From: Celeribacter baekdonensis
GTDB lineage: Bacteria; Pseudomonadota; Alphaproteobacteria; Rhodobacterales; Rhodobacteraceae
Direction of reading: 5' to 3'
Length of the DNA stretch: 64,000 nt
NCBI RefSeq assembly: GCF_003047105.1
Contig: NZ_CP028475.1
Coordinates: forward strand, 1-64,000
The notes under the pieces were generated by a model. It was given only the letters and a program-made list of their open reading frames with translations. It ran no database searches and was not told the DNA's origin. The position numbers and the translations under genes are program-made. Shown piece after piece: positions 1 through 64,000 of this stretch. Within the stretch, counting starts at the first letter, position 1; every line of letters starts with the position of its first letter.

Positions 1-536
1 GGCGAGATACCCGATATAGACACTGTGGTGGTTTATACGCATTTTCCGGGGTCCTTCCAGCATTCGAAATGCAGCGCCCAACGAAGGATGCCACTTGTTT
101 CGACCGTGTTGCCCGGACCCAAAAACACCACAAATGGTGTATTGGGCATATTAGTAACGTCGGTCTGATCGCCACAGGTCTTCAAGCACGGTTAAGAAAA
201 CCGACGCGCGACGTCAGGTCAATCGTCCTTTGTTCCGTCATAGCTCGAATGCGGCTGCTGTGACCTATTTGCACGCTTGAAGGCTGGTCGCCGCAAACGC
301 TTTAGTTTGAACCATTTTGCCTCGCGTGGAGGCCGCTCTGAGATATAACGTTCCCTTTGGATGAGTGCCTCGCGGCATTCCGCATGTTCGATAGAATTTC
401 GGCAAAGTGAGCTCAGCCTCAACCTTTTCTGAGGTTGCGTCCGGGAGGGGAAGCATGAACCAATCTGAACGGTTGCTTCCTCCCATCTAGACGAGCGAGT
501 TTGCACGAGCAGCGAACGTCTGGTTTCTGCCCTTCT
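1..536. other. No supported gene
   Basis: Short open frames exist on both strands, but none has a convincing ribosome binding site, recognisable family or coherent codon use. It lies beyond the 3' end of a replication-initiator-like gene, so it may be part of an integrated element, but I see no tRNA, terminal inverted repeats or transposase here. Confidence 0.4.
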
Positions 537-1597
537 TTACCCCACAAACCGATACCGCTCCTTCGCCTTGCTGAGCTTATTCGCGGCGCGTGCAGGGTCG
601 GCCTGTCTCTCCGCCCGCAAGCGCTGACCCATGCGCTCCATGTCGTCTTGTCGGTCGTCGCTCTCGATGCCCTCAAGGGCGGCGAGCGTAGTGCAGTTGC
701 CCACGGCGCGGGTCATCCTCAGTTTGATGTGGTCGGCCTTGTGGACTGCTTTCACCTTGTCCACGTCCAAATGGCTGCGCATTTCGCTCAGGTCCGTGTC
801 GGCGTCTACCTTTGCCATGTCCCAAATCTCATGATTGGGCCAGCGGGCGCGGTTTGTGTCCATCGGGTCGGGGTCGCAATAGTGGATTTTCTCGAACGCT
901 TCCGCGATTACATCGCTGAATTTGGCGTCGAAATCCTCCCATGTGGTGATGCCCCAGCGGTCTTTCATGATCCGCTTGCCTGCCCGCGCTTCAACGCGCC
1001 AGATTGGCTCTCTGAGCGGTCTTTCGGGTCCAGAGGGGGCAAGCCTTCGGCTTTGAGGCTTGCATTCCATATGTCCCACCAGATCGGCTTGCGCTTGTCA
1101 GTGATGTCCAACCGCTTGTCATAGAGGGTGATCGGCGCGGTTCGTGTGGCTGTGGATCACAAAATTTTCGGGCGTCGGCTCAAACTCTGGGGCCAGAATA
1201 TCGACGCAAAAATCGGTGCGCCCGATGCTGACCTGATGCGGGCCATAGCGCACGCCCAGCCGTTCCAAGGTCTTGGCGGTATAGGCGCGGACCATGCCAA
1301 GCCCTTGGGTCGCCAAAAACAGCGAGCCGACAACAATGCGAATGCCCCAAGGATCGCGTGCATTCGGTTTCTTAAAGAACCATGTGACCGGCAGAGGCCC
1401 GCTTTGCAGGATAAAGCGATAGCCCTGCACGCCATGGGGCAACAGGTCAAAATCCGCGCCGCCATAGCTCACAGCGCGGTTTCTCGGGCGTCCTCGGCCT
1501 CTTCGCGGATCGGGTCGAGATATTCGAACAGCTCGGGCGGAATATTGGCCTCAATCGACAGTTCCAGACGATCAAAGCCACGGTGAACGATGCGCAT
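537..1597 (-). pseudogene. Replication-initiation-factor-like protein, frame broken
   Basis: Three frames together encode one protein of about 350 residues. It starts at ATG 1597 (MRIVHRGFDRLEL...) and ends with TAA at 537. The frame changes near 1473 (ctgtgagc, consistent with loss of one G), near 1125-1133 (between NRAD and LYDKRLD), and near 1006 (between RSESQ and IWRVEARAGK, consistent with AAA read as AA). The pieces IGRTDFCVDI, LYDKRLD and IWRVEARAGKR resemble the order of motifs in rolling-circle/plasmid replication initiation factors (Rep_trans-like: R-x-D-x-x-x-D, then Y-D-K, then R-x-E). That assignment is inference from motif spacing. It would mark a plasmid-derived or integrative element. 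No in-frame stop was seen apart from the shifts, so the gene may be intact in the organism. Confidence 0.5.
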
Positions 1598-1756
1598 AGT
1601 TTTTCCTGTTTGTTGGGCAGTATTTCCAGAGGGGGGTGCTATAATGATCCCCCCTCATTCGGCGGATGCCGCGCGCACCTTTCCAAGGTGGTTTTGAAGA
1701 GGTCGGGCGCAAGCGCCCTTGAATGGTGCCTCCGGCGGGGCAGCGATTGTTTTGGG

Positions 1757-1775
1757 GCCGGGCGTGACGCCCGGC
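1757..1775. repeat. GC-rich hairpin after small orphan gene
   Basis: Perfect 8-bp inverted repeat gccgggcg / cgcccggc with a 3-base loop, just past the 3' end of the minus-strand gene at 1783-2004. A second palindrome (gggcgc aa gcgccc) lies at 1705-1718. Neither is followed by a T run, so a terminator role is possible but unproven. Confidence 0.4.
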
Positions 1776-1782
1776 GCTCCAA

Positions 1783-2004
1783 TCAGGTGTTGGCCGCAAG
1801 CTGCTTTGCGATCCAGCTTTCTGTCCGTTCCGCGCATTTGGAGAGGTTCAGGAGGTCGTTGTGACCGAAGCTCGCGGTGTTGCGCCAATCGCCGTCCTGC
1901 GTCTTGTCGGCGCGGGTGAGATCGGCGGAATAGAAGCCGTCATTGTTCCAGATGGTAGCGGTGATCAGGCCGATTTTGAACCTGTATGCGGGTTGATTGG
2001 ACAT
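1783..2004 (-). CDS. Small conserved hypothetical protein
   Basis: A 73-residue protein beginning MSNQPAYRFKIGLITATIW. I chose ATG 2004 because an AAGGAA-type ribosome binding site sits a few bases upstream. The pattern (short strand, I-x-A-T-I-W, aromatic residues, then ADLTRADKTQDGDW and SFGHNDLL) looks like a small single-domain protein. I recall similar proteins in alphaproteobacterial plasmids and integrated elements, but no function. It lies between the end of dctM and the replication-initiator-like gene on the same strand, which fits an accessory block. There is no signal peptide or membrane segment. Confidence 0.6.
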   Translation of the reverse strand: MSNQPAYRFKIGLITATIWNNDGFYSADLTRADKTQDGDWRNTASFGHNDLLNLSKCAERTESWIAKQLAANT

Positions 2005-2115
2005 GGTGATTTCCTTTCTGTGCCAAGTCATTTCGGGTCGGCAGAGGACATAGAAAGGGCGCGAGGTGACGGTGTCGCCCCACGCCCCTAGAGCCATCCG
2101 GCCCCAAAATCCCGT

Positions 2116-3418
2116 TCACCGGGCCATCATCGTATCTGGCAGCCATGTCACAATTTGTGGGAACGCGAAAAGCACCACCACGGTGACCATTTCGATGGCC
2201 ACAAACCAAAGCGCCCCCCGAAACACGTCCGGCAAGGGGTGTCGCGATCAATCCCGCAATCACGAAACAATTGAGACCCACGGGAGGCGTGATCAGTCCA
2301 ATCTCACACATTTTACGCAGAGAATGCCGAACCAGATCGGATCAAATCCAAGCCCGAGACGGTCGGAACACGATGGGGAGTGTGATCACCATCATTGAGA
2401 ATGCGTTCCAAAAACATCCCAAGCGGAATGTAGAGCAACAGCAGAACAGCGACGATAACATGGGCGGAACGCCGCTTTGAGTGATTGCGCCGGCAATCAT
2501 TTGCGGGACCTGAACGAGGGTCAGAAAATAGCTAAAGATACCTGCGCCGATCATGGTGAAAAGGATCATCACCGTGGTCGTGGCGGTCGAACGAAAACTT
2601 TCAGACAGATTTCGTCTGAGGCTCCCCGCGCGGATTTTGCAAAAAGCAGCATCACGAAAGCCGCAAGTGCCCCGATCGCCCAGCCTCTGTGGGCGTGACC
2701 AGCCAAGGTAAATCCCCCGAGAACAATTGTGAAAAGCACCAAAACCTGCCACGCCTGTGTCGTGGTCGATATCCGGTCGCCCCATGTTGCCCGTGTGCGC
2801 GGGTGGAGTGGTCCTGAACCCGGCGGCCAATCAACGCCACGCCTAGCATAAAGGCAATCGTTGTGATGATGCCGGGCACAAAACCCGCGATCAACATTTT
2901 GCCAGCAGAGACTTCGGTCAGCGCCGCATAGAAAATCAACAGACGGAAGGGGATCAACACCCCCAAAACGCCGCCCGCCGCAACCGCTCCGGCCGCGAGA
3001 CGGCGATCATAGCCCTTTGCCTTCATTTCAGGGAGGGCCACTGCGCCCACAGTCGCCGCAGTGGCAAACCGAAGAACCGGAGGTGCCGCAAACCCAGCCG
3101 AGGTCAGGATGCTAGCCATGGCAAAGCCCGCCGGGCAAATGGCCGACCCATTTGTTGGCCACATGGAACAGCCGTTTCCCGACCTGTGCGTGATGCGCAA
3201 ACGCCCCCATCAAGATGAACAGCGGGATCACGTGAGCGCATAATTGCGGTATGGGCGAAGGAAAAGGATTTCAGTCTGGCCAGCAAAAAGGCCAGATTTT
3301 CAACCATGATGATGCCGAAAGCCCCGGACAGAGCCAGTGCGGCAAAGACCGGTGTGCCAAGCGCCATCAGCAGAAAGATCAACCCGACGGCGAGTGCGGT
3401 GATGAGTGTCACATCCAT
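2116..3418 (-). pseudogene. dctM: TRAP transporter large permease (DctM), frame broken
   Basis: This is the large membrane subunit of a TRAP (tripartite ATP-independent periplasmic) transporter, driving uptake of an organic acid with ion symport. The start at 3418 (MDVTLITALAVGLIFLLMALGTPVF) and the C-terminal hallmark CEIGLITPPVGLNCFVIAG are clear. In between, family-like stretches (AGAVAAGGVLGVLIPFR; MILFTMIGAGIFSYFLTLV) lie in different frames. Several junctions resolve to single missing bases in runs: at 2311-2314 (T run), 2348-2349 (CC) and 2365-2366 (GG). At least six shifts are needed over about 434 codons. It ends at TGA 2116. The neighbouring dctQ and dctP complete the transporter. 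As sequenced it is non-functional; whether the shifts are real is unclear. Confidence 0.75.
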
Positions 3419-3504
3419 TGTCTATGTCCCGTTGTTGTGGGCGCGCAGCCGTCGCAAAAGCAACGGCATCAACGCCGTGCGAGGCAGGCAAACCTCGTCG
3501 TTAA

Positions 3505-4029
3505 TCAGTGAATGTCGGATTGAACGCGGTCGAGTGTCGGCAAGGCCACGTGTTTCAACGCGATGCGCAGCGCATGGACCGCGGCTTGGAGTGCGGCAAA
3601 CCAGAGCCCTGCAGCCACCGCAATTTTGGCCCACCAGATTGGCACTTGGAAATAGCCCAGCGGAATTCACGGATCGAAAACGAATAGATCGCTTCCTGAG
3701 TTGCAGGCCATGCCAGCATGGCAAACGTGAGCCCGGCGAACAGCCACGCCAAAGACGTGCAGACGCGGGACCAGGGCCGGGCAGCGCATCGGTCATCATC
3801 GTGACACGGATATGCCCGTCATCAAGCAACGTCGCCCCAAGCCCCATGAAGACCACCATCACCATCGACATTTCCGTCATTTCGAAAAGCCCCGCACAGC
3901 GCGTCCAAAGAGGGCGCGGGCCACCACATCCAATGTGATGGCCACCATCATGAAGGCAAGAAAGCTCAATGCCACCCATGATGTGATCCGGGCAATCCCG
4001 TCGAGCAGGCGGTTCAAACGCGCCAGCAT
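3505..4029 (-). pseudogene. dctQ: TRAP transporter small permease (DctQ), frame broken
   Basis: Small four-helix membrane subunit that pairs with DctM. It starts at ATG 4029, only a few bases after the dctP stop, reading MLARLNRLLDGIARIT. Family-like segments follow in three frames: EMTEMSMVMVVFMGLGATLL, then AWLFAGLTFAMLAWPATQEA, then PIWWAKIAVAAGLWFAALQ, ending at TGA 3505 for about 175 codons. The three breaks resolve to a missing G at 3883, a missing base in the GGG run at 3774-3776, and a missing base in the CCC run at 3655-3657. Correcting these gives a normal-length DctQ, so the gene could be intact in the cell. Confidence 0.75.
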
Positions 4030-4032
4030 CGC

Positions 4033-5118
4033 TTACAAGCCTGCCGCAATTTCGACCGGACGCTTCATTGTGCCGGTCCCTGCGTGGCGTGCGATGGCGT
4101 CTTCCACCACGTTCTGCATCGCATCCCCGTCAATGCCGTTCGGCTTGGCGACTGTCTCGATCCATTTATTGACTTGAGCAGGCTGAACCGTGGCTTTGGC
4201 CTTGGCTTTTTCCGCGTCAGGCAGAGAGGACAGGGTCACGCCTTCTGAGATCGCCTTTTGCACATACTCGGCCAACACCTTGTTGTAGATTTCGGCAAAT
4301 TTCCCTGCGTAAAGCTCATTGGCGAGATCGGTACAGACCTGTTGATGCTCAGCAGGCAGGCCATCCCAAACGCGGCGGTTCATCACCGTCACCGCAGGGG
4401 CATGAGGACCATCGCCGATGTCATGGAAATTCGGCGCAATCTCGTGCAGCTTATAGGCCACGGCGGTGACGAAATCGAAACCGTAGACCCCGTCAAGCAC
4501 GCCGCGTTCAAGTGCTTGATACACTTCGCCCGCCGCCATTGGCACAGCGATGCCGCCAAAGCCTTCGATCACATCCGTGGCCACACCATAGGCGCGGATT
4601 TTCTTGCCTTTGAGATCGGCAAGCGAGGTGATCGGCTCGCGCATGATGAGGGGGGCGTAGTTCCAGTTGGTCCAGTACAGCACCTTAGAGCGATGCCGGT
4701 CTTCCCACTCCTGACGCAGCGGTGCGAAGGCTTCGTAAACATCGCGGCACACCAATTGCAGTTCATCGGCACGCGCCATACGGAAATACCACTCAAGCCC
4801 ACGTGTGACCGGGAGTTCGGCCTGATAATAGCCCGGAGCAATCAGAGTTGCCTCGCTCGTCCCATCACGCACAGCGCCCAGATGCTCCCCCACTTTGTTG
4901 AGGCTCCCGGCCCAGTAATATTTCATACTGATGTCCCCGTTTGTGCGTTTTTCCAGTTCCTCAAAGAACCAGCGATCAACCCAAGACGGTCCGGCCGTTT
5001 CACTCACGTAGCTGTCGAATTTCAGCGAAGTGGCAGCCTGCGCAAAACCGGGCAGGCTTGAGAACATCCCGGCCCCTGCCAAAGCCCCTGTGGTTTTCAA
5101 AAAGTCACGTCTTTTCAT
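4033..5118 (-). CDS. dctP: TRAP transporter substrate-binding protein (DctP)
   Basis: Periplasmic solute-binding subunit of the TRAP transporter, 361 residues, intact. The N-terminus MKRRDFLKTTGALAGAG carries a twin-arginine (Tat) signal with a hydrophobic stretch ending near residue 28 (FAQA), so it is probably exported folded. The mature part shows typical DctP features: YYWAGSLNKVGEH, DLKGKKIRAYG near the middle, and the MAAGEVYQALERGVLDG segment. In the family this last region precedes the substrate-contacting part. A strong GGAGGA ribosome binding site precedes ATG 5118. It sits between an acyl-CoA synthetase and dctQM in one transcription unit, which suggests that the imported carboxylate is activated to a CoA thioester. 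The substrate cannot be read from sequence. Confidence 0.9.
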   Translation of the reverse strand: MKRRDFLKTTGALAGAGMFSSLPGFAQAATSLKFDSYVSETAGPSWVDRWFFEELEKRTNGDISMKYYWAGSLNKVGEHLGAVRDGTSEATLIAPGYYQAELPVTRGLEWYFRMARADELQLVCRDVYEAFAPLRQEWEDRHRSKVLYWTNWNYAPLIMREPITSLADLKGKKIRAYGVATDVIEGFGGIAVPMAAGEVYQALERGVLDGVYGFDFVTAVAYKLHEIAPNFHDIGDGPHAPAVTVMNRRVWDGLPAEHQQVCTDLANELYAGKFAEIYNKVLAEYVQKAISEGVTLSSLPDAEKAKAKATVQPAQVNKWIETVAKPNGIDGDAMQNVVEDAIARHAGTGTMKRPVEIAAGL

Positions 5119-5176
5119 TGTAGTGTCTCCTCCAATATGCCCGAGCTCCTCCTGCCCGGTTGTCTTATTTTCCGGT

Positions 5177-6687
5177 TTACACCGGCGCTGCCTCAGAGGC
5201 AGCTTGGGTTCTAAGGTCGGTTTTCAAAACCTTCCCATAGCTGTTCTTCGGCAGATCCTTGACGAATTCGTAGCGTTTCGGGCGTTTGAACGCCGCGATA
5301 TGTTGGCGGCACCAACTGTCGAGCTCCGGCACACTGGCGCTTTGTCCGTGTTCGAACACGACATAGGCGAGAACCTGTTCGCCCCAGTCCGGTTCGGGCA
5401 CTCCGATCACGGCAACCTCAAAGACGGCCGGATGGCACAACAGCGCTTCTTCGACCTCACGGGGGTAGATATTTGTGCCTCCGGAGATGATCACATCCTT
5501 CGAGCGGTCGGTGAGATAGAGAAACCCGTCTTCGTCCAGATGCCCAAGGTCACCAGTATGAAGCCACCCGCCATTTAGGGCGTGTTCACTGGCCTGCGCG
5601 TTTTTTCCAATAGCCCTGCATGACCGTTGGCCCTTGAACGCAAATCTCCCCCGTCACCCCCGGTGGCACAGCGGTGCCATCGGCGCCAAGCACCGCGAGC
5701 GTGACAGCGCCCTGTGCAATGCCGACAGAGGCACGGCGGGCTTGCCAGCGTGGGTTCGACTGATCCGCGACCAAATCCCGCCCTAGGACGGAAATTGTCA
5801 TCGGCGTTTCGCCCTGACCGTAAATCTGGACAAAACGCGGGCCATAACAGGCAAGGGCGTCATTGATGTCATTCGCATACATCGGCCCGCCGCCGTAAAT
5901 GATCGTGCGAATGCCCTCACCAGTATATCCCTGCGCTTTTGAAACGGCGATCAGCCGTTTGACCATGGTGGGAGCCGCAAAGAAAACGAGATTTCCCCGT
6001 GTCTTGGCCAGACCGATGATCTCTTCGCTGTCAAACCCGTGCGAGGCGGGAATGAGGTGGGCACCACCGGCGCGGATTTGCGCGAACATATAAAGGCCCG
6101 CCCCATGCGACATCGGTGCGGCATAGAGCATGTGATCATTGGGGTGCGCGGCATCGACGTCCAAGGCGTAACAAAGCGTCATCTGACGCACATTCCCATG
6201 GCTTAGCATCACCCCTTTGGGGTTCCTGTCGTGCCTGAAGTGTAGAACAGCCAAGCGAGATCTTGATCTGAAACCGGCGCAGGGGCGTGAGTTTTTCATT
6301 TTGTCTGACGGGCATACAAAGCGCTGCTTCGTGAATATCTGCCTGTTCTGCAAACAGTGTCCCGCTTTGCGTGATCACCAGTGCGGCTTCTGAATCTCGA
6401 ATGATCCATTCGGCTTCGCGCGGGTGAAGTTTGCAATTGATCGGCACAACCACGGCACCAATCCACCAACAGGCGTGAAGCGCTTCGATATATTCAGGCG
6501 CATTCTTGGCAAAAACTGCCACCCGATCCCCCGCCTGAACGCCATGTTCAGTGCGCAGCCACGCGGCGCGGTTACAGGTCGCTTGCAAGAGATCAGCATA
6601 AGTCTGGCGCAACACATCGCCCTCATACAGGGCAGGGCGGTTTGGCCAAGACAAGGCCGTTTGATACAGCCAATTCGCGATAGTCAT
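5177..6687 (-). pseudogene. Acyl-CoA synthetase (AMP-forming), frame broken
   Basis: Member of the adenylate-forming ligases: carboxylate + ATP + CoA gives acyl-CoA + AMP. The start at 6687 (MTIANWLYQTALSWPNRPALYEGD) and the stop at 5177 (KNSYGKVLKTDLR, holding the catalytic Lys of the C-terminal domain) give about 503 codons, normal for the family. The AMP-binding loop YTSGTTGTPKG, the IYGQGETPMT motif and WLHTGDLG are all present but in different frames. The breaks resolve to G run 6282-6285 (one base short), C run 6212-6215 (one short) and T run 5601-5606 (one extra). With those corrections the protein is complete. It probably activates the acid imported by DctPQM. Exact substrate unknown. 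Confidence 0.8.
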
Positions 6688-6731
6688 CGTCTTTTCAGTC
6701 CTTGGATCATCTGGGGCAGGGGGCATCTGAT

Positions 6732-7906
6732 TTAGGCGCGGTCGGCCTTTAAAACTGTCGCATAGTTGGCGACAGCCGCCCCGCCCATGTTGAAGGCAAG
6801 CCCCCATTGTGCACCTTCGCGTTGGATGTCCCCGCGCGTCCGGTCAGTTGCCGAAACCCGAGTGCATGCATGGAGACGCCTGTGGCCCCGACCGGATGGC
6901 CTTTGGCCTTGAGGCCGCCCGACAGGTTCACCGGCGTGCGACCGTCCGCATAGACTGTCCCCTCACTCAAAGCACGGGCACCTTGCCCTTTGGGAGCAAG
7001 CCCCATTGCCTCATAGATCAGCAATTCGGCAGGCGTGAAGCAATCATGGACCTCGGCAAAATCGAGATCGGACACGGTGATTCCCGCCGCCTTATAGGCC
7101 ATTTGAATGGCGCGTTCCGGGCCCTCGAAGGCCACAAAATCACGACGGCTCATCGGTAGGAAATCCGATACATGTTCGGCAGCGGCCACCAAAACCCGTG
7201 CCGTCGCATCGCTGGCATGTGCCGTGCTTGCGCTCAACACAATGGCTGCTGCGCCATCCGTGACCAACGAACAATCGCTCAATCGAAGCGGAGGCGCGAT
7301 CAACGGGTTTCTCTCGCTCACCTCGCGGCAAAAGTCATAGGGCAGCGCCTTATGCATATGTGCGAGGGGGTTTTTCATCGCGTTGTCATGGTTTTTTGCG
7401 GCGATGCGCGCAAATGTGTCCATGGGGTCACCGTACCGCTCGGCATATTGCGCTGCCGCAACGGCAAAGACTTGGGGAAAACTCAAAGCCGCTTCGGCCG
7501 CATCATTTTGATACCCAGCCCCCGCCAATGCGGTGGTGACATCGGGTGTCGAGCGATGGGTCATCTTTTCAGCGCCAACAACCAAAACGTTCCGGGCACG
7601 ACCGGCCCGAATGGCGTTCAGTCCGGCATGGATCGCCGCCGCACCAGATGCACAGGCATTTTCACACCGCGTTGCGGGTTTGAACCGCAAATCAGGGTGG
7701 GCCTGCAAAATGAGGGAGGAGGCAAAACCATCCGGCACCAGCCCGGAATTGAAATGCCCGAGAAACACAGCATCAATGTCCGCAGGAGGAATTTGAGCGT
7801 CCTCGATTGCCTCGCGGGCGGCGTCGACGATCAAATCCTCAAGGCTTTGTTCCAGGCGCCCAAAGCGCGTGTGGCCGGAACCGGTGATAAAGATGTCTGT
7901 GGTCAT
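6732..7906 (-). CDS. Thiolase-family acyl-CoA acetyltransferase (C-terminus frameshifted)
   Basis: Thiolase of the SCP-x type, about 391 residues. ATG 7906 (MTTDIFITGSGHTRFG) has a strong AGGAGG site. CENACASGAAAIHAG contains the nucleophilic Cys, and GGLKAKGHPVGATG the C-terminal active-site His. After QLTGRAG the frame as sequenced runs to 6749 and is atypical. Restoring one base in the CCCC run at 6830-6833 gives a normal thiolase end (REGAQWGLAFNMGGAAVANY) and a stop at 6732. It is first in the operon with the acyl-CoA synthetase and TRAP genes, and could carry out thiolytic chain shortening of the imported acid. The second thiolase Cys motif is not obvious, as is common in SCP-x-type homologues. 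Confidence 0.85.
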
Positions 7907-7964
7907 GAAATATCCTCCTGCCCTAAAGGTCATGCAAAAAACACATGGCAGCAATTCGTAGAAT

Positions 7965-7993
7965 TACGTATAAATCTACGTATGAACTACGTA
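7965..7993. promoter_or_regulatory. Three phased TACGTA boxes, probable operator
   Basis: TACGTA occurs at 7965-7970, 7977-7982 and 7988-7993, spaced 12 and 11 bases, about one helical turn. The last box is extended to ctacgtag. The array lies in the 116-base gap between the divergent thiolase operon and the PAS-LuxR regulator, where an operator for that regulator would be expected. The motif and spacing are seen directly; the role is inferred. Confidence 0.5.
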
Positions 7994-8022
7994 GATGCAT
8001 GTGCAGCGAAAGGGGTGGCCAG

Positions 8023-8589
8023 ATGAATTACGATCAAATTTCCGAGGCAGATCTCGATTTGACCGGGTTCATGGATGCCCCGATTGGCCTCATGGTTCTT
8101 TCAAACCGTGTCATTCAACGCGCCAATACGGAGATGGAGCGTATCTTTGGCTGGACCCGTGACGAGCTTGAGGGACAGTCGATCCGCATCCTCTACCCGT
8201 CGAGTGTGGATTACGAAAAGACAGGCGCACGGTGGCAGAGGTGGCTCAAGGGCCGACCGCGCTATGCTGACGAACGGTTCATGCAATGTCGCAGCGGTGA
8301 GATCATCTGGACCCGAGCTGCGGCGCGCACCCTGACGCCAACCGATCCCTTTCGGCTTATGGTCTGGACCTTTGAGCATCTGGAAAATAGCCCCGCAACA
8401 TCTGCGACACTGACGCCGCGCGAACGCGAAGTCGCGCGGTATATTGTGAATGGCTACACCAGCAAAGAAACAGGGCAGGCCATGGGGATTTCGCCGCGCA
8501 CGGTTGAGGTCCATCGCAGTTCTGTCATGAAAAAACTCGGCGTACAGAATGCAGCCGAACTGGTCGCAAAGATGATTGTGCGGAGTTAA
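8023..8589 (+). CDS. PAS domain LuxR-type transcriptional regulator
   Basis: Cytoplasmic regulator of 188 residues. An N-terminal PAS domain (about residues 15-120: MDAPIGLMVLSNRVIQRANTE, IFGWTRDELEGQSIRILYP) is followed by a LuxR/GerE helix-turn-helix (LTPREREVARYIVNGYTSKE ... SPRTVEVHRSSVMKKLG, about 130-185). I chose ATG 8023, with a purine-rich site (aaagggg) upstream. It is divergent from the thiolase/acyl-CoA synthetase/TRAP operon across a gap containing repeated TACGTA boxes, so it probably controls that operon. The PAS fold may sense the transported acid, its CoA ester or redox state; this is inference. It has no receiver domain and no predicted phosphorylation site. Confidence 0.85.
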   Translation: MNYDQISEADLDLTGFMDAPIGLMVLSNRVIQRANTEMERIFGWTRDELEGQSIRILYPSSVDYEKTGARWQRWLKGRPRYADERFMQCRSGEIIWTRAAARTLTPTDPFRLMVWTFEHLENSPATSATLTPREREVARYIVNGYTSKETGQAMGISPRTVEVHRSSVMKKLGVQNAAELVAKMIVRS

Positions 8590-8877
8590 ACAGCCCGGAA
8601 CACCCGGCCGACAAGGGGGCAGGCAAGGCCATGAGTTGGGCCGCCAAGCCCCCCGCCAACACGTTTCTCACGCATATGGTTGAACACGCCCTTGCCGACG
8701 TTTCGGTGATGACAAGCACGATGACATCGAAATGCGGGTGCGGCTGTTTCGGAATGCCGTCAGGGCGACCAAAATGAGGCGGCCCCTCTTTGGCCTCTTT
8801 GATCTGGGTCCTTTTATCTGCTTTCACAAAGGCACCAGACGCATTAGGCATCCCTATCTTTCATGTCAGGGAAAATC
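8590..8877. other. Gap without a supported gene
   Basis: A minus-strand open frame (8525-8851, beginning MPNASGAFVKADKRTQIKEA) covers much of this gap. It overlaps the end of the LuxR gene, has no clear ribosome binding site and matches no family I know. Because neighbouring genes are frameshifted, a broken small gene cannot be excluded. Confidence 0.3.
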
Positions 8878-9425
8878 ATGGCGCAAAAATCCACCATTTA
8901 TAAAGTTGAACTGACCGTATCTGATATGGATCGTCACTATTATGAGACCCATAAACTGACCGTTGCCAAGCACCCGTCAGAGACAGATGAACGGTTGATG
9001 GTGCGCCTTTTGGCGTTTGCTTTGAATGCCCATGAGCAACTGGAAATGACAAAGGGCCTGTCAACGGATGATGAACCAGATATTTGGCAGAAAAGCCTGA
9101 GTGGCGAGCTTGAGTTGTGGGTGGCGTTGGGCTTCCGAGCGAAAAGATTGTGCGGCAATCCTGTGCCAAATCCGACAAGGTCATTGTCTATTCTTACGGT
9201 GGCAGGACGGCTGAGATGTGGTGGGACAAGATCAAAAACAGCACCACGCGTTTTGAGAACCTTCAGGTCATAAATCTCTCAGAACAGGACACCCGTGCTC
9301 TGGAAGGACTGGCAAATCGCTCGATGAAACTACAGGTGAATATTCAAGACGGCGAAGTGATGGTCAGTGTCGACGAGAGCGCGGTTTACGTCAGCCCGGT
9401 CAAATGGAAAAACGCGGATCATTGA
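8878..9425 (+). pseudogene. yaeQ: YaeQ family protein, frame broken
   Basis: Homologue of YaeQ, a small cytoplasmic protein with a PD-(D/E)xK nuclease-like fold and no settled activity. ATG 8878 gives MAQKSTIYKVELTVSDMDRHYYETHKL, then HPSETDERLMVRLLAFALNA, matching the YaeQ N-terminus. After LWVALG the frame is lost. The continuation LPSEKIVRQSCAKSDKVIVYSYGG ... MKLQVNIQDG lies in another frame to 9425. One missing C at 9132 (GGGCTTCC for GGGCCTTCC) explains the break and yields about 182 residues, the normal YaeQ length. AGGGA precedes the chosen start; an alternative ATG lies at 8863. Confidence 0.8.
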
Positions 9426-9582
9426 GCACGGGGCATAGGGACGGGTATGGGGACGGGCATGAGCCGTGCGATGCTGCCTAGGTGTTGGCGCAAGATCGTC
9501 TGCGAAATGGAATGTTGGAGCGCCTCTTGCCCGATTGGACCTTGCCATAACATCCGATGCCGCCTCTCTCTCACGGTGACCG

Positions 9583-10568
9583 TTATAGGCCTTTAAGGCC
9601 GAAAGCCGCGTTCGGCAGGCGCAGGATCAGGTTGGGGTCCGGGCTGATGGTTGACCAAACGGGCCAGAGGCTATCGTGGCCGACGCCAAAGAAATTCCCG
9701 CCGGTTTGGGTCAACAGGCTGGTGATGATCTGAAAATGCAAATGCGGCGCCCAGCCGCCGTTCTCATGCCAATCCCCCAACGGCGCAATGTCTTGGCCGA
9801 TGGCAATGTCTGCCCCTTCAGCGAGAGCAGGGAGGGGGACGCCAAGATGACCATAAAGGGTCCAAAACGGCAGGCCCTCCGCCGTCCGATGTTCCAAAAT
9901 CACCGTATGGCCGTAATCCAAAGGATCGGCATTATAGGCCACGCGATGCACCCGTCCGGCCAAAGGCGCGCAAACCATCGTGCCAGCGGGGGCGAAAATG
10001 TCGATGCCCAAATGACGGCTGCGCGGTTCTGGCCCCGAGGCATCGCGATATTGATCGGCCATATAAACGCTGCGCTGTTCGCCATAGAGGCCATAGCCGT
10101 AAAGCGGCTGATCGGCAGGCAGATCGGGCGCGCGTTGCCCGGTGAACCATGCATCAAAGGCGCGATCGGAAAAGGCGGGCATCCCGACGCGATCCGAAGG
10201 CAGCGGTAGGAACGCCGTGCCATTGGGATCGGGACGCATCACCGGGGCCACCGCCACGCGCGCAAGATCGGTGTGAATGGCCGTGGCATGGGGATTGGCG
10301 CATGGCCCAACCCATAGCGGATCACAGCGGTTAAAAACGCCGGGTCCAGCGCCTCAAGCCTCTGGATCAGGGCGGCATCCTCAACCGGATCAAGAGCGGC
10401 GCGAACCTGATCATAAAGCCCGTCCGCCTGATCCTCTGGCACAGAAGACACTGCTGACACGGTCACTCCGTCGAGACAGGCGACAATCGCCCGGTGCACA
10501 TCCGGCGCATCGCGCAGCGCCACGGCCAGCTTTTGCGCCAATTTGGCGGGTATTTCGATCTGGCGCAT
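9583..10568 (-). pseudogene. M23 family metallopeptidase, frame broken
   Basis: LytM-type zinc endopeptidase. The C-terminal domain has the M23 zinc motifs: H-x-x-x-D in RHLGIDIFAPAGTMVCAP and the HLHF motif in WAPHLHFQ. TLYGHL carries the additional active-site His. An upstream frame from ATG 10568 (MRQIEIPAKLAQKL, with AGGAGG nearby) gives about 95 residues ending GLGHAPIP, then joins the main frame (ATAIHTDLARVAVAPVMRPD) if one base is restored in the GGGG run at 10290-10293. The whole protein would be about 328 residues. If the shift is real, a GTG start inside the gene could still express the peptidase domain alone. No signal peptide is visible, unusual for a wall-acting M23 enzyme. Confidence 0.7.
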
Positions 10569-10610
10569 CAGCGGCCTCCTCAACACAGCAACAGGCGAAA
10601 CGGCAGAGGA

Positions 10611-12125
10611 TTACAGCATCGAGCCAGTGTCAATGAACCTTTGATGCCAACTCAGCGCCTCGCGCAGATCATGCGGCGTGTGACCGCCAAACGAACTCTT
10701 TTTAGCCCGCTCGAAATACTCCCGCAGCGCATCACGATACATCGGATGGGCACAGTTTTCGATGATCAAAGCGGCCTTCTTTTTCGGGTCCAAACCGCGC
10801 AAATCGGCCAAGCCTTGTTCGGTGACAATCACCTGAACGTCTTGGTTGATGTGATCGACATGGCTCGCCATCGGCACAATCGCGGAAATGGCCCCGTTTT
10901 TGGCGATCGAGGGCGTCATGAAAATCGACAGATAGGCGTTGCGGGCAAAATCGCCCGAGCCGCCAATGCCGTTTTGAATGCGCGATCCCATCACATGGGT
11001 CGAGTTCACATTGCCGTAAATATCCGCCTCAATCAGCCCGTTCATCGCAATACAGCCAAGGCGGCGCACCAGTTCGGGGTGGTTCGAAATCTCCTGCGGC
11101 CGCAGGATCAATTTGTCGCGAAACAGCCGGGCATGGGTGTTGAAATACTCGGCCTTTTCAGGGGAAAGCGAAAAGGCCGTGGCGGAGGCGACGCGCAAAG
11201 TGCCGGCTTCGATCATGTCGAGCATGCCGTCTTGGATCACCTCGGTGAAGGCGGTCATTTGCTCAAAGGGCGCTTTGATCAACCCGGCCATCACCGCGTT
11301 GGGCACGTTGCCAACGCCCGATTGCAACGGCAACAGGCTGGGCGGTAGGCCCGCGCGTTTGGCCTCCCACATCAGGAACTCAAGGATGTGGTCGGCAATC
11401 GCTTCGGCGGTGTCGCCGGGGGCGGAAAACGGGGCGTTGCGGTCGGGGGCGTCGGTTTCGACAATGGCGACGATTTTGGACGGATCGACCTTGAAATGCG
11501 GCTGACCGATGCGATCATCGGGCTTGTTCAACGGGATCGGCACGCGGTTCGGCGGCAAAGCCGTGCCGTAGTAGATGTCATGCATCCCGTCGAGCATTTC
11601 GCTTTGCCAACTGTTAACCTCAAGGATGATTTTATCGGCGCGCTCCAGCCATGTTTTGTTGTTGCCGATGGAAGAAGAGGGGATCAAATCGCCTTCGGGC
11701 GTGATGCCGGAGACCTCGATGATCGCGGTGTCCAGCGGACCCAAAAAGCCCTGCCATGCCATCGGCGCGACCTGCGACAGATGCATGTCGAAATAGTTCA
11801 TCTCGCCCGCATTGATCTTTTGCCGCGCGATGGGATCGGAGTTGTAGGGCAGGCGGAAGTCAATGCCGTCGGCTTTGGCCAAGGCACCGTCAAGCTCGGG
11901 GCCGGTTGAGGCACCGGACCAGATTTTGATTCGAAACGGCTGACCCGCAGAATGTTCGGCCTCAATGCGCGCGGCCAGAGCGAGCGGCACGGCTTTGGGA
12001 TAGCCCGAGCCAGTAAAGCCGCTCATACCCACCGCCGCCCCATTTTGAACAAGGCTTGCGGCGTCTTCGGCACTCATGATTTTGGATTGAAGCGATTGCG
12101 GCGCGATGCGCGAGGGCTGGGTCAA
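10611..12125 (-). CDS. Acetyl-CoA hydrolase / succinyl-CoA:acetate CoA-transferase family
   Basis: Family I CoA-transferase of the Cat1/AarC/ScpC type, about 504 residues, moving CoA between succinate, acetate or propionate, or hydrolysing acetyl-CoA. Seen: GAAVGMSGFTGSGYPKAVP (N-terminal CoA-binding loop), GNVNSTHVMGSRIQNGIGGSGDFARNA, and VTEQGLADLRGL, which includes the catalytic Glu region of the family. The start is uncertain. TTG 12125 has a GGAG site 7 bases upstream and is preferred; an in-frame GTG lies at 12143. Neighbours do not form an obvious pathway with it. Hydrolase versus transferase activity cannot be settled by eye. Confidence 0.85.
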   Translation of the reverse strand: MTQPSRIAPQSLQSKIMSAEDAASLVQNGAAVGMSGFTGSGYPKAVPLALAARIEAEHSAGQPFRIKIWSGASTGPELDGALAKADGIDFRLPYNSDPIARQKINAGEMNYFDMHLSQVAPMAWQGFLGPLDTAIIEVSGITPEGDLIPSSSIGNNKTWLERADKIILEVNSWQSEMLDGMHDIYYGTALPPNRVPIPLNKPDDRIGQPHFKVDPSKIVAIVETDAPDRNAPFSAPGDTAEAIADHILEFLMWEAKRAGLPPSLLPLQSGVGNVPNAVMAGLIKAPFEQMTAFTEVIQDGMLDMIEAGTLRVASATAFSLSPEKAEYFNTHARLFRDKLILRPQEISNHPELVRRLGCIAMNGLIEADIYGNVNSTHVMGSRIQNGIGGSGDFARNAYLSIFMTPSIAKNGAISAIVPMASHVDHINQDVQVIVTEQGLADLRGLDPKKKAALIIENCAHPMYRDALREYFERAKKSSFGGHTPHDLREALSWHQRFIDTGSML

Positions 12126-12318
12126 GACCGGTCTCCATTTCACACGGATTCCGGGCGTGATGTGGGAGTGTCACGGCAAATGGGGTCCCCTCCCTCCATC
12201 AGCGCCCGATGTTTCTCGCATCTATGCCTTCGATGGAAGGAGGGTCCAGCACATTCTTGTGGTGTAACCCCGCTATGCGAATTCGCACAGATATGTGATA
12301 ATTTATTTGCAAAACCGA

Positions 12319-12619
12319 TCAATTGAACCGATTTTGCAAATGCTTTTTGTCGAACATTCCGGCGTGGTTTAGGTCGCGCACAAACGTCGCTTTAAAGCGT
12401 GGCGCTTTAGGCCCGGTGCCCGCGCGCCACGCGTAGGAATTGAACCACACGCGACGCATTTTGCGGGGCTTGCGCGTCTGGCCGTTCGGTGCGGCTGAGT
12501 TGATCCCAAATCGGGTGTCTGCGCGCCGTGCGGTCCAGTTTTGCAAACTGCACAAGACGGTGATTTTTGAACGGATCGTGGTGGCGATGATGGGCGTCAA
12601 AAACAGTGCGGTGGGTCAT
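12319..12619 (-). pseudogene. Small basic conserved hypothetical, apparent frameshift
   Basis: A strong GAGGAG site precedes ATG 12619 (MTHRTV). After six codons the frame with coherent GC-rich third positions continues as LTPIIATTIRSKITVLCSLQNW and runs to a stop at 12319 (RRVWFNSYAWRAGTGPKAP, FVRDLNHAGMFDKK). Joining them requires removing one base from the five-base run at 12599-12603. The product would be about 99 residues, basic, with no signal or membrane segment. I do not recognise the family. Without the correction the ATG frame ends at 12407 with poor codon use. Confidence 0.45.
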
Positions 12620-12711
12620 CAAAATTTCTCCTCTTGGACCCAAAGCCTAGCAGAAAATCGGCATTTTGTCAGGTCTTGCAACCAGAGAACATGCACCAAG
12701 CGGGCTTTGGC

Positions 12712-13923
12712 TCACGCCGCATCTTGGCGCACGCGCCAGTGCCACAACACGACCCCGGCCACGATGACAATTCCCATCGACAATAAAAATGGCGCGCCGG
12801 GCAGGTAATGCGCCGTGCCGGGGCGCGAAAAGATCGCGAAGGTTTCGGTCATGATCAAGGGGCTGAGAATGGTCGCGATGGCCGCGATGGAACCGATCAC
12901 GCCCTGCAATTCGCCCTGTTGTGTGTCGGGGGTGGCGCGGCTCATCGTGCCTTGCAGCGCGGGGATGGTGACCGAGGAAATCCCTGACAGCACGGTGACG
13001 ATCCACACCAACGGCACGCTACTGGTCACGCCCAAGGTGGCGAAGACAACGATATCGGCCAAAATGCCGCCCATGGTGACGCGATACGCCCCAAAGCGGC
13101 TCACAAGCGGCCCGATCAACACCGATTGCGCCAAACCCATTGAGAGGCCAAAGGCAAACAGCGTCAGGCCAATCATCCGCGCGTCAAATCCGAATTTTTC
13201 GACACCATAAAATGACCAGATCGCCGGATAGACGAAATAGGCCATTTCATAGAGGCCAAAGACCATCAAAAGCGGCTTGACCCCGGACAGCGACCCGATG
13301 GCGCGAAAGGCGGCAAAGGGATTGGCACGTCGCCAATGAAACGGGCGGCGTTTGTCGCGGGGCAGGCTTTCGGGCATGACCAAAAGGCCAAAGATCATGT
13401 TCAATCCGGCGATGCCCGCCGCCACATAAAACGGCGCACGGGTGTCAATTCCGGCCAAAAGCCCGCCAATCATCGGCCCCACCGCAAAGCCAACCCCCAT
13501 GGCTGCATGGACAAGACCAAAGCGCTTTTCGCGATCCTCAGGCGCGGAAATATCCGCCATATAGGCAGCCGCCGTGGCATGCGTCGCGGCCGACAATCCG
13601 GCGATCAACCGGCCGATCAGCAACAGCCAAATCGTATGCGCCACCGCCATCACCAGATAGTCGAGCATCATCACAAACAACGCTGAGATCAGGACGGGTT
13701 TGCGGCCAAAGCGATCCGACAGATTGCCGACCGCCGGTCCAAACAGAAACTGCATCATCGCATAGCCGGTGGCCAACACCCCGCCCCAAAGGGCGGCATC
13801 GGCCAAGGCGCGCCCGGTCACGTCGCGGATCAGATCGGGCATGACCGGAAAGATCAGGCCAATGCCGATGCCGTCGATCAAGACGGTGAACACGATGAAC
13901 AAGATCGGAAGATGGCGCAACAT
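12712..13923 (-). CDS. TetA-like MFS efflux transporter
   Basis: Inner-membrane drug/proton antiporter of the major facilitator superfamily, 403 residues with about 12 membrane helices. It has the family signature GNLSDRFGRKPVLI in the loop between helices 2 and 3, and GVGFAVGPMIGGLLAG in helix 5 (antiporter motif C-like). Overall similarity is to the TetA(class A/B)-like group: helix 1 is LIDGIGIGLIFPVMPDL. Many chromosomal members of this group do not confer tetracycline resistance, so the substrate is open. No TetR repressor gene is adjacent. It lies downstream of, and on the same strand as, the alpha/beta hydrolase cluster, with a short gap. Confidence 0.85.
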   Translation of the reverse strand: MLRHLPILFIVFTVLIDGIGIGLIFPVMPDLIRDVTGRALADAALWGGVLATGYAMMQFLFGPAVGNLSDRFGRKPVLISALFVMMLDYLVMAVAHTIWLLLIGRLIAGLSAATHATAAAYMADISAPEDREKRFGLVHAAMGVGFAVGPMIGGLLAGIDTRAPFYVAAGIAGLNMIFGLLVMPESLPRDKRRPFHWRRANPFAAFRAIGSLSGVKPLLMVFGLYEMAYFVYPAIWSFYGVEKFGFDARMIGLTLFAFGLSMGLAQSVLIGPLVSRFGAYRVTMGGILADIVVFATLGVTSSVPLVWIVTVLSGISSVTIPALQGTMSRATPDTQQGELQGVIGSIAAIATILSPLIMTETFAIFSRPGTAHYLPGAPFLLSMGIVIVAGVVLWHWRVRQDAA

Positions 13924-13975
13924 GACGAACCTCTGACACAGACTGCGCCTTTCTGACCGTCAAAACCACCGCTGT

Positions 13976-14722
13976 CTATCCGTCTTTGCGCACAGCCTTG
14001 ATGAGCAAATCCGCCAAGCTGTCCGGGTGTGAGAAATAGGGCGAATGGCCTGCGGTGAGGCGATGCACCTGATCCTCAGGCCAATCTTTGACCATTTTTT
14101 CCTGCTCTTCCGGCGGGATGGTGCGGTCATCCGTGCAAAGCACATAATCGCGCGGCAGGGTGGCAGAGCGGGCTGTGATCGTCAGAGGCGTTTCTTGTGG
14201 GCGGATCGCCTGTGGCCCCAGATGCGGTAGGGCATAGGCCACGGCCTGCGCCGGACAATCGTGAAACAACGTCGCCACGACGGTATCAGCGCGAAAGGTA
14301 AAGGCCTTGTCGTCTGGGGTTTTCGCAATCGCGGCCAAAACCGGATGGGCGCGGGCGCTGCGACGCATGTCGCCAAGGCTTTTGCCATCCTCGGGCACAT
14401 AGGCACAAACATAGATCATCTGCGCGACACATTCAGGCGCGGCCTCAGCGGCGGCGGTGATGGCGTAGCCGCCCGCGGAATGGCCGACCAGGATCACCGG
14501 CGTGCCGATTTCGGCGATCTTATGGAGGATCGCATCGCGGTAGAGATCCAGCGTCACCTCGAAATAGGGCGTGGTGTCCGCGCCATGAGAGGGCAGGTCC
14601 ATCGCATGAACGATGCCCCCGCGTGCCACAAGTGCCGGGATCAGATCGCGCCAACACCATGCGCCATGGGCGGAGCCGTGGATCAAAAGAAAGACCGGAT
14701 CAGTTGCTTCCAATTCAGACAT
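13976..14722 (-). CDS. Alpha/beta hydrolase (esterase-like)
   Basis: Soluble hydrolase of 248 residues. HGSAHGAWCWRDLIPAL is the oxyanion-hole region, VGHSAGGY the nucleophile elbow with Ser, DDRTIPPEEQ carries the probable acid, and AGHSPYFSHP the catalytic His. This layout matches the EstC / methyl-ester hydrolase subgroup. ATG 14722 has GGAG 8 bases upstream and overlaps the end of the preceding gene by 8 bases, implying translational coupling. It is last in a run of three alpha/beta hydrolases and a HAD dehalogenase. Substrate unknown. Confidence 0.85.
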   Translation of the reverse strand: MSELEATDPVFLLIHGSAHGAWCWRDLIPALVARGGIVHAMDLPSHGADTTPYFEVTLDLYRDAILHKIAEIGTPVILVGHSAGGYAITAAAEAAPECVAQMIYVCAYVPEDGKSLGDMRRSARAHPVLAAIAKTPDDKAFTFRADTVVATLFHDCPAQAVAYALPHLGPQAIRPQETPLTITARSATLPRDYVLCTDDRTIPPEEQEKMVKDWPEDQVHRLTAGHSPYFSHPDSLADLLIKAVRKDG

Positions 14723-15500
14723 GGCCAATCTCCTGTAAGAATGTTGTCAAAAGTGCGGCAAAGGCTTCGGGCGCATCTACGGGTGGCAAATGCCCGGAAC
14801 GCCGCAGCAATTCAAACCGCGCGCCGGGGATGATGTCCAAAGTTTCGCGCATCAAATCGGCAGGGGTGGAGCCATCATAACCGCCGCCAATGCCCAAGCA
14901 TGCCAGACGCAAGCCCGAGGTGGGCGTGTAAAAATCCGTGCCTGCAATGGCGGCGCAACAGCCCACATAGCCCTCAACGGAGGTGTTTAAAATCGACTGA
15001 CCCCAGCGTTTGGCCGTCTCAGATTTGCGAAATCCGGGGGCAAACCAACGCTCCAACGTGGGCGCAACGATGCTTTCCAGCCCATGGGCCTCAATCTCGT
15101 CGATGCGTTTGTCCCAGACCGAGCGGGTGCCGATTTTGGCCGCCGTATTGGACAGGACCAGCGCGCGGATGTGATCCAGCCGCTTGACCGCCAGGCCCTG
15201 CGCGATCAACCCGCCAATGGAAATGCCGACAAACACCGCATCTCGCACCGCCAAATGATCCAGCAACCGCTCGGCGTCACGCACCAATGCGCCCATCGAA
15301 TAGGGGCCTTTCGGCACGTCAGAGCCACCATGACCACGTAGGTCATAGCGGATGACCCGAAGCCCCTTTGGCAGGAGCGGCAGGACGTCATCCCACAGAT
15401 GCAAATTGGTGCCCAAGGCATGACAAAACACAATCGTCGGGCCAGTGCGCGGCCCGTCGTCTTCAACGTTGAGAGAAATGTCACCAAGATCGACCCGCAT
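14715..15500 (-). CDS. Alpha/beta hydrolase, 3-oxoadipate enol-lactonase-like
   Basis: 261-residue alpha/beta hydrolase. Seen: CHALGTNLHLWDDVLPLL, RYDLRGHGGSDVPKGPYSM, the nucleophile elbow GISIGGLIAQG, and RRSGHLPPVDAPEAFA with the catalytic His. The RYDxRGHGxS and GxSxGGxxxQ pattern is that of PcaD (3-oxoadipate enol-lactonase). No other beta-ketoadipate genes are in the window, so the symbol is not assigned. I chose ATG 15500 (AGGAG upstream) over an upstream in-frame start at 15557. It overlaps the next hydrolase by 8 bases. Confidence 0.8.
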   Translation of the reverse strand: MRVDLGDISLNVEDDGPRTGPTIVFCHALGTNLHLWDDVLPLLPKGLRVIRYDLRGHGGSDVPKGPYSMGALVRDAERLLDHLAVRDAVFVGISIGGLIAQGLAVKRLDHIRALVLSNTAAKIGTRSVWDKRIDEIEAHGLESIVAPTLERWFAPGFRKSETAKRWGQSILNTSVEGYVGCCAAIAGTDFYTPTSGLRLACLGIGGGYDGSTPADLMRETLDIIPGARFELLRRSGHLPPVDAPEAFAALLTTFLQEIGHV

Positions 15501-15553
15501 CTGATCGCTCCTTTTAGAATGCGCGCAGATCATAGAGGGGGAGGCGGTGGGTC

Positions 15554-16393
15554 TCAATGGGGGAGGCGGGCCAAAAACCGCGCGATCACATCAAGGCTTT
15601 CAGGCTCATCCAAAAACGGCACATGACCGCGATCTTTCACCTCGGCACAGATCATATCCGGGCGGCGCGCGCACATCTCGTCCATACAGGCGCGGGGCAA
15701 AAGGGTGGAGTTTTCGCCCCGCAACAGCGCCAAAGGCAGCCCCGCAAGCGCCTCGAACAAAGGCCAGAGATCGGGCACGGCCCCGGTCACGCTTTGCGCT
15801 TCAATCGCGTCCCTAAGCTTAGGATCATAGCGCAATTCAAGCCGTTTTTCGCCCTCTGTCCAAATCCGGCGTGCATAGCTTAGCCAGTGATCCCGGCTGA
15901 CATTGGGGAACTGATCGCCCAAAGCACGGGGCAATTTGTCGGCGGCATCTTCAAACGAGCGATAGGCCGAGGGGCGACCGAGATAGTCCATGATGTGGCT
16001 CAGCCCACGCGGGTCCATCTCTGGCCCGATGTCATTGAGCAACACGCCAGACAGGCGATGTTTGGCGGTGAGCGCCAAGACCATGGCAATCAACCCGCCC
16101 CGCGAGGTGCCTAAAATGGCGGCGCGGTCCAGCCCCAAATGATCCAAAAGGGCCAGCGCATCCGCGCCCTCTTGTGGCAATGTGTAGTTGAGGAAATTCG
16201 GGTCAAAATCAGACGCCCCGCGCCCGCGACTATCAAGGCGAATGACCGTGGCTTGATCTGCGAAATGCGCCACCACAGGTTCGAAATCATCCATGTTGCG
16301 GGTCAGTCCCGCGAGGCACAACAGAGCGGGACCTTTGCCCTGAACGTCATAGGCCAGCGAGAGGCCATCGGCGGTGGTGAACGTGTCAGGCAT
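15554..16393 (-). CDS. Alpha/beta hydrolase
   Basis: 279 residues. CLAGLTRNMDDFEPVVAHF (oxyanion region), RLDSRGRGASDFDPNF, the nucleophile elbow GTSRGGLIAM, and DRGHVPFLDEPES with the catalytic His form a complete triad scaffold. In the nucleophile elbow Ser is followed by Arg, common in epoxide-hydrolase/haloperoxidase-like members. No signal peptide is seen. Its start overlaps the end of the HAD dehalogenase gene by 8 bases, so the two are translationally coupled. Substrate not predictable. Confidence 0.85.
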   Translation of the reverse strand: MPDTFTTADGLSLAYDVQGKGPALLCLAGLTRNMDDFEPVVAHFADQATVIRLDSRGRGASDFDPNFLNYTLPQEGADALALLDHLGLDRAAILGTSRGGLIAMVLALTAKHRLSGVLLNDIGPEMDPRGLSHIMDYLGRPSAYRSFEDAADKLPRALGDQFPNVSRDHWLSYARRIWTEGEKRLELRYDPKLRDAIEAQSVTGAVPDLWPLFEALAGLPLALLRGENSTLLPRACMDEMCARRPDMICAEVKDRGHVPFLDEPESLDVIARFLARLPH

Positions 16394-17075
16394 GGGCGGC
16401 GATCTCCGGAATTTGGGTCAGATCAGAGAGAATATAAGCGGGTTGGCCGGGCATCCGGTCGACGGGCAGGGACGCGCGGTTCACCCAAGCGGTGACAAAG
16501 CCAAATCGTGCCGCCCCGGCGATGTCCCAGCCATTAGAGGAGACAAACAACACCTCGTTGCGGGCGCAGTCGAACCGATCCGGGACCATGTGATACACCC
16601 GATCTGAGGGCTTGAAAATGCCGACGGTATCGACCGAGAGCACATCGTCCAACAGGCCGTCTAAACCCGCCGATGACACCGCAGCCTGAAGCATGTCTTG
16701 TGAGCCATTTGAGAGGATGGCGGTGGAAAACCCTTTGTCTTTCAGGGCTTGCAACATGATGGGCACCTCTGGATAGGCGCTCAATTCCTGATAAAGCTGC
16801 AACAAACGCGCGCGCAACGGCGGATCATCCTCAAGTCCCGCACGCGCCAGCGCCCAATCGAGCGCATCCATGGTGACAGTCCAAAACGGCGCATGATCCC
16901 CCATGATGGCGCGCAGCCAACTGTATTCCAACTGTTTGGCGCGCCAATCCTGCGCCAGTTGGGACCACAGCGGGATCAGGCGGGCAAAAGCGGGTTCATC
17001 CGCCGCGCGCTGGGCGGCAGAGGTGACATCGAACAGGGTGCCATAGGCATCAAAAATACAGGTGGTGATGGTCAC
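16386..17075 (-). CDS. HAD-superfamily haloacid dehalogenase, type II
   Basis: 229 residues. The N-terminal FDAYGTLFDV carries the nucleophilic Asp, STAILSNGSQDML has the motif II Ser/Asn, Lys of KPSDRVYH is motif III, and VSSNGWDIAGAARFGF is the motif IV region typical of L-2-haloacid dehalogenases. It probably hydrolyses 2-haloalkanoates or a related compound. First gene of the overlapping cluster with three alpha/beta hydrolases, which suggests a shared minor catabolic or detoxification role, though that is inference. Confidence 0.85.
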   Translation of the reverse strand: MTITTCIFDAYGTLFDVTSAAQRAADEPAFARLIPLWSQLAQDWRAKQLEYSWLRAIMGDHAPFWTVTMDALDWALARAGLEDDPPLRARLLQLYQELSAYPEVPIMLQALKDKGFSTAILSNGSQDMLQAAVSSAGLDGLLDDVLSVDTVGIFKPSDRVYHMVPDRFDCARNEVLFVSSNGWDIAGAARFGFVTAWVNRASLPVDRMPGQPAYILSDLTQIPEIAAHA

Positions 17076-17146
17076 ATGCGCCTCCCTTGCAGCGAGGACA
17101 GACTGTCATGGAGTGCGCCCTGAGGAAAGAGGAGATGGCGCGGGTT

Positions 17147-18028
17147 TTAGAGCAACCCGGTCAAAAGCCAGAACCCGCCAGTGAAATGCACGGTCAGGGT
17201 AAAGGCATAGCTTGCCATCACCAAAAGCGCCTGATTTGGCGTCAGGCGGGTTTGGTCGGGGCGGCGGATGTGAAACAGGCTTTGCACGCCCGCGGCGGCG
17301 AGGATCATCATCGCCACCGAGTGATCGCGCAGAGCCGCCGAGGCAAAGGCGGCGGTCATGAACAGCGTGACGACACGCCCAAGACGTGGCCAAAACGCAT
17401 CAGAAACCGCACGCACAACCCTGCCGCCACCAAAGGGCAGGAAGGGCAAAAGCATGATGAAATTGAACGTGCCCAACATAATCGCCGTGCTGCGCATGAC
17501 ATTGGCAAAGACCGGCGCGCTCACGACGAAGGTGTGAAACAGGCCAAAGCCGAGGATCATCGGAACAATCGCCAAGGCGGGGGCATAGAGCGCGGCAAAG
17601 CTTTCTTCCAGCGCGTGATCAAAGGGGCGATCCGAGCGCGGCGCGGCGAGATAGGGCAGGGGGATCAGCCGCACCCGCGCCACCTCATGGCCGATGATGC
17701 GACAGGCCAGTGCGGACCCCAACTCATGCAACAAAGCCGCAAAAACAAAGCCAATGCCAAGCAAAGGCGAGGTCAGCGCCGCGACCGCGACCGTGAGCAC
17801 AAATCCAATCACAACGCCCGTGCCATCAAACCCGCTTGTGATCATCCTGCCCTGATGGGTCGACACCCCTTTGAGCAGAGGCAGGGAGAAGACCCCCAAA
17901 AGGATGGCGAGAAAGAGGAATGTCATAGCGATGTGCGGCGGCCTTTTGGCTTTGATCTTTGGGCTTTTGATGGGTCGAAAATGCGGCGACAATGTGGCAG
18001 GTGGCGGATTTGGCTGGGGATAACTCAT
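17147..18028 (-). CDS. M50-like membrane protein lacking canonical zinc ligands
   Basis: Integral membrane protein of 293 residues with about six hydrophobic segments. FAALLHELGSALACRIIGHEV aligns with the site-2-protease motif HExxHAxxAxxxGH, but the second His is Ser (HELGS). Later, NFIMLLPFLPFGGGRVVRA aligns with the N/LxPxxPLDGG motif, with Gly where Asp is expected. Both changes remove zinc ligands, so it looks like a non-peptidase relative, if this alignment is right. The N-terminus is Pro-rich and cytoplasmic. The start at 18028 has a weak ribosome binding site. It is divergent from the Cys-rich membrane protein gene. Confidence 0.6.
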   Translation of the reverse strand: MSYPQPNPPPATLSPHFRPIKSPKIKAKRPPHIAMTFLFLAILLGVFSLPLLKGVSTHQGRMITSGFDGTGVVIGFVLTVAVAALTSPLLGIGFVFAALLHELGSALACRIIGHEVARVRLIPLPYLAAPRSDRPFDHALEESFAALYAPALAIVPMILGFGLFHTFVVSAPVFANVMRSTAIMLGTFNFIMLLPFLPFGGGRVVRAVSDAFWPRLGRVVTLFMTAAFASAALRDHSVAMMILAAAGVQSLFHIRRPDQTRLTPNQALLVMASYAFTLTVHFTGGFWLLTGLL

Positions 18029-18125
18029 CGTTCAACACAGTGTTTCTGAAATGAAAACGTTTAAAAATGCTTTTAAATGCGTCGAAAAATTTACAGGAAT
18101 GCAAAATTTCAAGACAGGGGATGAT

Positions 18126-18154
18126 TTGTCCGTCCCGCCTGCTAAATCTATATC
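18126..18154 (+). promoter_or_regulatory. Sigma-70-type promoter
   Basis: TTGTCC (18126-18131), a 17-base spacer and TATATC (18149-18154) match a housekeeping promoter. It lies 26 bases before the start of the Cys-rich membrane protein gene, implying a very short leader. Confidence 0.5.
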
Positions 18155-18180
18155 TCGGACGCCCCTGTTTGGAGACAATG

Positions 18181-18801
18181 ATGAACAGCACGGTTGAGAA
18201 ACTCCGCGACTCCTTGCGGCAAATTCAGGATCAATTGGAACGGGATGCCGCAGAGGCGCGTGAAAAGTTTCAATATCGTCTCAGCAATGGCCGGGTGGTG
18301 TTCGAGGAAGAAGCGCGCAAACGCGGGCGTCTTTTACGTGTGCGTTTGTCGGTGTTTATCCGCCGCGCCCGTCCTTGGGAGGTGATCACCGCGCCGCTCA
18401 TTTACAGTCTGATCGTGCCCTTCGTGATCCTCGATCTTTTTGTCACCGTCTATCAGGCGATCTGTTTCCCAATCTACGGTCTGCCAAAAGTCGAACGCAA
18501 AAAATACATCGCTGTGGATCGGCACAAGCTGACCTATCTGAACTTTATGCAAAAACTCAACTGCGTTTATTGCGGCTATGGCAATGGGCTTTTGGCCTAT
18601 GTCCGCGAGGTTGCCGGACGCACCGAATATTACTGGTGCCCGATCAAACACGCCAGTCATCTGTCCGATCGTCACGAGCAATATCAGAACTTTTTGGAAT
18701 TCGGAGACGGCGAGGCGTGGGACGAAAAATTCATTGAAATGAAAGGCAAAGCCCGTGCCTGCGAGGACTGTAGCGGCTGCGGCACGGGGGGCTGTCACTA
18801 A
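18181..18801 (+). CDS. Cys-rich membrane protein of unknown function
   Basis: 206 residues. Residues 1-60 are charged and Arg-rich, with a likely helical segment (LRQIQDQLERDAAEAREKFQ). A hydrophobic stretch follows at about 63-95 (ITAPLIYSLIVPFVILDLFVTVYQAICFPIYG). The C-terminal half is cysteine-rich: CVYCGYGNG, WCPIKHASH and a final CEDCSGCGTGGCH, enough for a metal site or Fe-S cluster. ATG 18181 has better spacing from GGAG than the adjacent ATG 18178. Topology suggests a membrane anchor with a soluble metal-binding domain. I recognise it only as a conserved roseobacter-type hypothetical. Confidence 0.7.
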   Translation: MNSTVEKLRDSLRQIQDQLERDAAEAREKFQYRLSNGRVVFEEEARKRGRLLRVRLSVFIRRARPWEVITAPLIYSLIVPFVILDLFVTVYQAICFPIYGLPKVERKKYIAVDRHKLTYLNFMQKLNCVYCGYGNGLLAYVREVAGRTEYYWCPIKHASHLSDRHEQYQNFLEFGDGEAWDEKFIEMKGKARACEDCSGCGTGGCH

Positions 18802-18805
18802 AGCG

Positions 18806-20383
18806 TCAAGGCCGAAGCATCATATCCGCCACGTTTTCCGCGATCATCATCGTGGGCGCATTGGTGTTGCCCGCGATGATCTGCGGCATGATTGAGGCGT
18901 CCACAACGCGCAGCCCCGAGACGCCGCGCACCCGCGCCTGCGGGTCCACCACTGAACTTTCGTCCATCCCCATGCGACAGGTGCCGACCGGGTGATAGAT
19001 TGTCTCTGAGCGGGCACGAATATCCGCAATGAGCGCTGCGTCGCTTTGCAGGGCCGCACCAGGCAGAACCTCGGATGCGACGTGCTTTGCAAGCGCCGAT
19101 GCAGCCATCACCGAACGGGCGATTTTGAGGCCAGATAAAAGCGTTGCCACATCCTCTGGGTGGCTCAGATAGCCGGCGTCAATCACCGGCGCAGCCCTTG
19201 GATCGGGTGAGGCCAATGTGATCCGCCCCCGCGATTTTGGCAAAAGATCACAAACATGCAGCGTCATGCCGTAGCCAAATGAGGTCTTGCGTCCATGATC
19301 ACGCAGATAGGCCGGAATGAAATGGAATTGCAGGTTGGGACGTGGCTGATCGGGATCTGAGCGCACAAACCCACCAGCTTCGGCGACATTTGAGGTCAGT
19401 TCCCCGCCACGTTTGCGGCCAAAGGCGACGGCGGCACGCAGCGCACGGGGCACATATGTCGGCGCAATGCCAATGGGCAGGCGATCGCGCGCTTTCGACA
19501 TCACTGTGATGTCGAGATGATCGGCTAAGTTCTGGCCCACCTCAGGCGCGTCATGCCGCACCTCGATCCCCTGCGCGCGCACCATGTCCCCCGGCCCAAT
19601 GCCCGAGAGCATCAACAGATGCGGTGACTTGATTGCCCCGGCGCTAAGGATCACCTCGCCACCGGGATTGAGCAAAATCTCGCGATCCCGAAGCGCAACG
19701 CCATGGGCCTTGGTGCCCTTGAACAGCACTCGCGAGACCTGTTCTCCGGTCAAGAGCGTCACATTGGCCCGCCCACGCACCGGGTCCAAAAATGCCCGCG
19801 CGGCTGAAAACCGTTTGCCGTTTTTCTGAGTGACTTGGAGCAGGCCCACGCCCTCCTGATCCGCGCCATTAAAGTCACGCCGCTCTGCATATCCCGCCTC
19901 AACACCGGCGCGCACAAAAGCATGCGACAATGGGTTTGGACTACGCAGATCGGAGACGCAAAGTGGCCCGTCGGTGCCATGATACGCATCCGAAATCTGC
20001 GTATTGCTCTCCAACCGCTTGAACAGCTCAAACACCCGCGGCCAATCCCACGCATCCCCCGCCGCCTGTGCCCAAGCCCGGTAATCCTGAGGGTGGCCAC
20101 GCATATAAATCATCGCGTTGATCGAGGAGGAGCCGCCCAAGGTCCGCCCGCGCGGCCAAAACAGGCGGCGGTCGTTTAGCGCTGGATCAGGTGCGGTGTG
20201 ATCATTCCAATTATAGCCTTTGAGGCGCGCCAAAACCGCCAGCCCCAAAGGAATGTGAATGAAGGGCGAGCGATCCTTGCCCCCGGCTTCGATCAAACAA
20301 ACCCGTTTGCTTGGATCGTCCGACAGGCGATTGGCCAACACGCATCCCGCAGACCCCGCGCCGACAATGATATAATCAAACAT
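18806..20383 (-). CDS. GMC family FAD oxidoreductase (choline dehydrogenase-like)
   Basis: 525-residue flavoprotein of the glucose-methanol-choline family. DYIIVGAGSAGCVLANRLS is the FAD-binding Rossmann motif, GRTLGGSSSINAMIYMRG is GMC signature 1, GAIKSPHLLMLSGIGP is signature 2, and YHPVGTCRMG ... GNTNAPTMMIAEN holds the active-site His and Asn. It oxidises an alcohol to an aldehyde. Although close to BetA in layout, no betB, betI or choline transporter lies nearby, so the substrate may be another alcohol. It converges with the Cys-rich protein gene, leaving only 4 bases between them. Confidence 0.85.
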   Translation of the reverse strand: MFDYIIVGAGSAGCVLANRLSDDPSKRVCLIEAGGKDRSPFIHIPLGLAVLARLKGYNWNDHTAPDPALNDRRLFWPRGRTLGGSSSINAMIYMRGHPQDYRAWAQAAGDAWDWPRVFELFKRLESNTQISDAYHGTDGPLCVSDLRSPNPLSHAFVRAGVEAGYAERRDFNGADQEGVGLLQVTQKNGKRFSAARAFLDPVRGRANVTLLTGEQVSRVLFKGTKAHGVALRDREILLNPGGEVILSAGAIKSPHLLMLSGIGPGDMVRAQGIEVRHDAPEVGQNLADHLDITVMSKARDRLPIGIAPTYVPRALRAAVAFGRKRGGELTSNVAEAGGFVRSDPDQPRPNLQFHFIPAYLRDHGRKTSFGYGMTLHVCDLLPKSRGRITLASPDPRAAPVIDAGYLSHPEDVATLLSGLKIARSVMAASALAKHVASEVLPGAALQSDAALIADIRARSETIYHPVGTCRMGMDESSVVDPQARVRGVSGLRVVDASIMPQIIAGNTNAPTMMIAENVADMMLRP

Positions 20384-20479
20384 GTCACTCTCTCCCTCGC
20401 GGAGAGGCTACATCAGCCGTGCCGTCTGTCAGGTGAGACGTCGCGTCACATCCGTGGCTTTACCCGTGATACCTACTCA

Positions 20480-20508
20480 AAGAAAAGCCCCGCACGGGGG
20501 CGGGGCTT
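20480..20508 (-). terminator. Rho-independent terminator of fabI
   Basis: On the minus strand an aagcccc / ggggctt stem is followed by TTTTCTT, 25-50 bases after the fabI stop. Confidence 0.75.
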
Positions 20509-20532
20509 GGAGCTGTGGCAATCTGGACCGGA

Positions 20533-21321
20533 TCAGAGGTTTTCAATCCGGGGCATGCCCATGATGTGATAGCCGCCATCGACGCGGATGATTTCACCCG
20601 TTGTATACGCGCCCACATCGGAGGCGAGGTACACGGCGGTGCCGCCCACGGCCTCAAGCGTTGCATTCGACAACAACGGCGCGTTCTGTTCGGCGTGTTT
20701 ATAGGTGCGGCGCGCGCCACCGATGGCGGAGCCAGCCAGCGTTTTCATCGGACCCGGCGAAATGCCGTTGACGCGGATGCCTTCGGGGCCAAGGTCATTG
20801 GCAAGATAGCGGATCGAGCTTTCCAGCGCCGCTTTGGCCACGCCCATCACGTTGTAATTGGGCACAACTTTGTTGGAGCCTTCAAAGGTCAGCGTCATCA
20901 ACGTGCCGCCATTGGGCATCATTTCAGAGGCGCGTTTGGCCACGTCGATGAAGCTATAGCACGAGATATGCAGCGAGTTTTTGAAGTTCTCGACAGAGGT
21001 GTCGCGGAACCGGCCGGTGAGTTCGTCTTTGTTGGAATAGGCGATGGCGTGCACGACAAAATCAAGGCTGCCCCATTTGGCTTTGAGTGCCGCAAAGGCT
21101 TCGTCCATTTGCTCCGGGTTGGTGACATCGACGTCCACCATCGTGTCCGAACCGACGCTTTCGGCCAGCGGTTGCAAGCGTTTGCCAAAGGCCTCGCCTT
21201 GATAGGTAAACGCAAGCTCCGCGCCCTCGGCGGCACAGGCTTTGGCGATGCCCCATGCGATGGAACGCTCGTTGGCGACGCCCATGATAAGCCCGCGTTT
21301 GCCCTTAAGAAGATCTGCCAT
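20533..21321 (-). CDS. fabI: Enoyl-[acyl-carrier-protein] reductase (NADH)
   Basis: Last step of each fatty-acid elongation cycle: reduces trans-2-enoyl-ACP. 262 residues. It has the FabI-type cofactor loop GLIMGVANERSIAWGIAKA, and YNVMGVAKAALESS with the catalytic Tyr-x6-Lys pair. SYSFIDVAKRASEMMP and ISPGPMKTLAGSAI (substrate loop) are also typical. Same strand as fabB and fabA, but separated from them by an orphan secreted-protein gene and by the fabB terminator, so it is probably transcribed alone here. Confidence 0.95.
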   Translation of the reverse strand: MADLLKGKRGLIMGVANERSIAWGIAKACAAEGAELAFTYQGEAFGKRLQPLAESVGSDTMVDVDVTNPEQMDEAFAALKAKWGSLDFVVHAIAYSNKDELTGRFRDTSVENFKNSLHISCYSFIDVAKRASEMMPNGGTLMTLTFEGSNKVVPNYNVMGVAKAALESSIRYLANDLGPEGIRVNGISPGPMKTLAGSAIGGARRTYKHAEQNAPLLSNATLEAVGGTAVYLASDVGAYTTGEIIRVDGGYHIMGMPRIENL

Positions 21322-21469
21322 GGATGAAATGCCCTTTTTGCTTTGCGGGTATTTGACCGTTTTGTGCCGCTAGGTCAAGTTTTTGAGGGCTGTGTTAGGT
21401 GAGCGGAGGCGGTTCGCTGCAATGAGACTGGAGGTCTGGTATGCGGGACAATGCGGGCTTTCGATGGCA

Positions 21470-22186
21470 TTATGAGCAACTGAATTCGAGTAATCGATTC
21501 AAAACGCCCTCAACATATGTATGAACTTCCTCGAAATGCTCGAAGAGATGGTTTGTGGACGTGTCATTGTAAGAATGTATTCTTATTGTAAATTCAGGAT
21601 CAAACCATGTTTCGCTCATGTGCTTGTCAAAAAAACGAGAACACGTCGTGATGTGGTACCGCGTCAGACAATTCAAACCTTCCCGATCACCCGCCTTCGA
21701 GGTTGCTCGATAGCAATCGAAGTATTTCACCGGGCTCCAATCTAACGCACCGGCGACAAAGGGGCGTTCACTTTCCGACATGTCTCGTGCCCATATGAAA
21801 CTTGTCCCAACATCACGGTTTCCGTGGTCATCAAATATTTCCACGCTCCATATGTTTTTGGTAAAAGGTCGAATTTCAAAGGACGCACGCCCGTCAATTT
21901 GCATGGTTCGGTAACCCGGAGTTCTAACACCGAACAACTGTGCTAAACTGTGGCTCTTTTCAGGCGAATTCGAAAGCTGAACCACTATGTCCCATGGAAA
22001 ATTTGCTTCAGGGCAAAGACTAAACCCGGTGATGACTTTTGCCTCTGATGCAAGTTTTTCGAAACTTCCTTCGAGATCATCCGTACACTGATCGAAACCC
22101 AGTGAGGTTTGGGCTTGAGCCGTCGAAGAAAAAGCGGCGGACAGCATTGCAAAGAGCAACAAGCGGAAGCGTGCAGAATTAAGCAA
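21470..22186 (-). CDS. Secreted hypothetical protein
   Basis: 238 residues from a TTG start at 22186. The N-terminus MLNSARFRLLLFAMLSAAFS ends in AQA, a clear Sec signal peptide, so the protein is periplasmic or secreted. Six Cys are spread through the mature part (QCTDD, LCPEA, DCYRA, NCLTR, TCSRF, FSCS), compatible with disulphides. No domain recognised. Base composition is visibly more AT-rich than the flanking fab genes, with rarer codons, suggesting later acquisition. It sits between fabI and fabB. Confidence 0.7.
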   Translation of the reverse strand: MLNSARFRLLLFAMLSAAFSSTAQAQTSLGFDQCTDDLEGSFEKLASEAKVITGFSLCPEANFPWDIVVQLSNSPEKSHSLAQLFGVRTPGYRTMQIDGRASFEIRPFTKNIWSVEIFDDHGNRDVGTSFIWARDMSESERPFVAGALDWSPVKYFDCYRATSKAGDREGLNCLTRYHITTCSRFFDKHMSETWFDPEFTIRIHSYNDTSTNHLFEHFEEVHTYVEGVLNRLLEFSCS

Positions 22187-22296
22187 AGTATGTTACTCCA
22201 TACGTCGTGTTTTTTATACTAGCCAGGTTTTTGATTGGCTACTCTGGGTTCAAACCCGACCTTGGCAACTCTCAGTCAAGCCCAGTCTAACACGAA

Positions 22297-22325
22297 AACG
22301 GCCACGCTCGTATAACGTGGCCGTT
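22297..22325 (-). terminator. Terminator downstream of fabB
   Basis: A perfect 10-bp inverted repeat (aacggccacg / cgtggccgtt, 9-base loop) lies 23 bases past the fabB stop. On the minus strand it is followed by a short T-rich stretch. Confidence 0.65.
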
Positions 22326-22347
22326 CAAATCATACCCTAAAACCAGA

Positions 22348-23577
22348 TCAGTCGAGATATTTCGACAACAACATTGACCCGTTGGTGCCGCCAAACCCAA
22401 ACGAATTGGTCATGACGGTATCAAGCCCTGCGTTTTCCACCAGAGTTGTGGCGATTTCAGTCGCGTGGATCGCGGGGTCGAGGGTTTCGACATTGATCGA
22501 CGGGATGATGAAATCGTGTTGCAGCGCCAAGAGGCAATAGACGGCTTCCTGTGCGCCGGTGGCGCCTTGGGAGTGACCGGTCATGGATTTGGTCGAGGAA
22601 ATCACTGGCGTGTTGCCTTCGCCAAAGACCCGGCGCACGGCTTCGACTTCGCCCACGTCACCGACCGGGGTCGATGTGCCATGCGCGTTGATGTAGCCGA
22701 CCTTGCGGCCTTCCGGCAGGGTGGAGAGGGCAAGCCGCATCGCGCGTTCGCCGCCCTCACCAGAGGGGGCCACCATATCCGCGCCATCCGAGGTCGCGGC
22801 AAAGCCGGTCACTTCGGCGTATATTTTCGCACCGCGCGCTTTGGCGTGTTCCAACTCTTCGAGCACCAAAATCGCACCGCCGCCGGAGATCACAAACCCA
22901 TCGCGGTTCGCATCAAACGCGCGCGAGGCTTTGGTGGGTGTGTCGTTGAACTTTGAGGACATCGCCCCCATCGCATCAAACAGGCAGGACAGGGTCCAAT
23001 CCAATTCCTCGCCACCACCGGCAAACATCACATCTTGTTTGCCCATCATGATCTGCTCGCTTGCCGCACCAATACAATGCAGCGAAGTCGAACAGGCCGA
23101 GGTGATCGAATAGTTGATGCCCTTGATCTGATAGGCGGTCGCCAAGTTGGCGGAAATCGTCGATCCCATGCATTTCGGCACCGCAAACGGCCCCACGCGT
23201 TTGGTGGCTTTTGTGGCCAAAACCGACTGATGCGCGGTGAACATGGCGGAGGTGGACGGGCCACCCGAACCGGCAATCAAGCCGGTGCGCACGTTGATCA
23301 CGTCTTTTTCCTCAAGGCCGGAGTCGGTGATCGCTTGGTCCATGGCGATGGAGGCATAGGCCGCCCCCGGACCCATGAACCGCAGGGCACGTTTTTCGAC
23401 GTGGTCTTTGATGTCGAGTTTGATGTTCCCGGCGATTTGGCTGCGGAACCCATACTCTTTCATGTCTTCATTGGCAGTGATGCCGGAGGTGCCCGCCTTG
23501 AGAGAGGCCAGCACTTCCTCAGAATTGTTGCCGATCGAGGAGACAACCCCGAGACCTGTGACGACGACGCGACGCAT
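22348..23577 (-). CDS. fabB: Beta-ketoacyl-ACP synthase I
   Basis: Condensing enzyme for elongation, needed with FabA for unsaturated fatty acids. 409 residues. The catalytic triad is visible: Cys in SITSACSTSLHCIG (about residue 162), His in NAHGTSTPVGD (about 297) and His in KSMTGHSQGATGA (about 332). NSFGFGGTNGSM is the C-terminal signature. Directly downstream of fabA on the same strand (44 bases), giving the classic fabA-fabB operon. A strong hairpin closes it. Confidence 0.95.
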   Translation of the reverse strand: MRRVVVTGLGVVSSIGNNSEEVLASLKAGTSGITANEDMKEYGFRSQIAGNIKLDIKDHVEKRALRFMGPGAAYASIAMDQAITDSGLEEKDVINVRTGLIAGSGGPSTSAMFTAHQSVLATKATKRVGPFAVPKCMGSTISANLATAYQIKGINYSITSACSTSLHCIGAASEQIMMGKQDVMFAGGGEELDWTLSCLFDAMGAMSSKFNDTPTKASRAFDANRDGFVISGGGAILVLEELEHAKARGAKIYAEVTGFAATSDGADMVAPSGEGGERAMRLALSTLPEGRKVGYINAHGTSTPVGDVGEVEAVRRVFGEGNTPVISSTKSMTGHSQGATGAQEAVYCLLALQHDFIIPSINVETLDPAIHATEIATTLVENAGLDTVMTNSFGFGGTNGSMLLSKYLD

Positions 23578-23621
23578 GGCGTGTTCCTTCCCTGTGGTAT
23601 TCGTTTCGATCCGCTTTGGGA

Positions 23622-24131
23622 TCAGCTCTCGGAGAGCGCAACTTTCATGTCTTTGACGATATAAATCACTTCGCCATCGGCCTCGACGATTCCGTCTGCA
23701 ACACCCATGGTCAGGCGGCGGGTCTGGATCGCTTTGGTGAAATCAATCTTGTAGGTCAACATCTTACGGTCCGGGCGCACCATGCCGGTGAGTTTCACTT
23801 CACCGACACCAAGCGCATAACCGCGCCCCTGCCAGCCGCGCCAGCCAAGGTTAAAGCCGGTGAGCTGCCACAGACCATCAAGGCCCAAACAGCCGGGCAT
23901 GATCGGGTTGCCGGGGAAATGGCAATCAAAGAACCAAAGGTCCGGCGTGATGTCGAATTCCGCCACAACATGACCCTTGCCATGCGCGCCCCCGTCACCG
24001 GAAATCTCGGTGATCCGGTCCATCATCAACATGGGCGGGGCGGGAAGCTGCGCGTTGCCGGGGCCAAATAAGTCGCCCGCTGCACATTTAAGCAGATCTT
24101 CCTTGGTGAAACTCGTGGGATACTCGGCCAT
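23622..24131 (-). CDS. fabA: 3-hydroxydecanoyl-ACP dehydratase/isomerase
   Basis: 169 residues, full length for Fab[23 protein letters not shown] contains the catalytic His and, further on, the Asp of the hot-dog-fold active site. It dehydrates 3-hydroxydecanoyl-ACP and isomerises the product to the cis-3 form, the entry to anaerobic-type unsaturated fatty acid synthesis. First gene of the fabA-fabB unit, divergent from irr. Confidence 0.95.
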
Positions 24132-24371
24132 ATAGAACCCTTGCCTTCCTGCAATCTTTCAAAGTCGTATCCCCTCTATCACCCCGCCCCCCAACCACGC
24201 AAGGCGCAAGAGCGGGCAAAGTCCGATGAGCGGGAGCGGGTGAAAATCGTCCGAACCGAGCCAAAACGTTGTCTGATTGCGGCGGGTCGTGTCTTGTTGC
24301 GATCTATTTTCATTTGAATTTAACCCCGCCTTGGCCTTATATTGGCACTTATACCAAAGAAACGGACCCCG

Positions 24372-24866
24372 ATGACCCAGTCCCCAGCCCCCGAGCCGAC
24401 GTGCCAGGCACTGCAAGACAAGAGCCTGCAAGACAAGACAAAGCGCGATCCGCGTCGTGGTGAGACGTGGCTGTGTGATGCGGGAGTGCGACCGACCCGT
24501 CAACGGGTGGCTTTGGCGACCTTGTTGATCGGTGACGGTCATGATCGCCATGTCACGGCTGAAAGTCTGTTTGCCGCGGCGCGCGATGCGGGCGAAAAAG
24601 TGTCCTTGGCGACGGTCTACAACACGCTGCGGGCCTTTTGTCAGGCGGGTTTGATGCAGGAGGTGACCGTTGATGGCTCGCGCTCCTATTTCGACACAAA
24701 TATGAATGAACATCCGCATTTCTTTTGGGAAGAGCATGGCGCATTGACCGACGCGCCCGCCAAAGATCTGCAAATCGCACGTCTGCCGGACGCGCCCGAA
24801 GGCATGGAAATCGCCTCTGTCGATGTGGTGATCCGTCTGCGCCCCAAAACCCAAGTCCCGCACTGA
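24372..24866 (+). CDS. irr: Iron response regulator Irr (Fur family)
   Basis: Fur-superfamily regulator of 164 residues. VRPTRQRVALATLLIGDGHDRHVTAESLF and KVSLATVYNTLRAFCQAGLM form the winged helix (recognition helix about residues 80-95). SRSYFDTNMNEHPHFFWEE replaces the metal-binding His cluster of Fur and matches Irr. In Rhizobiales and Rhodobacterales Irr responds to haem/iron status rather than binding Fe(II) like Fur. I chose ATG 24372 although its ribosome binding site is weak. It is divergent from fabA. Confidence 0.85.
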   Translation: MTQSPAPEPTCQALQDKSLQDKTKRDPRRGETWLCDAGVRPTRQRVALATLLIGDGHDRHVTAESLFAAARDAGEKVSLATVYNTLRAFCQAGLMQEVTVDGSRSYFDTNMNEHPHFFWEEHGALTDAPAKDLQIARLPDAPEGMEIASVDVVIRLRPKTQVPH

Positions 24867-24871
24867 CCTCT

Positions 24872-25264
24872 GTGCCGGGCGCTCGGGCGATCCTGTTGAA
24901 TAGGCTCGGCTTTCTGCATCCCTTTGCGCTCGACGCAGGTATTTTGGCGCTCGCGCTGTCAGTCACGCCGCTGGCGTTGTGGGCGCAGGGTGCTTTGCCG
25001 ATCCAGTTTGAAACCCTCACAACCCCCGGCGAATTTACGATCTATTTCACCGATCTCCAATATTCCGCCGATCAGGTCTGGTTCGTCTCCGGCAGTTGCG
25101 AAAGTGCCTCTGAGGCGGCGGTGATTTCGGTGCAAGACTATGCCTATTCCGCCGATCTGACCGTGTTTTTGGCGCGCTATGCCTTTGAGGCGGATCAGGT
25201 GGTCTGTGTGGCCAATCCGGGTCAAGCGCCACAGGCGTTTTGGGATGCCTACCCGCAAAAATAA
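24872..25264 (+). CDS. Exported DUF6150-like protein
   Basis: About 130 residues, beginning six bases after irr. Repeated short strands with an aromatic-x-A-D pattern (DLQYSADQVWFVSG, DYAYSADLTVFLARYAFEADQVVCVANP) fit the DUF6150 type, a small beta-repeat domain of unknown role. A hydrophobic segment GILALALSVTPLALWAQG precedes it and looks like a signal peptide. The start is uncertain: GTG 24872 or TTG 24896. Probably co-transcribed with irr. Confidence 0.6.
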   Translation: MPGARAILLNRLGFLHPFALDAGILALALSVTPLALWAQGALPIQFETLTTPGEFTIYFTDLQYSADQVWFVSGSCESASEAAVISVQDYAYSADLTVFLARYAFEADQVVCVANPGQAPQAFWDAYPQK

Positions 25265-25383
25265 ACGGTTCAACGGGAAAATTGAGGCTTGAGTTGACAC
25301 CAAAAGGCGGACAAGTTTGGTCATGCACTGCGTTTCATATTCGTCTTCCGTGAGGGGCTTTTGAGGCGTGTTAGGAGGTCGAT

Positions 25384-25998
25384 GTGGCACAGCTTTTCAC
25401 CGGGTCAGATGGCCAATCGCGCTGCGCATGGTGCGCCAGTGACCCCGAATATATCCGCTATCACGACGAAGAATGGGGTTATCCGGTCGCCGACGACATC
25501 CGTTTGTTTGAGAAAATCTGCCTCGAAGGCTTTCAATCGGGCCTGTCATGGTGGACGATTTTGCGCAAACGCGAAGGGTTTCGCGCCGCTTTCGCCGGGT
25601 TTGATTTTCACAACGTCGCACAGTTCGATGAGGCGGATGTGACCCGGCTTTTGGCCGATGCGGGCATCGTGCGCCACCGTGGTAAAATCAACGCCACGAT
25701 CAACAACGCCGCCCGTGCGGTCGAGATGGTGGCGAACGAAGGCTCGCTTGCTGCCTATTTTTGGTCCTTTGAACCCAAACCCGACGAACATGGCGCGCCG
25801 CAAACGGCGTCGATCTCGGAGACCTCAAAACGGCTTTCGAAAGACCTCAAAAAACGCGGCTGGAAATTTGTCGGCCCGACCACCTGTTTTGCCTTCATGC
25901 AGGCGATGGGGATGATCAATGATCACGCGACGGGCTGTGTGCATCGTGAGATCGCGGATCAAAAACGGGCGGTGTTTACGTCTCCGTCACAGGGCTGA
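25384..25998 (+). CDS. tag: DNA-3-methyladenine glycosylase I
   Basis: 204 residues. Excises 3-methyladenine from alkylated DNA (base excision repair). CAWCASDPEYIRYHDEEWGYPV at the N-terminus and the C-terminal His/Cys residues (MINDHATGCVHR) supply the Tag zinc ligands; the LFEKICLEGFQSGLSW helix carries the conserved Glu/Trp. The GTG start at 25384 follows an AGGAGG site. The last 23 bases overlap the convergent gene at 25976. Confidence 0.92.
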   Translation: MAQLFTGSDGQSRCAWCASDPEYIRYHDEEWGYPVADDIRLFEKICLEGFQSGLSWWTILRKREGFRAAFAGFDFHNVAQFDEADVTRLLADAGIVRHRGKINATINNAARAVEMVANEGSLAAYFWSFEPKPDEHGAPQTASISETSKRLSKDLKKRGWKFVGPTTCFAFMQAMGMINDHATGCVHREIADQKRAVFTSPSQG

Positions 25999-26479
25999 TC
26001 AGCTCCGCCAATCCGCGCAGCCACGCCCGGATGGCGCGCGGGTCCACCTCTTCGAGCCGGTCCAGATCGCCCGCTGCATCCGCAAGCTGGTCCAAAATGT
26101 CGTGTCGCCTATCATCTACCGCGTCCGAGAGGGGCAGGGTGGCCGCCGCGACCAAAAGCTGACGCAACTCCTGCACCTCGCGCATCTTGCGAAACGCTTC
26201 GATCATCGGTCCGGTCTGTGTCGGATCGCTGCGCCAGTCGCGCTCAAACAAGGACGTGACCCTTTGCCCGGCACCGAGGCAATCAAAGGCGATACAGCCG
26301 GAATAGCCGCGGTTCGCCAAATCGCCGTGAATGCCACAGGTAAACCCCGCAAGGTTGTGACAGCCCACACCTGCCGCTTTGTCATGGTCAAAATGATCGC
26401 CGCGATCAAAGGCCAAGGCCATACAGCACAGCGCGGCGCAGCGGCTACAGTCCGCAGAAAAGAGATCCGGTTTTTCCAT
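25976..26479 (-). CDS. Cys-rich conserved hypothetical protein
   Basis: 167 residues. The N-terminal half is Cys/His-rich: CSRCAALCCMALAFDRGDHFDHDKAAGVGCHNL, CGIHGDL, GCIAFDCLGAGQRV. I recall this block at the N-terminus of some pentapeptide-repeat proteins; here it is followed by a helical region (MIEAFRKMREVQELRQLLVAAATL) instead. A metal site is likely. No signal peptide. It converges on and overlaps tag by 23 bases. Confidence 0.7.
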   Translation of the reverse strand: MEKPDLFSADCSRCAALCCMALAFDRGDHFDHDKAAGVGCHNLAGFTCGIHGDLANRGYSGCIAFDCLGAGQRVTSLFERDWRSDPTQTGPMIEAFRKMREVQELRQLLVAAATLPLSDAVDDRRHDILDQLADAAGDLDRLEEVDPRAIRAWLRGLAELISPVTET

Positions 26480-26515
26480 GCCGCCATTTGACGCTAAACC
26501 CGGGTCAGTTCAACG

Positions 26516-26540
26516 AAAAAGGCGGCACCTGCGTGCCGCC
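26516..26540 (-). terminator. Terminator of FKBP gene
   Basis: An 8-bp stem ggcggcac / gtgccgcc, with the minus-strand copy followed by TTTTT, lies just after the peptidyl-prolyl isomerase gene. Confidence 0.7.
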
Positions 26541-26586
26541 TCGTCCACTCTTTGATCTTCATTGCTGCGAAAATACTCAGCTTCGC

Positions 26587-27015
26587 TTAGACGATTTCAA
26601 CCAATTCAATGTCAAAGGTCAGATCTTCGCCAGCCAAACGGTGGTTGGCGTCCAGGATGACCTCTTCGTCGGTGACAGAGACCACGGTGACCGGGATCAC
26701 TTGGCCTTGCGGGCTTTGCATCTGAAGTTGCAGGCCGACTTCGAGCGGGATTTCCGCCGGGATTTGGGCGCGCGGCACGGGTTGTTGCGCGTCGTCATGG
26801 CGTGGGCCATAGGCCTCGTCAGCCACGGCCACGATGGTTTTTTTCTCGCCAACGGTCATGCCTGGAAGGTGCTTGTCCATGCCGGGGATGATTTGGCCGG
26901 ACCCAACTTCGAACTCAAGCGGATCACGCCCCGCCGAGCTGTCGAACACGGTGCCGTCTTTGAGGGTGCCAGTGTAGTGAATGCGAACTTTGTCGCCGGA
27001 TTTGACTTCGGACAT
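26587..27015 (-). CDS. FKBP-type peptidyl-prolyl isomerase (SlyD-like)
   Basis: 142 residues. VRIHYTGTLKDGTVFDSSAGRDPLEFEVGSGQIIPG is the FKBP core. The middle insert (YGPRHDDAQQPVPRAQIP ... VVSVTDEEVILDANHRLAGEDLTFDIELVEI) is the chaperone 'insert-in-flap' arrangement of SlyD/SlpA. It lacks SlyD's His-rich tail, so it is nearer SlpA/FkpB-like forms. I chose ATG 27015 over an upstream in-frame start, because the upstream residues are non-homologous and basic. Cytoplasmic folding helper with its own terminator. Confidence 0.88.
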   Translation of the reverse strand: MSEVKSGDKVRIHYTGTLKDGTVFDSSAGRDPLEFEVGSGQIIPGMDKHLPGMTVGEKKTIVAVADEAYGPRHDDAQQPVPRAQIPAEIPLEVGLQLQMQSPQGQVIPVTVVSVTDEEVILDANHRLAGEDLTFDIELVEIV

Positions 27016-27168
27016 CAGAAAACTCTTTCGATTTCGGGTGGATTTTGAGGCCGCTTTGGTCCTGTTGGGCGCGGGTGCTCGTCGATTGCGGCCCAAGATA
27101 AGGGCTTAGAACCAGATGTAAAGGGCGGGGCTCAGTGCAAAAGCGGTTAAAAACCACTTAAAACCCCA

Positions 27169-28032
27169 CTAAAACCACTGTCCCGGCTCCATCAGGCCCA
27201 GATCGAGCAACTGTTGGCTGTGCCATTCGAATTCGGTCGAATTGTGCCAGCGAAAACTGTCGATGTCATAGGTTGACCCAGAGTTCGACTTGAGCGCTTT
27301 GGCGGTGCGAAAGGACACGATGGCGGCCGTCAGGTTGTGATGCCACGGGCAGGCATAGGTGTTGTATTCCTCATCGTTGAACAGGTGGTTTTCCGACAGG
27401 GTGAGGCCCTTTTTCGCTTTGAAAATCGCAATCCGGTCGATGTGGCGGCGGTTGGCCGGGATATGCTCTTCGAACCGCCAGCGCAGCCCGCCGAAAAAGT
27501 CGAGTTGGCGTTCTTTTTGATGGCCTGCGGCGTCCATCCGGCCCAACGCATAATAGCCGGATTTGTCGAGGCAGGCGTCCTCAAGCGACACGGCATTGGG
27601 CGCGTCATGCACATCGCCGGCATAGAGATCAACCACATAGGTCAACATCCCGCCGCGCCGTTCTTCGGTGTGAAAGGTCAGCATGTCGGTGATGCTGCGG
27701 GTCTCGCAGAACGGGAAAAACAAGTATTCGGCATTGTAACAATAATACATCCAAATCCCCGGCGCCGCAGCGATAATGCGATTGACCGCTTGGGTCAGCA
27801 TATTGGGCACGCGGGTGGCATAGCGGATGCGATGGATTTGAAGTTCTAACCCCTCTGGCAGCGTCAGCTCATCGGGCGCAAACAACAGCACGGCTTTGAA
27901 CCCAAGCGTGATATGATGGCGCAGGGTCGTGTCCACCTCGATCAAATCTTCGGCAAAGACCATCGCGATTGGCCCTTTGAGCAAGGCGTCTTTGCCGTCT
28001 GAAAGAAAAGTGTTGAGGCTATCGTAACGCAT
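27169..28032 (-). CDS. Conserved hypothetical, possible glycosyltransferase-like
   Basis: 287 residues, soluble. The N-terminal part resembles a small nucleotide-sugar-binding fold only loosely (PIAMVFAEDLIEVDTTLRHH, FKAVLLFAPDEL). The central region is aromatic-rich (IWMYYCYNAEYLFFPF). The C-terminus has KSNSGSTYDIDSFRWHNSTEFEWHSQQLLDLG. It resembles conserved Rhodobacterales proteins near LPS or capsule genes, but I cannot name a family with confidence. Monocistronic. Confidence 0.55.
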   Translation of the reverse strand: MRYDSLNTFLSDGKDALLKGPIAMVFAEDLIEVDTTLRHHITLGFKAVLLFAPDELTLPEGLELQIHRIRYATRVPNMLTQAVNRIIAAAPGIWMYYCYNAEYLFFPFCETRSITDMLTFHTEERRGGMLTYVVDLYAGDVHDAPNAVSLEDACLDKSGYYALGRMDAAGHQKERQLDFFGGLRWRFEEHIPANRRHIDRIAIFKAKKGLTLSENHLFNDEEYNTYACPWHHNLTAAIVSFRTAKALKSNSGSTYDIDSFRWHNSTEFEWHSQQLLDLGLMEPGQWF

Positions 28033-28277
28033 AAACTGTCCCTATTCGGGGTGGCGGTCCGTGTGACTGTCCCCGTTTGTAGTAAAAAAGCCATGAAGAA
28101 GAGGGGATTGCAAGGATTGAGGACGCGGTTTGAGCGGTTGTCGTGACAGGGCGGCGGATCGGTCGCACCTCATAGGCGGATGAGCACGCATCCGCAGCAC
28201 ACAAACCCATTTGCTCCCGCACCCCTCTTGGGCTAGAGAGACGACTTAATTTCCCCAATCATCGTGGACCCAAGGTC

Positions 28278-29618
28278 ATGTCTGACACAAAAGCCAACAC
28301 CAAAAAGCTCTATATCAAGACCTATGGCTGTCAGATGAACGTCTATGACAGCGAGCGTATGGCCGAAAGCCTTGGCGGATCGGGCTATGTCGAAGTGTCG
28401 AGCCCCGAAGAGGCCGACATGATCTTGTTGAACACCTGCCACATTCGCGAGAAGGCGGCGGAAAAAGTCTATTCCGAATTGGGCCGCTACAAAGACCTGA
28501 AAATCGCCAATCCTGATTTGAAAATCGGTGTGGCGGGCTGTGTGGCACAGGCCGAGGGGGCGGAGATCATGCGCCGTCAGCCGATGGTCGATCTGGTGGT
28601 GGGGCCGCAGTCCTATCACCGCCTGCCAGAGATGGAGGCCAAGGCCGGAAACGGTCACACCGCGCTCGACACCGATTTCCCCGAAGAGGACAAGTTTGAG
28701 CACCTCAAAGCCCGGCCAAAAGCCAAACGAGCACCTGCGGCGTTTTTGACGGTGCAAGAGGGCTGTGACAAATTTTGCGCCTTTTGTGTCGTACCCTACA
28801 CGCGCGGGGCCGAAGTGTCGCGCCCGGCGGAGCGGGTGATGAGCGAGGCGCGTGATCTGGTTGAGCGTGGCGTGCGCGACATCACGCTTTTGGGCCAGAA
28901 CGTGAACGCCTATCACGGCACGTTCGAGGGCGGGACATGGGGGCTGGCCAAGCTCATCCGTGAGCTGGCCAAGGTCGACGGGCTGGAGCGCATTCGTTTC
29001 ACCACGAGCCACCCCAATGATATGGAAGACGACCTGATCGCCGCTCATGGCGATTGCGAAAAACTGATGCCTTACCTGCATTTGCCGGTGCAATCAGGTT
29101 CGGACAAAATCCTTAAGGCGATGAACCGCAAGCATACAGCGGAGTCGTATCTACGCCTGATCGAACGTATCCGCGCGGCACGACCGGACATTGCACTTTC
29201 GGGCGATTTTATCGTTGGCTTCCCCGGTGAGACGGACGCGGATTTCGAGGCGACGATGGATCTTGTGCGCGAGGTCAATTACGCCTCCGCCTATTCCTTT
29301 AAATACTCGCCGCGCCCCGGCACACCCGCCGCCGAGAAGGGCGATAAGATGGTGGATTTCGATGTCGCCTCAGAGCGGCTTCAACGCCTGCAGGAGCTGA
29401 TCACGCAGCAACAGCGCGCCTTCCAGGATGCGATGGTAGGGCGCGATGTATCGGTTTTGTTTGAGAAAACTGGACGGCAGGCCGATCAGATGGGGGGCAA
29501 ATCTGAGTATCTTCATGCCGTTCATGTCACCGATCCGACGGTTCAAATCGGTGAGATGCGCCGGGTGAGAATCATCGAGAGCCGGACCAATTCTTTGTCC
29601 GGTGTTGTGTTGGATTAA
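28278..29618 (+). CDS. miaB: tRNA-2-methylthio-N6-dimethylallyladenosine synthase
   Basis: Radical-SAM methylthiotransferase acting at A37 of tRNA, 446 residues. An N-terminal UPF0004 domain has three Cys (C18 in TYGCQMN, C54 in LLNTCHIR, and GCVAQ near 88) for the auxiliary cluster. The radical-SAM CxxxCxxC is in [16 protein letters not shown] (about 163-170), and a C-terminal TRAM domain holds [14 protein letters not shown]. It has the normal MiaB length and motif set. It begins 246 bases upstream of a divergent gene and is followed by the OmpA-like pair. Confidence 0.95.
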
Positions 29619-29857
29619 TCCAAGTCGTTGACGTTACGATAGTTTTTTTGGCAAAGGGCGCGTCGTGCGCGCAACAATTGCCGACAAATGCCCGGTTCGT
29701 TGCGCTCAAGGATACAATATATGGTATTTTTCCTTCACAAACCAACGAAGTTTGCTATCATTTGAACATATTTATGGTGAACAACGCGCGGCATCAAAAA
29801 TGCCGCTCGGGTGGGTTTAATGCGGCCCAGAAACGGGACGATTGGGGGACGAAAGAC

Positions 29858-30427
29858 GTGATCAACGAATTTCTCAAAAAAGGACGGGTCGTGATGGCCT
29901 GTGCTGCGATCGCCGGGCTCTCGCTCAGCACTGCCGCTCAGGCGCAAATGGTTTCAGGCGTGGTCAACGGCGAACGCTATGCGCCGACGATCTGGATCGA
30001 CCCTGATGGCTGTGAGCATTGGGTCATGGACGACGGTGTCGAAGGCTATATGGACCTCAAAGTCGATCGTCAGGGCATTCCCACATGTCACCCGGTTCAG
30101 GCCTGTGCGGTGATGAATTCGGATCAGTTGTTCGCCACCGACCGTTACACTATTTCGGCTCCGGGCCGCAAACGCCTGACCGATTTCTTCGCTCAGGCTG
30201 GGGCCACCGCCTATATCATCGTCGGCCACACCGACAGCCGTGCCTCGGATGAGTATAATATGAAGCTCTCCTACAACCGCGCCAACGCCGTGGCGAAAAT
30301 CGCGCAAGGCACCGGTGCACGGATCGCGGATGTGCGTGGCTACGGCGAGCGTATGCCTGTGGCCTCGAATGCGACGGCTGCCGGGATGCAAAAAAACCGC
30401 CGCGTCGAAATCATCTGTATTAAGTGA
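29858..30427 (+). CDS. OmpA-family peptidoglycan-binding protein
   Basis: 189 residues. A signal peptide (FLKKGRVVMACAAIAGLSLSTAAQA) supports the GTG start at 29858 over a later ATG at 29894, because the basic residues would otherwise be lost. A novel-looking N-terminal module IWIDPDGCEHWVMDDGVEGY is followed by an OmpA C-terminal domain (about residues 85-185: FATDRYTISAPGRKRL, IIVGHTDSRASDEYNMKLSYNRA, GYGERMPVASN, KNRRVEI) that binds diaminopimelate in peptidoglycan. No beta-barrel: periplasmic. In tandem with a lipoprotein sharing the N-terminal module. Confidence 0.85.
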   Translation: MINEFLKKGRVVMACAAIAGLSLSTAAQAQMVSGVVNGERYAPTIWIDPDGCEHWVMDDGVEGYMDLKVDRQGIPTCHPVQACAVMNSDQLFATDRYTISAPGRKRLTDFFAQAGATAYIIVGHTDSRASDEYNMKLSYNRANAVAKIAQGTGARIADVRGYGERMPVASNATAAGMQKNRRVEIICIK

Positions 30428-30438
30428 GGAGTGGACCG

Positions 30439-30768
30439 ATGAAAGCACTGAAAGCAATCGCCCTTCTCGGCCTTTTGGGCGCGACATCCGCCTGTACAGA
30501 AGCTGCCTTTGGCAACATGGGGTATGAAGCCCATAAGAAAGACAAAACCGTTGACCGCGGCTTTGACAGCAAACACTTGTCTCAGCTTCAGGCCGGGATT
30601 TGGATCGACCCGCAGGGCTGTGATCACTGGATCATCGACGATGGTGTCGAAGGCTACCTGAGCGCGCGCGTCGACAAATATGGCAAGCCCGTGTGTTCCG
30701 GCATCGCGCCACCAAACACGGCTGTTGGCCCGTATAAAGATGGCTCCAAGTTCGGTGACCCGATCTAA
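30439..30768 (+). CDS. Small lipoprotein sharing a module with its OmpA-like neighbour
   Basis: 109 residues. MKALKAIALLGLLGATSACT has the lipobox L-x-A-C-like site (TSAC), so it is a probable lipoprotein. IWIDPQGCDHWIIDDGVEGY repeats the module of the preceding gene (identical at most positions, with both Cys and His kept). A conserved second Cys follows in each (PVCSG here, PTCHP in the neighbour). Starts 11 bases after the OmpA-like stop, with AGGAG upstream, so the two form an operon. The shared module suggests they act on the same ligand or partner. Confidence 0.8.
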   Translation: MKALKAIALLGLLGATSACTEAAFGNMGYEAHKKDKTVDRGFDSKHLSQLQAGIWIDPQGCDHWIIDDGVEGYLSARVDKYGKPVCSGIAPPNTAVGPYKDGSKFGDPI

Positions 30769-30800
30769 AGCGTCATGCCTTTAAAAGCGTCATGCCTTTA
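30767..30800. repeat. Tandem 17-bp repeat
   Basis: aaagcgtcatgccttta occurs twice head to tail (30767-30783 and 30784-30800), at the stop of the lipoprotein gene. The second copy forms the left arm of the hairpin element that follows. Confidence 0.8.
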
Positions 30801-30827
30801 ACCTGAGACAGGGGAAAGGCGTGACGC
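30787..30827. repeat. 41-bp hairpin repeat, copy 1
   Basis: A 13-bp inverted repeat (gcgtcatgccttt / aaaggcgtgacgc) around the 15-base loop aacctgagacagggg. The same loop and near-identical arms occur at 45946-45986. Confidence 0.8.
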
Positions 30828-30853
30828 AGCCAGACATATCCATGTTGCGGGCA

Positions 30854-30890
30854 TTCCGCCATAACCCCGTGAAACAGGTTTATGGCGGAA
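30854..30890. repeat. Inverted repeat and short tandem repeats
   Basis: ttccgccataa pairs with ttatggcggaa across a short loop. Just beyond it, aaagcctgttaa is repeated at 30898-30909 and 30911-30922. The 30769-31111 gap holds these, the 41-bp hairpin and one terminator, and no gene. Confidence 0.6.
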
Positions 30891-30937
30891 CGCTTTAAAG
30901 CCTGTTAATTAAAGCCTGTTAAAATTCCAAATCTATT

Positions 30938-30972
30938 GCGGCCATCCTGTTTGGGGTGGCCGCTTTTATTTT
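30938..30972 (+). terminator. Rho-independent terminator
   Basis: gcggcca / tggccgc stem followed by TTTTATTTT on the plus strand, closing the OmpA-lipoprotein unit. Confidence 0.8.
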
Positions 30973-31111
30973 GCCTATTTTTTAGGCTGGGGCGTGTTTT
31001 TTGGGCGCCGTTCCGCTGGGCCTTATGCGAAGATTTTGTGTCCCGGCTTGCCAGAACCGCAATCCCTTGGCACCATGTGGGTATGGAGACCTCTAGAGTC
31101 GGAGATATTAT

Positions 31112-32122
31112 TTGGGCCTAAGCGCGCTGACACCCCCGAAATCGCAGGACGCCGTCCACGAAACACTTCTCGAGTTTCACGACAACAGGTTGTTGATTGA
31201 CCTGTGTGGAGAGTTCGACCGAAACCTCGCTCAGATCGAACATAAGTTGGAAGTTCAGATCGTGCGACGTGGCAATATGTTGTCGGTGATGGGAACGGGG
31301 TCTGCGCGCGGTCGCGCGGCGGCGGTGCTTCAGGAACTCTATAGCAAATTGGAAGCGGGTCGCGATGTCGAGCCAGGCGATATTGATGGCATGATCACTT
31401 TGGGCAATGCCGAAGTCGAAAAAGGTCTGCCGGGTGATCAAATTGAAATGTTCCGCGGCAGCGATGTCGAGATCAAGACCCGCAAAAAATTGGTCGAACC
31501 GCGCACGCCGGGTCAAAAAGCCTATGTGCAAAATCTGTTCAACCACGAGCTTGCCTTTGGCATCGGGCCTGCGGGCACGGGCAAAACCTATTTGGCGGTC
31601 GCGGTCGGCGTGAACATGTTGATCAACGGTCATGTTGACAAAATGATCCTGTCGCGCCCTGCGGTTGAGGCGGGCGAGCGGCTTGGATTTTTGCCGGGCA
31701 CGCAGGACGAAAAAGTCGATCCCTATATGCAGCCGCTGTTTGACGCGCTCAATGATTTCTTACCTGCCAAGCAGGTGGCGAAAATGCGTGAGGAAAAAAC
31801 CATTGAGATCGCGCCTTTGGCCTTTATGCGCGGGCGGACACTCAGCCGGGCTTTCGTGGTCTTGGACGAGGCGCAAAACGCCACCACCATGCAGATGAAA
31901 ATGTTCCTCACCCGTCTGGGCGAAGGGTCGCGCATGGTGATCACCGGCGACCGCTCACAGGTTGACCTGCCGCGCGGGGTGCCTTCGGGTCTACGTGACG
32001 CCGAGCGGGTTTTGGCGGGCATTCAAAAAGTGTCGTTCAATTATTTCACGTCCAAGGATGTGGTGCGACATCCGCTTGTCGCCGCGATCATTGAGGCCTA
32101 TGAGGCAGATGAAGCGCAATAA
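31112..32122 (+). CDS. ybeZ: PhoH-like ATPase (YbeZ)
   Basis: 336 residues, cytoplasmic P-loop ATPase linked to RNA/ribosome maintenance with YbeY. GIGPAGTGKTYLAVAVG is Walker A (about 148-155); FVVLDEAQNATTMQMKMFLTR is Walker B; TGDRSQVDLP is sensor-like. The N-terminal KH-like region is LDL..EVQIVRRGNMLSVMG. The start is TTG 31112, with GGAG 7 bases upstream and an in-frame stop (TAG) just before it. First gene of phoH-ybeY-corC-lnt, all closely spaced. Confidence 0.93.
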   Translation: MGLSALTPPKSQDAVHETLLEFHDNRLLIDLCGEFDRNLAQIEHKLEVQIVRRGNMLSVMGTGSARGRAAAVLQELYSKLEAGRDVEPGDIDGMITLGNAEVEKGLPGDQIEMFRGSDVEIKTRKKLVEPRTPGQKAYVQNLFNHELAFGIGPAGTGKTYLAVAVGVNMLINGHVDKMILSRPAVEAGERLGFLPGTQDEKVDPYMQPLFDALNDFLPAKQVAKMREEKTIEIAPLAFMRGRTLSRAFVVLDEAQNATTMQMKMFLTRLGEGSRMVITGDRSQVDLPRGVPSGLRDAERVLAGIQKVSFNYFTSKDVVRHPLVAAIIEAYEADEAQ

Positions 32123-32156
32123 CGCGCCTGTCGATTGGGCAAGATGACCGTAAAAG

Positions 32157-32648
32157 ATGACCATAGACGTCGTATATGAAGACCCGCGTTGGCAAGAGGC
32201 GGGGCTGGATGATTTGGCCGAGGCCGCAGAACATGCGACCTTGGCCTTTCTCGGTTTGGACGCGGATCAGTGCGAGGTCGCGGTTTTGGCCTGTGATGAC
32301 GCGCGCATTGCCGAGTTGAACGCCGAATTTCGCGAAAAACCGACACCGACCAATGTGTTGTCTTGGCCTTCTGTGGCGCGCGCCACCCCCGGTGCACGAC
32401 CTGATTTGCCCGAACCCGATCTGCCGGGCATGGAGATCGAGTTGGGGGATATTGCCATCGCCTATGAGACCTGCGCCGCTGAGGCCAAGGCGGGTGGCAC
32501 GCCATTTAACGATCATGTGACCCATTTGCTTGTTCATGGACTGTTACATCTGTTGGGTTATGATCACATAACGGACGAAGATGCCGCGATTATGGAAGGC
32601 ATTGAGACCGAGATACTTGCAACCATGGGTATCAAAGACCCATATTAG
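32157..32648 (+). CDS. ybeY: Endoribonuclease YbeY
   Basis: 163 residues, a metal-dependent endoribonuclease for 16S rRNA 3'-end maturation and ribosome quality control. HLLVHGLLHLLGYDH provides the three zinc-binding His (H-x3-H-x5-H). RPTNVLSWP is replaced by TPTNVLSWP, a conserved neighbour. Lies 34 bases after phoH and before corC; the three work as a set in many proteobacteria. Confidence 0.95.
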   Translation: MTIDVVYEDPRWQEAGLDDLAEAAEHATLAFLGLDADQCEVAVLACDDARIAELNAEFREKPTPTNVLSWPSVARATPGARPDLPEPDLPGMEIELGDIAIAYETCAAEAKAGGTPFNDHVTHLLVHGLLHLLGYDHITDEDAAIMEGIETEILATMGIKDPY

Positions 32649-32702
32649 GCGAACGGTCGATTTTGACCGCACACCTATAGATTTGATTTCTGGAAAGGAC
32701 GC

Positions 32703-33635
32703 ATGGGCGACACCGAGCCTGGGTCTTCTACGGCAGCGCAGAGCGCGCCGACGGACCCCATAAGTAGAACGCAAACGACCACCCGAGCCATGGCGCGCAA
32801 ACGCCCAAAATGGCTGCGTCGTATGAAAAAGGCGTTTTCTTCCAAACCCACCACACAAACCGATGCGACCGGGGCAAATTCTGTGCCCCAGACGACAATA
32901 ACCCCGCGTCCGGGGATGATGAACCTGCGCCGGATGCGCGTCGATGACGTGGCCATTCCAAAGGCTGAAATCGTGGCTGTGCCGTCCGATATCAAAAAGG
33001 ACGATTTGGTCGAGGTGTTCCGCGACAGCGGAATGACGCGACTGCCCGTCTATAAAGGCACGTTGGACACGCCTGTGGGTTTGGTGCACCTGAAAGATTT
33101 TGCCCTCAATCACGGCTTCAACGGCAAGGGCGAGCGCTTCAATCTCAAAAAGATGCTGCGCCCGCTGTTGTATGCGCCGCCCTCCATGCCGATCGGGGTG
33201 CTGTTGCAGAAAATGCAAAGCGACCGAATGCATATGGCCTTGGTGATCGACGAATATGGCGGGGTGGACGGGTTGGTCACGCTCGAAGATCTGGTTGAAC
33301 AGGTCATCGGCGAGATCGAAGACGAACATGACATCGACGAGGACGTGTTTTGGACTCAATCCGCGCCGGGCGTGTTTGTTGCCCAAGCCAAAGCGCCGCT
33401 CGATGAATTCGAAGCCGCGATTGACATGCGTCTGGGGACCGATGAGGACGAAGAAGAGATCGACACTTTGGGTGGTCTGGTTTTTGTGCTCTGTGGACGG
33501 GTGCCCGCGCGGGGTGAGGTGATCCCGCATCCCTCGGGTGCGGAGTTTGAAATCATTGATGCCGATCCACGCCGGATCAAACGCATTCGCGTGCGTTTGC
33601 CCTCAGCGGTCAAACCGAAAAAAGAAGAGGCATAA
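32703..33635 (+). CDS. corC: CorC/HlyC-type CBS-domain protein
   Basis: 310 residues. Two CBS domains (RMRVDDVAIPKAEIVAVPSD at about 78-140; YAPPSMPIGVLLQKMQSDRMHMALVIDEYGGVDGLVTLEDLVE) are followed by a CorC_HlyC/transporter-associated domain (EDVFWTQSAPGVFVAQAKAPLDEF). No membrane segment. Members have been linked to Mg/Co efflux and to membrane maintenance. Basic N-terminal extension of about 60 residues. Part of the ybeZ-ybeY-corC-lnt run; lnt starts 3 bases after its stop. Confidence 0.93.
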   Translation: MGDTEPGSSTAAQSAPTDPISRTQTTTRAMARKRPKWLRRMKKAFSSKPTTQTDATGANSVPQTTITPRPGMMNLRRMRVDDVAIPKAEIVAVPSDIKKDDLVEVFRDSGMTRLPVYKGTLDTPVGLVHLKDFALNHGFNGKGERFNLKKMLRPLLYAPPSMPIGVLLQKMQSDRMHMALVIDEYGGVDGLVTLEDLVEQVIGEIEDEHDIDEDVFWTQSAPGVFVAQAKAPLDEFEAAIDMRLGTDEDEEEIDTLGGLVFVLCGRVPARGEVIPHPSGAEFEIIDADPRRIKRIRVRLPSAVKPKKEEA

Positions 33636-33638
33636 GCC

Positions 33639-35162
33639 ATGCGCGTGACCCGTTTGCTGCGGCGCGGGGTCGCCCCGCCGCGGCTGCTTGCCTTGGCGGC
33701 GGGGATTTTGGTGGCTTTGGGGCAGGCGCCGTTAAACGCTTGGCCACTCGCGTTGATCGGATTGGTCATGGCCGTTTTGTCATGGTCCAAGGCGCTTACG
33801 GCCGGGGAGGCGGCGTGGCGCGGTTGGACGGTCGGCTTTGGTGCCTTTCTGCTGTCGCTGACGTGGCTGGTGAACCCCTTCCTTGTCGATCCCGCCCGCG
33901 ATGCGTGGATGATCCCCTTCGCGTTGTTTTTCATGTGCGGCGGCTTGGCGTTGTTTTGGGCGCTGGCCTTTTATTTGGCCAAAAGGCTCACACTGGGTTT
34001 GCCCGGCTTGGTGGCATTTTGGGGACTGGCCGAATTGGCGCGCGGGCATGTGTTTACGGGATTTCCATGGGCGATGCCCGGCTATATCTGGCTCGACCAA
34101 GCTCCGGCCCAACTCGCAAGCCTCATCGGTCCATATGCTCTGACCACAGTGACCTTTGCCTGGGCGGCACTGGTGGCGCGGGCCGTGTTGAACCGCTCAT
34201 TCTTCACAGCCGGGGCGGCGCTGATCCTGATGATCTCGGCCTATGGATACGGATGGGCGCGTCTCTCGCAACCGTTGCCACAGGATCGACCTCAGTCTGT
34301 CCGTGTCGTGCAACCCAATGCGCCACAACGAGAGAAATGGGATCCCGAGCTGGTCTGGACCTTTTATGAACGCGCCCTGAATTTGAGCCCGCCGGACGGG
34401 GCCGATCTGGTGATTTGGCCGGAAACCTCTGTCTCCGTGCCGCTTTGGGCCGCGGCTCCGTATCTTACCGAAATCGCCAATGACGTCGCACCTGCGCGCG
34501 CGATTGTCGGGCTGAACCGGGTCGAGGGTTACCAAGGCTACAATTCTGCCGTTTTGGTTGACCGTGATGGCCAGCCACAAGAGATTTACGACAAACATCA
34601 CCTCGTGCCTTTCGGGGAGTATATGCCCATGCCCGCGCTGTTGGAGCGGATTGGTCTGCGCGCCTTTACCGCACAGGAGGGGTATGGCTATTCGGCGGGG
34701 CCGGGGCCGCGACTGATCGACACGGGCGGCACCGGGCGGGCGCTGCCTTTGATCTGTTATGAGGCTATTTTTCCGCGTGATTTGCGCACGCCCGAGCGCC
34801 CGGATTGGCTTTTGCAAATGACCAATGACGCGTGGTTCGGTACGTTTTCCGGCCCGCAACAGGCTTTGGCCCAGGCCCGGTTTCGCGCGATTGAGACGGG
34901 CCTGCCGATGATCCGCGCCGCCAACACCGGAATTTCTGCGGTGATCGACGCGTATGGCGACATCCGCGTTGCGATCCCATTGGGCACCTCCGGGGCGGTG
35001 ACCGCCGCATTGCCGGGGGCGTTGCCCAAAACGCTCTATATGCGCTATGGCGAGACGGCCCTTTTGGGTTTGTTAACCCTTTTGATGGTATCAGGTCTGA
35101 CAGTCTCAAAACCGGGCACAAGATTGAGAGAACGTGATCGCAGGACCCGAAAAACCGATTGA
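33639..35162 (+). CDS. lnt: Apolipoprotein N-acyltransferase
   Basis: 507 residues. Adds the third acyl chain to lipoproteins in the inner membrane. The N-terminal half has six to seven hydrophobic helices; the C-terminal half is a nitrilase domain with Glu in VIWPETSVS, Lys in EIYDKHHLVPFGEYMP and Cys in LPLICYEAIFP. TNDAWFGTFSGPQQALAQARFRAIETGLPMIRAANTG is the family signature region. Final helix at the C-terminus. Confidence 0.95.
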   Translation: MRVTRLLRRGVAPPRLLALAAGILVALGQAPLNAWPLALIGLVMAVLSWSKALTAGEAAWRGWTVGFGAFLLSLTWLVNPFLVDPARDAWMIPFALFFMCGGLALFWALAFYLAKRLTLGLPGLVAFWGLAELARGHVFTGFPWAMPGYIWLDQAPAQLASLIGPYALTTVTFAWAALVARAVLNRSFFTAGAALILMISAYGYGWARLSQPLPQDRPQSVRVVQPNAPQREKWDPELVWTFYERALNLSPPDGADLVIWPETSVSVPLWAAAPYLTEIANDVAPARAIVGLNRVEGYQGYNSAVLVDRDGQPQEIYDKHHLVPFGEYMPMPALLERIGLRAFTAQEGYGYSAGPGPRLIDTGGTGRALPLICYEAIFPRDLRTPERPDWLLQMTNDAWFGTFSGPQQALAQARFRAIETGLPMIRAANTGISAVIDAYGDIRVAIPLGTSGAVTAALPGALPKTLYMRYGETALLGLLTLLMVSGLTVSKPGTRLRERDRRTRKTD

Positions 35163-35201
35163 CCCTCACTTGGGGCAACTATATCGCATTTTAAGTATCG
35201 A

Positions 35202-35250
35202 CCCGCACAACGGCTTCCTGGCGTGCGGGACACATGAACCAATGGAGCAC
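35202..35250 (+). promoter_or_regulatory. SAM/SAH riboswitch upstream of metK
   Basis: Stem arms cccgcac (35202-35208) and gtgcggg (35223-35229) enclose acggcttcctggc. They are followed by aatggagca (35241-35249), which contains the metK Shine-Dalgarno sequence. This matches my memory of the SAM/SAH riboswitch: a short H-type pseudoknot known from Rhodobacterales, always before metK, whose 3' strand is the ribosome binding site. Binding of SAM (or SAH) would hide the GGAG and stop translation. The core sequence is seen; the class assignment is from memory of the consensus, not a model search. Confidence 0.88.
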
Positions 35251-35257
35251 CACCCTC

Positions 35258-36439
35258 ATGTCCCGTAAAGACTTCGTTTTCACTTCGGAATCTGTGTCCG
35301 AAGGTCACCCTGATAAGGTCTGTGACCGTATTTCTGACGCTGTGCTAGATGCGTTTATCGCCGAGGAACCCGAAGCACGGGTCGCCTGCGAAACTTTTGC
35401 CACCACCAATCGTGTGATCATCGGCGGCGAAGTCGGCCTGTCTGATCAAGACAAACTCCACGATTATATGGAAAAGGTCGATGGCATCGTGCGCGACTGT
35501 GTGCGTGACATCGGCTATGAGCAGGATAAATTCCACTGGAACACGTTGGAGGTGCAAAACTACCTCCACGAACAATCGGCTCATATCGCGCAGGGCGTCA
35601 ATGCCTCTGGCAACAAAGATGAGGGCGCAGGCGATCAGGGCATCATGTTTGGGTTCGCAACCAATGAAACTGAGGCGCTTATGCCCGCGCCGATCCAATA
35701 TTCCCACGCGATGCTGCGCCGTTTGGCCGAAGTCCGCAAAAACGGCACCGAGCCCGCGCTTGGCCCTGACGCCAAGGCCCAGCTTTCGGTGCGCTACCGC
35801 GATGGTCTCCCGGTCGAGGTCGCCTCGCTTGTGCTCTCGACCCAGCATTTGGACGAGACCATGACCTCCGACGATGTGCGCGCGCTTGTGGCCCCTTATA
35901 TCGAAGAGGTGCTGCCCGATGGGTGGCTCACCGCCAACACGATCTGGCACGTCAACCCGACCGGGAAGTTCGTCATCGGCGGCCCCGATGGCGATGCAGG
36001 CCTGACCGGGCGCAAAATCATTGTCGACACATATGGTGGTGCCGCACCGCATGGTGGCGGCGCGTTTTCGGGCAAAGATCCAACCAAAGTGGACCGTTCT
36101 GCCGCCTATGCCGCGCGCTATTTGGCGAAAAACGTGGTGGCCGCGGGCTTTGCCGACAAATGCACCATTCAGCTCTCCTACGCGATTGGTGTGGCCGCGC
36201 CCTTGTCGATCTACGCCGATTTGCACGGCACGGGAAAGGTCGAGCCGTCTCAGATTGAAGCGGCGATCCCAAAGGTGATGGACCTCACGCCGCGCGGCAT
36301 CCGCACCCATCTCGATCTCAATAAGCCGATCTACCAACGCACTGCGGCCTATGGCCATTTTGGACGTGCACCGGACGTAGATGGCGGCTTTTCTTGGGAA
36401 CGTACCGATCTGGCAACGGCATTGGCAAACGCTGTTTGA
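35258..36439 (+). CDS. metK: S-adenosylmethionine synthetase
   Basis: Makes S-adenosylmethionine from methionine and ATP. 393 residues. [21 protein letters not shown] holds the active-site His. [10 protein letters not shown] and [16 protein letters not shown] are the two MetK signature motifs. ATG 35258 is preferred over the upstream in-frame ATG 35234, because the riboswitch-controlled GGAG (35244-35247) fits it and homologues start at MSRKDF-like residues. A terminator follows. Confidence 0.97.
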
Positions 36440-36466
36440 GAGCTGTGATGTTTTGAAATATATAAT

Positions 36467-36495
36467 AAAAGGGGCGGGAATTCTCGCCCCTTTTT
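36467..36495 (+). terminator. Rho-independent terminator of metK
   Basis: ggggcg / cgcccc stem with an 8-base loop, flanked by AAAA and TTTTT. It lies 28 bases after the metK stop and just ahead of queF. Confidence 0.85.
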
Positions 36496-36510
36496 GATGG
36501 GAGACCCCCA

Positions 36511-36975
36511 ATGGTCACAACCGATACATCGCATTTGACTCAACTTGGCGGCCCAACCGCTTTGCCCGCCTCCCCGGAAGAGGCGGTGCTCGAACGTGTG
36601 CCACACACCCATGCGGGTGAACGCTATGTGGTGCGCTTCACCGCGCCGGAATTCACCTCGCTCTGCCCGATGACGGTGCAGCCGGATTTCGGCCATCTGA
36701 TGATCGACTATATTCCGGGCACCTGGTTGGTTGAGAGCAAATCGTTGAAACTTTTCCTCGGCGCGTTCCGCAATCACGGCGCGTTTCATGAGGATTGTTC
36801 GGTTTATATCGGCAAACGTTTGGCCGAACTTTTGAACCCGGAATGGTTGCGCATCGGTGCCTATTGGTATCCGCGTGGCGGCATCCCGATTGATGTGTTT
36901 TGGGCCACCGGACCGGAGCCAAAAGACGTTTGGATCCCTGAACAGGGCGTGCCACCTTATCGTGGACGCGGCTGA
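36511..36975 (+). CDS. queF: NADPH-dependent 7-cyano-7-deazaguanine reductase
   Basis: 154 residues, the short type-I QueF. Reduces preQ0 to preQ1 in queuosine synthesis. Cys in [20 protein letters not shown] is the nucleophile and Asp just downstream is the catalytic acid; [22 protein letters not shown] is the NADPH-binding QueF motif. No preQ1 riboswitch is seen before it; it starts just beyond the metK terminator. Confidence 0.95.
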
Positions 36976-37010
36976 CGCGCGAGGCGAGCGAAGTCTTTAA
37001 AGGAAAAGAT

Positions 37011-37457
37011 ATGTCCGACACGTTAAGAGATCCTTTGGTCATGCTTTTGGCCGGGGTCGGCATCCCGATCTTTGCGGCGCTGAACGCCCAGCTTGGCGCT
37101 CGGCTCGGCTCACCTGCATTGGCCGCTCTTGTGTTTGCTGTGGTCGCCTTCAGTTCAATTTTTTTGTATCGCGCGGTGTTGGGATCTTCTGTGCCGGTCT
37201 CAACCCTTTTGCATCAGCCCGCCTATCTGTTCGGCGGCGGCGTCCTGTTTGCCTTCTACATCCTGTCCATCACGTCGATTGCGCCGCGTTTCGGTGTCGG
37301 AAATGCGGTGTTCTTTGTCTTGCTTGGACAGATTCTCTCCGCTGGCGTGATCGACCATTTCGGCCTGTTTGGAGCCGCAAAAGTCCAGATTTCCGCAGTG
37401 CGAGGCGCGGGCATGGCCATGATGGCGGGCGGGCTTTTCCTGATCCAACGGGTCTGA
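37011..37457 (+). CDS. DMT-superfamily YdcZ-like membrane protein
   Basis: 148 residues with five hydrophobic helices. Layout and motif LAGVGIPIFAALNAQLG followed by SPALAALVFAVVAF match the YdcZ/DUF606 family of small drug/metabolite transporters, which may act as homodimers or paired subunits. 35 bases after queF; may be co-transcribed, but no shared function is obvious. Confidence 0.8.
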   Translation: MSDTLRDPLVMLLAGVGIPIFAALNAQLGARLGSPALAALVFAVVAFSSIFLYRAVLGSSVPVSTLLHQPAYLFGGGVLFAFYILSITSIAPRFGVGNAVFFVLLGQILSAGVIDHFGLFGAAKVQISAVRGAGMAMMAGGLFLIQRV

Positions 37458-37623
37458 GCTTGCCCTGCGTCGGATTTCTTGGCAAAAGCCCCGCTTGAAC
37501 ACAGCGTATCGTGAAGGTTTGGCAAAATTTTCGGGATGCACTGTCCGAAGACGCGATGTTGTGGGCCTTTTGTCATCCACGCGCGATGCAATGAACGGCC
37601 AAAGGTTTTAAGCGGAGTTTTCC

Positions 37624-39815
<2,192 letters not shown>

Positions 39816-39874
39816 GGCTCTTGACCTTGCCCGCGTGAGCGGGCAGCGTAAGCATCCCTTAGAAGGAAAATGCC

Positions 39875-40486
39875 ATGAGTTTTTGCGTTGCAATTGATGG
39901 ACCCGCCGCCGCCGGAAAAGGCACGATCGCCAAGGCGGTCGCGGATCATTTCGGTTTTGCCCATATGGACACTGGGTTGCTCTATCGTGCGACCGGGGTG
40001 AAGACGTTTCAGGGGCTCACGCCGCTTGAGGCGGCACAAAGCCTGCGCGCCGAAGACCTCAAACGCGACGATTTACGCACGGGGGATGCGGGGCAGGCGG
40101 CAAGCCGCGTGGCGGCAGAACCCGAAGTGCGCGCGGCATTGGTCGATTTTCAACAGGCCTTTGCCCGGCGCGAAGGCGGGGCGGTTTTGGACGGGCGTGA
40201 CATTGGCACGGTGATTTGTCCGGACGCGGAGGTGAAACTTTTCGTCACCGCCACCGATGAAGTGCGCGCGCAGAGACGTCATGCGGAATTGCAGGGCAAA
40301 GGCGAAGAGGTCACGGTTGAGCACGTGTTGGAAGACCTGCGCGAACGCGATGCGCGTGACAGCGCGCGTGCCACGGCCCCACTGGCGGCGGCCACAGATG
40401 CGGTGCTGATCGACACCTCGGAGATGAGTATTGATGAGGCGGTGGCACGGGTCGTGGCGCTGATCGAGGCGCGTCGCAGGGGATAA
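39875..40486 (+). CDS. cmk: Cytidylate kinase
   Basis: 203 residues. Phosphorylates CMP/dCMP. P-loop [33 protein letters not shown] and [22 protein letters not shown] are Cmk-specific. An AGAAGGA site lies 8 bases before ATG 39875. aroA-cmk-rpsA is a common proteobacterial run; here a nitroreductase and an accessory patch separate cmk from rpsA. Confidence 0.95.
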
Positions 40487-40693
40487 GGGCGCACACCGGG
40501 CTGCGCATTGGCGCGCAGCATATGAGCGTGCCCGCACTGTTCTTGTTTTTTGTTATTGTATCAATGTGTTGGGTAATGTCGTGCGGTGGCATTGGCTGCG
40601 AGCTGTGCGCTTGTAAGAGGAGGCGTTTGGCCCATATTTGAGCGTAAGACACGCGGAGTACGCGTGCCACTTCACACACAAAGGACTTTACGC

Positions 40694-41326
40694 ATGTTCC
40701 TCGATAAACTCGACTGGCGTTATGCCACCAAAAAAATGGACCCGTCCCAACCTGTCTCCGAAGAAAAGGTTGCTCAGATCGTCGAAGCGATCAGCAAAGC
40801 GCCGACGTCGTCCGGGCTTCAGCCGTTCCACCTCTTTGTGATCCGCAATCCTGAGCTGCGTGAAAAACTAAAAGCCGCTGCCTATGGTCAAGAACAGTTG
40901 ACCGATGGCTCGCATCTTTTGGTGTTTGCCGCTTTTGATGGGTATAACGACGCGCGTATTGACGCCGTGGTGGACCACCATGCCGCCGAGCGCCCTGGCA
41001 CGCGTGAGATGTTGGAAGGCTATTACAACAACCTCAAATCCATGTATCTGCCGCGCGAAGATCACGTGAACTTTGAACATGCCGCTCGTCAGGCCTATAT
41101 CGCACTGGGCTTTGCCTTGGCCGCCGCCGCCGAACTGGGGGTCGACAGCACGCCGATGGAAGGGTTTGATCCGGCGCAGTTCGACGAGATCCTTGGTTTG
41201 AAAGACAAGGGCCTGAAAACCGTGGTGATCCTGCCGTTGGGCACCCGTGCGTCTGAGGGGGATTGGTTGGCCCCGATGAAAAAAGTGCGCAAGCCCGCAG
41301 AAGATTTGATCACCGAGATCAATTGA
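40694..41326 (+). CDS. Nitroreductase family NAD(P)H oxidoreductase
   Basis: 210-residue FMN enzyme of the NfsB/NfnB type. RYATKKMD, ISKAPTSSGLQPFHLFVIRN, AYIALGFALAAAAELGVDSTPMEGFDP and VVILPLGTRASEGDWLAPMKKVRKP are typical. Reduces nitroaromatics or quinones. AAGGA precedes ATG 40694 (the in-frame start at 40586 would add a non-homologous leader). Followed by a terminator. Confidence 0.88.
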   Translation: MFLDKLDWRYATKKMDPSQPVSEEKVAQIVEAISKAPTSSGLQPFHLFVIRNPELREKLKAAAYGQEQLTDGSHLLVFAAFDGYNDARIDAVVDHHAAERPGTREMLEGYYNNLKSMYLPREDHVNFEHAARQAYIALGFALAAAAELGVDSTPMEGFDPAQFDEILGLKDKGLKTVVILPLGTRASEGDWLAPMKKVRKPAEDLITEIN

Positions 41327-41349
41327 GAGATCGACTGATCCCATGGTGT

Positions 41350-41387
41350 AAAAGGCCGGGGCTGAGTGAATCAGTTCCGGCCTTTTT
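41350..41387 (+). terminator. Rho-independent terminator
   Basis: aaaggccgg / ccggccttttt stem after the nitroreductase gene. Confidence 0.8.
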
Positions 41388-41416
41388 GTCTCCGCGCTGC
41401 GCCGACTGGAGACGGA

Positions 41417-42040
41417 TTAGTTTGGTTTTGCGCGGTGTAGCACGAAATTCAAGACAGGCGGCAGAAGCGCCAGAACGGCAATCAGCCCAAGCATGTCACC
41501 CAGCGCGAATTTGATCGCGTTGAGCCGCAGGTCGAAAGAGGCCGTGTCGTGGGGGACATAGAAAATATGGATGAGCAGGCTGATCATGATGGAGGAGAGA
41601 AAGCCCACCGCGATGAGTTTACGCCAGCTCAACTCCGGGCTTGGGGGGACATGGTGCCCGCAGCGTGATGCCCAGTCGATGGCGGAAAAGATGAACGGCG
41701 CTGTGCCATAGCTGATGCATAAGGAAATATATGTGCGGCTTGATCCCCACGGCAAATCTATAAACAGAACTGATGCAAGAATGGCACCGGGGAGCAAGTA
41801 TAAAATGGAACGCCAGCCCTCGAAAAAGGCGGAGATGATTTTGATCCCGAATGGGAGGTAGATCAAGATCGCGCCTCCGCCTAGCATCCCTATTTGGGGC
41901 AAGATCAGTTTTTGGAGCGGTGAGATCACCAACCAAGTGACCGCCATTGCCAAAAACAACGCACCGCTATGAACCGCGACTGGGCGCAAGACCGAAAAAG
42001 GAGAAGAGTGGGTGACGCGGGTCGAACTCAACATACGCAA
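41417..42040 (-). CDS. Polytopic membrane protein, function unknown
   Basis: 207 residues with about six hydrophobic segments. The arrangement GAILIYLPFGIKIISAFFEGWRSILYLLPGAILA resembles the MASE1-type membrane sensory fold, but no output domain is attached. Lies 34 bases downstream of a small winged-helix regulator on the same strand, suggesting a sensor-regulator or regulated-transporter pair. Base composition is slightly AT-richer than the neighbouring core genes. Confidence 0.6.
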   Translation of the reverse strand: MRMLSSTRVTHSSPFSVLRPVAVHSGALFLAMAVTWLVISPLQKLILPQIGMLGGGAILIYLPFGIKIISAFFEGWRSILYLLPGAILASVLFIDLPWGSSRTYISLCISYGTAPFIFSAIDWASRCGHHVPPSPELSWRKLIAVGFLSSIMISLLIHIFYVPHDTASFDLRLNAIKFALGDMLGLIAVLALLPPVLNFVLHRAKPN

Positions 42041-42074
42041 CCCCTCAATATTGGTCTTTTGACAAAAGCTGTTG

Positions 42075-42386
42075 CTATGTGTTCTGCGCGTTTTGATCTT
42101 TGATCCGGTAAGACCCGTGCGGCAGATCGTCGGACTTTTCGATAAAGCCTTTTTCGATCAGCCGTTTGAGAGCGCGGTGAAACGTAGGCTGAGACACATC
42201 GCGAAGGGTGGGCTGAGCTCGCACCCGTTCTGTCGTGCACATGCCGGCATCGGACACAGCACAGAATGCGAGAAATATATCTTTCTCGTTCCGAGACAGG
42301 GTGCTGAGACCCAAATCTGTTTCCATATTGTGAAGCAAAACCCGCAACTGCGCGAGCTGTGCAAAAATAGTCTGATCCATTCCCAT
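42075..42386 (-). CDS. Small winged-helix (MarR-like) transcriptional regulator
   Basis: 103 residues. SRNEKDIFLAFCAVSDAG ... TLRDVSQPTFHRALKRLIEKGFIEKSDDLPHGSYRI is a winged helix with the recognition helix at about residues 68-82 and a wing at 85-97. No ligand domain. Translated from ATG 42386 or 42380. Probably regulates itself and the membrane protein gene just downstream. Confidence 0.65.
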   Translation of the reverse strand: MGMDQTIFAQLAQLRVLLHNMETDLGLSTLSRNEKDIFLAFCAVSDAGMCTTERVRAQPTLRDVSQPTFHRALKRLIEKGFIEKSDDLPHGSYRIKDQNAQNT

Positions 42387-42637
42387 TAAGTGTTAGCACC
42401 CATCTGACATATACTGGCCTTCGATTTAGGCCTAAAAAACCATAGTCAAGATGCATATCACGGCTTTGATTTGGATCAAAAAACATTTGATCACTTTTCC
42501 TGTTTGGGGAGGCAGATCTCTTTGTGCGTATTTGCGATAGTCAGGTTATAAATTTCCGTAGTCACTAACCTTATAGTTGTTTTTGCGGTGACTGGGTAGG
42601 ACAAAAGTCGCATTTTGCCATAGGCTGGCAGGATGTC

Positions 42638-42671
42638 GGCGTCATCTCGCCACAATGGGCGAGATGACGCC
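42638..42671. terminator. Strong hairpin beyond the Hint-domain gene
   Basis: Perfect 14-bp inverted repeat ggcgtcatctcgcc / ggcgagatgacgcc with a 6-base loop, 7 bases past the stop at 42679. No T run follows on the minus strand, so a rho-independent terminator or mRNA 3'-end stabiliser are both possible. Confidence 0.6.
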
Positions 42672-42678
42672 TAGTCTT

Positions 42679-43665
42679 CTAAATGACTGTACAGCTGAGC
42701 AACCGGGCTTCGCGATTCGTTGCGATAGCATAGGCCGGGAGCACATATCCTGCGTCGAGGTCTTTGAATTCCGGGAAGATGGCAAGAATTTCTGCGATGT
42801 CGTCGGGGGTGAGGCTGCGAAGGCCAACTTGACCAAGAAGAAGCGTCTCGGTCGCAAGGCCATTTGAATGGATCACGGAGTGGGTGTCACAAAGGATGTG
42901 GTAATACGTCACTTCTTTTGCGTCGAGGTGTTGCGATGCCTGATGGCCGATAAAGGATTTTGCCGGGCATAGGGTTTCGTCCATCCCAAGGAGCAATTCG
43001 ACCGCGTGACCTTCGATCAGGATGCGGTGTTGGGGCGAGACGTAGAGGTCCGTGTGGGGGCGACCCGGTCCAAACGCATTTGCATGGATGCAGATGGGGG
43101 CCAAGCGTTTGCGTGTTTCGTGGCAGGTGATGTCACGCAAGGGGATCGTTTTTTTGCCGATCCATTTGATTTCTTGTGGAGACCCTTCAATATCAAGTAC
43201 GAAATCACCGGGTTGAAGGGTCTCCACGGCACGCTCTCCACTGGGGGTGAGGATGAGCGTACCTGCGCCAAAACATACCGGGGTGAAGTCCGAGTAAGGC
43301 GCGGGGGAAAGGTCAATGACGACGGCCACTGCGGACAGCAGATTGGGAGGGCCATCGGGGTAGACGAAGTAAATCTGACCGCCAGCTTCGAAAGCGACGA
43401 TATCCTTTGATGTGCCAAGGGGCACGACAACACCAAGCACTTCAACGCCCGGTGTCGCGGTGCCGGAGCCGATATAGGTGACGGGCTCACCATTGAATGT
43501 GGCGACGCCGTCATCGTTGGAATCAAAGACCGCGTCGTCGTTTGTGAAGGTTCCTGATGTTGTCGACCCGAAGGAGGAAAGCACGAGTGTCTGTGATCCT
43601 GAGAGCAAATCCAAGGAGAGCAGGGAGCCGTTATATGCGACTGCGTCGATCGTGGAACTGGGCAT
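42679..43665 (-). CDS. Hint (Hedgehog/intein)-domain protein
   Basis: 328 residues. N-terminal 140 residues form a beta-rich, Asp/Ser/Thr-rich module (VAYNGSLLSLDLLSG, FDSNDDGVATFNGEPVTYIGSG). Then comes a Hint_2 domain: VCFGAGTLILTPSGERAVETLQPGDFVLD, with the would-be nucleophilic Cys, IKWIGKKTIPL and LYVSPQHRILIEG with the conserved His. Such domains self-cleave in hedgehog and inteins; in roseobacters they often occur in secreted, repeat-carrying proteins. No signal peptide is seen, so type I secretion is possible. ATG 43665 with GGAG upstream is preferred over ATG 43677. Confidence 0.8.
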   Translation of the reverse strand: MPSSTIDAVAYNGSLLSLDLLSGSQTLVLSSFGSTTSGTFTNDDAVFDSNDDGVATFNGEPVTYIGSGTATPGVEVLGVVVPLGTSKDIVAFEAGGQIYFVYPDGPPNLLSAVAVVIDLSPAPYSDFTPVCFGAGTLILTPSGERAVETLQPGDFVLDIEGSPQEIKWIGKKTIPLRDITCHETRKRLAPICIHANAFGPGRPHTDLYVSPQHRILIEGHAVELLLGMDETLCPAKSFIGHQASQHLDAKEVTYYHILCDTHSVIHSNGLATETLLLGQVGLRSLTPDDIAEILAIFPEFKDLDAGYVLPAYAIATNREARLLSCTVI

Positions 43666-43697
43666 GGGGCACTCCATGATGAAATCATTGTGATTAC

Positions 43698-43710
43698 AGT
43701 CACAGTGACT
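43698..43710. promoter_or_regulatory. Palindrome upstream of Hint-domain gene
   Basis: agtcacagtgact is a perfect 13-base palindrome (6-bp arms around a central A) about 33 bases upstream of the Hint gene's start, a typical place for an operator. Binding protein unknown. Confidence 0.35.
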
Positions 43711-43729
43711 ACACGCATTTGGCGAGTCA

Positions 43730-44050
43730 AATCTAATTGAGGGCTAGTTTCTGCCTTGGGTTGTGTTTATTTTTAATATTTCATTATAAAACAATGAGTT
43801 GAAATTAAAATTGTCGTTGTTTCCATTTTGGAAATTATTCAAATTGACTGTTAATTAGTCTTATGTCCAATCAATCTTGATGTTTTTGAGTTAAATTTTT
43901 GACATTTTTAAAGTCATTTTGGCGGCGCTGAGCCGACTTGGCGGGCGTCGAATGCGTTTGTCCGCTGATGATTCGTAGGTGATTCTTAAAAAACCGGTGT
44001 GGAAGATGGACTGTGCTGTTGCGCGGTAAAGTGAGAGAGAGGGCATCATT
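43730..44050. other. AT-rich spacer before rpsA
   Basis: Markedly AT-rich stretch (43740-43920) with long A and T runs and no open frame of note. It separates the accessory patch from rpsA and could be a boundary, a curved/H-NS-type binding region or simply unselected spacer. Confidence 0.5.
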
Positions 44051-44052
44051 TC

Positions 44053-44081
44053 TTGCAAAACCGGAGAAACTCTCCTATATG
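44053..44081 (+). promoter_or_regulatory. Probable sigma-70 promoter of rpsA
   Basis: TTGCAA (44053-44058), 17-base spacer, TATATG (44076-44081). It gives a leader of about 165 bases before rpsA, long enough for the autoregulatory structure known for rpsA in other proteobacteria. Confidence 0.5.
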
Positions 44082-44251
44082 CGCGACTGTTAACGAGGCA
44101 ATCAGGTCGCACAAAGCGAATGACACAGGGGTGGGGAAGCTCTCCCCCTGATCGTTTCGTGTTCGAAGAATGAGCAGGCAAATCGTAATTGAAGACCGGC
44201 GGAGACAACCGCATGGCCCGTATAAACGTTTGAAAAGGAAATTGAGACCAC

Positions 44252-45931
44252 ATGGCTCAGAACGTATCTATGGAGGACTTCGAAGCCCTCTTGAATGAAA
44301 GCTTCGAAATTGACACCCCGGCAGAAGGCTCGGTTGTCCGCGGTAAGGTTCTTGCGATTGAAGCAGGCCAAGCCATCATCGACGTCGGCTACAAAATGGA
44401 AGGCCGCATCGATCTTAAAGAATTCGCAAATCCTGGTGAAGCTCCCTCCGTTGCCGTTGGCGACGAGGTCGAAGTGTTCCTCGACCGTGTCGAGAACGCC
44501 CGTGGCGAAGCTGTCATTTCGCGTGACAAAGCCCGCCGCGAAGAAGCCTGGGATCGTTTGGAAAAAGCCTATGCATCCGAAGAGCGCGTCGATGGCGTTA
44601 TCTTTGGTCGCGTCAAAGGCGGCTTCACGGTTGACCTCGGCGGCGCTGTTGCGTTCCTTCCGGGCTCCCAAGTTGACGTGCGCCCCGTGCGCGACGCTGG
44701 CCCGCTCATGGGTCTCAAGCAGCCGTTCCAGGTTCTCAAAATGGACCGTCGTCGTGGCAACATCGTTGTGTCGCGTCGTGCGATCCTTGAAGAATCCCGT
44801 GCAGAACAGCGCGCAGAAGTCATTGGCGGTCTGACCGAAGGTCAGGAAGTTGACGGCGTGGTCAAAAACATCACCGAATACGGTGCGTTTGTGGACCTCG
44901 GCGGTGTTGACGGCCTGTTGCACGTCACCGACATGGCATGGCGTCGCGTGAACCACCCGTCCGAGATCCTCGCCATCGGCGAAACGATCAAAGTTCAGGT
45001 GATCAAGATCAACAAAGAGACCCACCGTATCTCCCTCGGCATGAAACAGCTGCAGGACGATCCGTGGGATGCTGTTGAGACCAAATATGCACTCGAAACC
45101 GTGCACACCGGTCGCGTCACCAACATCACCGATTACGGCGCATTTGTGGAACTTGAGCCGGGCGTTGAAGGCCTTGTTCACGTGTCTGAAATGTCCTGGA
45201 CCAAGAAAAACGTCCATCCGGGCAAAATCGTGTCCACAAGCCAGGAAGTGGAAGTCATGGTTCTCGAAATCGACACCGCGAAACGTCGCGTGTCCCTCGG
45301 TCTCAAACAAACCATGCGCAACCCGTGGGAACTCTTTGCTGAAACCCACCCGGAAGGCACCGTTGTCGAAGGCGAAGTCAAGAACATCACCGAATTCGGT
45401 CTGTTCGTGGGTCTGCCGGGCGACATCGACGGCATGGTTCACTTGTCCGATCTGTCCTGGGACGAGCGTGGCGAAGACGCCATCCAGAACTACCACAAGA
45501 ACGACATGGTCAAAGCCGTTGTCACCGAGGTCGATGTTGAGAAAGAGCGTATCTCTCTCTCCATCAAAGGTCTCGACGACAGCTTCTCCGGTGCAGTTGA
45601 GGGCGTGAAACGCGGCTCGATCATCACCGTGGCTGTGACCGCGATCGAAGAAGGCGGGATCGAAGTGGAATATGAAGGCGCGAAATCCTTCATCCGCCGC
45701 TCTGACCTGTCCCGTGATCGTGCCGATCAACGCCCTGAGCGCTTCCAAATCGGGGATCACCTCGATGTGCGCGTGACCAACGTTGATCAGAAAACCCGTC
45801 GTTTGGGTCTGTCGATCAAAGCACGCGAAATCGCTGAAGAAAAAGAAGCCGTCGAACAGTATGGCTCTTCCGCTTCTGGCGCGTCCTTGGGCGATATCCT
45901 CGGCGCGGCTCTGAAGTCTGGCGACGAATAA
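44252..45931 (+). CDS. rpsA: 30S ribosomal protein S1
   Basis: 559 residues. Six S1 (OB-fold) domains in a row; clear examples are GQEVDGVVKNITEYGAFVDLGGVDGLLHVTDMAW and TGRVTNITDYGAFVELEPGVEGLVHVSEMSW. It delivers mRNA to the 30S subunit during initiation. Ends in a short, Ser/Gly-rich tail (SSASGASLGDILG). Transcribed from its own promoter and followed by the 41-bp hairpin repeat and a terminator. Confidence 0.97.
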   Translation: MAQNVSMEDFEALLNESFEIDTPAEGSVVRGKVLAIEAGQAIIDVGYKMEGRIDLKEFANPGEAPSVAVGDEVEVFLDRVENARGEAVISRDKARREEAWDRLEKAYASEERVDGVIFGRVKGGFTVDLGGAVAFLPGSQVDVRPVRDAGPLMGLKQPFQVLKMDRRRGNIVVSRRAILEESRAEQRAEVIGGLTEGQEVDGVVKNITEYGAFVDLGGVDGLLHVTDMAWRRVNHPSEILAIGETIKVQVIKINKETHRISLGMKQLQDDPWDAVETKYALETVHTGRVTNITDYGAFVELEPGVEGLVHVSEMSWTKKNVHPGKIVSTSQEVEVMVLEIDTAKRRVSLGLKQTMRNPWELFAETHPEGTVVEGEVKNITEFGLFVGLPGDIDGMVHLSDLSWDERGEDAIQNYHKNDMVKAVVTEVDVEKERISLSIKGLDDSFSGAVEGVKRGSIITVAVTAIEEGGIEVEYEGAKSFIRRSDLSRDRADQRPERFQIGDHLDVRVTNVDQKTRRLGLSIKAREIAEEKEAVEQYGSSASGASLGDILGAALKSGDE

Positions 45932-45945
45932 TCACTTCGCCTAAC

Positions 45946-45986
45946 GCGTCACGCCTTTAACCTGAGACAGGGGAAAGGTGTGACGC
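45946..45986. repeat. 41-bp hairpin repeat, copy 2
   Basis: 13-bp arms (gcgtcacgccttt / aaaggtgtgacgc) with the same 15-base loop aacctgagacagggg as at 30787-30827. The right arm plus flank (aaggtgtgacgctt, 45975-45988) also recurs exactly at 46365-46378, close to ihfB. Confidence 0.8.
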
Positions 45987-46008
45987 TTTAAGTGCGATCA
46001 AGACTTTG

Positions 46009-46040
46009 AAAAGGCCCTGCTTTATCGCGGGGCCTTTTTG
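46009..46040 (+). terminator. Rho-independent terminator of rpsA
   Basis: aaaaggccctgc / gcggggcctttttg stem (one G-U pair) followed by a T run, 80 bases after the rpsA stop. Confidence 0.8.
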
Positions 46041-46411
46041 CATGAGCGCAATGGAGGCCTCCCCCAGCGGCAGCCTGCCCGAATCGCTTTGGCTTCGCCG
46101 CAGCGCAGCGTTCTGTCGGATGTCTCCTTGGCCGACGAAATTGTGAGGTTTTTGGATTTTTGGGCTAAATCTCAGCACATTAGGGGCAAAAAAATTCATT
46201 CCATGCCTCGGACCCTATTCCCCGCCAAACGATCCCATCCTATAGTCATAGGACAAATGAGAACGTCAAAGTGTTGCGCCAAAAATCGAAAACTGGGCTT
46301 TGCTGCAATGCCGTACAACCCTGACTGTTGTTCGCGCTGCGTATGATCCTATATCTCAGATGATAAGGTGTGACGCTTGAAAGAAACGCGCCCAAACCAA
46401 GGGGGGACTTC
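46041..46411. other. Gap with ihfB promoter
   Basis: No gene seen. It holds a possible promoter (TTGTTC at 46328-46333, 16-base spacer, TATATC at 46350-46355) and a 14-base copy of the hairpin-repeat right arm (46365-46378) between that promoter and ihfB. Confidence 0.45.
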
Positions 46412-46693
46412 ATGATCCGGTCTGAACTGATCCAGAAGATCGCTGATGAGAATCCGCATCTTTATCAACGCGACGTTGAGCGGATCGTGAACACGATCTT
46501 TGAAGAGATCATCGAAGCAATGGCGCGTGGCGACAGAGTCGAACTGCGCGGATTTGGCGCCTTTTCCGTCAAGAAACGGGATGCAAGACTGGGACGCAAT
46601 CCGCGCACTGGCGAAAGCGTTCCGGTTGACGAAAAGCATGTGCCGTTTTTCAAAACGGGTAAGCTGTTGCGCGATCGCCTAAACGGCGAGTGA
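46412..46693 (+). CDS. ihfB: Integration host factor subunit beta
   Basis: 93 residues. HU/IHF family DNA-bending protein. [33 protein letters not shown] is the dimerising helical part and [31 protein letters not shown] the beta-arm with the intercalating Pro (NPRTG). Heterodimer partner IhfA is not in the window. rpsA-ihfB order is conserved in proteobacteria. Confidence 0.95.
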
Positions 46694-46720
46694 GTTTTGA
46701 CATACAGGAAGGGGGCGCTG

Positions 46721-47068
46721 ATGCGCTACATCCGTTACGCGTTTCTCGCGGCTCTTGCCGTGGTGCTGGTCACTGTGGCCTTGGCCAACCGCGATGTTGT
46801 TGTGCTCCACCTTTTGCCCGTAGAATTGGCCGGCCTGACTGGGCTGTCCTTGTCGGTGAGTTTGCCGATGTTTGTGGTGATCTTTGGCGCGATTGTCGCC
46901 GGGCTTTTGATCGGCTTTGTCTGGGAATACATGCGTGAGTACAAACACCGCTCCGCCGCCTCAGGCCATAAACGCGAAAAAGAAAAACTGGCGCGCGAAG
47001 TCAACAAGCTGAAAACCGCCAAAGCCAAAAGTGAGGGCGATGAAGTCCTCGCGCTTTTGGAAAACTGA
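46721..47068 (+). CDS. lapA: LapA-domain membrane protein
   Basis: 115 residues. Two membrane helices (YAFLAALAVVLVTVALANRDVVVLHLLP and LPMFVVIFGAIVAGLLIGFVWEYMREYK) and a charged cytoplasmic coiled-coil tail. This is the DUF1049/LapA fold, in E. coli a partner of LapB in regulating LPS synthesis; no lapB homologue lies adjacent. ATG 46721 has a purine-rich site and replaces an earlier in-frame start. Between ihfB and trpF, as in other Rhodobacterales. Confidence 0.85.
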   Translation: MRYIRYAFLAALAVVLVTVALANRDVVVLHLLPVELAGLTGLSLSVSLPMFVVIFGAIVAGLLIGFVWEYMREYKHRSAASGHKREKEKLAREVNKLKTAKAKSEGDEVLALLEN

Positions 47069-47086
47069 GTGCACTAGAACAGCTCC

Positions 47087-47728
47087 ATGGACACACGTGT
47101 TAAAATTTGCGGGCTGAGCACGCCTGAGACGGTCGACGTGGCTGTTGAGGCCGGAGCGCAATATTTAGGCTTTGTGTTTTTTCCGAAATCCCCCCGCTAT
47201 GTCGATATTCCCCAAGCGCGTGCGCTGGCGGTTGAGGTGCCTACGGGGGTGGCCAAGGTCGCTTTGGTGGTGAATGCCACCGATGCGGAACTGGATCGGA
47301 TCACCGATCAGGTGCCGCTCGATATGCTGCAACTTCACGGCACGGAAAGCCTTGATCGGGTGTCGGACATCCGTGCGCGCTATGGCTTGCCGGTGATGAA
47401 GGCTGTGGGCGTCTCTGGGCCTGAAGATTTGGCGGCGCTGGATGCCTATGGCATGGTCGCGGATCAGATTTTGGTCGATACCAAAGCCCCAAAAGGCGCG
47501 GTCATTCCCGGTGGCAATGGTGTCTCCTTTGATTGGCGGCTGATTTCCAAACGGGCATGGAATGCGCCGTGGATGTTGGCGGGTGGATTGACGGCGGACA
47601 ACGTGGTCTCTGCGATCCAAATGACTGGCGCGAAACAGGTTGATTTGTCCTCTGGCGTCGAAAGCGCGCCAGGGGTGAAGGACCCGGCCAAAATACGCGC
47701 CTTTATGGCCGCCATCCGGGGCGCCTGA
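47087..47728 (+). CDS. trpF: Phosphoribosylanthranilate isomerase
   Basis: 213 residues, TIM-barrel enzyme of tryptophan synthesis. [35 protein letters not shown] carries the catalytic Cys near the N-terminus. [23 protein letters not shown] and [14 protein letters not shown] contain the active-site Asp and the phosphate-binding loop. Adjacent to trpB but about 100 bases apart. Confidence 0.95.
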
Positions 47729-47827
47729 CCGGCTTTTTCGAGTATTTTCCCTGCAATGAAGACGGGCGCGCTTTACCGGCCCGCGCCCGTGAGCTACATC
47801 CATGTGGATCCGCAAAGGAGCATCGCG

Positions 47828-49078
47828 ATGAACGATCTTTTCAACAGCTTCATGAACGGCCCTGACGAAAAGGGCCGCTTTGGCAATTACGGCGGGCGGT
47901 TCGTGTCTGAGACACTGATGCCGCTGATCCTCTCTTTGGAAGAGGAATATGAGAAAGCCAAGGTCGACCCTGAATTTTGGGCCGAAATGGAGGATCTGTG
48001 GAAACACTATGTTGGTCGTCCAAGCCCGCTCTATTACGCGCAAAAGATGACCGAAGAGTTGGGCGGCGCGAAGATTTATCTCAAGCGCGACGAGCTCAAC
48101 CATACCGGGGCACATAAAATCAACAATGTGCTGGGCCAGATTATTTTGGCGCGCCGCATGGGCAAAACCCGGATCATCGCTGAAACCGGCGCGGGGCAGC
48201 ACGGGGTGGCCACGGCGACGGTGTGTGCCAAATTTGGCCTGAAATGCGTGGTCTATATGGGCGCGCATGATGTCGAGCGGCAAATGCCCAACGTGTTCCG
48301 GATGCAGCTTTTGGGGGCCGAGGTTGTGCCGGTGAAATCCGGTCGCGGCACGTTGAAAGACGCGATGAACGATGCGCTGCGCGATTGGGTGACCAATGTG
48401 CGCGACACGTTCTATTGCATCGGCACGGTGGCCGGGCCGCATCCATACCCGGCAATGGTGCGCGATTTTCAATCCATCATCGGCAAAGAGGTCCGGTGGC
48501 AGTTGCCCGAGCAAGAGGGCGAAGGCCGTTTGCCCGATACAGTGATCGCGGCGATTGGGGGCGGTTCCAACGCCATGGGGCTGTTCTATCCGTTCCTCGA
48601 TGAGGAGAGCGTCAACATCATCGGCGTCGAAGCGGGTGGCAAAGGCGTGGACGAGAAAATGGAACATTGCGCCTCTTTGACGGGCGGGCGTCCGGGCGTG
48701 TTGCATGGCAACCGCACCTATTTGCTGCAAGACGACGATGGGCAGATTCTCGAAGGCTTCTCGATTTCTGCCGGTTTGGATTATCCGGGCATTGGGCCAG
48801 AGCACGCGTGGCTCAATGACATCGGTCGCGCCAAATATGTCTCGATCACCGACAAAGAGGCGTTGGAAGCGTTCCAGTTTTCCTGCCGCACCGAAGGCAT
48901 CATCCCGGCGCTCGAACCGTCGCACGCGTTGGCCCATGTGATGAAATTGGCGCCGACCTTGCCGAAAGACCATATCATCGTGATGAACATGTGTGGGCGC
49001 GGCGACAAAGACATCTTTACTGTGGCACGCCATCTGGGCGTGAACATCGCGGGCTCTGAGGGTCGCGATCTTAAATAA
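47828..49078 (+). CDS. trpB: Tryptophan synthase beta subunit
   Basis: 416 residues. PLP enzyme joining indole and serine. [24 protein letters not shown] contains the PLP-lysine (HK). [34 protein letters not shown] (phosphate loop) and [11 protein letters not shown] are conserved. ATG 47828 with AAAGGAG upstream is preferred; a longer in-frame opening from 47756 lacks homology. Its partner trpA lies 11 kb away, on the other strand. Confidence 0.97.
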
Positions 49079-49100
49079 AGTAAATATATCAATGCGCTAT

Positions 49101-49133
49101 GAGGGTCGTTCCTGTTGGGAGCGGCCCTTTTTC
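49101..49133 (+). terminator. Terminator of trpB
   Basis: agggtcgttcc / ggagcggccct stem (with G-U pairs) and a T run about 25 bases after the trpB stop. Confidence 0.7.
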
Positions 49134-49299
49134 ATACCCTAAACTCAGGTTTAGGGCCGTAGGGCGGGGGTTTATGGCACCGGGTTTAGTCCCGTGGTTG
49201 GTAGAACTCAGTCAGGTTTGTCGGTGAAGGTGAGGCCATGCCGGGCGTGATCCCACGCCCCATTCATTGAAACCTGATCCCTTCGAAAAGGACCGACCC

Positions 49300-49764
49300 A
49301 TGCATAAAGTACTTTTGACATCCATCGCCTTCTTTGCCGCAGCAGTCCCCGTTTCGGCATTTGCCGAGCTGACCACGCAAGAGATTGTCGATATGTTCCC
49401 CGGCGCGCAAAAAATCGAAATCAAACGCCGCGCCAGCACCACCAAAGTGGAGGTGCTTGTGGATGGTGAAAAGATCGAAGTGACCTTTGACAATGCCACC
49501 AACCAAATCCGCAAACGGGAGAGTGAGCGTCTTTCCGACAATGATTTGGCGGATGAGCTTGATGACATTGAGCAGCATAATGGTGATACTTATGCTGACG
49601 ATGATCATGGTCGAGATGAAGGCGATGATGTAAGTGACGACGATGATGCCAACGACGATGACCATGGCAGCTCTCACGACAGTGGTGACGACCATGGCGA
49701 CGATGATGGTGGCGACGATGATGATGGCGACGACAGCGACGATGATGGTGGCGACGACCACTAA
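49300..49764 (+). CDS. Exported protein with Asp-rich tail (PepSY-like)
   Basis: 154 residues. MHKVLLTSIAFFAAAVPVSAFA is a Sec signal peptide. Residues 24-85 (ELTTQEIVDMFPGAQKIEIKRRASTTKVEVLVDGEKIEVTFDNATNQI) have the helix plus three-strand shape of a PepSY-like domain. From about residue 95 the protein is nearly all Asp, with Gly, His and Ser, a disordered polyanionic tail that would bind Ca2+ or other cations. At DNA level this is a degenerate gacgatgat repeat. First of three genes with another Asp-tailed exported protein and a membrane LuxR regulator. Confidence 0.75.
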   Translation: MHKVLLTSIAFFAAAVPVSAFAELTTQEIVDMFPGAQKIEIKRRASTTKVEVLVDGEKIEVTFDNATNQIRKRESERLSDNDLADELDDIEQHNGDTYADDDHGRDEGDDVSDDDDANDDDHGSSHDSGDDHGDDDGGDDDDGDDSDDDGGDDH

Positions 49765-49870
49765 CCCCCGCGGGCGTTCCGCCTTTGGCACGGCGCATAG
49801 CTGTGCCAAATGACCCCATGACGTCCCCCGCGAAACCGCGCGGGAGACGTTTTTTAGGTGAGGATAGACG

Positions 49871-50374
49871 ATGAATCGAAGACGCTTTTTTATAGGGCTG
49901 TCTGCGGCGCTCACCATGGGCGGGGCCGCACGGGCACAGCCTGCCGAAGATATGATCCTTGCGCAATTACGTCAGCAGGGGTTCAAAAAGATCACTGTGG
50001 GCCGCACTTTGTTGGGGCGGACGCGCTTTGTGGCGACGGGCAACGGTCAAAGGCGTGAGATCATTCTCAATCCGGTCACCGGCGAAATTTTGCGTGATTT
50101 TTGGCAGGATGAGATGGGGAACAAAGCCCCGCGGATTGTTGACAGTTCGGGGGGGCGAGATGACCGGCAGGGGCCGGAGGACGACACATCGTCCGATGAG
50201 GATAATGAGGCTGAGGACAGCCAGGACGATGATCAAAACGATGACCAAGACGATGACCAAGACGACGACAACAGCTCCTCAGATCACGACGACCACGAGG
50301 ATAGCCGCGACGAGAACGACAAAGAGGATGACGGTGGAGACGACGACGAGTCTGACGACGACAGCGAGGACTGA
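49871..50374 (+). CDS. Tat-exported protein with PepSY-like domain and Asp-rich tail
   Basis: 167 residues. MNRRRFFIGLSAALTMGGAARA is a twin-arginine signal (RRRFF). Residues 25-85 (PAEDMILAQLRQQGFKKITVGRTLLGRTRFVATGNGQRREIILNPVTGEILRDFW) again look PepSY-like. From about 95 a tail rich in Asp, Glu, Ser and Asn follows. It is similar in plan but not in sequence to the preceding gene, so the two may be an ancient pair exported by different routes. 106 bases downstream of it. Confidence 0.7.
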   Translation: MNRRRFFIGLSAALTMGGAARAQPAEDMILAQLRQQGFKKITVGRTLLGRTRFVATGNGQRREIILNPVTGEILRDFWQDEMGNKAPRIVDSSGGRDDRQGPEDDTSSDEDNEAEDSQDDDQNDDQDDDQDDDNSSSDHDDHEDSRDENDKEDDGGDDDESDDDSED

Positions 50375-50413
50375 GCAGAGGCCGCAATCCCATTTTATGC
50401 GGCAAAGGGAGGG

Positions 50414-50935
50414 ATGCGTTTGCAAGAACGCTATATAATTTTGACGATTTTCATCGTGCAGGCCATCTGCGCGTTTTTCTTTGTCTCCGACATCCTTGGA
50501 TCTGTGATCGGTCTTCGTGCCAACCCGATCGCGTGGCAAACCCGTGAGCTTATCGAAATTCTGGCCGCTGTCGGGCTGCTCCTTGGCCTTGGGCTGGGGG
50601 GGATTGCGCTTCATCGTTCATTGCGTCACCGGCAAAGAGCCGAGGATAAATTGCGCCGGGCCTCGTCGGCTTTTGTCGATGTGTTGGAGGAACGATTTGC
50701 GACCTGGTCGCTGACACCCGCCGAACGCGATGTGGCGTTGTTTTTGATCAAGGGCCTGTCCATTTCCGATATTGCGTCGGTGCGCGCCACATCGGAAGGC
50801 ACGGTCAAGGCACAGATGGGCGCGGTCTACCGCAAAGCGGGCGTGAGTGGCGCGGCCCAGCTGTTGAGTCTGTTCATTGATGATTTGATGGATGGTGTCA
50901 CGGTTGAGACATTACGCGACGATGAAGCCGCCTAA
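50414..50935 (+). CDS. Membrane-anchored LuxR-type regulator
   Basis: 173 residues. Two membrane helices (about 7-30 YIILTIFIVQAICAFFFVSDIL and 47-68 LIEILAAVGLLLGLGLGGIALH), a short charged linker, then a LuxR/GerE helix-turn-helix (SLTPAERDVALFLIKGLSISDIASVRATSEGTVKAQMGAVYRKAGVSG, about 106-155). There is no receiver or ligand domain, so the signal must come from the membrane or periplasmic partners. Begins 39 bases after the Asp-tailed gene, probably in one transcript. Confidence 0.75.
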   Translation: MRLQERYIILTIFIVQAICAFFFVSDILGSVIGLRANPIAWQTRELIEILAAVGLLLGLGLGGIALHRSLRHRQRAEDKLRRASSAFVDVLEERFATWSLTPAERDVALFLIKGLSISDIASVRATSEGTVKAQMGAVYRKAGVSGAAQLLSLFIDDLMDGVTVETLRDDEAA

Positions 50936-51312
50936 AGTGCCTCTATGGCATGGGCTTTGAGCACCTCAAGAGGCACAATCTCAAGGGCGCGGTTATGGGT
51001 CGCACGCAGGGACACTTTGGGCGCACAGCCCTCATCATGAGCCTGAAAAAACCGTGCCGCACAAAGGCACCACGCATCCCCCGGCTTGAGCCCGGCAAAG
51101 CCAAACTCTGGCCGCGGCGTCGACAGATCATTTCCGACATATTTGGAATAGGCGAGAAATTCGTCGGTCATCACCGCGCAGACGGTGTGCGAGCCGGCAT
51201 CTTCAGCGCAAGTGTTGCACGACCCATCGCGAAAAAAGCCCGTCATCGGATCGGTCGAGCAGGGCGCCAAAGCGCCGCCCAGAACATTGATCGACGGGGA
51301 AGGGGTGACCAT
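50932..51312 (-). CDS. DUF2237 family protein
   Basis: 126 residues. NVLGGALAPCSTDPMTGFFRDGSCNTCAEDAGSHTVCAVMTDEFL and STPRPEFGFAGLKPGDAWCLCAARFFQA are the hallmarks of this conserved family of unknown function; the conserved Cys residues suggest metal or redox roles. Its stop overlaps the end of the convergent LuxR gene by 4 bases. Confidence 0.88.
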   Translation of the reverse strand: MVTPSPSINVLGGALAPCSTDPMTGFFRDGSCNTCAEDAGSHTVCAVMTDEFLAYSKYVGNDLSTPRPEFGFAGLKPGDAWCLCAARFFQAHDEGCAPKVSLRATHNRALEIVPLEVLKAHAIEAL

Positions 51313-51369
51313 CGCGCATCTCCTTTCGGATCAAGGTAGAGGGTGTGGCTCCGTGGTCAAGGGGACGGC

Positions 51370-52056
51370 CTAACGGAATTTGTCGCGCAACGTGTCGAAA
51401 GGCGATTTTGGTGCCTCAGGCTTGTCTGACGTCGGGGCCGGGGGAATGGGTTTTGGATCGCCCGCTTTGGCTCCGGTCGAGGGCCGGGGCGGGTTGGTGC
51501 GCAAGGCGACGGCATTGGAAAATTTCGCAGCCTCGCCCGCGGCCAGAGACGCCGCACCATCGGAACAGCCCCGGATCACATCATCAAGCCAGTTCTGATC
51601 CGCTTTGGCAAAATCTGACAGAACATAGGGCGCGACACGGTCCTTATGCCCCGGATGGCCAATGCCCAAACGCACCCGGTCATAGTCCGCTCCGATATGT
51701 TGATGAATGGAACGCAACCCGTTGTGCCCGGCATGCCCGCCGCCGGTTTTGACCCGCACCTTGCCGGGCGCGAGGTCCAACTCGTCGTGAAACACCACCA
51801 CATCGGCCGAGGTGAGTTTGTAAAACCGCATCGCTTCGCCCACCGATTGGCCGGAAAGGTTCATAAAGGTTTCAGGTTTGATCAAGATCACCTTTTCGGA
51901 GCCCAGTTTGCCCTCAGACACCTGTCCCTGAAATTTGGACCGCCAAGGTGCAAATCCGTGATCCTCTGCGATCCGGTCCACAACCATAAATCCGATATTG
52001 TGGCGGTTTCCCGCATATTTCGTGCCCGGATTTCCGAGGCCGACAAACAAACGCAT
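51370..52056 (-). CDS. pth: Peptidyl-tRNA hydrolase
   Basis: 228 residues. Releases peptides from tRNA dropped by the ribosome. [22 protein letters not shown] holds the catalytic His (about residue 20). [21 protein letters not shown] and [33 protein letters not shown] contain the conserved Asn and Asp. A C-terminal Pro/Lys-rich tail of about 35 residues is longer than in E. coli Pth, as usual in Rhodobacterales. Usually paired with rplY; here a glycerophosphodiesterase lies between. Confidence 0.95.
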
Positions 52057-52086
52057 GGCAGTCTCCTTTGGCGAAGACCTAGCGTG

Positions 52087-52824
52087 TCATGGCGCTTTTG
52101 GCGAGTCCTGAGCAGTGCGAAAAGCATGAAAGTCAGAGACGTGATCGGTGTTGAGGCACCCGGCACCCCAATCCCGGATTTGGGCAAAAAGCGCGGGTGA
52201 GACTGTGTCGGAATAGACCTGGGTGGCCAATCCTGCCGCTTGCGCCGCCCTGACGTTTTCAAGGGTGAAATCATTCTCGGCGTCATCGGAGGCATAGAAT
52301 TCGACGATGGTGGCGTCAAATTTTTCGGTCAACACCTCAGGTGGGCCGCGTCGCCAATGCACCATCTGGGCGACATCGGGGGCGGCGCGCAGCATATCGA
52401 GGTGCATTTGTTCTGAAAAGGAGCAGGTATAACATTGCGCGGCGATGTCGAGGCGATGGATGATTTGGGCGATGGCGTCGCAATCGGCCCACTTGACTTC
52501 GATGTAGAAGGCGGCGCGGGATTTGAAGGCGTCCAAAAACGCATCGAGACGCGGCACGGGCGTTGCCGCAAAACGCGTATCAAACCATGCGCCTGCGTCC
52601 AAAGCATCGACCTCTTTCGATGTCATCTCGGCGATCGGACCGGAGCCATTTGTGGTCCGGTCCACTGTCTCGTCATGCATCACATAAAGTACGCCATCGC
52701 GGGTTTGGCGCACGTCGAATTCAAGCACATCCCCACCCTGTGCCAAAGCAGCCTCGAAGGCGGGACATGTGTTCTCAGGTGCGCATAAGCGTGCGCCGCG
52801 GTGGCAGGCAATCTGTGTCATCAT
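52087..52824 (-). CDS. Glycerophosphodiester phosphodiesterase
   Basis: 245 residues, TIM-barrel enzyme. CHRGARLCAPENTCPAFEAALAQG has the HR and E-N catalytic region; FDVRQTRDGVLYVMHDETVDRTTNGSG carries the catalytic His and metal ligands; IEVKW has the metal-binding Glu. It hydrolyses glycerophosphodiesters to glycerol-3-phosphate and an alcohol. Without a signal peptide it is cytoplasmic (UgpQ-like). Same strand between rplY and pth, closely spaced. Confidence 0.9.
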   Translation of the reverse strand: MMTQIACHRGARLCAPENTCPAFEAALAQGGDVLEFDVRQTRDGVLYVMHDETVDRTTNGSGPIAEMTSKEVDALDAGAWFDTRFAATPVPRLDAFLDAFKSRAAFYIEVKWADCDAIAQIIHRLDIAAQCYTCSFSEQMHLDMLRAAPDVAQMVHWRRGPPEVLTEKFDATIVEFYASDDAENDFTLENVRAAQAAGLATQVYSDTVSPALFAQIRDWGAGCLNTDHVSDFHAFRTAQDSPKAP

Positions 52825-52892
52825 GTGCCCGTGCTAAAGGGGCGAGATCACAGGGGCATGACGATTGGGCCGGGAATTGGGGGGATGAAACG

Positions 52893-52922
52893 AAAAACGC
52901 GAGCCCCGAAGGACCCGCGTTT
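52893..52922 (-). terminator. Terminator of rplY
   Basis: On the minus strand aaacgcg pairs with cgcgttt around a GC-rich loop and is followed by TTTTTCG, just after the rplY stop. Confidence 0.75.
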
Positions 52923-52948
52923 CCATGCCAGAACAGGGCGGCGGAGGA

Positions 52949-53572
52949 TTATTCCTCTGCGACTGCCTCTTCGGTTTCTTCTTCGTCATCGGAGCTGCCA
53001 AGGCCAGCCGGTGCAGTGATGTTGGCGATCACGAAATCGCGGTCGATCACGGCTTTGGTGCCTTTAGGAAGCTCGATGTCGGAAATGTGGTACACATCGC
53101 CGATGGAGCCTTTCGAGATGTCGAGAGTGATGTGATCGGGGATATCCGCCGCAGTCACGATCAGCTCAACTTCGGTGCGCACATGAGTGACAACACCACC
53201 TTTTTTGATGCCCGGGGACACTTCTTCGCCGACGATTTCAACCGGAATGAACAGGTTGATGCGGGAGTTGCGGTGCAGACGCATGAAATCGACGTGAGTC
53301 GGAAGGTCTTTCACCACGTCGCGCTGAACGCCACGGCAAATCACGCGCACGTCGTCCTGGCCTTCAACCTTGAGGTTGAACAGTGTGGACAAGAAACGGC
53401 CTGCTTTCAGGCGTTTCAACAGCACGTTGAACGGAAGGTTGATCGGCATCGGCTCTTTGTCATCGCCGTAAACGATACCCGGCACAAACCCGTCACGACG
53501 AGCTTGGCGAGCGGCGCCCTTGCCTGTCCCCGCGCGTACCGTGGCAATAAGATCAGGAATCTCACCAGCCAT
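52949..53572 (-). CDS. rplY: 50S ribosomal protein L25 (Ctc form)
   Basis: 207 residues, the long TL5/CTC type with an L25 domain (about 1-95: [34 protein letters not shown]) that binds 5S rRNA and a C-terminal beta domain ([12 protein letters not shown]...[13 protein letters not shown]). Acidic tail [18 protein letters not shown] 53572 ([15 protein letters not shown]) is preferred, as the extra 36 residues upstream lack homology. Confidence 0.95.
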
Positions 53573-53795
53573 TTTAAGTCTCCAAATGTTAGGGCAGGAC
53601 TCCTCCAAGGCTGTAGTCCCGCATGAAGTCGCGCGTATAGGCGAGATTCTTCCGAATTGGAAGCCCCATCTTACCCACATCTGTGCGACTTGGCGTAAAT
53701 GCGACTTGTGGCGGAGGCAGGGGGCGAGCTATCTATGTCAAAGCGCTTTGAATTATGCGCCTTTGACCCGTTTCAACACTGCTTTGGAGCCTGAC

Positions 53796-54953
53796 ATGGC
53801 AAAAACCTTTTTGCGTGCGCTGACACTTTCGCGTGGACCCATGTTGGCCTTGGGCGCGGTTGGCGTCATCTGGGGGACCTTCGCCGCGATGGTTCCCGTC
53901 ATTAAAGCTCAGGCACAGGCCAGTGATGCCGCATTCGGCACTGCGCTATTGGGCTCCGCTGCGGGGGGAATGGTGGCGATGTATATCGCACCGAAACTCT
54001 CTGAGGCGCTCGGACGTTTCGTCCTGCTTTTTCTCGCCGTGCTGTCGGTTCTGGTGCTACAATTACCCGTCTTCGTGACATCCACAGGCCGGTTGTTGCC
54101 CGTGATGGCCGCAATGGGCATCGCTGTTGCCAGCCTCGATATCAATGCCAATCTGCGGGTGTCACAACTCGAGGACCGTCATGGCCTGCACCTTATGAAC
54201 CTCAATCATGCAATGTTTTCCCTGTGTTTTGGAGCGGCAGCCGTGTTGGTGGCGGCGCTGCGTCATTCTGGGTGGAGCATTGCACAGATTTTGCCGCTCA
54301 TGGGCGGGGGCGTCTTGGTGTTGGGGGCCTTGTCCTTTGAGGGGCGCGACCCGGTGGTCCCGGACACGGATGAAGAGGCCACGCCTGCGATGCCGGGTTT
54401 GCCGTGGCGTCCGATCCTGTTGGTGGCGGTGATGTTGTTTGTGTCCTTCATGGGGGAAAACGCCATCGAATCCTGGTCGGCGCTGTTTCTTGAGCGTGAA
54501 CTCGGCGGCGAGGCGGGGCAGGGCGGGTTTGGCCCCTCCATGCTTGGGTTTACCATGGCTGGGTTTCGCCTTTTGGGCCATCTTGGCACACAGCGTCTCG
54601 GAGAGGCGCGCGTGGTGTTTTGGTCCGGCGTCCTTGGGGTGGTTGGCGCGTTGGTCTTGTCTCAGGCCCAAACCCAACCGATTGCCCTCTTTGGGATTGC
54701 CGTCACTGCGATTGGCATGGCGGTAATCGTGCCAACCGCGACGTCCTTGTTGGGCAAACGTGTGTCGCGCCGACACCGCAATGTCGCCATTTCGCGTGCC
54801 TGGATGTTGGGTTTTGTCGGTTTTTTTGTCGGGCCTTCAACCATCGGCTTCGTGTCCGACCATTTCGGCCTGCGCGTGGCGTTTTTATGTGTCACAGGGA
54901 TGCTCGCTTTGATCATCCCTGCGGTTCTTGCATTGACCCGTGTGCAGAACTGA
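53796..54953 (+). CDS. MFS transporter
   Basis: 385 residues, 12 hydrophobic helices. It resembles the small sugar/fucose-permease-like MFS proteins (AVGVIWGTFAAMVPVIKAQ; LNHAMFSLCFGAAAVLVAALRH; GENAIESWSALFLERELGG). Substrate unknown. ATG 53796 with GGAG upstream. Convergent with lldD, 6 bases apart, so the pairing alone does not imply lactate transport. Confidence 0.8.
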   Translation: MAKTFLRALTLSRGPMLALGAVGVIWGTFAAMVPVIKAQAQASDAAFGTALLGSAAGGMVAMYIAPKLSEALGRFVLLFLAVLSVLVLQLPVFVTSTGRLLPVMAAMGIAVASLDINANLRVSQLEDRHGLHLMNLNHAMFSLCFGAAAVLVAALRHSGWSIAQILPLMGGGVLVLGALSFEGRDPVVPDTDEEATPAMPGLPWRPILLVAVMLFVSFMGENAIESWSALFLERELGGEAGQGGFGPSMLGFTMAGFRLLGHLGTQRLGEARVVFWSGVLGVVGALVLSQAQTQPIALFGIAVTAIGMAVIVPTATSLLGKRVSRRHRNVAISRAWMLGFVGFFVGPSTIGFVSDHFGLRVAFLCVTGMLALIIPAVLALTRVQN

Positions 54954-54959
54954 CGGGGG

Positions 54960-56123
54960 TTACGCCCAGCGACCGGCGAAATCTTCGGGCACCAAGACCA
55001 TATCCCGGTCGACCTGATCCACGGTTTTGCGGCCACAGAGGGCCATCGTGGTGTCCATTTCCTTTTGGATCACCTCAAGCGCCTTGGTCACGCCAGCTTC
55101 GCCCATGGCACCAAGCCCATGGACAAACGCGCGACCAATATAGGTGCCTTTTGCCCCCAGAGCCAAGGCTTTGAGCACGTCTTGACCTGAGCGGATGCCA
55201 CTGTCGAGATGCACCTCAATCTTGTCGCCCACGGCGTCCATGATTTCGGGCAGCATCCGAATGGAAGACAGCGCGCCATCAAGTTGGCGTCCGCCGTGGT
55301 TGGAGACCACAATGGCATCCGCGCCGATATTGGCCGCCTGTTTGGCGTCTTCTGCGTCCAAAATGCCTTTGAGGATGACGGGGCCATCCCACATCCGGCG
55401 CAGCTCTGCGATCCGATTCCAGTCGAGTGACTGATCAAAGGCTTCCGCGGTCCATGCGCTCAGGGAGGATGGGTTGGTGACGCCCTTGGCGTGGCCGACG
55501 ATATTGCCGAAAAAGCGCCGTTTGGTGCCGAGCATCTCAAGGCCCCACTGCGCCTTGGTCATCATATTGGCGATGGATTTTGGTGTGAGCTTGGGCGGAG
55601 CGGAGAGGCCGTTTTTCAGATCTTTGTGGCGCTGGCCCATGATTTGCAAATCAACGGTGATTACCAGAGCCGAACATTTGGCGTCCGTGGCGCGGGCGAT
55701 CAAACGGCGCATGAATTCATCGTCTTTGAGGGTGTAAACCTGAAACCAAAAGGGTTTTCCGGTATGTTCGGCGACGTCTTCGATGGAACAGATCGACATG
55801 GTTGACAGGGTGAAGGGGACGCCAAATTTCGCCGCGGCTTTCGCCGCTTTGATTTCGCCATCGGCCCGTTGCATCCCGGTCAGCCCGACAGGGGCGAGGG
55901 CCACAGGCATGGCCACATCCTGTCCGATCATTTTAGAGGCGGTGGAGCGGCCCGTCATGTCCACGGCGATGCGTTGGCGCAGACGGATTTTGTCAAAATC
56001 GGTAACGTTTTCGCGAAAGGTCTGCTCGGTCCAGGACCCGCTTTCGCAATAGTCATAGAACATCTTTGGCGTGCGCATTTTGTGCAGCCGTTTGAGATCA
56101 TAAATATTGGTTATGACGGGCAT
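54960..56123 (-). CDS. lldD: FMN-dependent L-lactate dehydrogenase
   Basis: 387 residues. Oxidises L-lactate to pyruvate, passing electrons to the quinone pool. IVVSNHGGRQLDGALSSI is the FMN-dependent alpha-hydroxy-acid dehydrogenase active-site signature with the catalytic His. LAPVGLTGMQRADGEIKAAKAAAKFGVPFTLSTMS and VHLDSGIRSGQDVLKALALGAKGTYIGRA bind FMN. A near-neighbour alternative is another member of the family (e.g. glycolate or mandelate). Upstream lies an inverted repeat that may be an operator. Confidence 0.9.
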   Translation of the reverse strand: MPVITNIYDLKRLHKMRTPKMFYDYCESGSWTEQTFRENVTDFDKIRLRQRIAVDMTGRSTASKMIGQDVAMPVALAPVGLTGMQRADGEIKAAKAAAKFGVPFTLSTMSICSIEDVAEHTGKPFWFQVYTLKDDEFMRRLIARATDAKCSALVITVDLQIMGQRHKDLKNGLSAPPKLTPKSIANMMTKAQWGLEMLGTKRRFFGNIVGHAKGVTNPSSLSAWTAEAFDQSLDWNRIAELRRMWDGPVILKGILDAEDAKQAANIGADAIVVSNHGGRQLDGALSSIRMLPEIMDAVGDKIEVHLDSGIRSGQDVLKALALGAKGTYIGRAFVHGLGAMGEAGVTKALEVIQKEMDTTMALCGRKTVDQVDRDMVLVPEDFAGRWA

Positions 56124-56141
56124 CTCTGATCCTAACTGGTC

Positions 56142-56168
56142 AAATTGGTTTTCTTAATTAACCAATTT
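56142..56168. promoter_or_regulatory. Inverted repeat upstream of lldD, probable operator
   Basis: aaattggtt and aaccaattt, 9 bases apart, lie 19-45 bases upstream of lldD. TGGT...ACCA half-sites resemble those of GntR-family regulators such as LldR, though the spacing is wider. No regulator gene is adjacent. Confidence 0.45.
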
Positions 56169-56298
56169 GCACATATTGAGGCCGGAGCCAAGACCAATTG
56201 CTGCGACGTTTTGCACGGGCATAGTCGCACATCGGGTCCGCCACGTTTCGAGAGGGGTGCGTTGCCCAAAGCCCGAGACTGATGAGGGGGGTGGCAGA

Positions 56299-57176
56299 TT
56301 AGAGGCTCATGAAAATAGCAATGTTCTCGTGGAGTTTCATGTTTAGAAATTCAATGCCATAGGACATGTCTGGCAATAGGTTGATCATATCTTGGCCATT
56401 CGGGTCTTCGATGACCCCTTCAAACAGCGTTTCGAGCCCGACCCAGTCTTGCCACGTGTTGAACGCCGCCTGTTCAAGCACATCTGACTGTGGGGCGGGG
56501 GCGCTTGCCGGGCGCACGAAGGTCAGCTCAAAGATATTCTGATCGAAAGTGGCAAGGATGTCTTTGAGCGTCTCCACCTGTGCCGCACTCACTTGCGACT
56601 TGTGCGCGAGATGAATGAGACAGGCCTCTTTGCCTGCTTCTTGCAACAGTCGACTTTGATTTGTAGCGGTGGTGATGATCCTGGTTCGGACCAATTTTTC
56701 TGGCGCTTGGTTCACAGAGGTCTGAAGCTCCAGAGATTGTGCAACATTGCGCCAGAGTTTTTCCAGAGATTGCGATTTAAACGTGAGTTTAAGCACCTCT
56801 TCATCTGTCAGACCTGTCTCCGATAGAAAGGTCGCCGCTTTTTTGTCGAGCCCTTTCCAAACCATTTCGACAGAGCCAATTTGGGTGCGGATATTGCCAT
56901 TGGTGATCGGGGGGATGGCGTCATTGCCCTCAGCAAGGGCCACAAGCGCCGTAGAAATCTCCATGCGGGTTTGTTCGATCACCCGACGATTTCGAGCGAC
57001 GTCGATCCCGGCCTGGGCAAAACAGATGCTGCTGACAAGGCGATGACCAAGGGCCCCTGTTCCCCGACCAAAAGCACATGTTGGTCGTATGAGGCCTCGC
57101 CGTCCGAGGCGTGCAGGGCGCCGACATTGGAGGCTACAGTTAAGAAAATCACAAAGAGGAGGCGAATGAAGGGCAT
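56299..57176 (-). pseudogene. PilJ-type N-terminal-domain periplasmic protein, frame broken
   Basis: About 292 residues. MPFIRLLFVIFLTVASNVGALHA is a signal peptide. The frame from 57176 ends at 56979, and a second frame continues to 56299. Restoring one base in the CCCC run at 57054-57057 joins them as GEQGALGHRLVSSICFAQAGIDVARNRRVIEQ, which follows the pattern of the type IV pili methyl-accepting transducer N-terminal domain (G-x-Q-R-M-L-S-Q-R-like, then L-G-I-D). A second similar helical block follows. No output domain is present: a free periplasmic sensor-like protein (family noted from memory). Confidence 0.6.
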
Positions 57177-57252
57177 GGACGTCTCGCTGGTTTCAATATC
57201 TTGACCTTGCGCGATTCGCCTTTCTACACTCTTAAATTACGTCCAGAGAACA

Positions 57253-57283
57253 TAAAAAAGCCCGCCATACAGCGGGCTTTTTG
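57253..57283 (-). terminator. Terminator of the carboxynorspermidine genes
   Basis: gcccgc / gcgggc stem flanked by A6 and T5 on the plus strand; it can work in either direction and lies 20 bases past the dehydrogenase stop. Confidence 0.75.
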
Positions 57284-57302
57284 AGTGCGGTGAGTAGCGG
57301 GT

Positions 57303-58547
57303 TTATACGTCCCAGGCTTTGTCTTCGCCGCCGAGGCCGCCGATCTGGACGCGGGTCGGCAGACCCATTTTGTCCAGCAGCGTAAAGAACGGCTTTGGGT
57401 CCATTTCTTCAACGTTTTTCATGGTTTTTGCGTCCCATGCGCCAGAGGCCACCAACATGGCAGCGGCCACGGGCGGCACGCCTGCGGTGTAGGAAATGCC
57501 TTGCGATCCGACCTCTTCATAGGCCTCTTTGTGATCGGCAACGTTGTAGACAAACATCTCAACCTCTTTGCCGTCTTTCACGCCCCTTACCAAATCCCCG
57601 ATACAGGTTTTTCCGGTGTAATCGGGAGCCAAAGACGACGGATCAGGCAGCACGGCTTTGACGACTTTGAGCGGCACGACCTCTTGGCCCTCGGCGGTCT
57701 TTACCGGATGTTCAGACAAAAGACCTAGGTTTTTCAAAACGGTAAAGACGTTGATGTAATGGTCGCCAAACCCCATCCAGAACCGCACATCGGCTTTGGG
57801 GTAGTTTGCGGCGAGGCTGTGAACCTCGTCATGGCCGGATTGATAGGCCTTTTGTACGCCAACAACGGGCAAGTCCCACTCGCGGCCAGAGGCGAACATT
57901 GACGTCTCTTTCCATTGCTGGTCTTCCCAATAGTAGACCGTGCCCGTGAATTCGCGAAAGTTGATTTCTGGGTCAAAGTTGGTGGCGAAATATTTACCAT
58001 GCGATCCAGCGTTGATGTCGACGATGTCGATGGATTTGACCTCGTCCATTTGATCGGCGGCAAAGCGGGCAAAGGCATTGACCACACCCGGATCGAACCC
58101 TGCGCCCAAGATCGCGGTCACGCCTTTCTCGGCGCAGAGATCGCGTTTTTTCCACTCGTAATTGCCATACCAAGGCGGGATTTCACAAATTTTCGCCGGG
58201 TCTTCGTGGATGGCAGTGTCGATATAGGCCGCACCCGTTTCGATACAGGCATCCATCACCGTCATGTTCACAAACGCGGAGCCGACGTTGATCACGATCT
58301 GGGCGCCGATGTCACGGATCAGGGTCGCAACGGCCGCACTATCCATCGCATCGACCTGATGGGCCGCAAGAACGCCCTCTTGTTTCATCGCGCCTTTGGC
58401 ATGCACGGTCTCAAGGATGGAGTCGCATTTCGAAAGCGTCCGGCTGGCGATATGAATATCTCCCAGCACATCGTTGTTTTGAGCGCATTTATGCGCCACG
58501 ACCTGAGCGACGCCGCCAGCGCCAATGATGAGTACGTTCCGTTTCAA
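57303..58547 (-). CDS. Carboxynorspermidine dehydrogenase (saccharopine dehydrogenase family)
   Basis: 414 residues. NAD(P)-dependent enzyme joining diaminopropane or putrescine with aspartate semialdehyde to give carboxynor(spermidine). KRNVLIIGAGGVAQVVAHKCAQ is the Rossmann loop; GAGFDPGVVNAFARFAAD and DINAGSHGKYFATNFDPEINFREF are typical of the Lys9-like carboxynorspermidine group. Start TTG 58547 with a purine-rich stretch upstream; an in-frame extension of about 98 residues is rejected because it overlaps nspC. Directly downstream of nspC on the same strand. Confidence 0.9.
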   Translation of the reverse strand: MKRNVLIIGAGGVAQVVAHKCAQNNDVLGDIHIASRTLSKCDSILETVHAKGAMKQEGVLAAHQVDAMDSAAVATLIRDIGAQIVINVGSAFVNMTVMDACIETGAAYIDTAIHEDPAKICEIPPWYGNYEWKKRDLCAEKGVTAILGAGFDPGVVNAFARFAADQMDEVKSIDIVDINAGSHGKYFATNFDPEINFREFTGTVYYWEDQQWKETSMFASGREWDLPVVGVQKAYQSGHDEVHSLAANYPKADVRFWMGFGDHYINVFTVLKNLGLLSEHPVKTAEGQEVVPLKVVKAVLPDPSSLAPDYTGKTCIGDLVRGVKDGKEVEMFVYNVADHKEAYEEVGSQGISYTAGVPPVAAAMLVASGAWDAKTMKNVEEMDPKPFFTLLDKMGLPTRVQIGGLGGEDKAWDV

Positions 58548-58590
58548 CGGTCGAGACCCCCTATCGTTTGGGTGGTGAATGAAAGCAGGC

Positions 58591-59685
58591 TCAGCCGAGC
58601 GCCGCGACGAAATCCTGATACCCGAAAGAGCGGGCCAGAGTGATGGAGCCATCCAATTCGCGCAGGGCGATGGAGGGCATTTGCACACCGTTAAACCAGT
58701 TCTTTTTAACCATTGTGTAACCGGCTGCGTCTTGAATCGAAATTTTATCGCCAATTTCAAGCGGTTTGTCGAACAAGGCATCGCCAAAGATGTCCCCGGC
58801 CAAACAGGTTTTTCCCGCGATTTGATAGGCATGGTGGCCATTTTGCGGCAATTTTGCCGTCTCGCGGTAGATCAACAGATCAAGCATATGCGCCTCAATC
58901 GAACTGTCGACGATGGCAACTTTTTTACCGTTATCAATGATATCCAAAACAGAGACTTCCAACGTGGTTGAGCCGGTGATCGAGGCCTCGCCGGGCTCAA
59001 GATAGACCTGAACGCCCATGGCATCAGAGAAGGCTTTGAGGCGATCCGCGAGCTTGTCCAGTGGATAGTCATCTCCGGTAAAATGAATGCCGCCACCCAA
59101 AGAGACCCAGTCCAAACGTTTCAAAAACGTGCCAAACTCGGCCTCAATCCGGGTCAATTGTGCCGAAAACAGATCAAAATCGCGGTTTTCACAATTATAG
59201 TGGATCATCACGCCGTTGATCCGATCCAGCGCGCCCTCCAGCCGGTCCATGTCCCATTCACCTAGGCGCGAAAACGGTCGGGCCGGATCCGCGAGATCAA
59301 AACCCGAGGTCGAAAATCGTGGATTGAGACGCAGGCCGGTGGCAATGCCCGATGCTTTGTCGCCAAAGCGGTCCAGCTGCCCGAGAGAGTTGAAAATCAG
59401 CTTATCGGCATGGCTGACCGCCTCGTCAATCTCGTGATCGGCCCAACCAACGGAATAGCCGTGGGTCTCTTTTCCGAATTTTTCCGCCCCAAGTTTCAGC
59501 TCATAGAGCGACGACGAGGTCGTTCCGTCCATATAGTCGCGCATAAAATCGAACGCCGGCCATGTGGAAAAACATTTGAGCGCCAAAAGCGCTTTTGCCC
59601 CAGAGCGCTCGCGCAGCCGGGCAATTTTTTCCATGTTGGGCAACAAGCGCGCCTTGTCGATGAGGTAGTAAGGCGTCTGGATCAT
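58591..59685 (-). CDS. nspC: Carboxynorspermidine decarboxylase
   Basis: 364 residues, PLP enzyme of the alanine-racemase/ornithine-decarboxylase fold. It has the PLP-lysine in AKALLALKCFSTWPAF, DWVSLGGGIHFTGDDYPL and VYLEPGEASITGSTTLEVSVLDI. Decarboxylates carboxy(nor)spermidine to give (nor)spermidine. ATG 59685 is preferred over an upstream start. Together with the dehydrogenase it forms the alternative, SAM-independent route to triamines. First gene of the pair. Confidence 0.92.
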   Translation of the reverse strand: MIQTPYYLIDKARLLPNMEKIARLRERSGAKALLALKCFSTWPAFDFMRDYMDGTTSSSLYELKLGAEKFGKETHGYSVGWADHEIDEAVSHADKLIFNSLGQLDRFGDKASGIATGLRLNPRFSTSGFDLADPARPFSRLGEWDMDRLEGALDRINGVMIHYNCENRDFDLFSAQLTRIEAEFGTFLKRLDWVSLGGGIHFTGDDYPLDKLADRLKAFSDAMGVQVYLEPGEASITGSTTLEVSVLDIIDNGKKVAIVDSSIEAHMLDLLIYRETAKLPQNGHHAYQIAGKTCLAGDIFGDALFDKPLEIGDKISIQDAAGYTMVKKNWFNGVQMPSIALRELDGSITLARSFGYQDFVAALG

Positions 59686-59874
59686 CGTGGGTCCCCTCAC
59701 GGTTTCAAAAGGGATGAACGGTGTGAGGGGCACTTAGGGCGATTCACCCTCTAGGGCAAGAAAAATACGGATGTACCGCCTCTGCCCTCATGTCCGTATT
59801 TGGAGGTGGAGCGGGAAAAGCATTGCGCTCCCCCGGCAAGAAATGCGCTATGTTTTTGGCGTATAAAGAACAGG

Positions 59875-60666
59875 TTAGGCGCGATGTGTGCCCTCAGCCA
59901 AGGCGGCAACATAGGCGATGATCTCATCCACCGACTTGCCTTGTGCGATCTCGTTCACAATCGCCGACCCGACCACGGTGCCATCCGCAACGGCGGCGAT
60001 TTCTTGCGCCTTCTCCGGCGTACGCACGCCAAAGCCCACGATCACAGGCAGATCGGTCTTGGCCTTGATCCGGGCCACTTCGGGGGCGACATCGGCGCCA
60101 GAGGCCGCCGCGGCCCCCGTGATCCCAGTGATCGAAACGTAATACACAAAGCCCGAGGTGTTGGTCAGCACTTTTGGCAGACGTTTGTCATCGGTCGTTG
60201 GCGTGGCCAAGCGAATGAAATTCATCCCGGCCTTTTGCGCCGGAAGACACAGTTCGTCATCTTCTTCGGGCGGCAGATCAACGATGATCAACCCATCAAT
60301 CCCGGCCTCAACCGCATCGACTAAAAATGTGTCGACACCGCGCGAATAGATCGGGTTGTAATAGCCCATCAAAACGATCGGGGTGGTGGTATCGCCTTTG
60401 CGAAATTCTGCTGCCATATCAAGGGTCTTTTGCAAGGTCATCCCGTGATCCAGTGCGCGCTGACCGGCCAGTTGAATGGTCGGGCCATCGGCCATCGGAT
60501 CGGTAAAGGGCAGCCCCAGTTCGATGATGTCCACACCTGCGCGGGGCAGGGCTTTGACAATCTCAAGCGACTTTTCAACATCGGGATCACCGGCCATCAC
60601 ATAGGCGACAAAGGCTTTTTTGCCCTGAGCTTTGAGCTCGGCGAATTTGGCGTCGATGCGGGTCAT
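59875..60666 (-). CDS. trpA: Tryptophan synthase alpha subunit
   Basis: 263 residues, TIM barrel that cleaves indole-3-glycerol phosphate. [17 protein letters not shown], the catalytic Glu and Asp of [23 protein letters not shown] and [11 protein letters not shown], and the phosphate loop [15 protein letters not shown] are clear. ATG 60666. Split from trpB (11 kb away), but both subunits are present. Confidence 0.96.
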
Positions 60667-60792
60667 AGGGGCCTCCGGCTTGCAAGTCTTCACCGGGTTT
60701 GGCCGATCTTTGCGCTAAGTGCAATGGGGAAGGCTTGCGCGAGGCCTCTTTGCGCCTTAGACACGCGTGGAATCTGCACAAAGGGACGCGAT

Positions 60793-61890
60793 ATGGGCTT
60801 TAAAATGGGAATTGTCGGGCTGCCGAACGTGGGCAAATCGACGCTGTTTAATGCTCTGACCAAAACGGCAGCGGCGCAGGCGGCGAATTTTCCGTTCTGT
60901 ACGATTGAGCCCAACGTGGGCGAGGTTGCCGTGCCGGATGCGCGCCTGGACACTCTGGCCGAGGTTGCCGGGTCGAAACAGATCATTCCAACGCGGATGA
61001 CTTTTGTCGACATCGCGGGTCTGGTCAAAGGCGCCTCAAAGGGCGAGGGCCTTGGCAACCAATTCCTGGCCAACATCCGCGAATGTGATGCCATCGCCCA
61101 TGTGGTCCGCTGTTTTGAAGACGGCGATGTGACCCATGTCGAAGGCCGTGTGGACCCGGTTGATGATGCGCAAGTGATCGAGATGGAATTGATGCTGGCC
61201 GATCTGGAAAGCATCGAGAAACGCCGGGCCAATCTGGCGCGCAAACTTAAAGGCAATGACAAAGAAGCGGCACAACAGGATCGCCTTTTGGCCGCTGCCC
61301 AAGCCGCCCTTGAGGCCGACAAACCAGCCCGTTCGGTCGAGATCGACCCGGATGACATGAAGCAATGGCGGATGCTGCAACTTTTGACACAAAAGCCGAT
61401 CCTCTATGTCTGTAACGTCGAGGAAGAAAATGCCGCCAACGGCAATGCGCATTCCGAAGCGGTTGCCAAAATGGCCGCTGAGCAAGGCGCGGGCGCTGTG
61501 GTGATTTCTGCCAAGATCGAGGAAGAGATTTCCCAACTCGAAGCGGAAGAAGCGGAGATGTTTTTGGGCGAAATGGGGCTGGAAGAAGCTGGTCTCGACC
61601 GTCTGATCCGCGCTGGCTACGAATTGCTGCATTTGGAAACCTATTTCACCGTCGGCCCGAAAGAGGCCCGCGCTTGGACCATCCAAAAAGGCACCGCCGC
61701 GCCGCAAGCGGCAGGCGTCATCCACGGCGATTTTGAAAAGGGTTTCATCCGCGCCGAAACCATCGCGTTTGCAGACTTTGTGCAATTTAAGGGCGAATCT
61801 GGCGCGAAAGAAGCCGGTAAAATGCGCGCTGAGGGCAAGAGCTACATCGTTCAAGATGGCGATGTGATGCATTTCCTCTTTAGCCGATAA
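60793..61890 (+). CDS. ychF: Redox-regulated ATPase YchF
   Basis: 365 residues, OBG-family P-loop protein that prefers [21 protein letters not shown] is the P-loop; the DxxG motif is in [44 protein letters not shown] replaces NKxD, explaining adenine specificity. A helical hairpin precedes the C-terminal TGS domain ([37 protein letters not shown]). Divergent from trpA. Confidence 0.96.
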
Positions 61891-61939
61891 CCGTATTTAT
61901 ACGTTTGATTTTACATAACTGACTTTATGGAGATCGACG

Positions 61940-62935
61940 ATGGCCCGCCCACGTCCATTGAAAGCGTTTAAGGTCCGGCGGAAGGTAAGAAAGAGTTTGC
62001 AGACCTCTTTCAACCGTGCGGGCGTTGCGCCAGTGGCCTTTGATTTCGCGGCTTCGGACGAGGTCAAATCGGAGTATGAATTTCACTTGGTCAGAGACCG
62101 AGGCCGAAATGTTTACCTCTATAATCAAGAGTATCTCATGCGCCACGCGGGGCTGCATCGGAATATTTCGCCAGCTTATCTTTATTGGTTCAGTCAAACC
62201 GATCCCGCCGTTGAGAGGATCTCGTGCGATCTCTCAGACGGCGAATGGCCGGGCTTTGCGCGTTTTACTTATTCAACCTGCTTTTCGGGTAAGGTTTTGG
62301 TCCCGGATCAACATTTTTTCCGCGATCACGGGTATATTGAAACGGATCGTTTGGCGCGTGAGGCCCCCGCGTGGTCGGAGCGTAAAGATACCATTTATTG
62401 GCGCGGACAGAACAACAGTCACGGGTTTTTTTCTCTTGAGCCCGAACATCTGGACAAGCCGTGGGTGATGCAGCGTTTGCGCTTTGCCATGGCCGCCCGC
62501 GATATTCAGGGGGTTGATGCCCGTTTTGTGGCTGGGACGACCCATCTCCAAGAAGCGCAATGTGCGCAAGCGGGCTTGATGGCGCAGAAACGCCCTTGGC
62601 AGGCTTGGGCCGGTGACAAATATGCACTGGATATTGATGGGTTTTCAAATGCTTGGTGCAACTTTATGCAACGGCTGAAACTTGGCTGTTGCGTGCTTAA
62701 AGTGGACAGTCAGTTTGGCTTTCGGCAATGGTATTACGACACGTTGGTGCCATTTGAACACTACGTCCCGGTCAAGGCAGACATGTCTGATTTGGCCGAA
62801 AAAGTGGACTGGGTTCGGACCCATGACACGGAGGCGCAAAAAATCGCCGCTGCAGGGCAGGCCTTGGCCCGCGCAATGACATTTGAGAGCGAAACGGCAC
62901 GCGCGGCACAGATTATCGAAGAGCATTGGGCATAA
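61940..62935 (+). CDS. Family 90 (CAP10-like) glycosyltransferase
   Basis: 331 residues. LVPDQHFFRDHGYIETDRLAREAPAWSERKDTIYWRGQNNSHGF and KYALDIDGFSNAWCNFMQRLKLGCCVLKVDSQFGFRQWYYDTLVPFEHYVPVKADMSDL are the hallmarks of family 90 glycosyltransferases, which add xylose or related sugars. No signal peptide: cytoplasmic. It is followed 51 bases later by UDP-glucuronate decarboxylase, the enzyme that makes UDP-xylose, which supports a xylosyl-donor role (inference). Confidence 0.85.
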   Translation: MARPRPLKAFKVRRKVRKSLQTSFNRAGVAPVAFDFAASDEVKSEYEFHLVRDRGRNVYLYNQEYLMRHAGLHRNISPAYLYWFSQTDPAVERISCDLSDGEWPGFARFTYSTCFSGKVLVPDQHFFRDHGYIETDRLAREAPAWSERKDTIYWRGQNNSHGFFSLEPEHLDKPWVMQRLRFAMAARDIQGVDARFVAGTTHLQEAQCAQAGLMAQKRPWQAWAGDKYALDIDGFSNAWCNFMQRLKLGCCVLKVDSQFGFRQWYYDTLVPFEHYVPVKADMSDLAEKVDWVRTHDTEAQKIAAAGQALARAMTFESETARAAQIIEEHWA

Positions 62936-62986
62936 GCCCCTGTGCCAATCCGGCCCGCATGGGCTAACCCTATTTTGGAGAGCCCT

Positions 62987-63958
62987 ATGGCGCGACTTTA
63001 TGACAGCCGTAAACGTATTCTTGTCACCGGAGGTGCGGGGTTCATTGGGTCGCATTTGATGGATCGTTTGTTGGATCAAGGTCATGATGTGATCTGTGTC
63101 GACAACCTCTTCACCGGCACCAAACGCAACATCGACCATTTGCACACGCATCCGCGCTTTGAGTTCCTGCGCCATGATGTGACCTTTCCGCTCTATCTTG
63201 AGGTGGATGAAATTTACAACCTCGCCTGTCCGGCCTCGCCGGTGCATTACCAACACGATCCCGTGCAAACGACGAAAACCTCGGTGCATGGTGCGATCAA
63301 TATGTTGGGACTGGCCAAGCGTTTGAAATGTAAAATCTTTCAGGCTTCCACTAGCGAAGTTTACGGCGATCCCGTGGTGCATCCGCAGACCGAAGACTAT
63401 TGGGGCAACGTCAATCCCATCGGCCCGCGGTCTTGCTACGATGAGGGCAAACGTTGTGCCGAAACCTTGTTCTTTGACTATCACCGCCAGCACGGGCTTG
63501 AGATCAAAGTGGCGCGAATTTTCAACACCTATGGCCCGCGCATGCATCACGCCGATGGGCGCGTTGTGTCGAATTTCATCGTGCAGGCCTTGTTGGGCGA
63601 TCCGATCACCATTTATGGCGATGGCTCGCAAACCCGGTCCTTTTGCTATGTGGATGATCTGGTCGAAGGCTTTTTGCGGTTGATGGAGACCGGGCGCGAA
63701 GAAACGGGTCCGATCAACCTTGGCAATCCGGGTGAATTTACCATCCGCGCATTGGCGGAAAAGGTCATCGAGATGACCGGTTCGCGCTCGACGCTTGTGT
63801 TTCACAATTTGCCGCAAGACGATCCGAAACAGCGCAAACCGGATATTTCCCGCGCCAAAGCGGCGCTTGATTGGGAGCCAACCGTGGCATTGGAAGAGGG
63901 CCTGTCGCGCACCATTGCCTATTTCAACGCGCTTCTCCCCACTCTCAAGGTGGCGTGA
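62987..63958 (+). CDS. uxs: UDP-glucuronate decarboxylase
   Basis: 323 residues, short-chain dehydrogenase-type enzyme. Converts UDP-glucuronate to UDP-xylose. [29 protein letters not shown] is the NAD-binding motif; the catalytic Tyr-x3-Lys is in [24 protein letters not shown] and [23 protein letters not shown] are typical of the UXS group. GGAG precedes ATG 62987. Probably co-transcribed with the glycosyltransferase, pointing to a xylose-containing surface glycan. Confidence 0.92.
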
Positions 63959-64000
63959 GCCGTTACATAAAGCGGCGTAAGCGTTTGAGAAGGCGGGCTT

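Follow-up and report, generated by a model that had tools for sequence, protein, structure and literature searches.

The locus examined here raises the question of what two exported proteins with long, aspartate-rich tails have to do with a small membrane-anchored LuxR-type regulator encoded directly behind them. It lies in the window, by which we mean the whole analysed stretch of 64,000 nucleotides from Celeribacter baekdonensis (NZ_CP028475.1, positions 1 to 64,000). A preliminary description had suggested that the three genes form one signalling unit, sensing divalent cations or envelope state. The features on which our analysis turns are the following.

49138..49155, no strand assigned: palindromic candidate operator CCTAAAC-TCAG-GTTTAGG, ahead of gene 1
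49300..49764, + strand: gene 1, exported PepSY-like protein with an Asp tail, 154 aa, Sec-like signal
49821..49855, + strand: terminator-like hairpin with a T run, in the spacer between genes 1 and 2
49871..50374, + strand: gene 2, exported PepSY-like protein with an Asp/Glu tail, 167 aa, twin-arginine type start
50414..50935, + strand: regulator with two membrane helices and a LuxR/GerE helix-turn-helix (HTH), 173 aa

The three genes are real and their previously described boundaries are exact, although the span given for them, 49300..50935, leaves out the palindrome at 49138-49155. They lie on the same strand, 3′ of a gene that we call a putative trpB by resemblance, with 106 bases between gene 1 and gene 2 and 39 bases between gene 2 and the regulator gene. 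Both Asp tails were confirmed: the C-terminal 76 residues of the gene 1 product contain 36 Asp (47%), and the C-terminal 83 residues of the gene 2 product contain 34 Asp (41%) and 9 Glu. The window has 196 six-frame open reading frames of 100 aa or more. In the two tailed proteins, Asp makes up as many as 23 and 21 of 40 residues, versus 9 in the runner-up; the tails are well beyond chance within the window. The signal types of both proteins were assigned by eye, as Sec-like for gene 1 and, on the N-terminus MNRRRFFIG, as twin-arginine type for gene 2. The earlier division into a Sec- and a Tat-exported protein fits the start of gene 2, but Tat is not constant, and we rejected Tat export as a defining feature because an RR motif lies ahead of only 50 of 123 gene-2 domains in the comparative set introduced below. 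Similarly, a terminator-like hairpin was found in 14 of 75 spacers between genes 1 and 2, which led us to reject it as a general device; in the window, the hairpin could make the gene 1 product more plentiful than the gene 2 product and the regulator.

The preliminary description called both exported proteins PepSY-like. In Pfam, neither whole protein has a PepSY match, and the gene 2 domain by itself scores 12.9 bits against PF03413 and 13.5 bits against PF13670, below the respective cut-offs of 24 and 24.3. Matches to PepSY_2 appear in 12 of 23 gene-2 relatives when E values up to 1 are admitted. Profile-profile comparison by hhalign gave values of 97.1% for the gene 1 family and 89.8% for the gene 2 family against ten PepSY_2-type proteins (six of these ten were scanned, and all six lie above the PepSY_2 cut-off), and of 98.0% between the two families. 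The predicted fold of the domain appears compatible with PepSY, and a Foldseek search with it returned no PDB match at an E value of 0.001. A search of the organism's own genome with the PF03413 profile yielded no match, even though the small protein encoded beside a paralogous regulator there is a clear PepSY_2 protein, so sequence search alone is insufficient for this family. On the strength of the profile comparisons, we regard genes 1 and 2 as encoding divergent PepSY proteins that fall below the Pfam cut-offs; the label PepSY-like is favoured by those comparisons, although both proteins miss the Pfam cut-offs, and no family name was obtained for either product. Among close relatives, 82 of 84 aligned residues are conserved in the gene 2 domain, versus 64 of 78 and 39 of 76 in the tail. 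The contrast is smaller in gene 1, with 70 of 78 in the domain versus 55 of 75 and 58 of 74 in the tail.

The regulator was described as membrane-anchored and of the LuxR type but without a sensory domain, and all three parts of this characterization agree with our results. Its HTH scores 27.0 bits against Pfam GerE (PF00196), above the cut-off of 23.5; its Pfam matches include no receiver or kinase family, and no sensory domain was recognised in it. The structural model (pLDDT 89) predicts helices at residues 3-32 and 41-97, separated by a loop of about 8 residues, and four HTH helices into which the second long helix runs on. The charges flanking the helices (MRLQER before, HRSLRHRQRAEDKLRR after) suggest, by the positive-inside rule, that the loop faces outwards. 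Between the membrane helices lies a conserved P..W...E segment; its W...E motif occurs in 119 of 120 regulators from cassettes like that of the window versus 8 of 30 others, a contrast that is understated because several of the ‘other’ regulators look cassette-type with a missed neighbour. Among proteins of solved structure, the closest in sequence are GerE and response regulators including VraR and NarL (7ve4, 4gvp, 1je8, 1fse), and the NCBIfam model NF047608 (LIC13292 family regulator) matches the HTH half only, at 56.4 bits and thus below its cut-off of 200. In the protein database, 4,653 relatives have E values up to 0.001, and among the 120 best of these, names, where given, are ‘CsgD family’ or ‘helix-turn-helix’ regulator. 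In strain B30 of C. baekdonensis, the regulator is 98% identical.

We then asked how often these genes occur together. Among 101 relatives, 55 have a match to the regulator and 31 a match to the gene-2 domain, and for 38 of 39 gene-2 domain matches a regulator is encoded no more than 2 kb away. A second sample, drawn from the order and comprising 244 genomes, has the gene-2 domain in 101 genomes and the regulator in at least 141 at E values up to 1e-12. The two samples overlap by at least seven genomes, and the genomes within them are related, so the counts are not independent. Of 147 gene-2 matches in the order sample, 113 are strong (E values up to 5.8e-10), and at least 102 of these have, among the matches listed, a same-strand regulator 90-442 bases downstream; the 11 without one are possibly overcounted, because they were compared with the best 150 regulator matches only. 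Taking the best-scoring regulators instead, 89 of 90 are accompanied by gene 2. Recurrence across Rhodobacterales was thereby checked, and these linkage counts clearly contradict the outcome that the genes are rarely adjacent; both counts support one unit that is conserved in the Rhodobacter family. Three loci (L060, L061 and L062) each carry two regulators of the family, about 0.8 kb apart.

To compare the make-up of the unit, loci from the relatives, the order sample and named contigs were pooled and deduplicated by sequence, giving 123 distinct pairs of gene 2 and regulator. This set is non-random (60 of 113 places were chosen, and 30 loci came already from the gene-2 domain search), and in at least one of its rows (L024) a copy of gene 1 was counted as gene 2. 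The gene 1 position is occupied by a PepSY protein in 77 pairs (acidic-tailed in 70), by an EF-hand protein with an acidic tail in 2 and by another acidic-tailed protein in 6; in the remaining 38, nothing was detected within 900 bases. The gene 2 tail contains at least 30% Asp in 83 pairs and less than 30% in 40, which means that the Asp tail does not define the unit; we rejected it as the defining feature on this count and because the palindrome is independent of it. What stays constant in the predicted module is rather the regulator together with the PepSY domain of gene 2, to which 85 of 123 pairs add the upstream palindrome.

This palindrome emerged when nine loci of the genus were aligned 5′ of gene 1; its form in the window is CCCTAAAC-TCAG-GTTTAGGG. 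In the full motif, CMTAAACYNNRGTTTAKG, the flanks beyond the required core TAAAC-N4-GTTTA are symmetric too. A narrower initial scan found the exact core in 66 of the 123 pairs but never in shuffled sequences. When the 2.2 kb ahead of gene 2 are considered, the exact core is present in 85 pairs, and allowing up to one mismatch raises this number only to 92, so near-variants are few; it is absent from 38 operons, 6 of which have less than 1.2 kb of upstream sequence to scan. Core sites number 87 in 218 kb of upstream sequence versus 1 in 106 kb of downstream sequence. Their presence shows no association with the tail (57 of 83 operons with an Asp tail, 28 of 40 without).

Across whole genomes, the core and the full motif behave differently. 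The bare core has 2 sites in the organism's own genome versus 5 of a reversed control pattern, with background-like counts in other genomes. Genome-wide, the bare core is nonspecific and only the extended motif is specific. Within the 4.44 Mb of the own genome, the window palindrome is the sole exact match to CMTAAACYNNRGTTTAKG. The second exact core (window 56778-56791) lies within an opposite-strand open reading frame and has 3 mismatches to the window 18-mer; when the window was shuffled 100 times, at least two matches of this quality appeared in 30 cases. We judged this site, the only other core match, to be probably due to chance, and rejected a larger regulon in this genome. Among the 244 genomes, the full motif is present in 33, once in each, versus 6 for the reversed control pattern. 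All 33 carry a match to the regulator, as judged by eye, and 32 of the 33 sites are at the regulator locus, where they precede gene 2 (in one genome, G261, the regulator) by 152-1549 bases. Since sites at these operons, some of them in the same genomes, served to define the motif, finding it there is expected and does not count as independent; what is informative is that other copies are nearly absent. The one site away from a regulator locus (G314, L227:1503, corresponding to G314:C23:58434) lies some 140 bases ahead of a leftward gene that encodes 211 aa and is followed by what we take to be an AMP-ligase-like gene. A further locus (L235:1503-3020) has the full motif followed by three tandem genes for small, apparently exported proteins and then the regulator, and no PepSY genes were noticed in it. 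From these placements, we strongly infer that the regulator binds the palindrome; the sequence at 49138-49155 is most likely its operator.

Paralogs of the regulator allowed a further comparison. One of them, in the organism's own genome, is 41% identical to the window regulator, and its gene follows those for a PepSY_2 protein and a cytochrome b561 (L031, G000:C4:1066500-1073000). We selected 62 paralog loci, of which L244 is incomplete and L048 and L271 have a PepSY gene of the gene-2 type. PepSY is encoded upstream in 43 loci, 26 of which also have cytochrome b561, and 19 have neither. PepSY genes without Asp tails go with the wider regulator family. A further locus (L030:1121-3331) consists of a tail-less PepSY_2 gene and the regulator gene, followed by a reading frame that presumably encodes a ferric-reductase-like membrane protein. 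TAAAC-N4-GTTTA itself occurs in none of the 62 loci. However, TAAGC-N4-GCTTA, in which one base is changed in each half-site, occurs in 6 of the 62 versus 0 of 160 cassette loci (duplicates included). Five of these six are among the seven loci whose HTH contains the string TVRAQ and one is among the 52 others that were readable, three loci having no string; a symmetric one-base change that tracks the HTH type is the pattern expected of a dimeric regulator and its site. Genome-wide, the evidence for this variant is weak: it has nine sites, three of them at such operons, and the reversed control occurs in 14 genomes. We also sought paralog operators resembling TAAAC-N4-GTTTA and rejected these candidates, which are single loci only (1 mismatch in L032, 2 in L036, L039, L040 and L049, and 3 or 4 in the other five of the ten).

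A precedent for how such genes might work together comes from Vibrio cholerae. In DbfQRS, the small exported PepSY protein DbfQ, encoded ahead of a two-component system, binds to the sensory domain of the kinase DbfS, loss of DbfQ alters signalling, and the system responds to membrane damage; two PepSY genes precede BqsRS of Pseudomonas aeruginosa as well (PMC12714742). Because the outline of the window unit, with two PepSY genes followed by a regulator, resembles that of these systems, we read it as a closed loop, and we consider it somewhat probable that the unit is a self-regulating envelope-sensing module of PepSY proteins and a one-component membrane LuxR regulator. The regulator would be a membrane-tethered LuxR-type transcription factor that binds TAAAC-N4-GTTTA ahead of gene 1 as a dimer and controls its own operon. 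The exported PepSY proteins, free or ligand-bound, would be its periplasmic partners, acting on its short loop and membrane helices and setting its activity as DbfQ does for DbfS. The Asp tails would bind cations, or cationic components of the envelope, and pass that state to the PepSY domains. The loop would then run from regulator to palindrome to PepSY proteins and back to the regulator. That the PepSY proteins contact the regulator is our inference by analogy; the predicted periplasmic loop of about 8 residues speaks against it, as it offers little surface for a partner.

The cation-binding step is the weakest of the proposed mechanism. The charge of the tails weakly suggests it, as do two loci in which the PepSY protein at the gene 1 position is replaced by an EF-hand protein whose tail is long and acidic. 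One of these (L105:911-1345) scores 28.6 bits, above the EF-hand cut-off of 25; the other (L057:2245-2616) scores 18.2 bits, below it, and a further gene intervenes before gene 2. That PepSY proteins can bind metals follows from LanPepSY, which is reported to bind lanthanides (PMC12482762).

If the regulator were constitutive and merely autoregulated its own locus, the exported proteins could be simple output that does not act back on it, as Asp-rich periplasmic buffers or chelators of cations. This reading would account for the full operator occurring just once in a genome, at its own operon, and for the acidic tail being kept where the gene 1 domain becomes an EF-hand (2/123) or is unrecognised (6/123). 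However, the gene-2 domain is better conserved than the tail that would do the buffering (82/84 versus 64/78 and 39/76), and the tail-less PepSY genes beside the wider regulator family point to the PepSY domain as the partner; we therefore hold a pure output role to be unlikely, with about one chance in four. Still less probable, in our estimation, is that an unrelated transcription factor binds the palindrome, or that it acts as an RNA hairpin, while the regulator works elsewhere. The palindrome could indeed form a hairpin, the symmetry of its flanks fits either reading, and a terminator-like stretch, seen by eye, follows the putative trpB just upstream. Against this, no T run follows the palindrome in the window, near-variants are few (85 exact sites, 92 with up to one mismatch), every one of the 33 full-motif genomes has the regulator, with 32 of 33 sites beside it, and changes in the paralog half-sites track the HTH class.

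Finally, the genes could be neighbours without joint function, kept together by chance or by their position behind trpB, a place that relatives such as L023 and L235 share. The tightly spaced linkage in many genomes contradicts this, above all the counts in the 244 genomes, and paralogous regulators and PepSY genes sit in other gene surroundings; we regard mere neighbourhood as highly improbable. Returning to the self-regulating module, a broader version is a tentative one, to which we give somewhat less than even chances: a family of membrane-tethered LuxR sensors, with private operators and dedicated PepSY partners, may do in Rhodobacteraceae the job of PepSY two-component systems, with Asp-tailed PepSY or EF-hand proteins reading periplasmic Ca2+/metal or envelope state and switching the regulator via its membrane helices, and with paralogs reading cytochrome b561. 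Such a module would account for this set of genes, the gene-2 domain of which occurs in 101 of 244 genomes of the order. The predicted link from operator to regulator is directly testable in laboratory roseobacters, and the unit would offer a way into the periplasmic role of polyaspartate tails.

How does the unit compare with known systems? One-component regulators of the ToxR/CadC type tether a winged-helix domain to the membrane by one membrane helix and have a periplasmic sensor domain. The window regulator likewise has a tethered DNA-binding domain, but its predicted loop of about 8 residues leaves it no periplasmic sensory domain. With LuxR/NarL/VraR response regulators it has the GerE-type domain in common, but it lacks their receiver and has two membrane helices instead. 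UipA is an exported PepSY protein that reportedly binds metals, and we know of no regulator linked to either UipA or LanPepSY. The latter, likewise exported and reported to bind metals, has two PepSY domains (PMC12482762). Closer to hand, the operons of PepSY_2, cytochrome b561 and regulator (e.g. that on G000:C4, L031) combine PepSY with the same membrane-LuxR family (41% identity), but differ in the cytochrome b561, in a canonical PepSY_2 protein without an Asp tail and in a half-site that is another one or was not found.

The unit had been said to match no described system and to be perhaps common in roseobacters but uncharacterised. It is common, as the distribution of the gene-2 domain indicates, and our search of the open-access literature, with subscription journals mostly outside its scope, found, among the papers listed, nothing on PepSY with a membrane LuxR protein, with aspartate-rich proteins or with cytochrome b561. 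PepSY together with LuxR led to a single iron-limitation study of Pseudomonas, and membrane-bound LuxR proteins to two papers on gut bacteria. DbfQRS is nevertheless the nearest worked-out precedent that we found (PMC12714742). In both, exported PepSY genes lie directly upstream of the regulatory genes, and BqsRS has two of them, as the window unit does; a promoter that reports the activity of its own system and a signal from the state of the membrane may be further likenesses. The passages on DbfQRS mention no Asp tails, whereas the window proteins are Asp-tailed, and DbfQRS has a kinase and a response regulator where the window unit has one membrane-anchored LuxR protein. What is new here is the upstream palindrome and the unit itself, which is best read as a variant of PepSY-linked signalling in which a single membrane LuxR protein replaces kinase and response regulator; if this is true, PepSY-controlled signalling extends from two-component systems to one-component membrane regulators.
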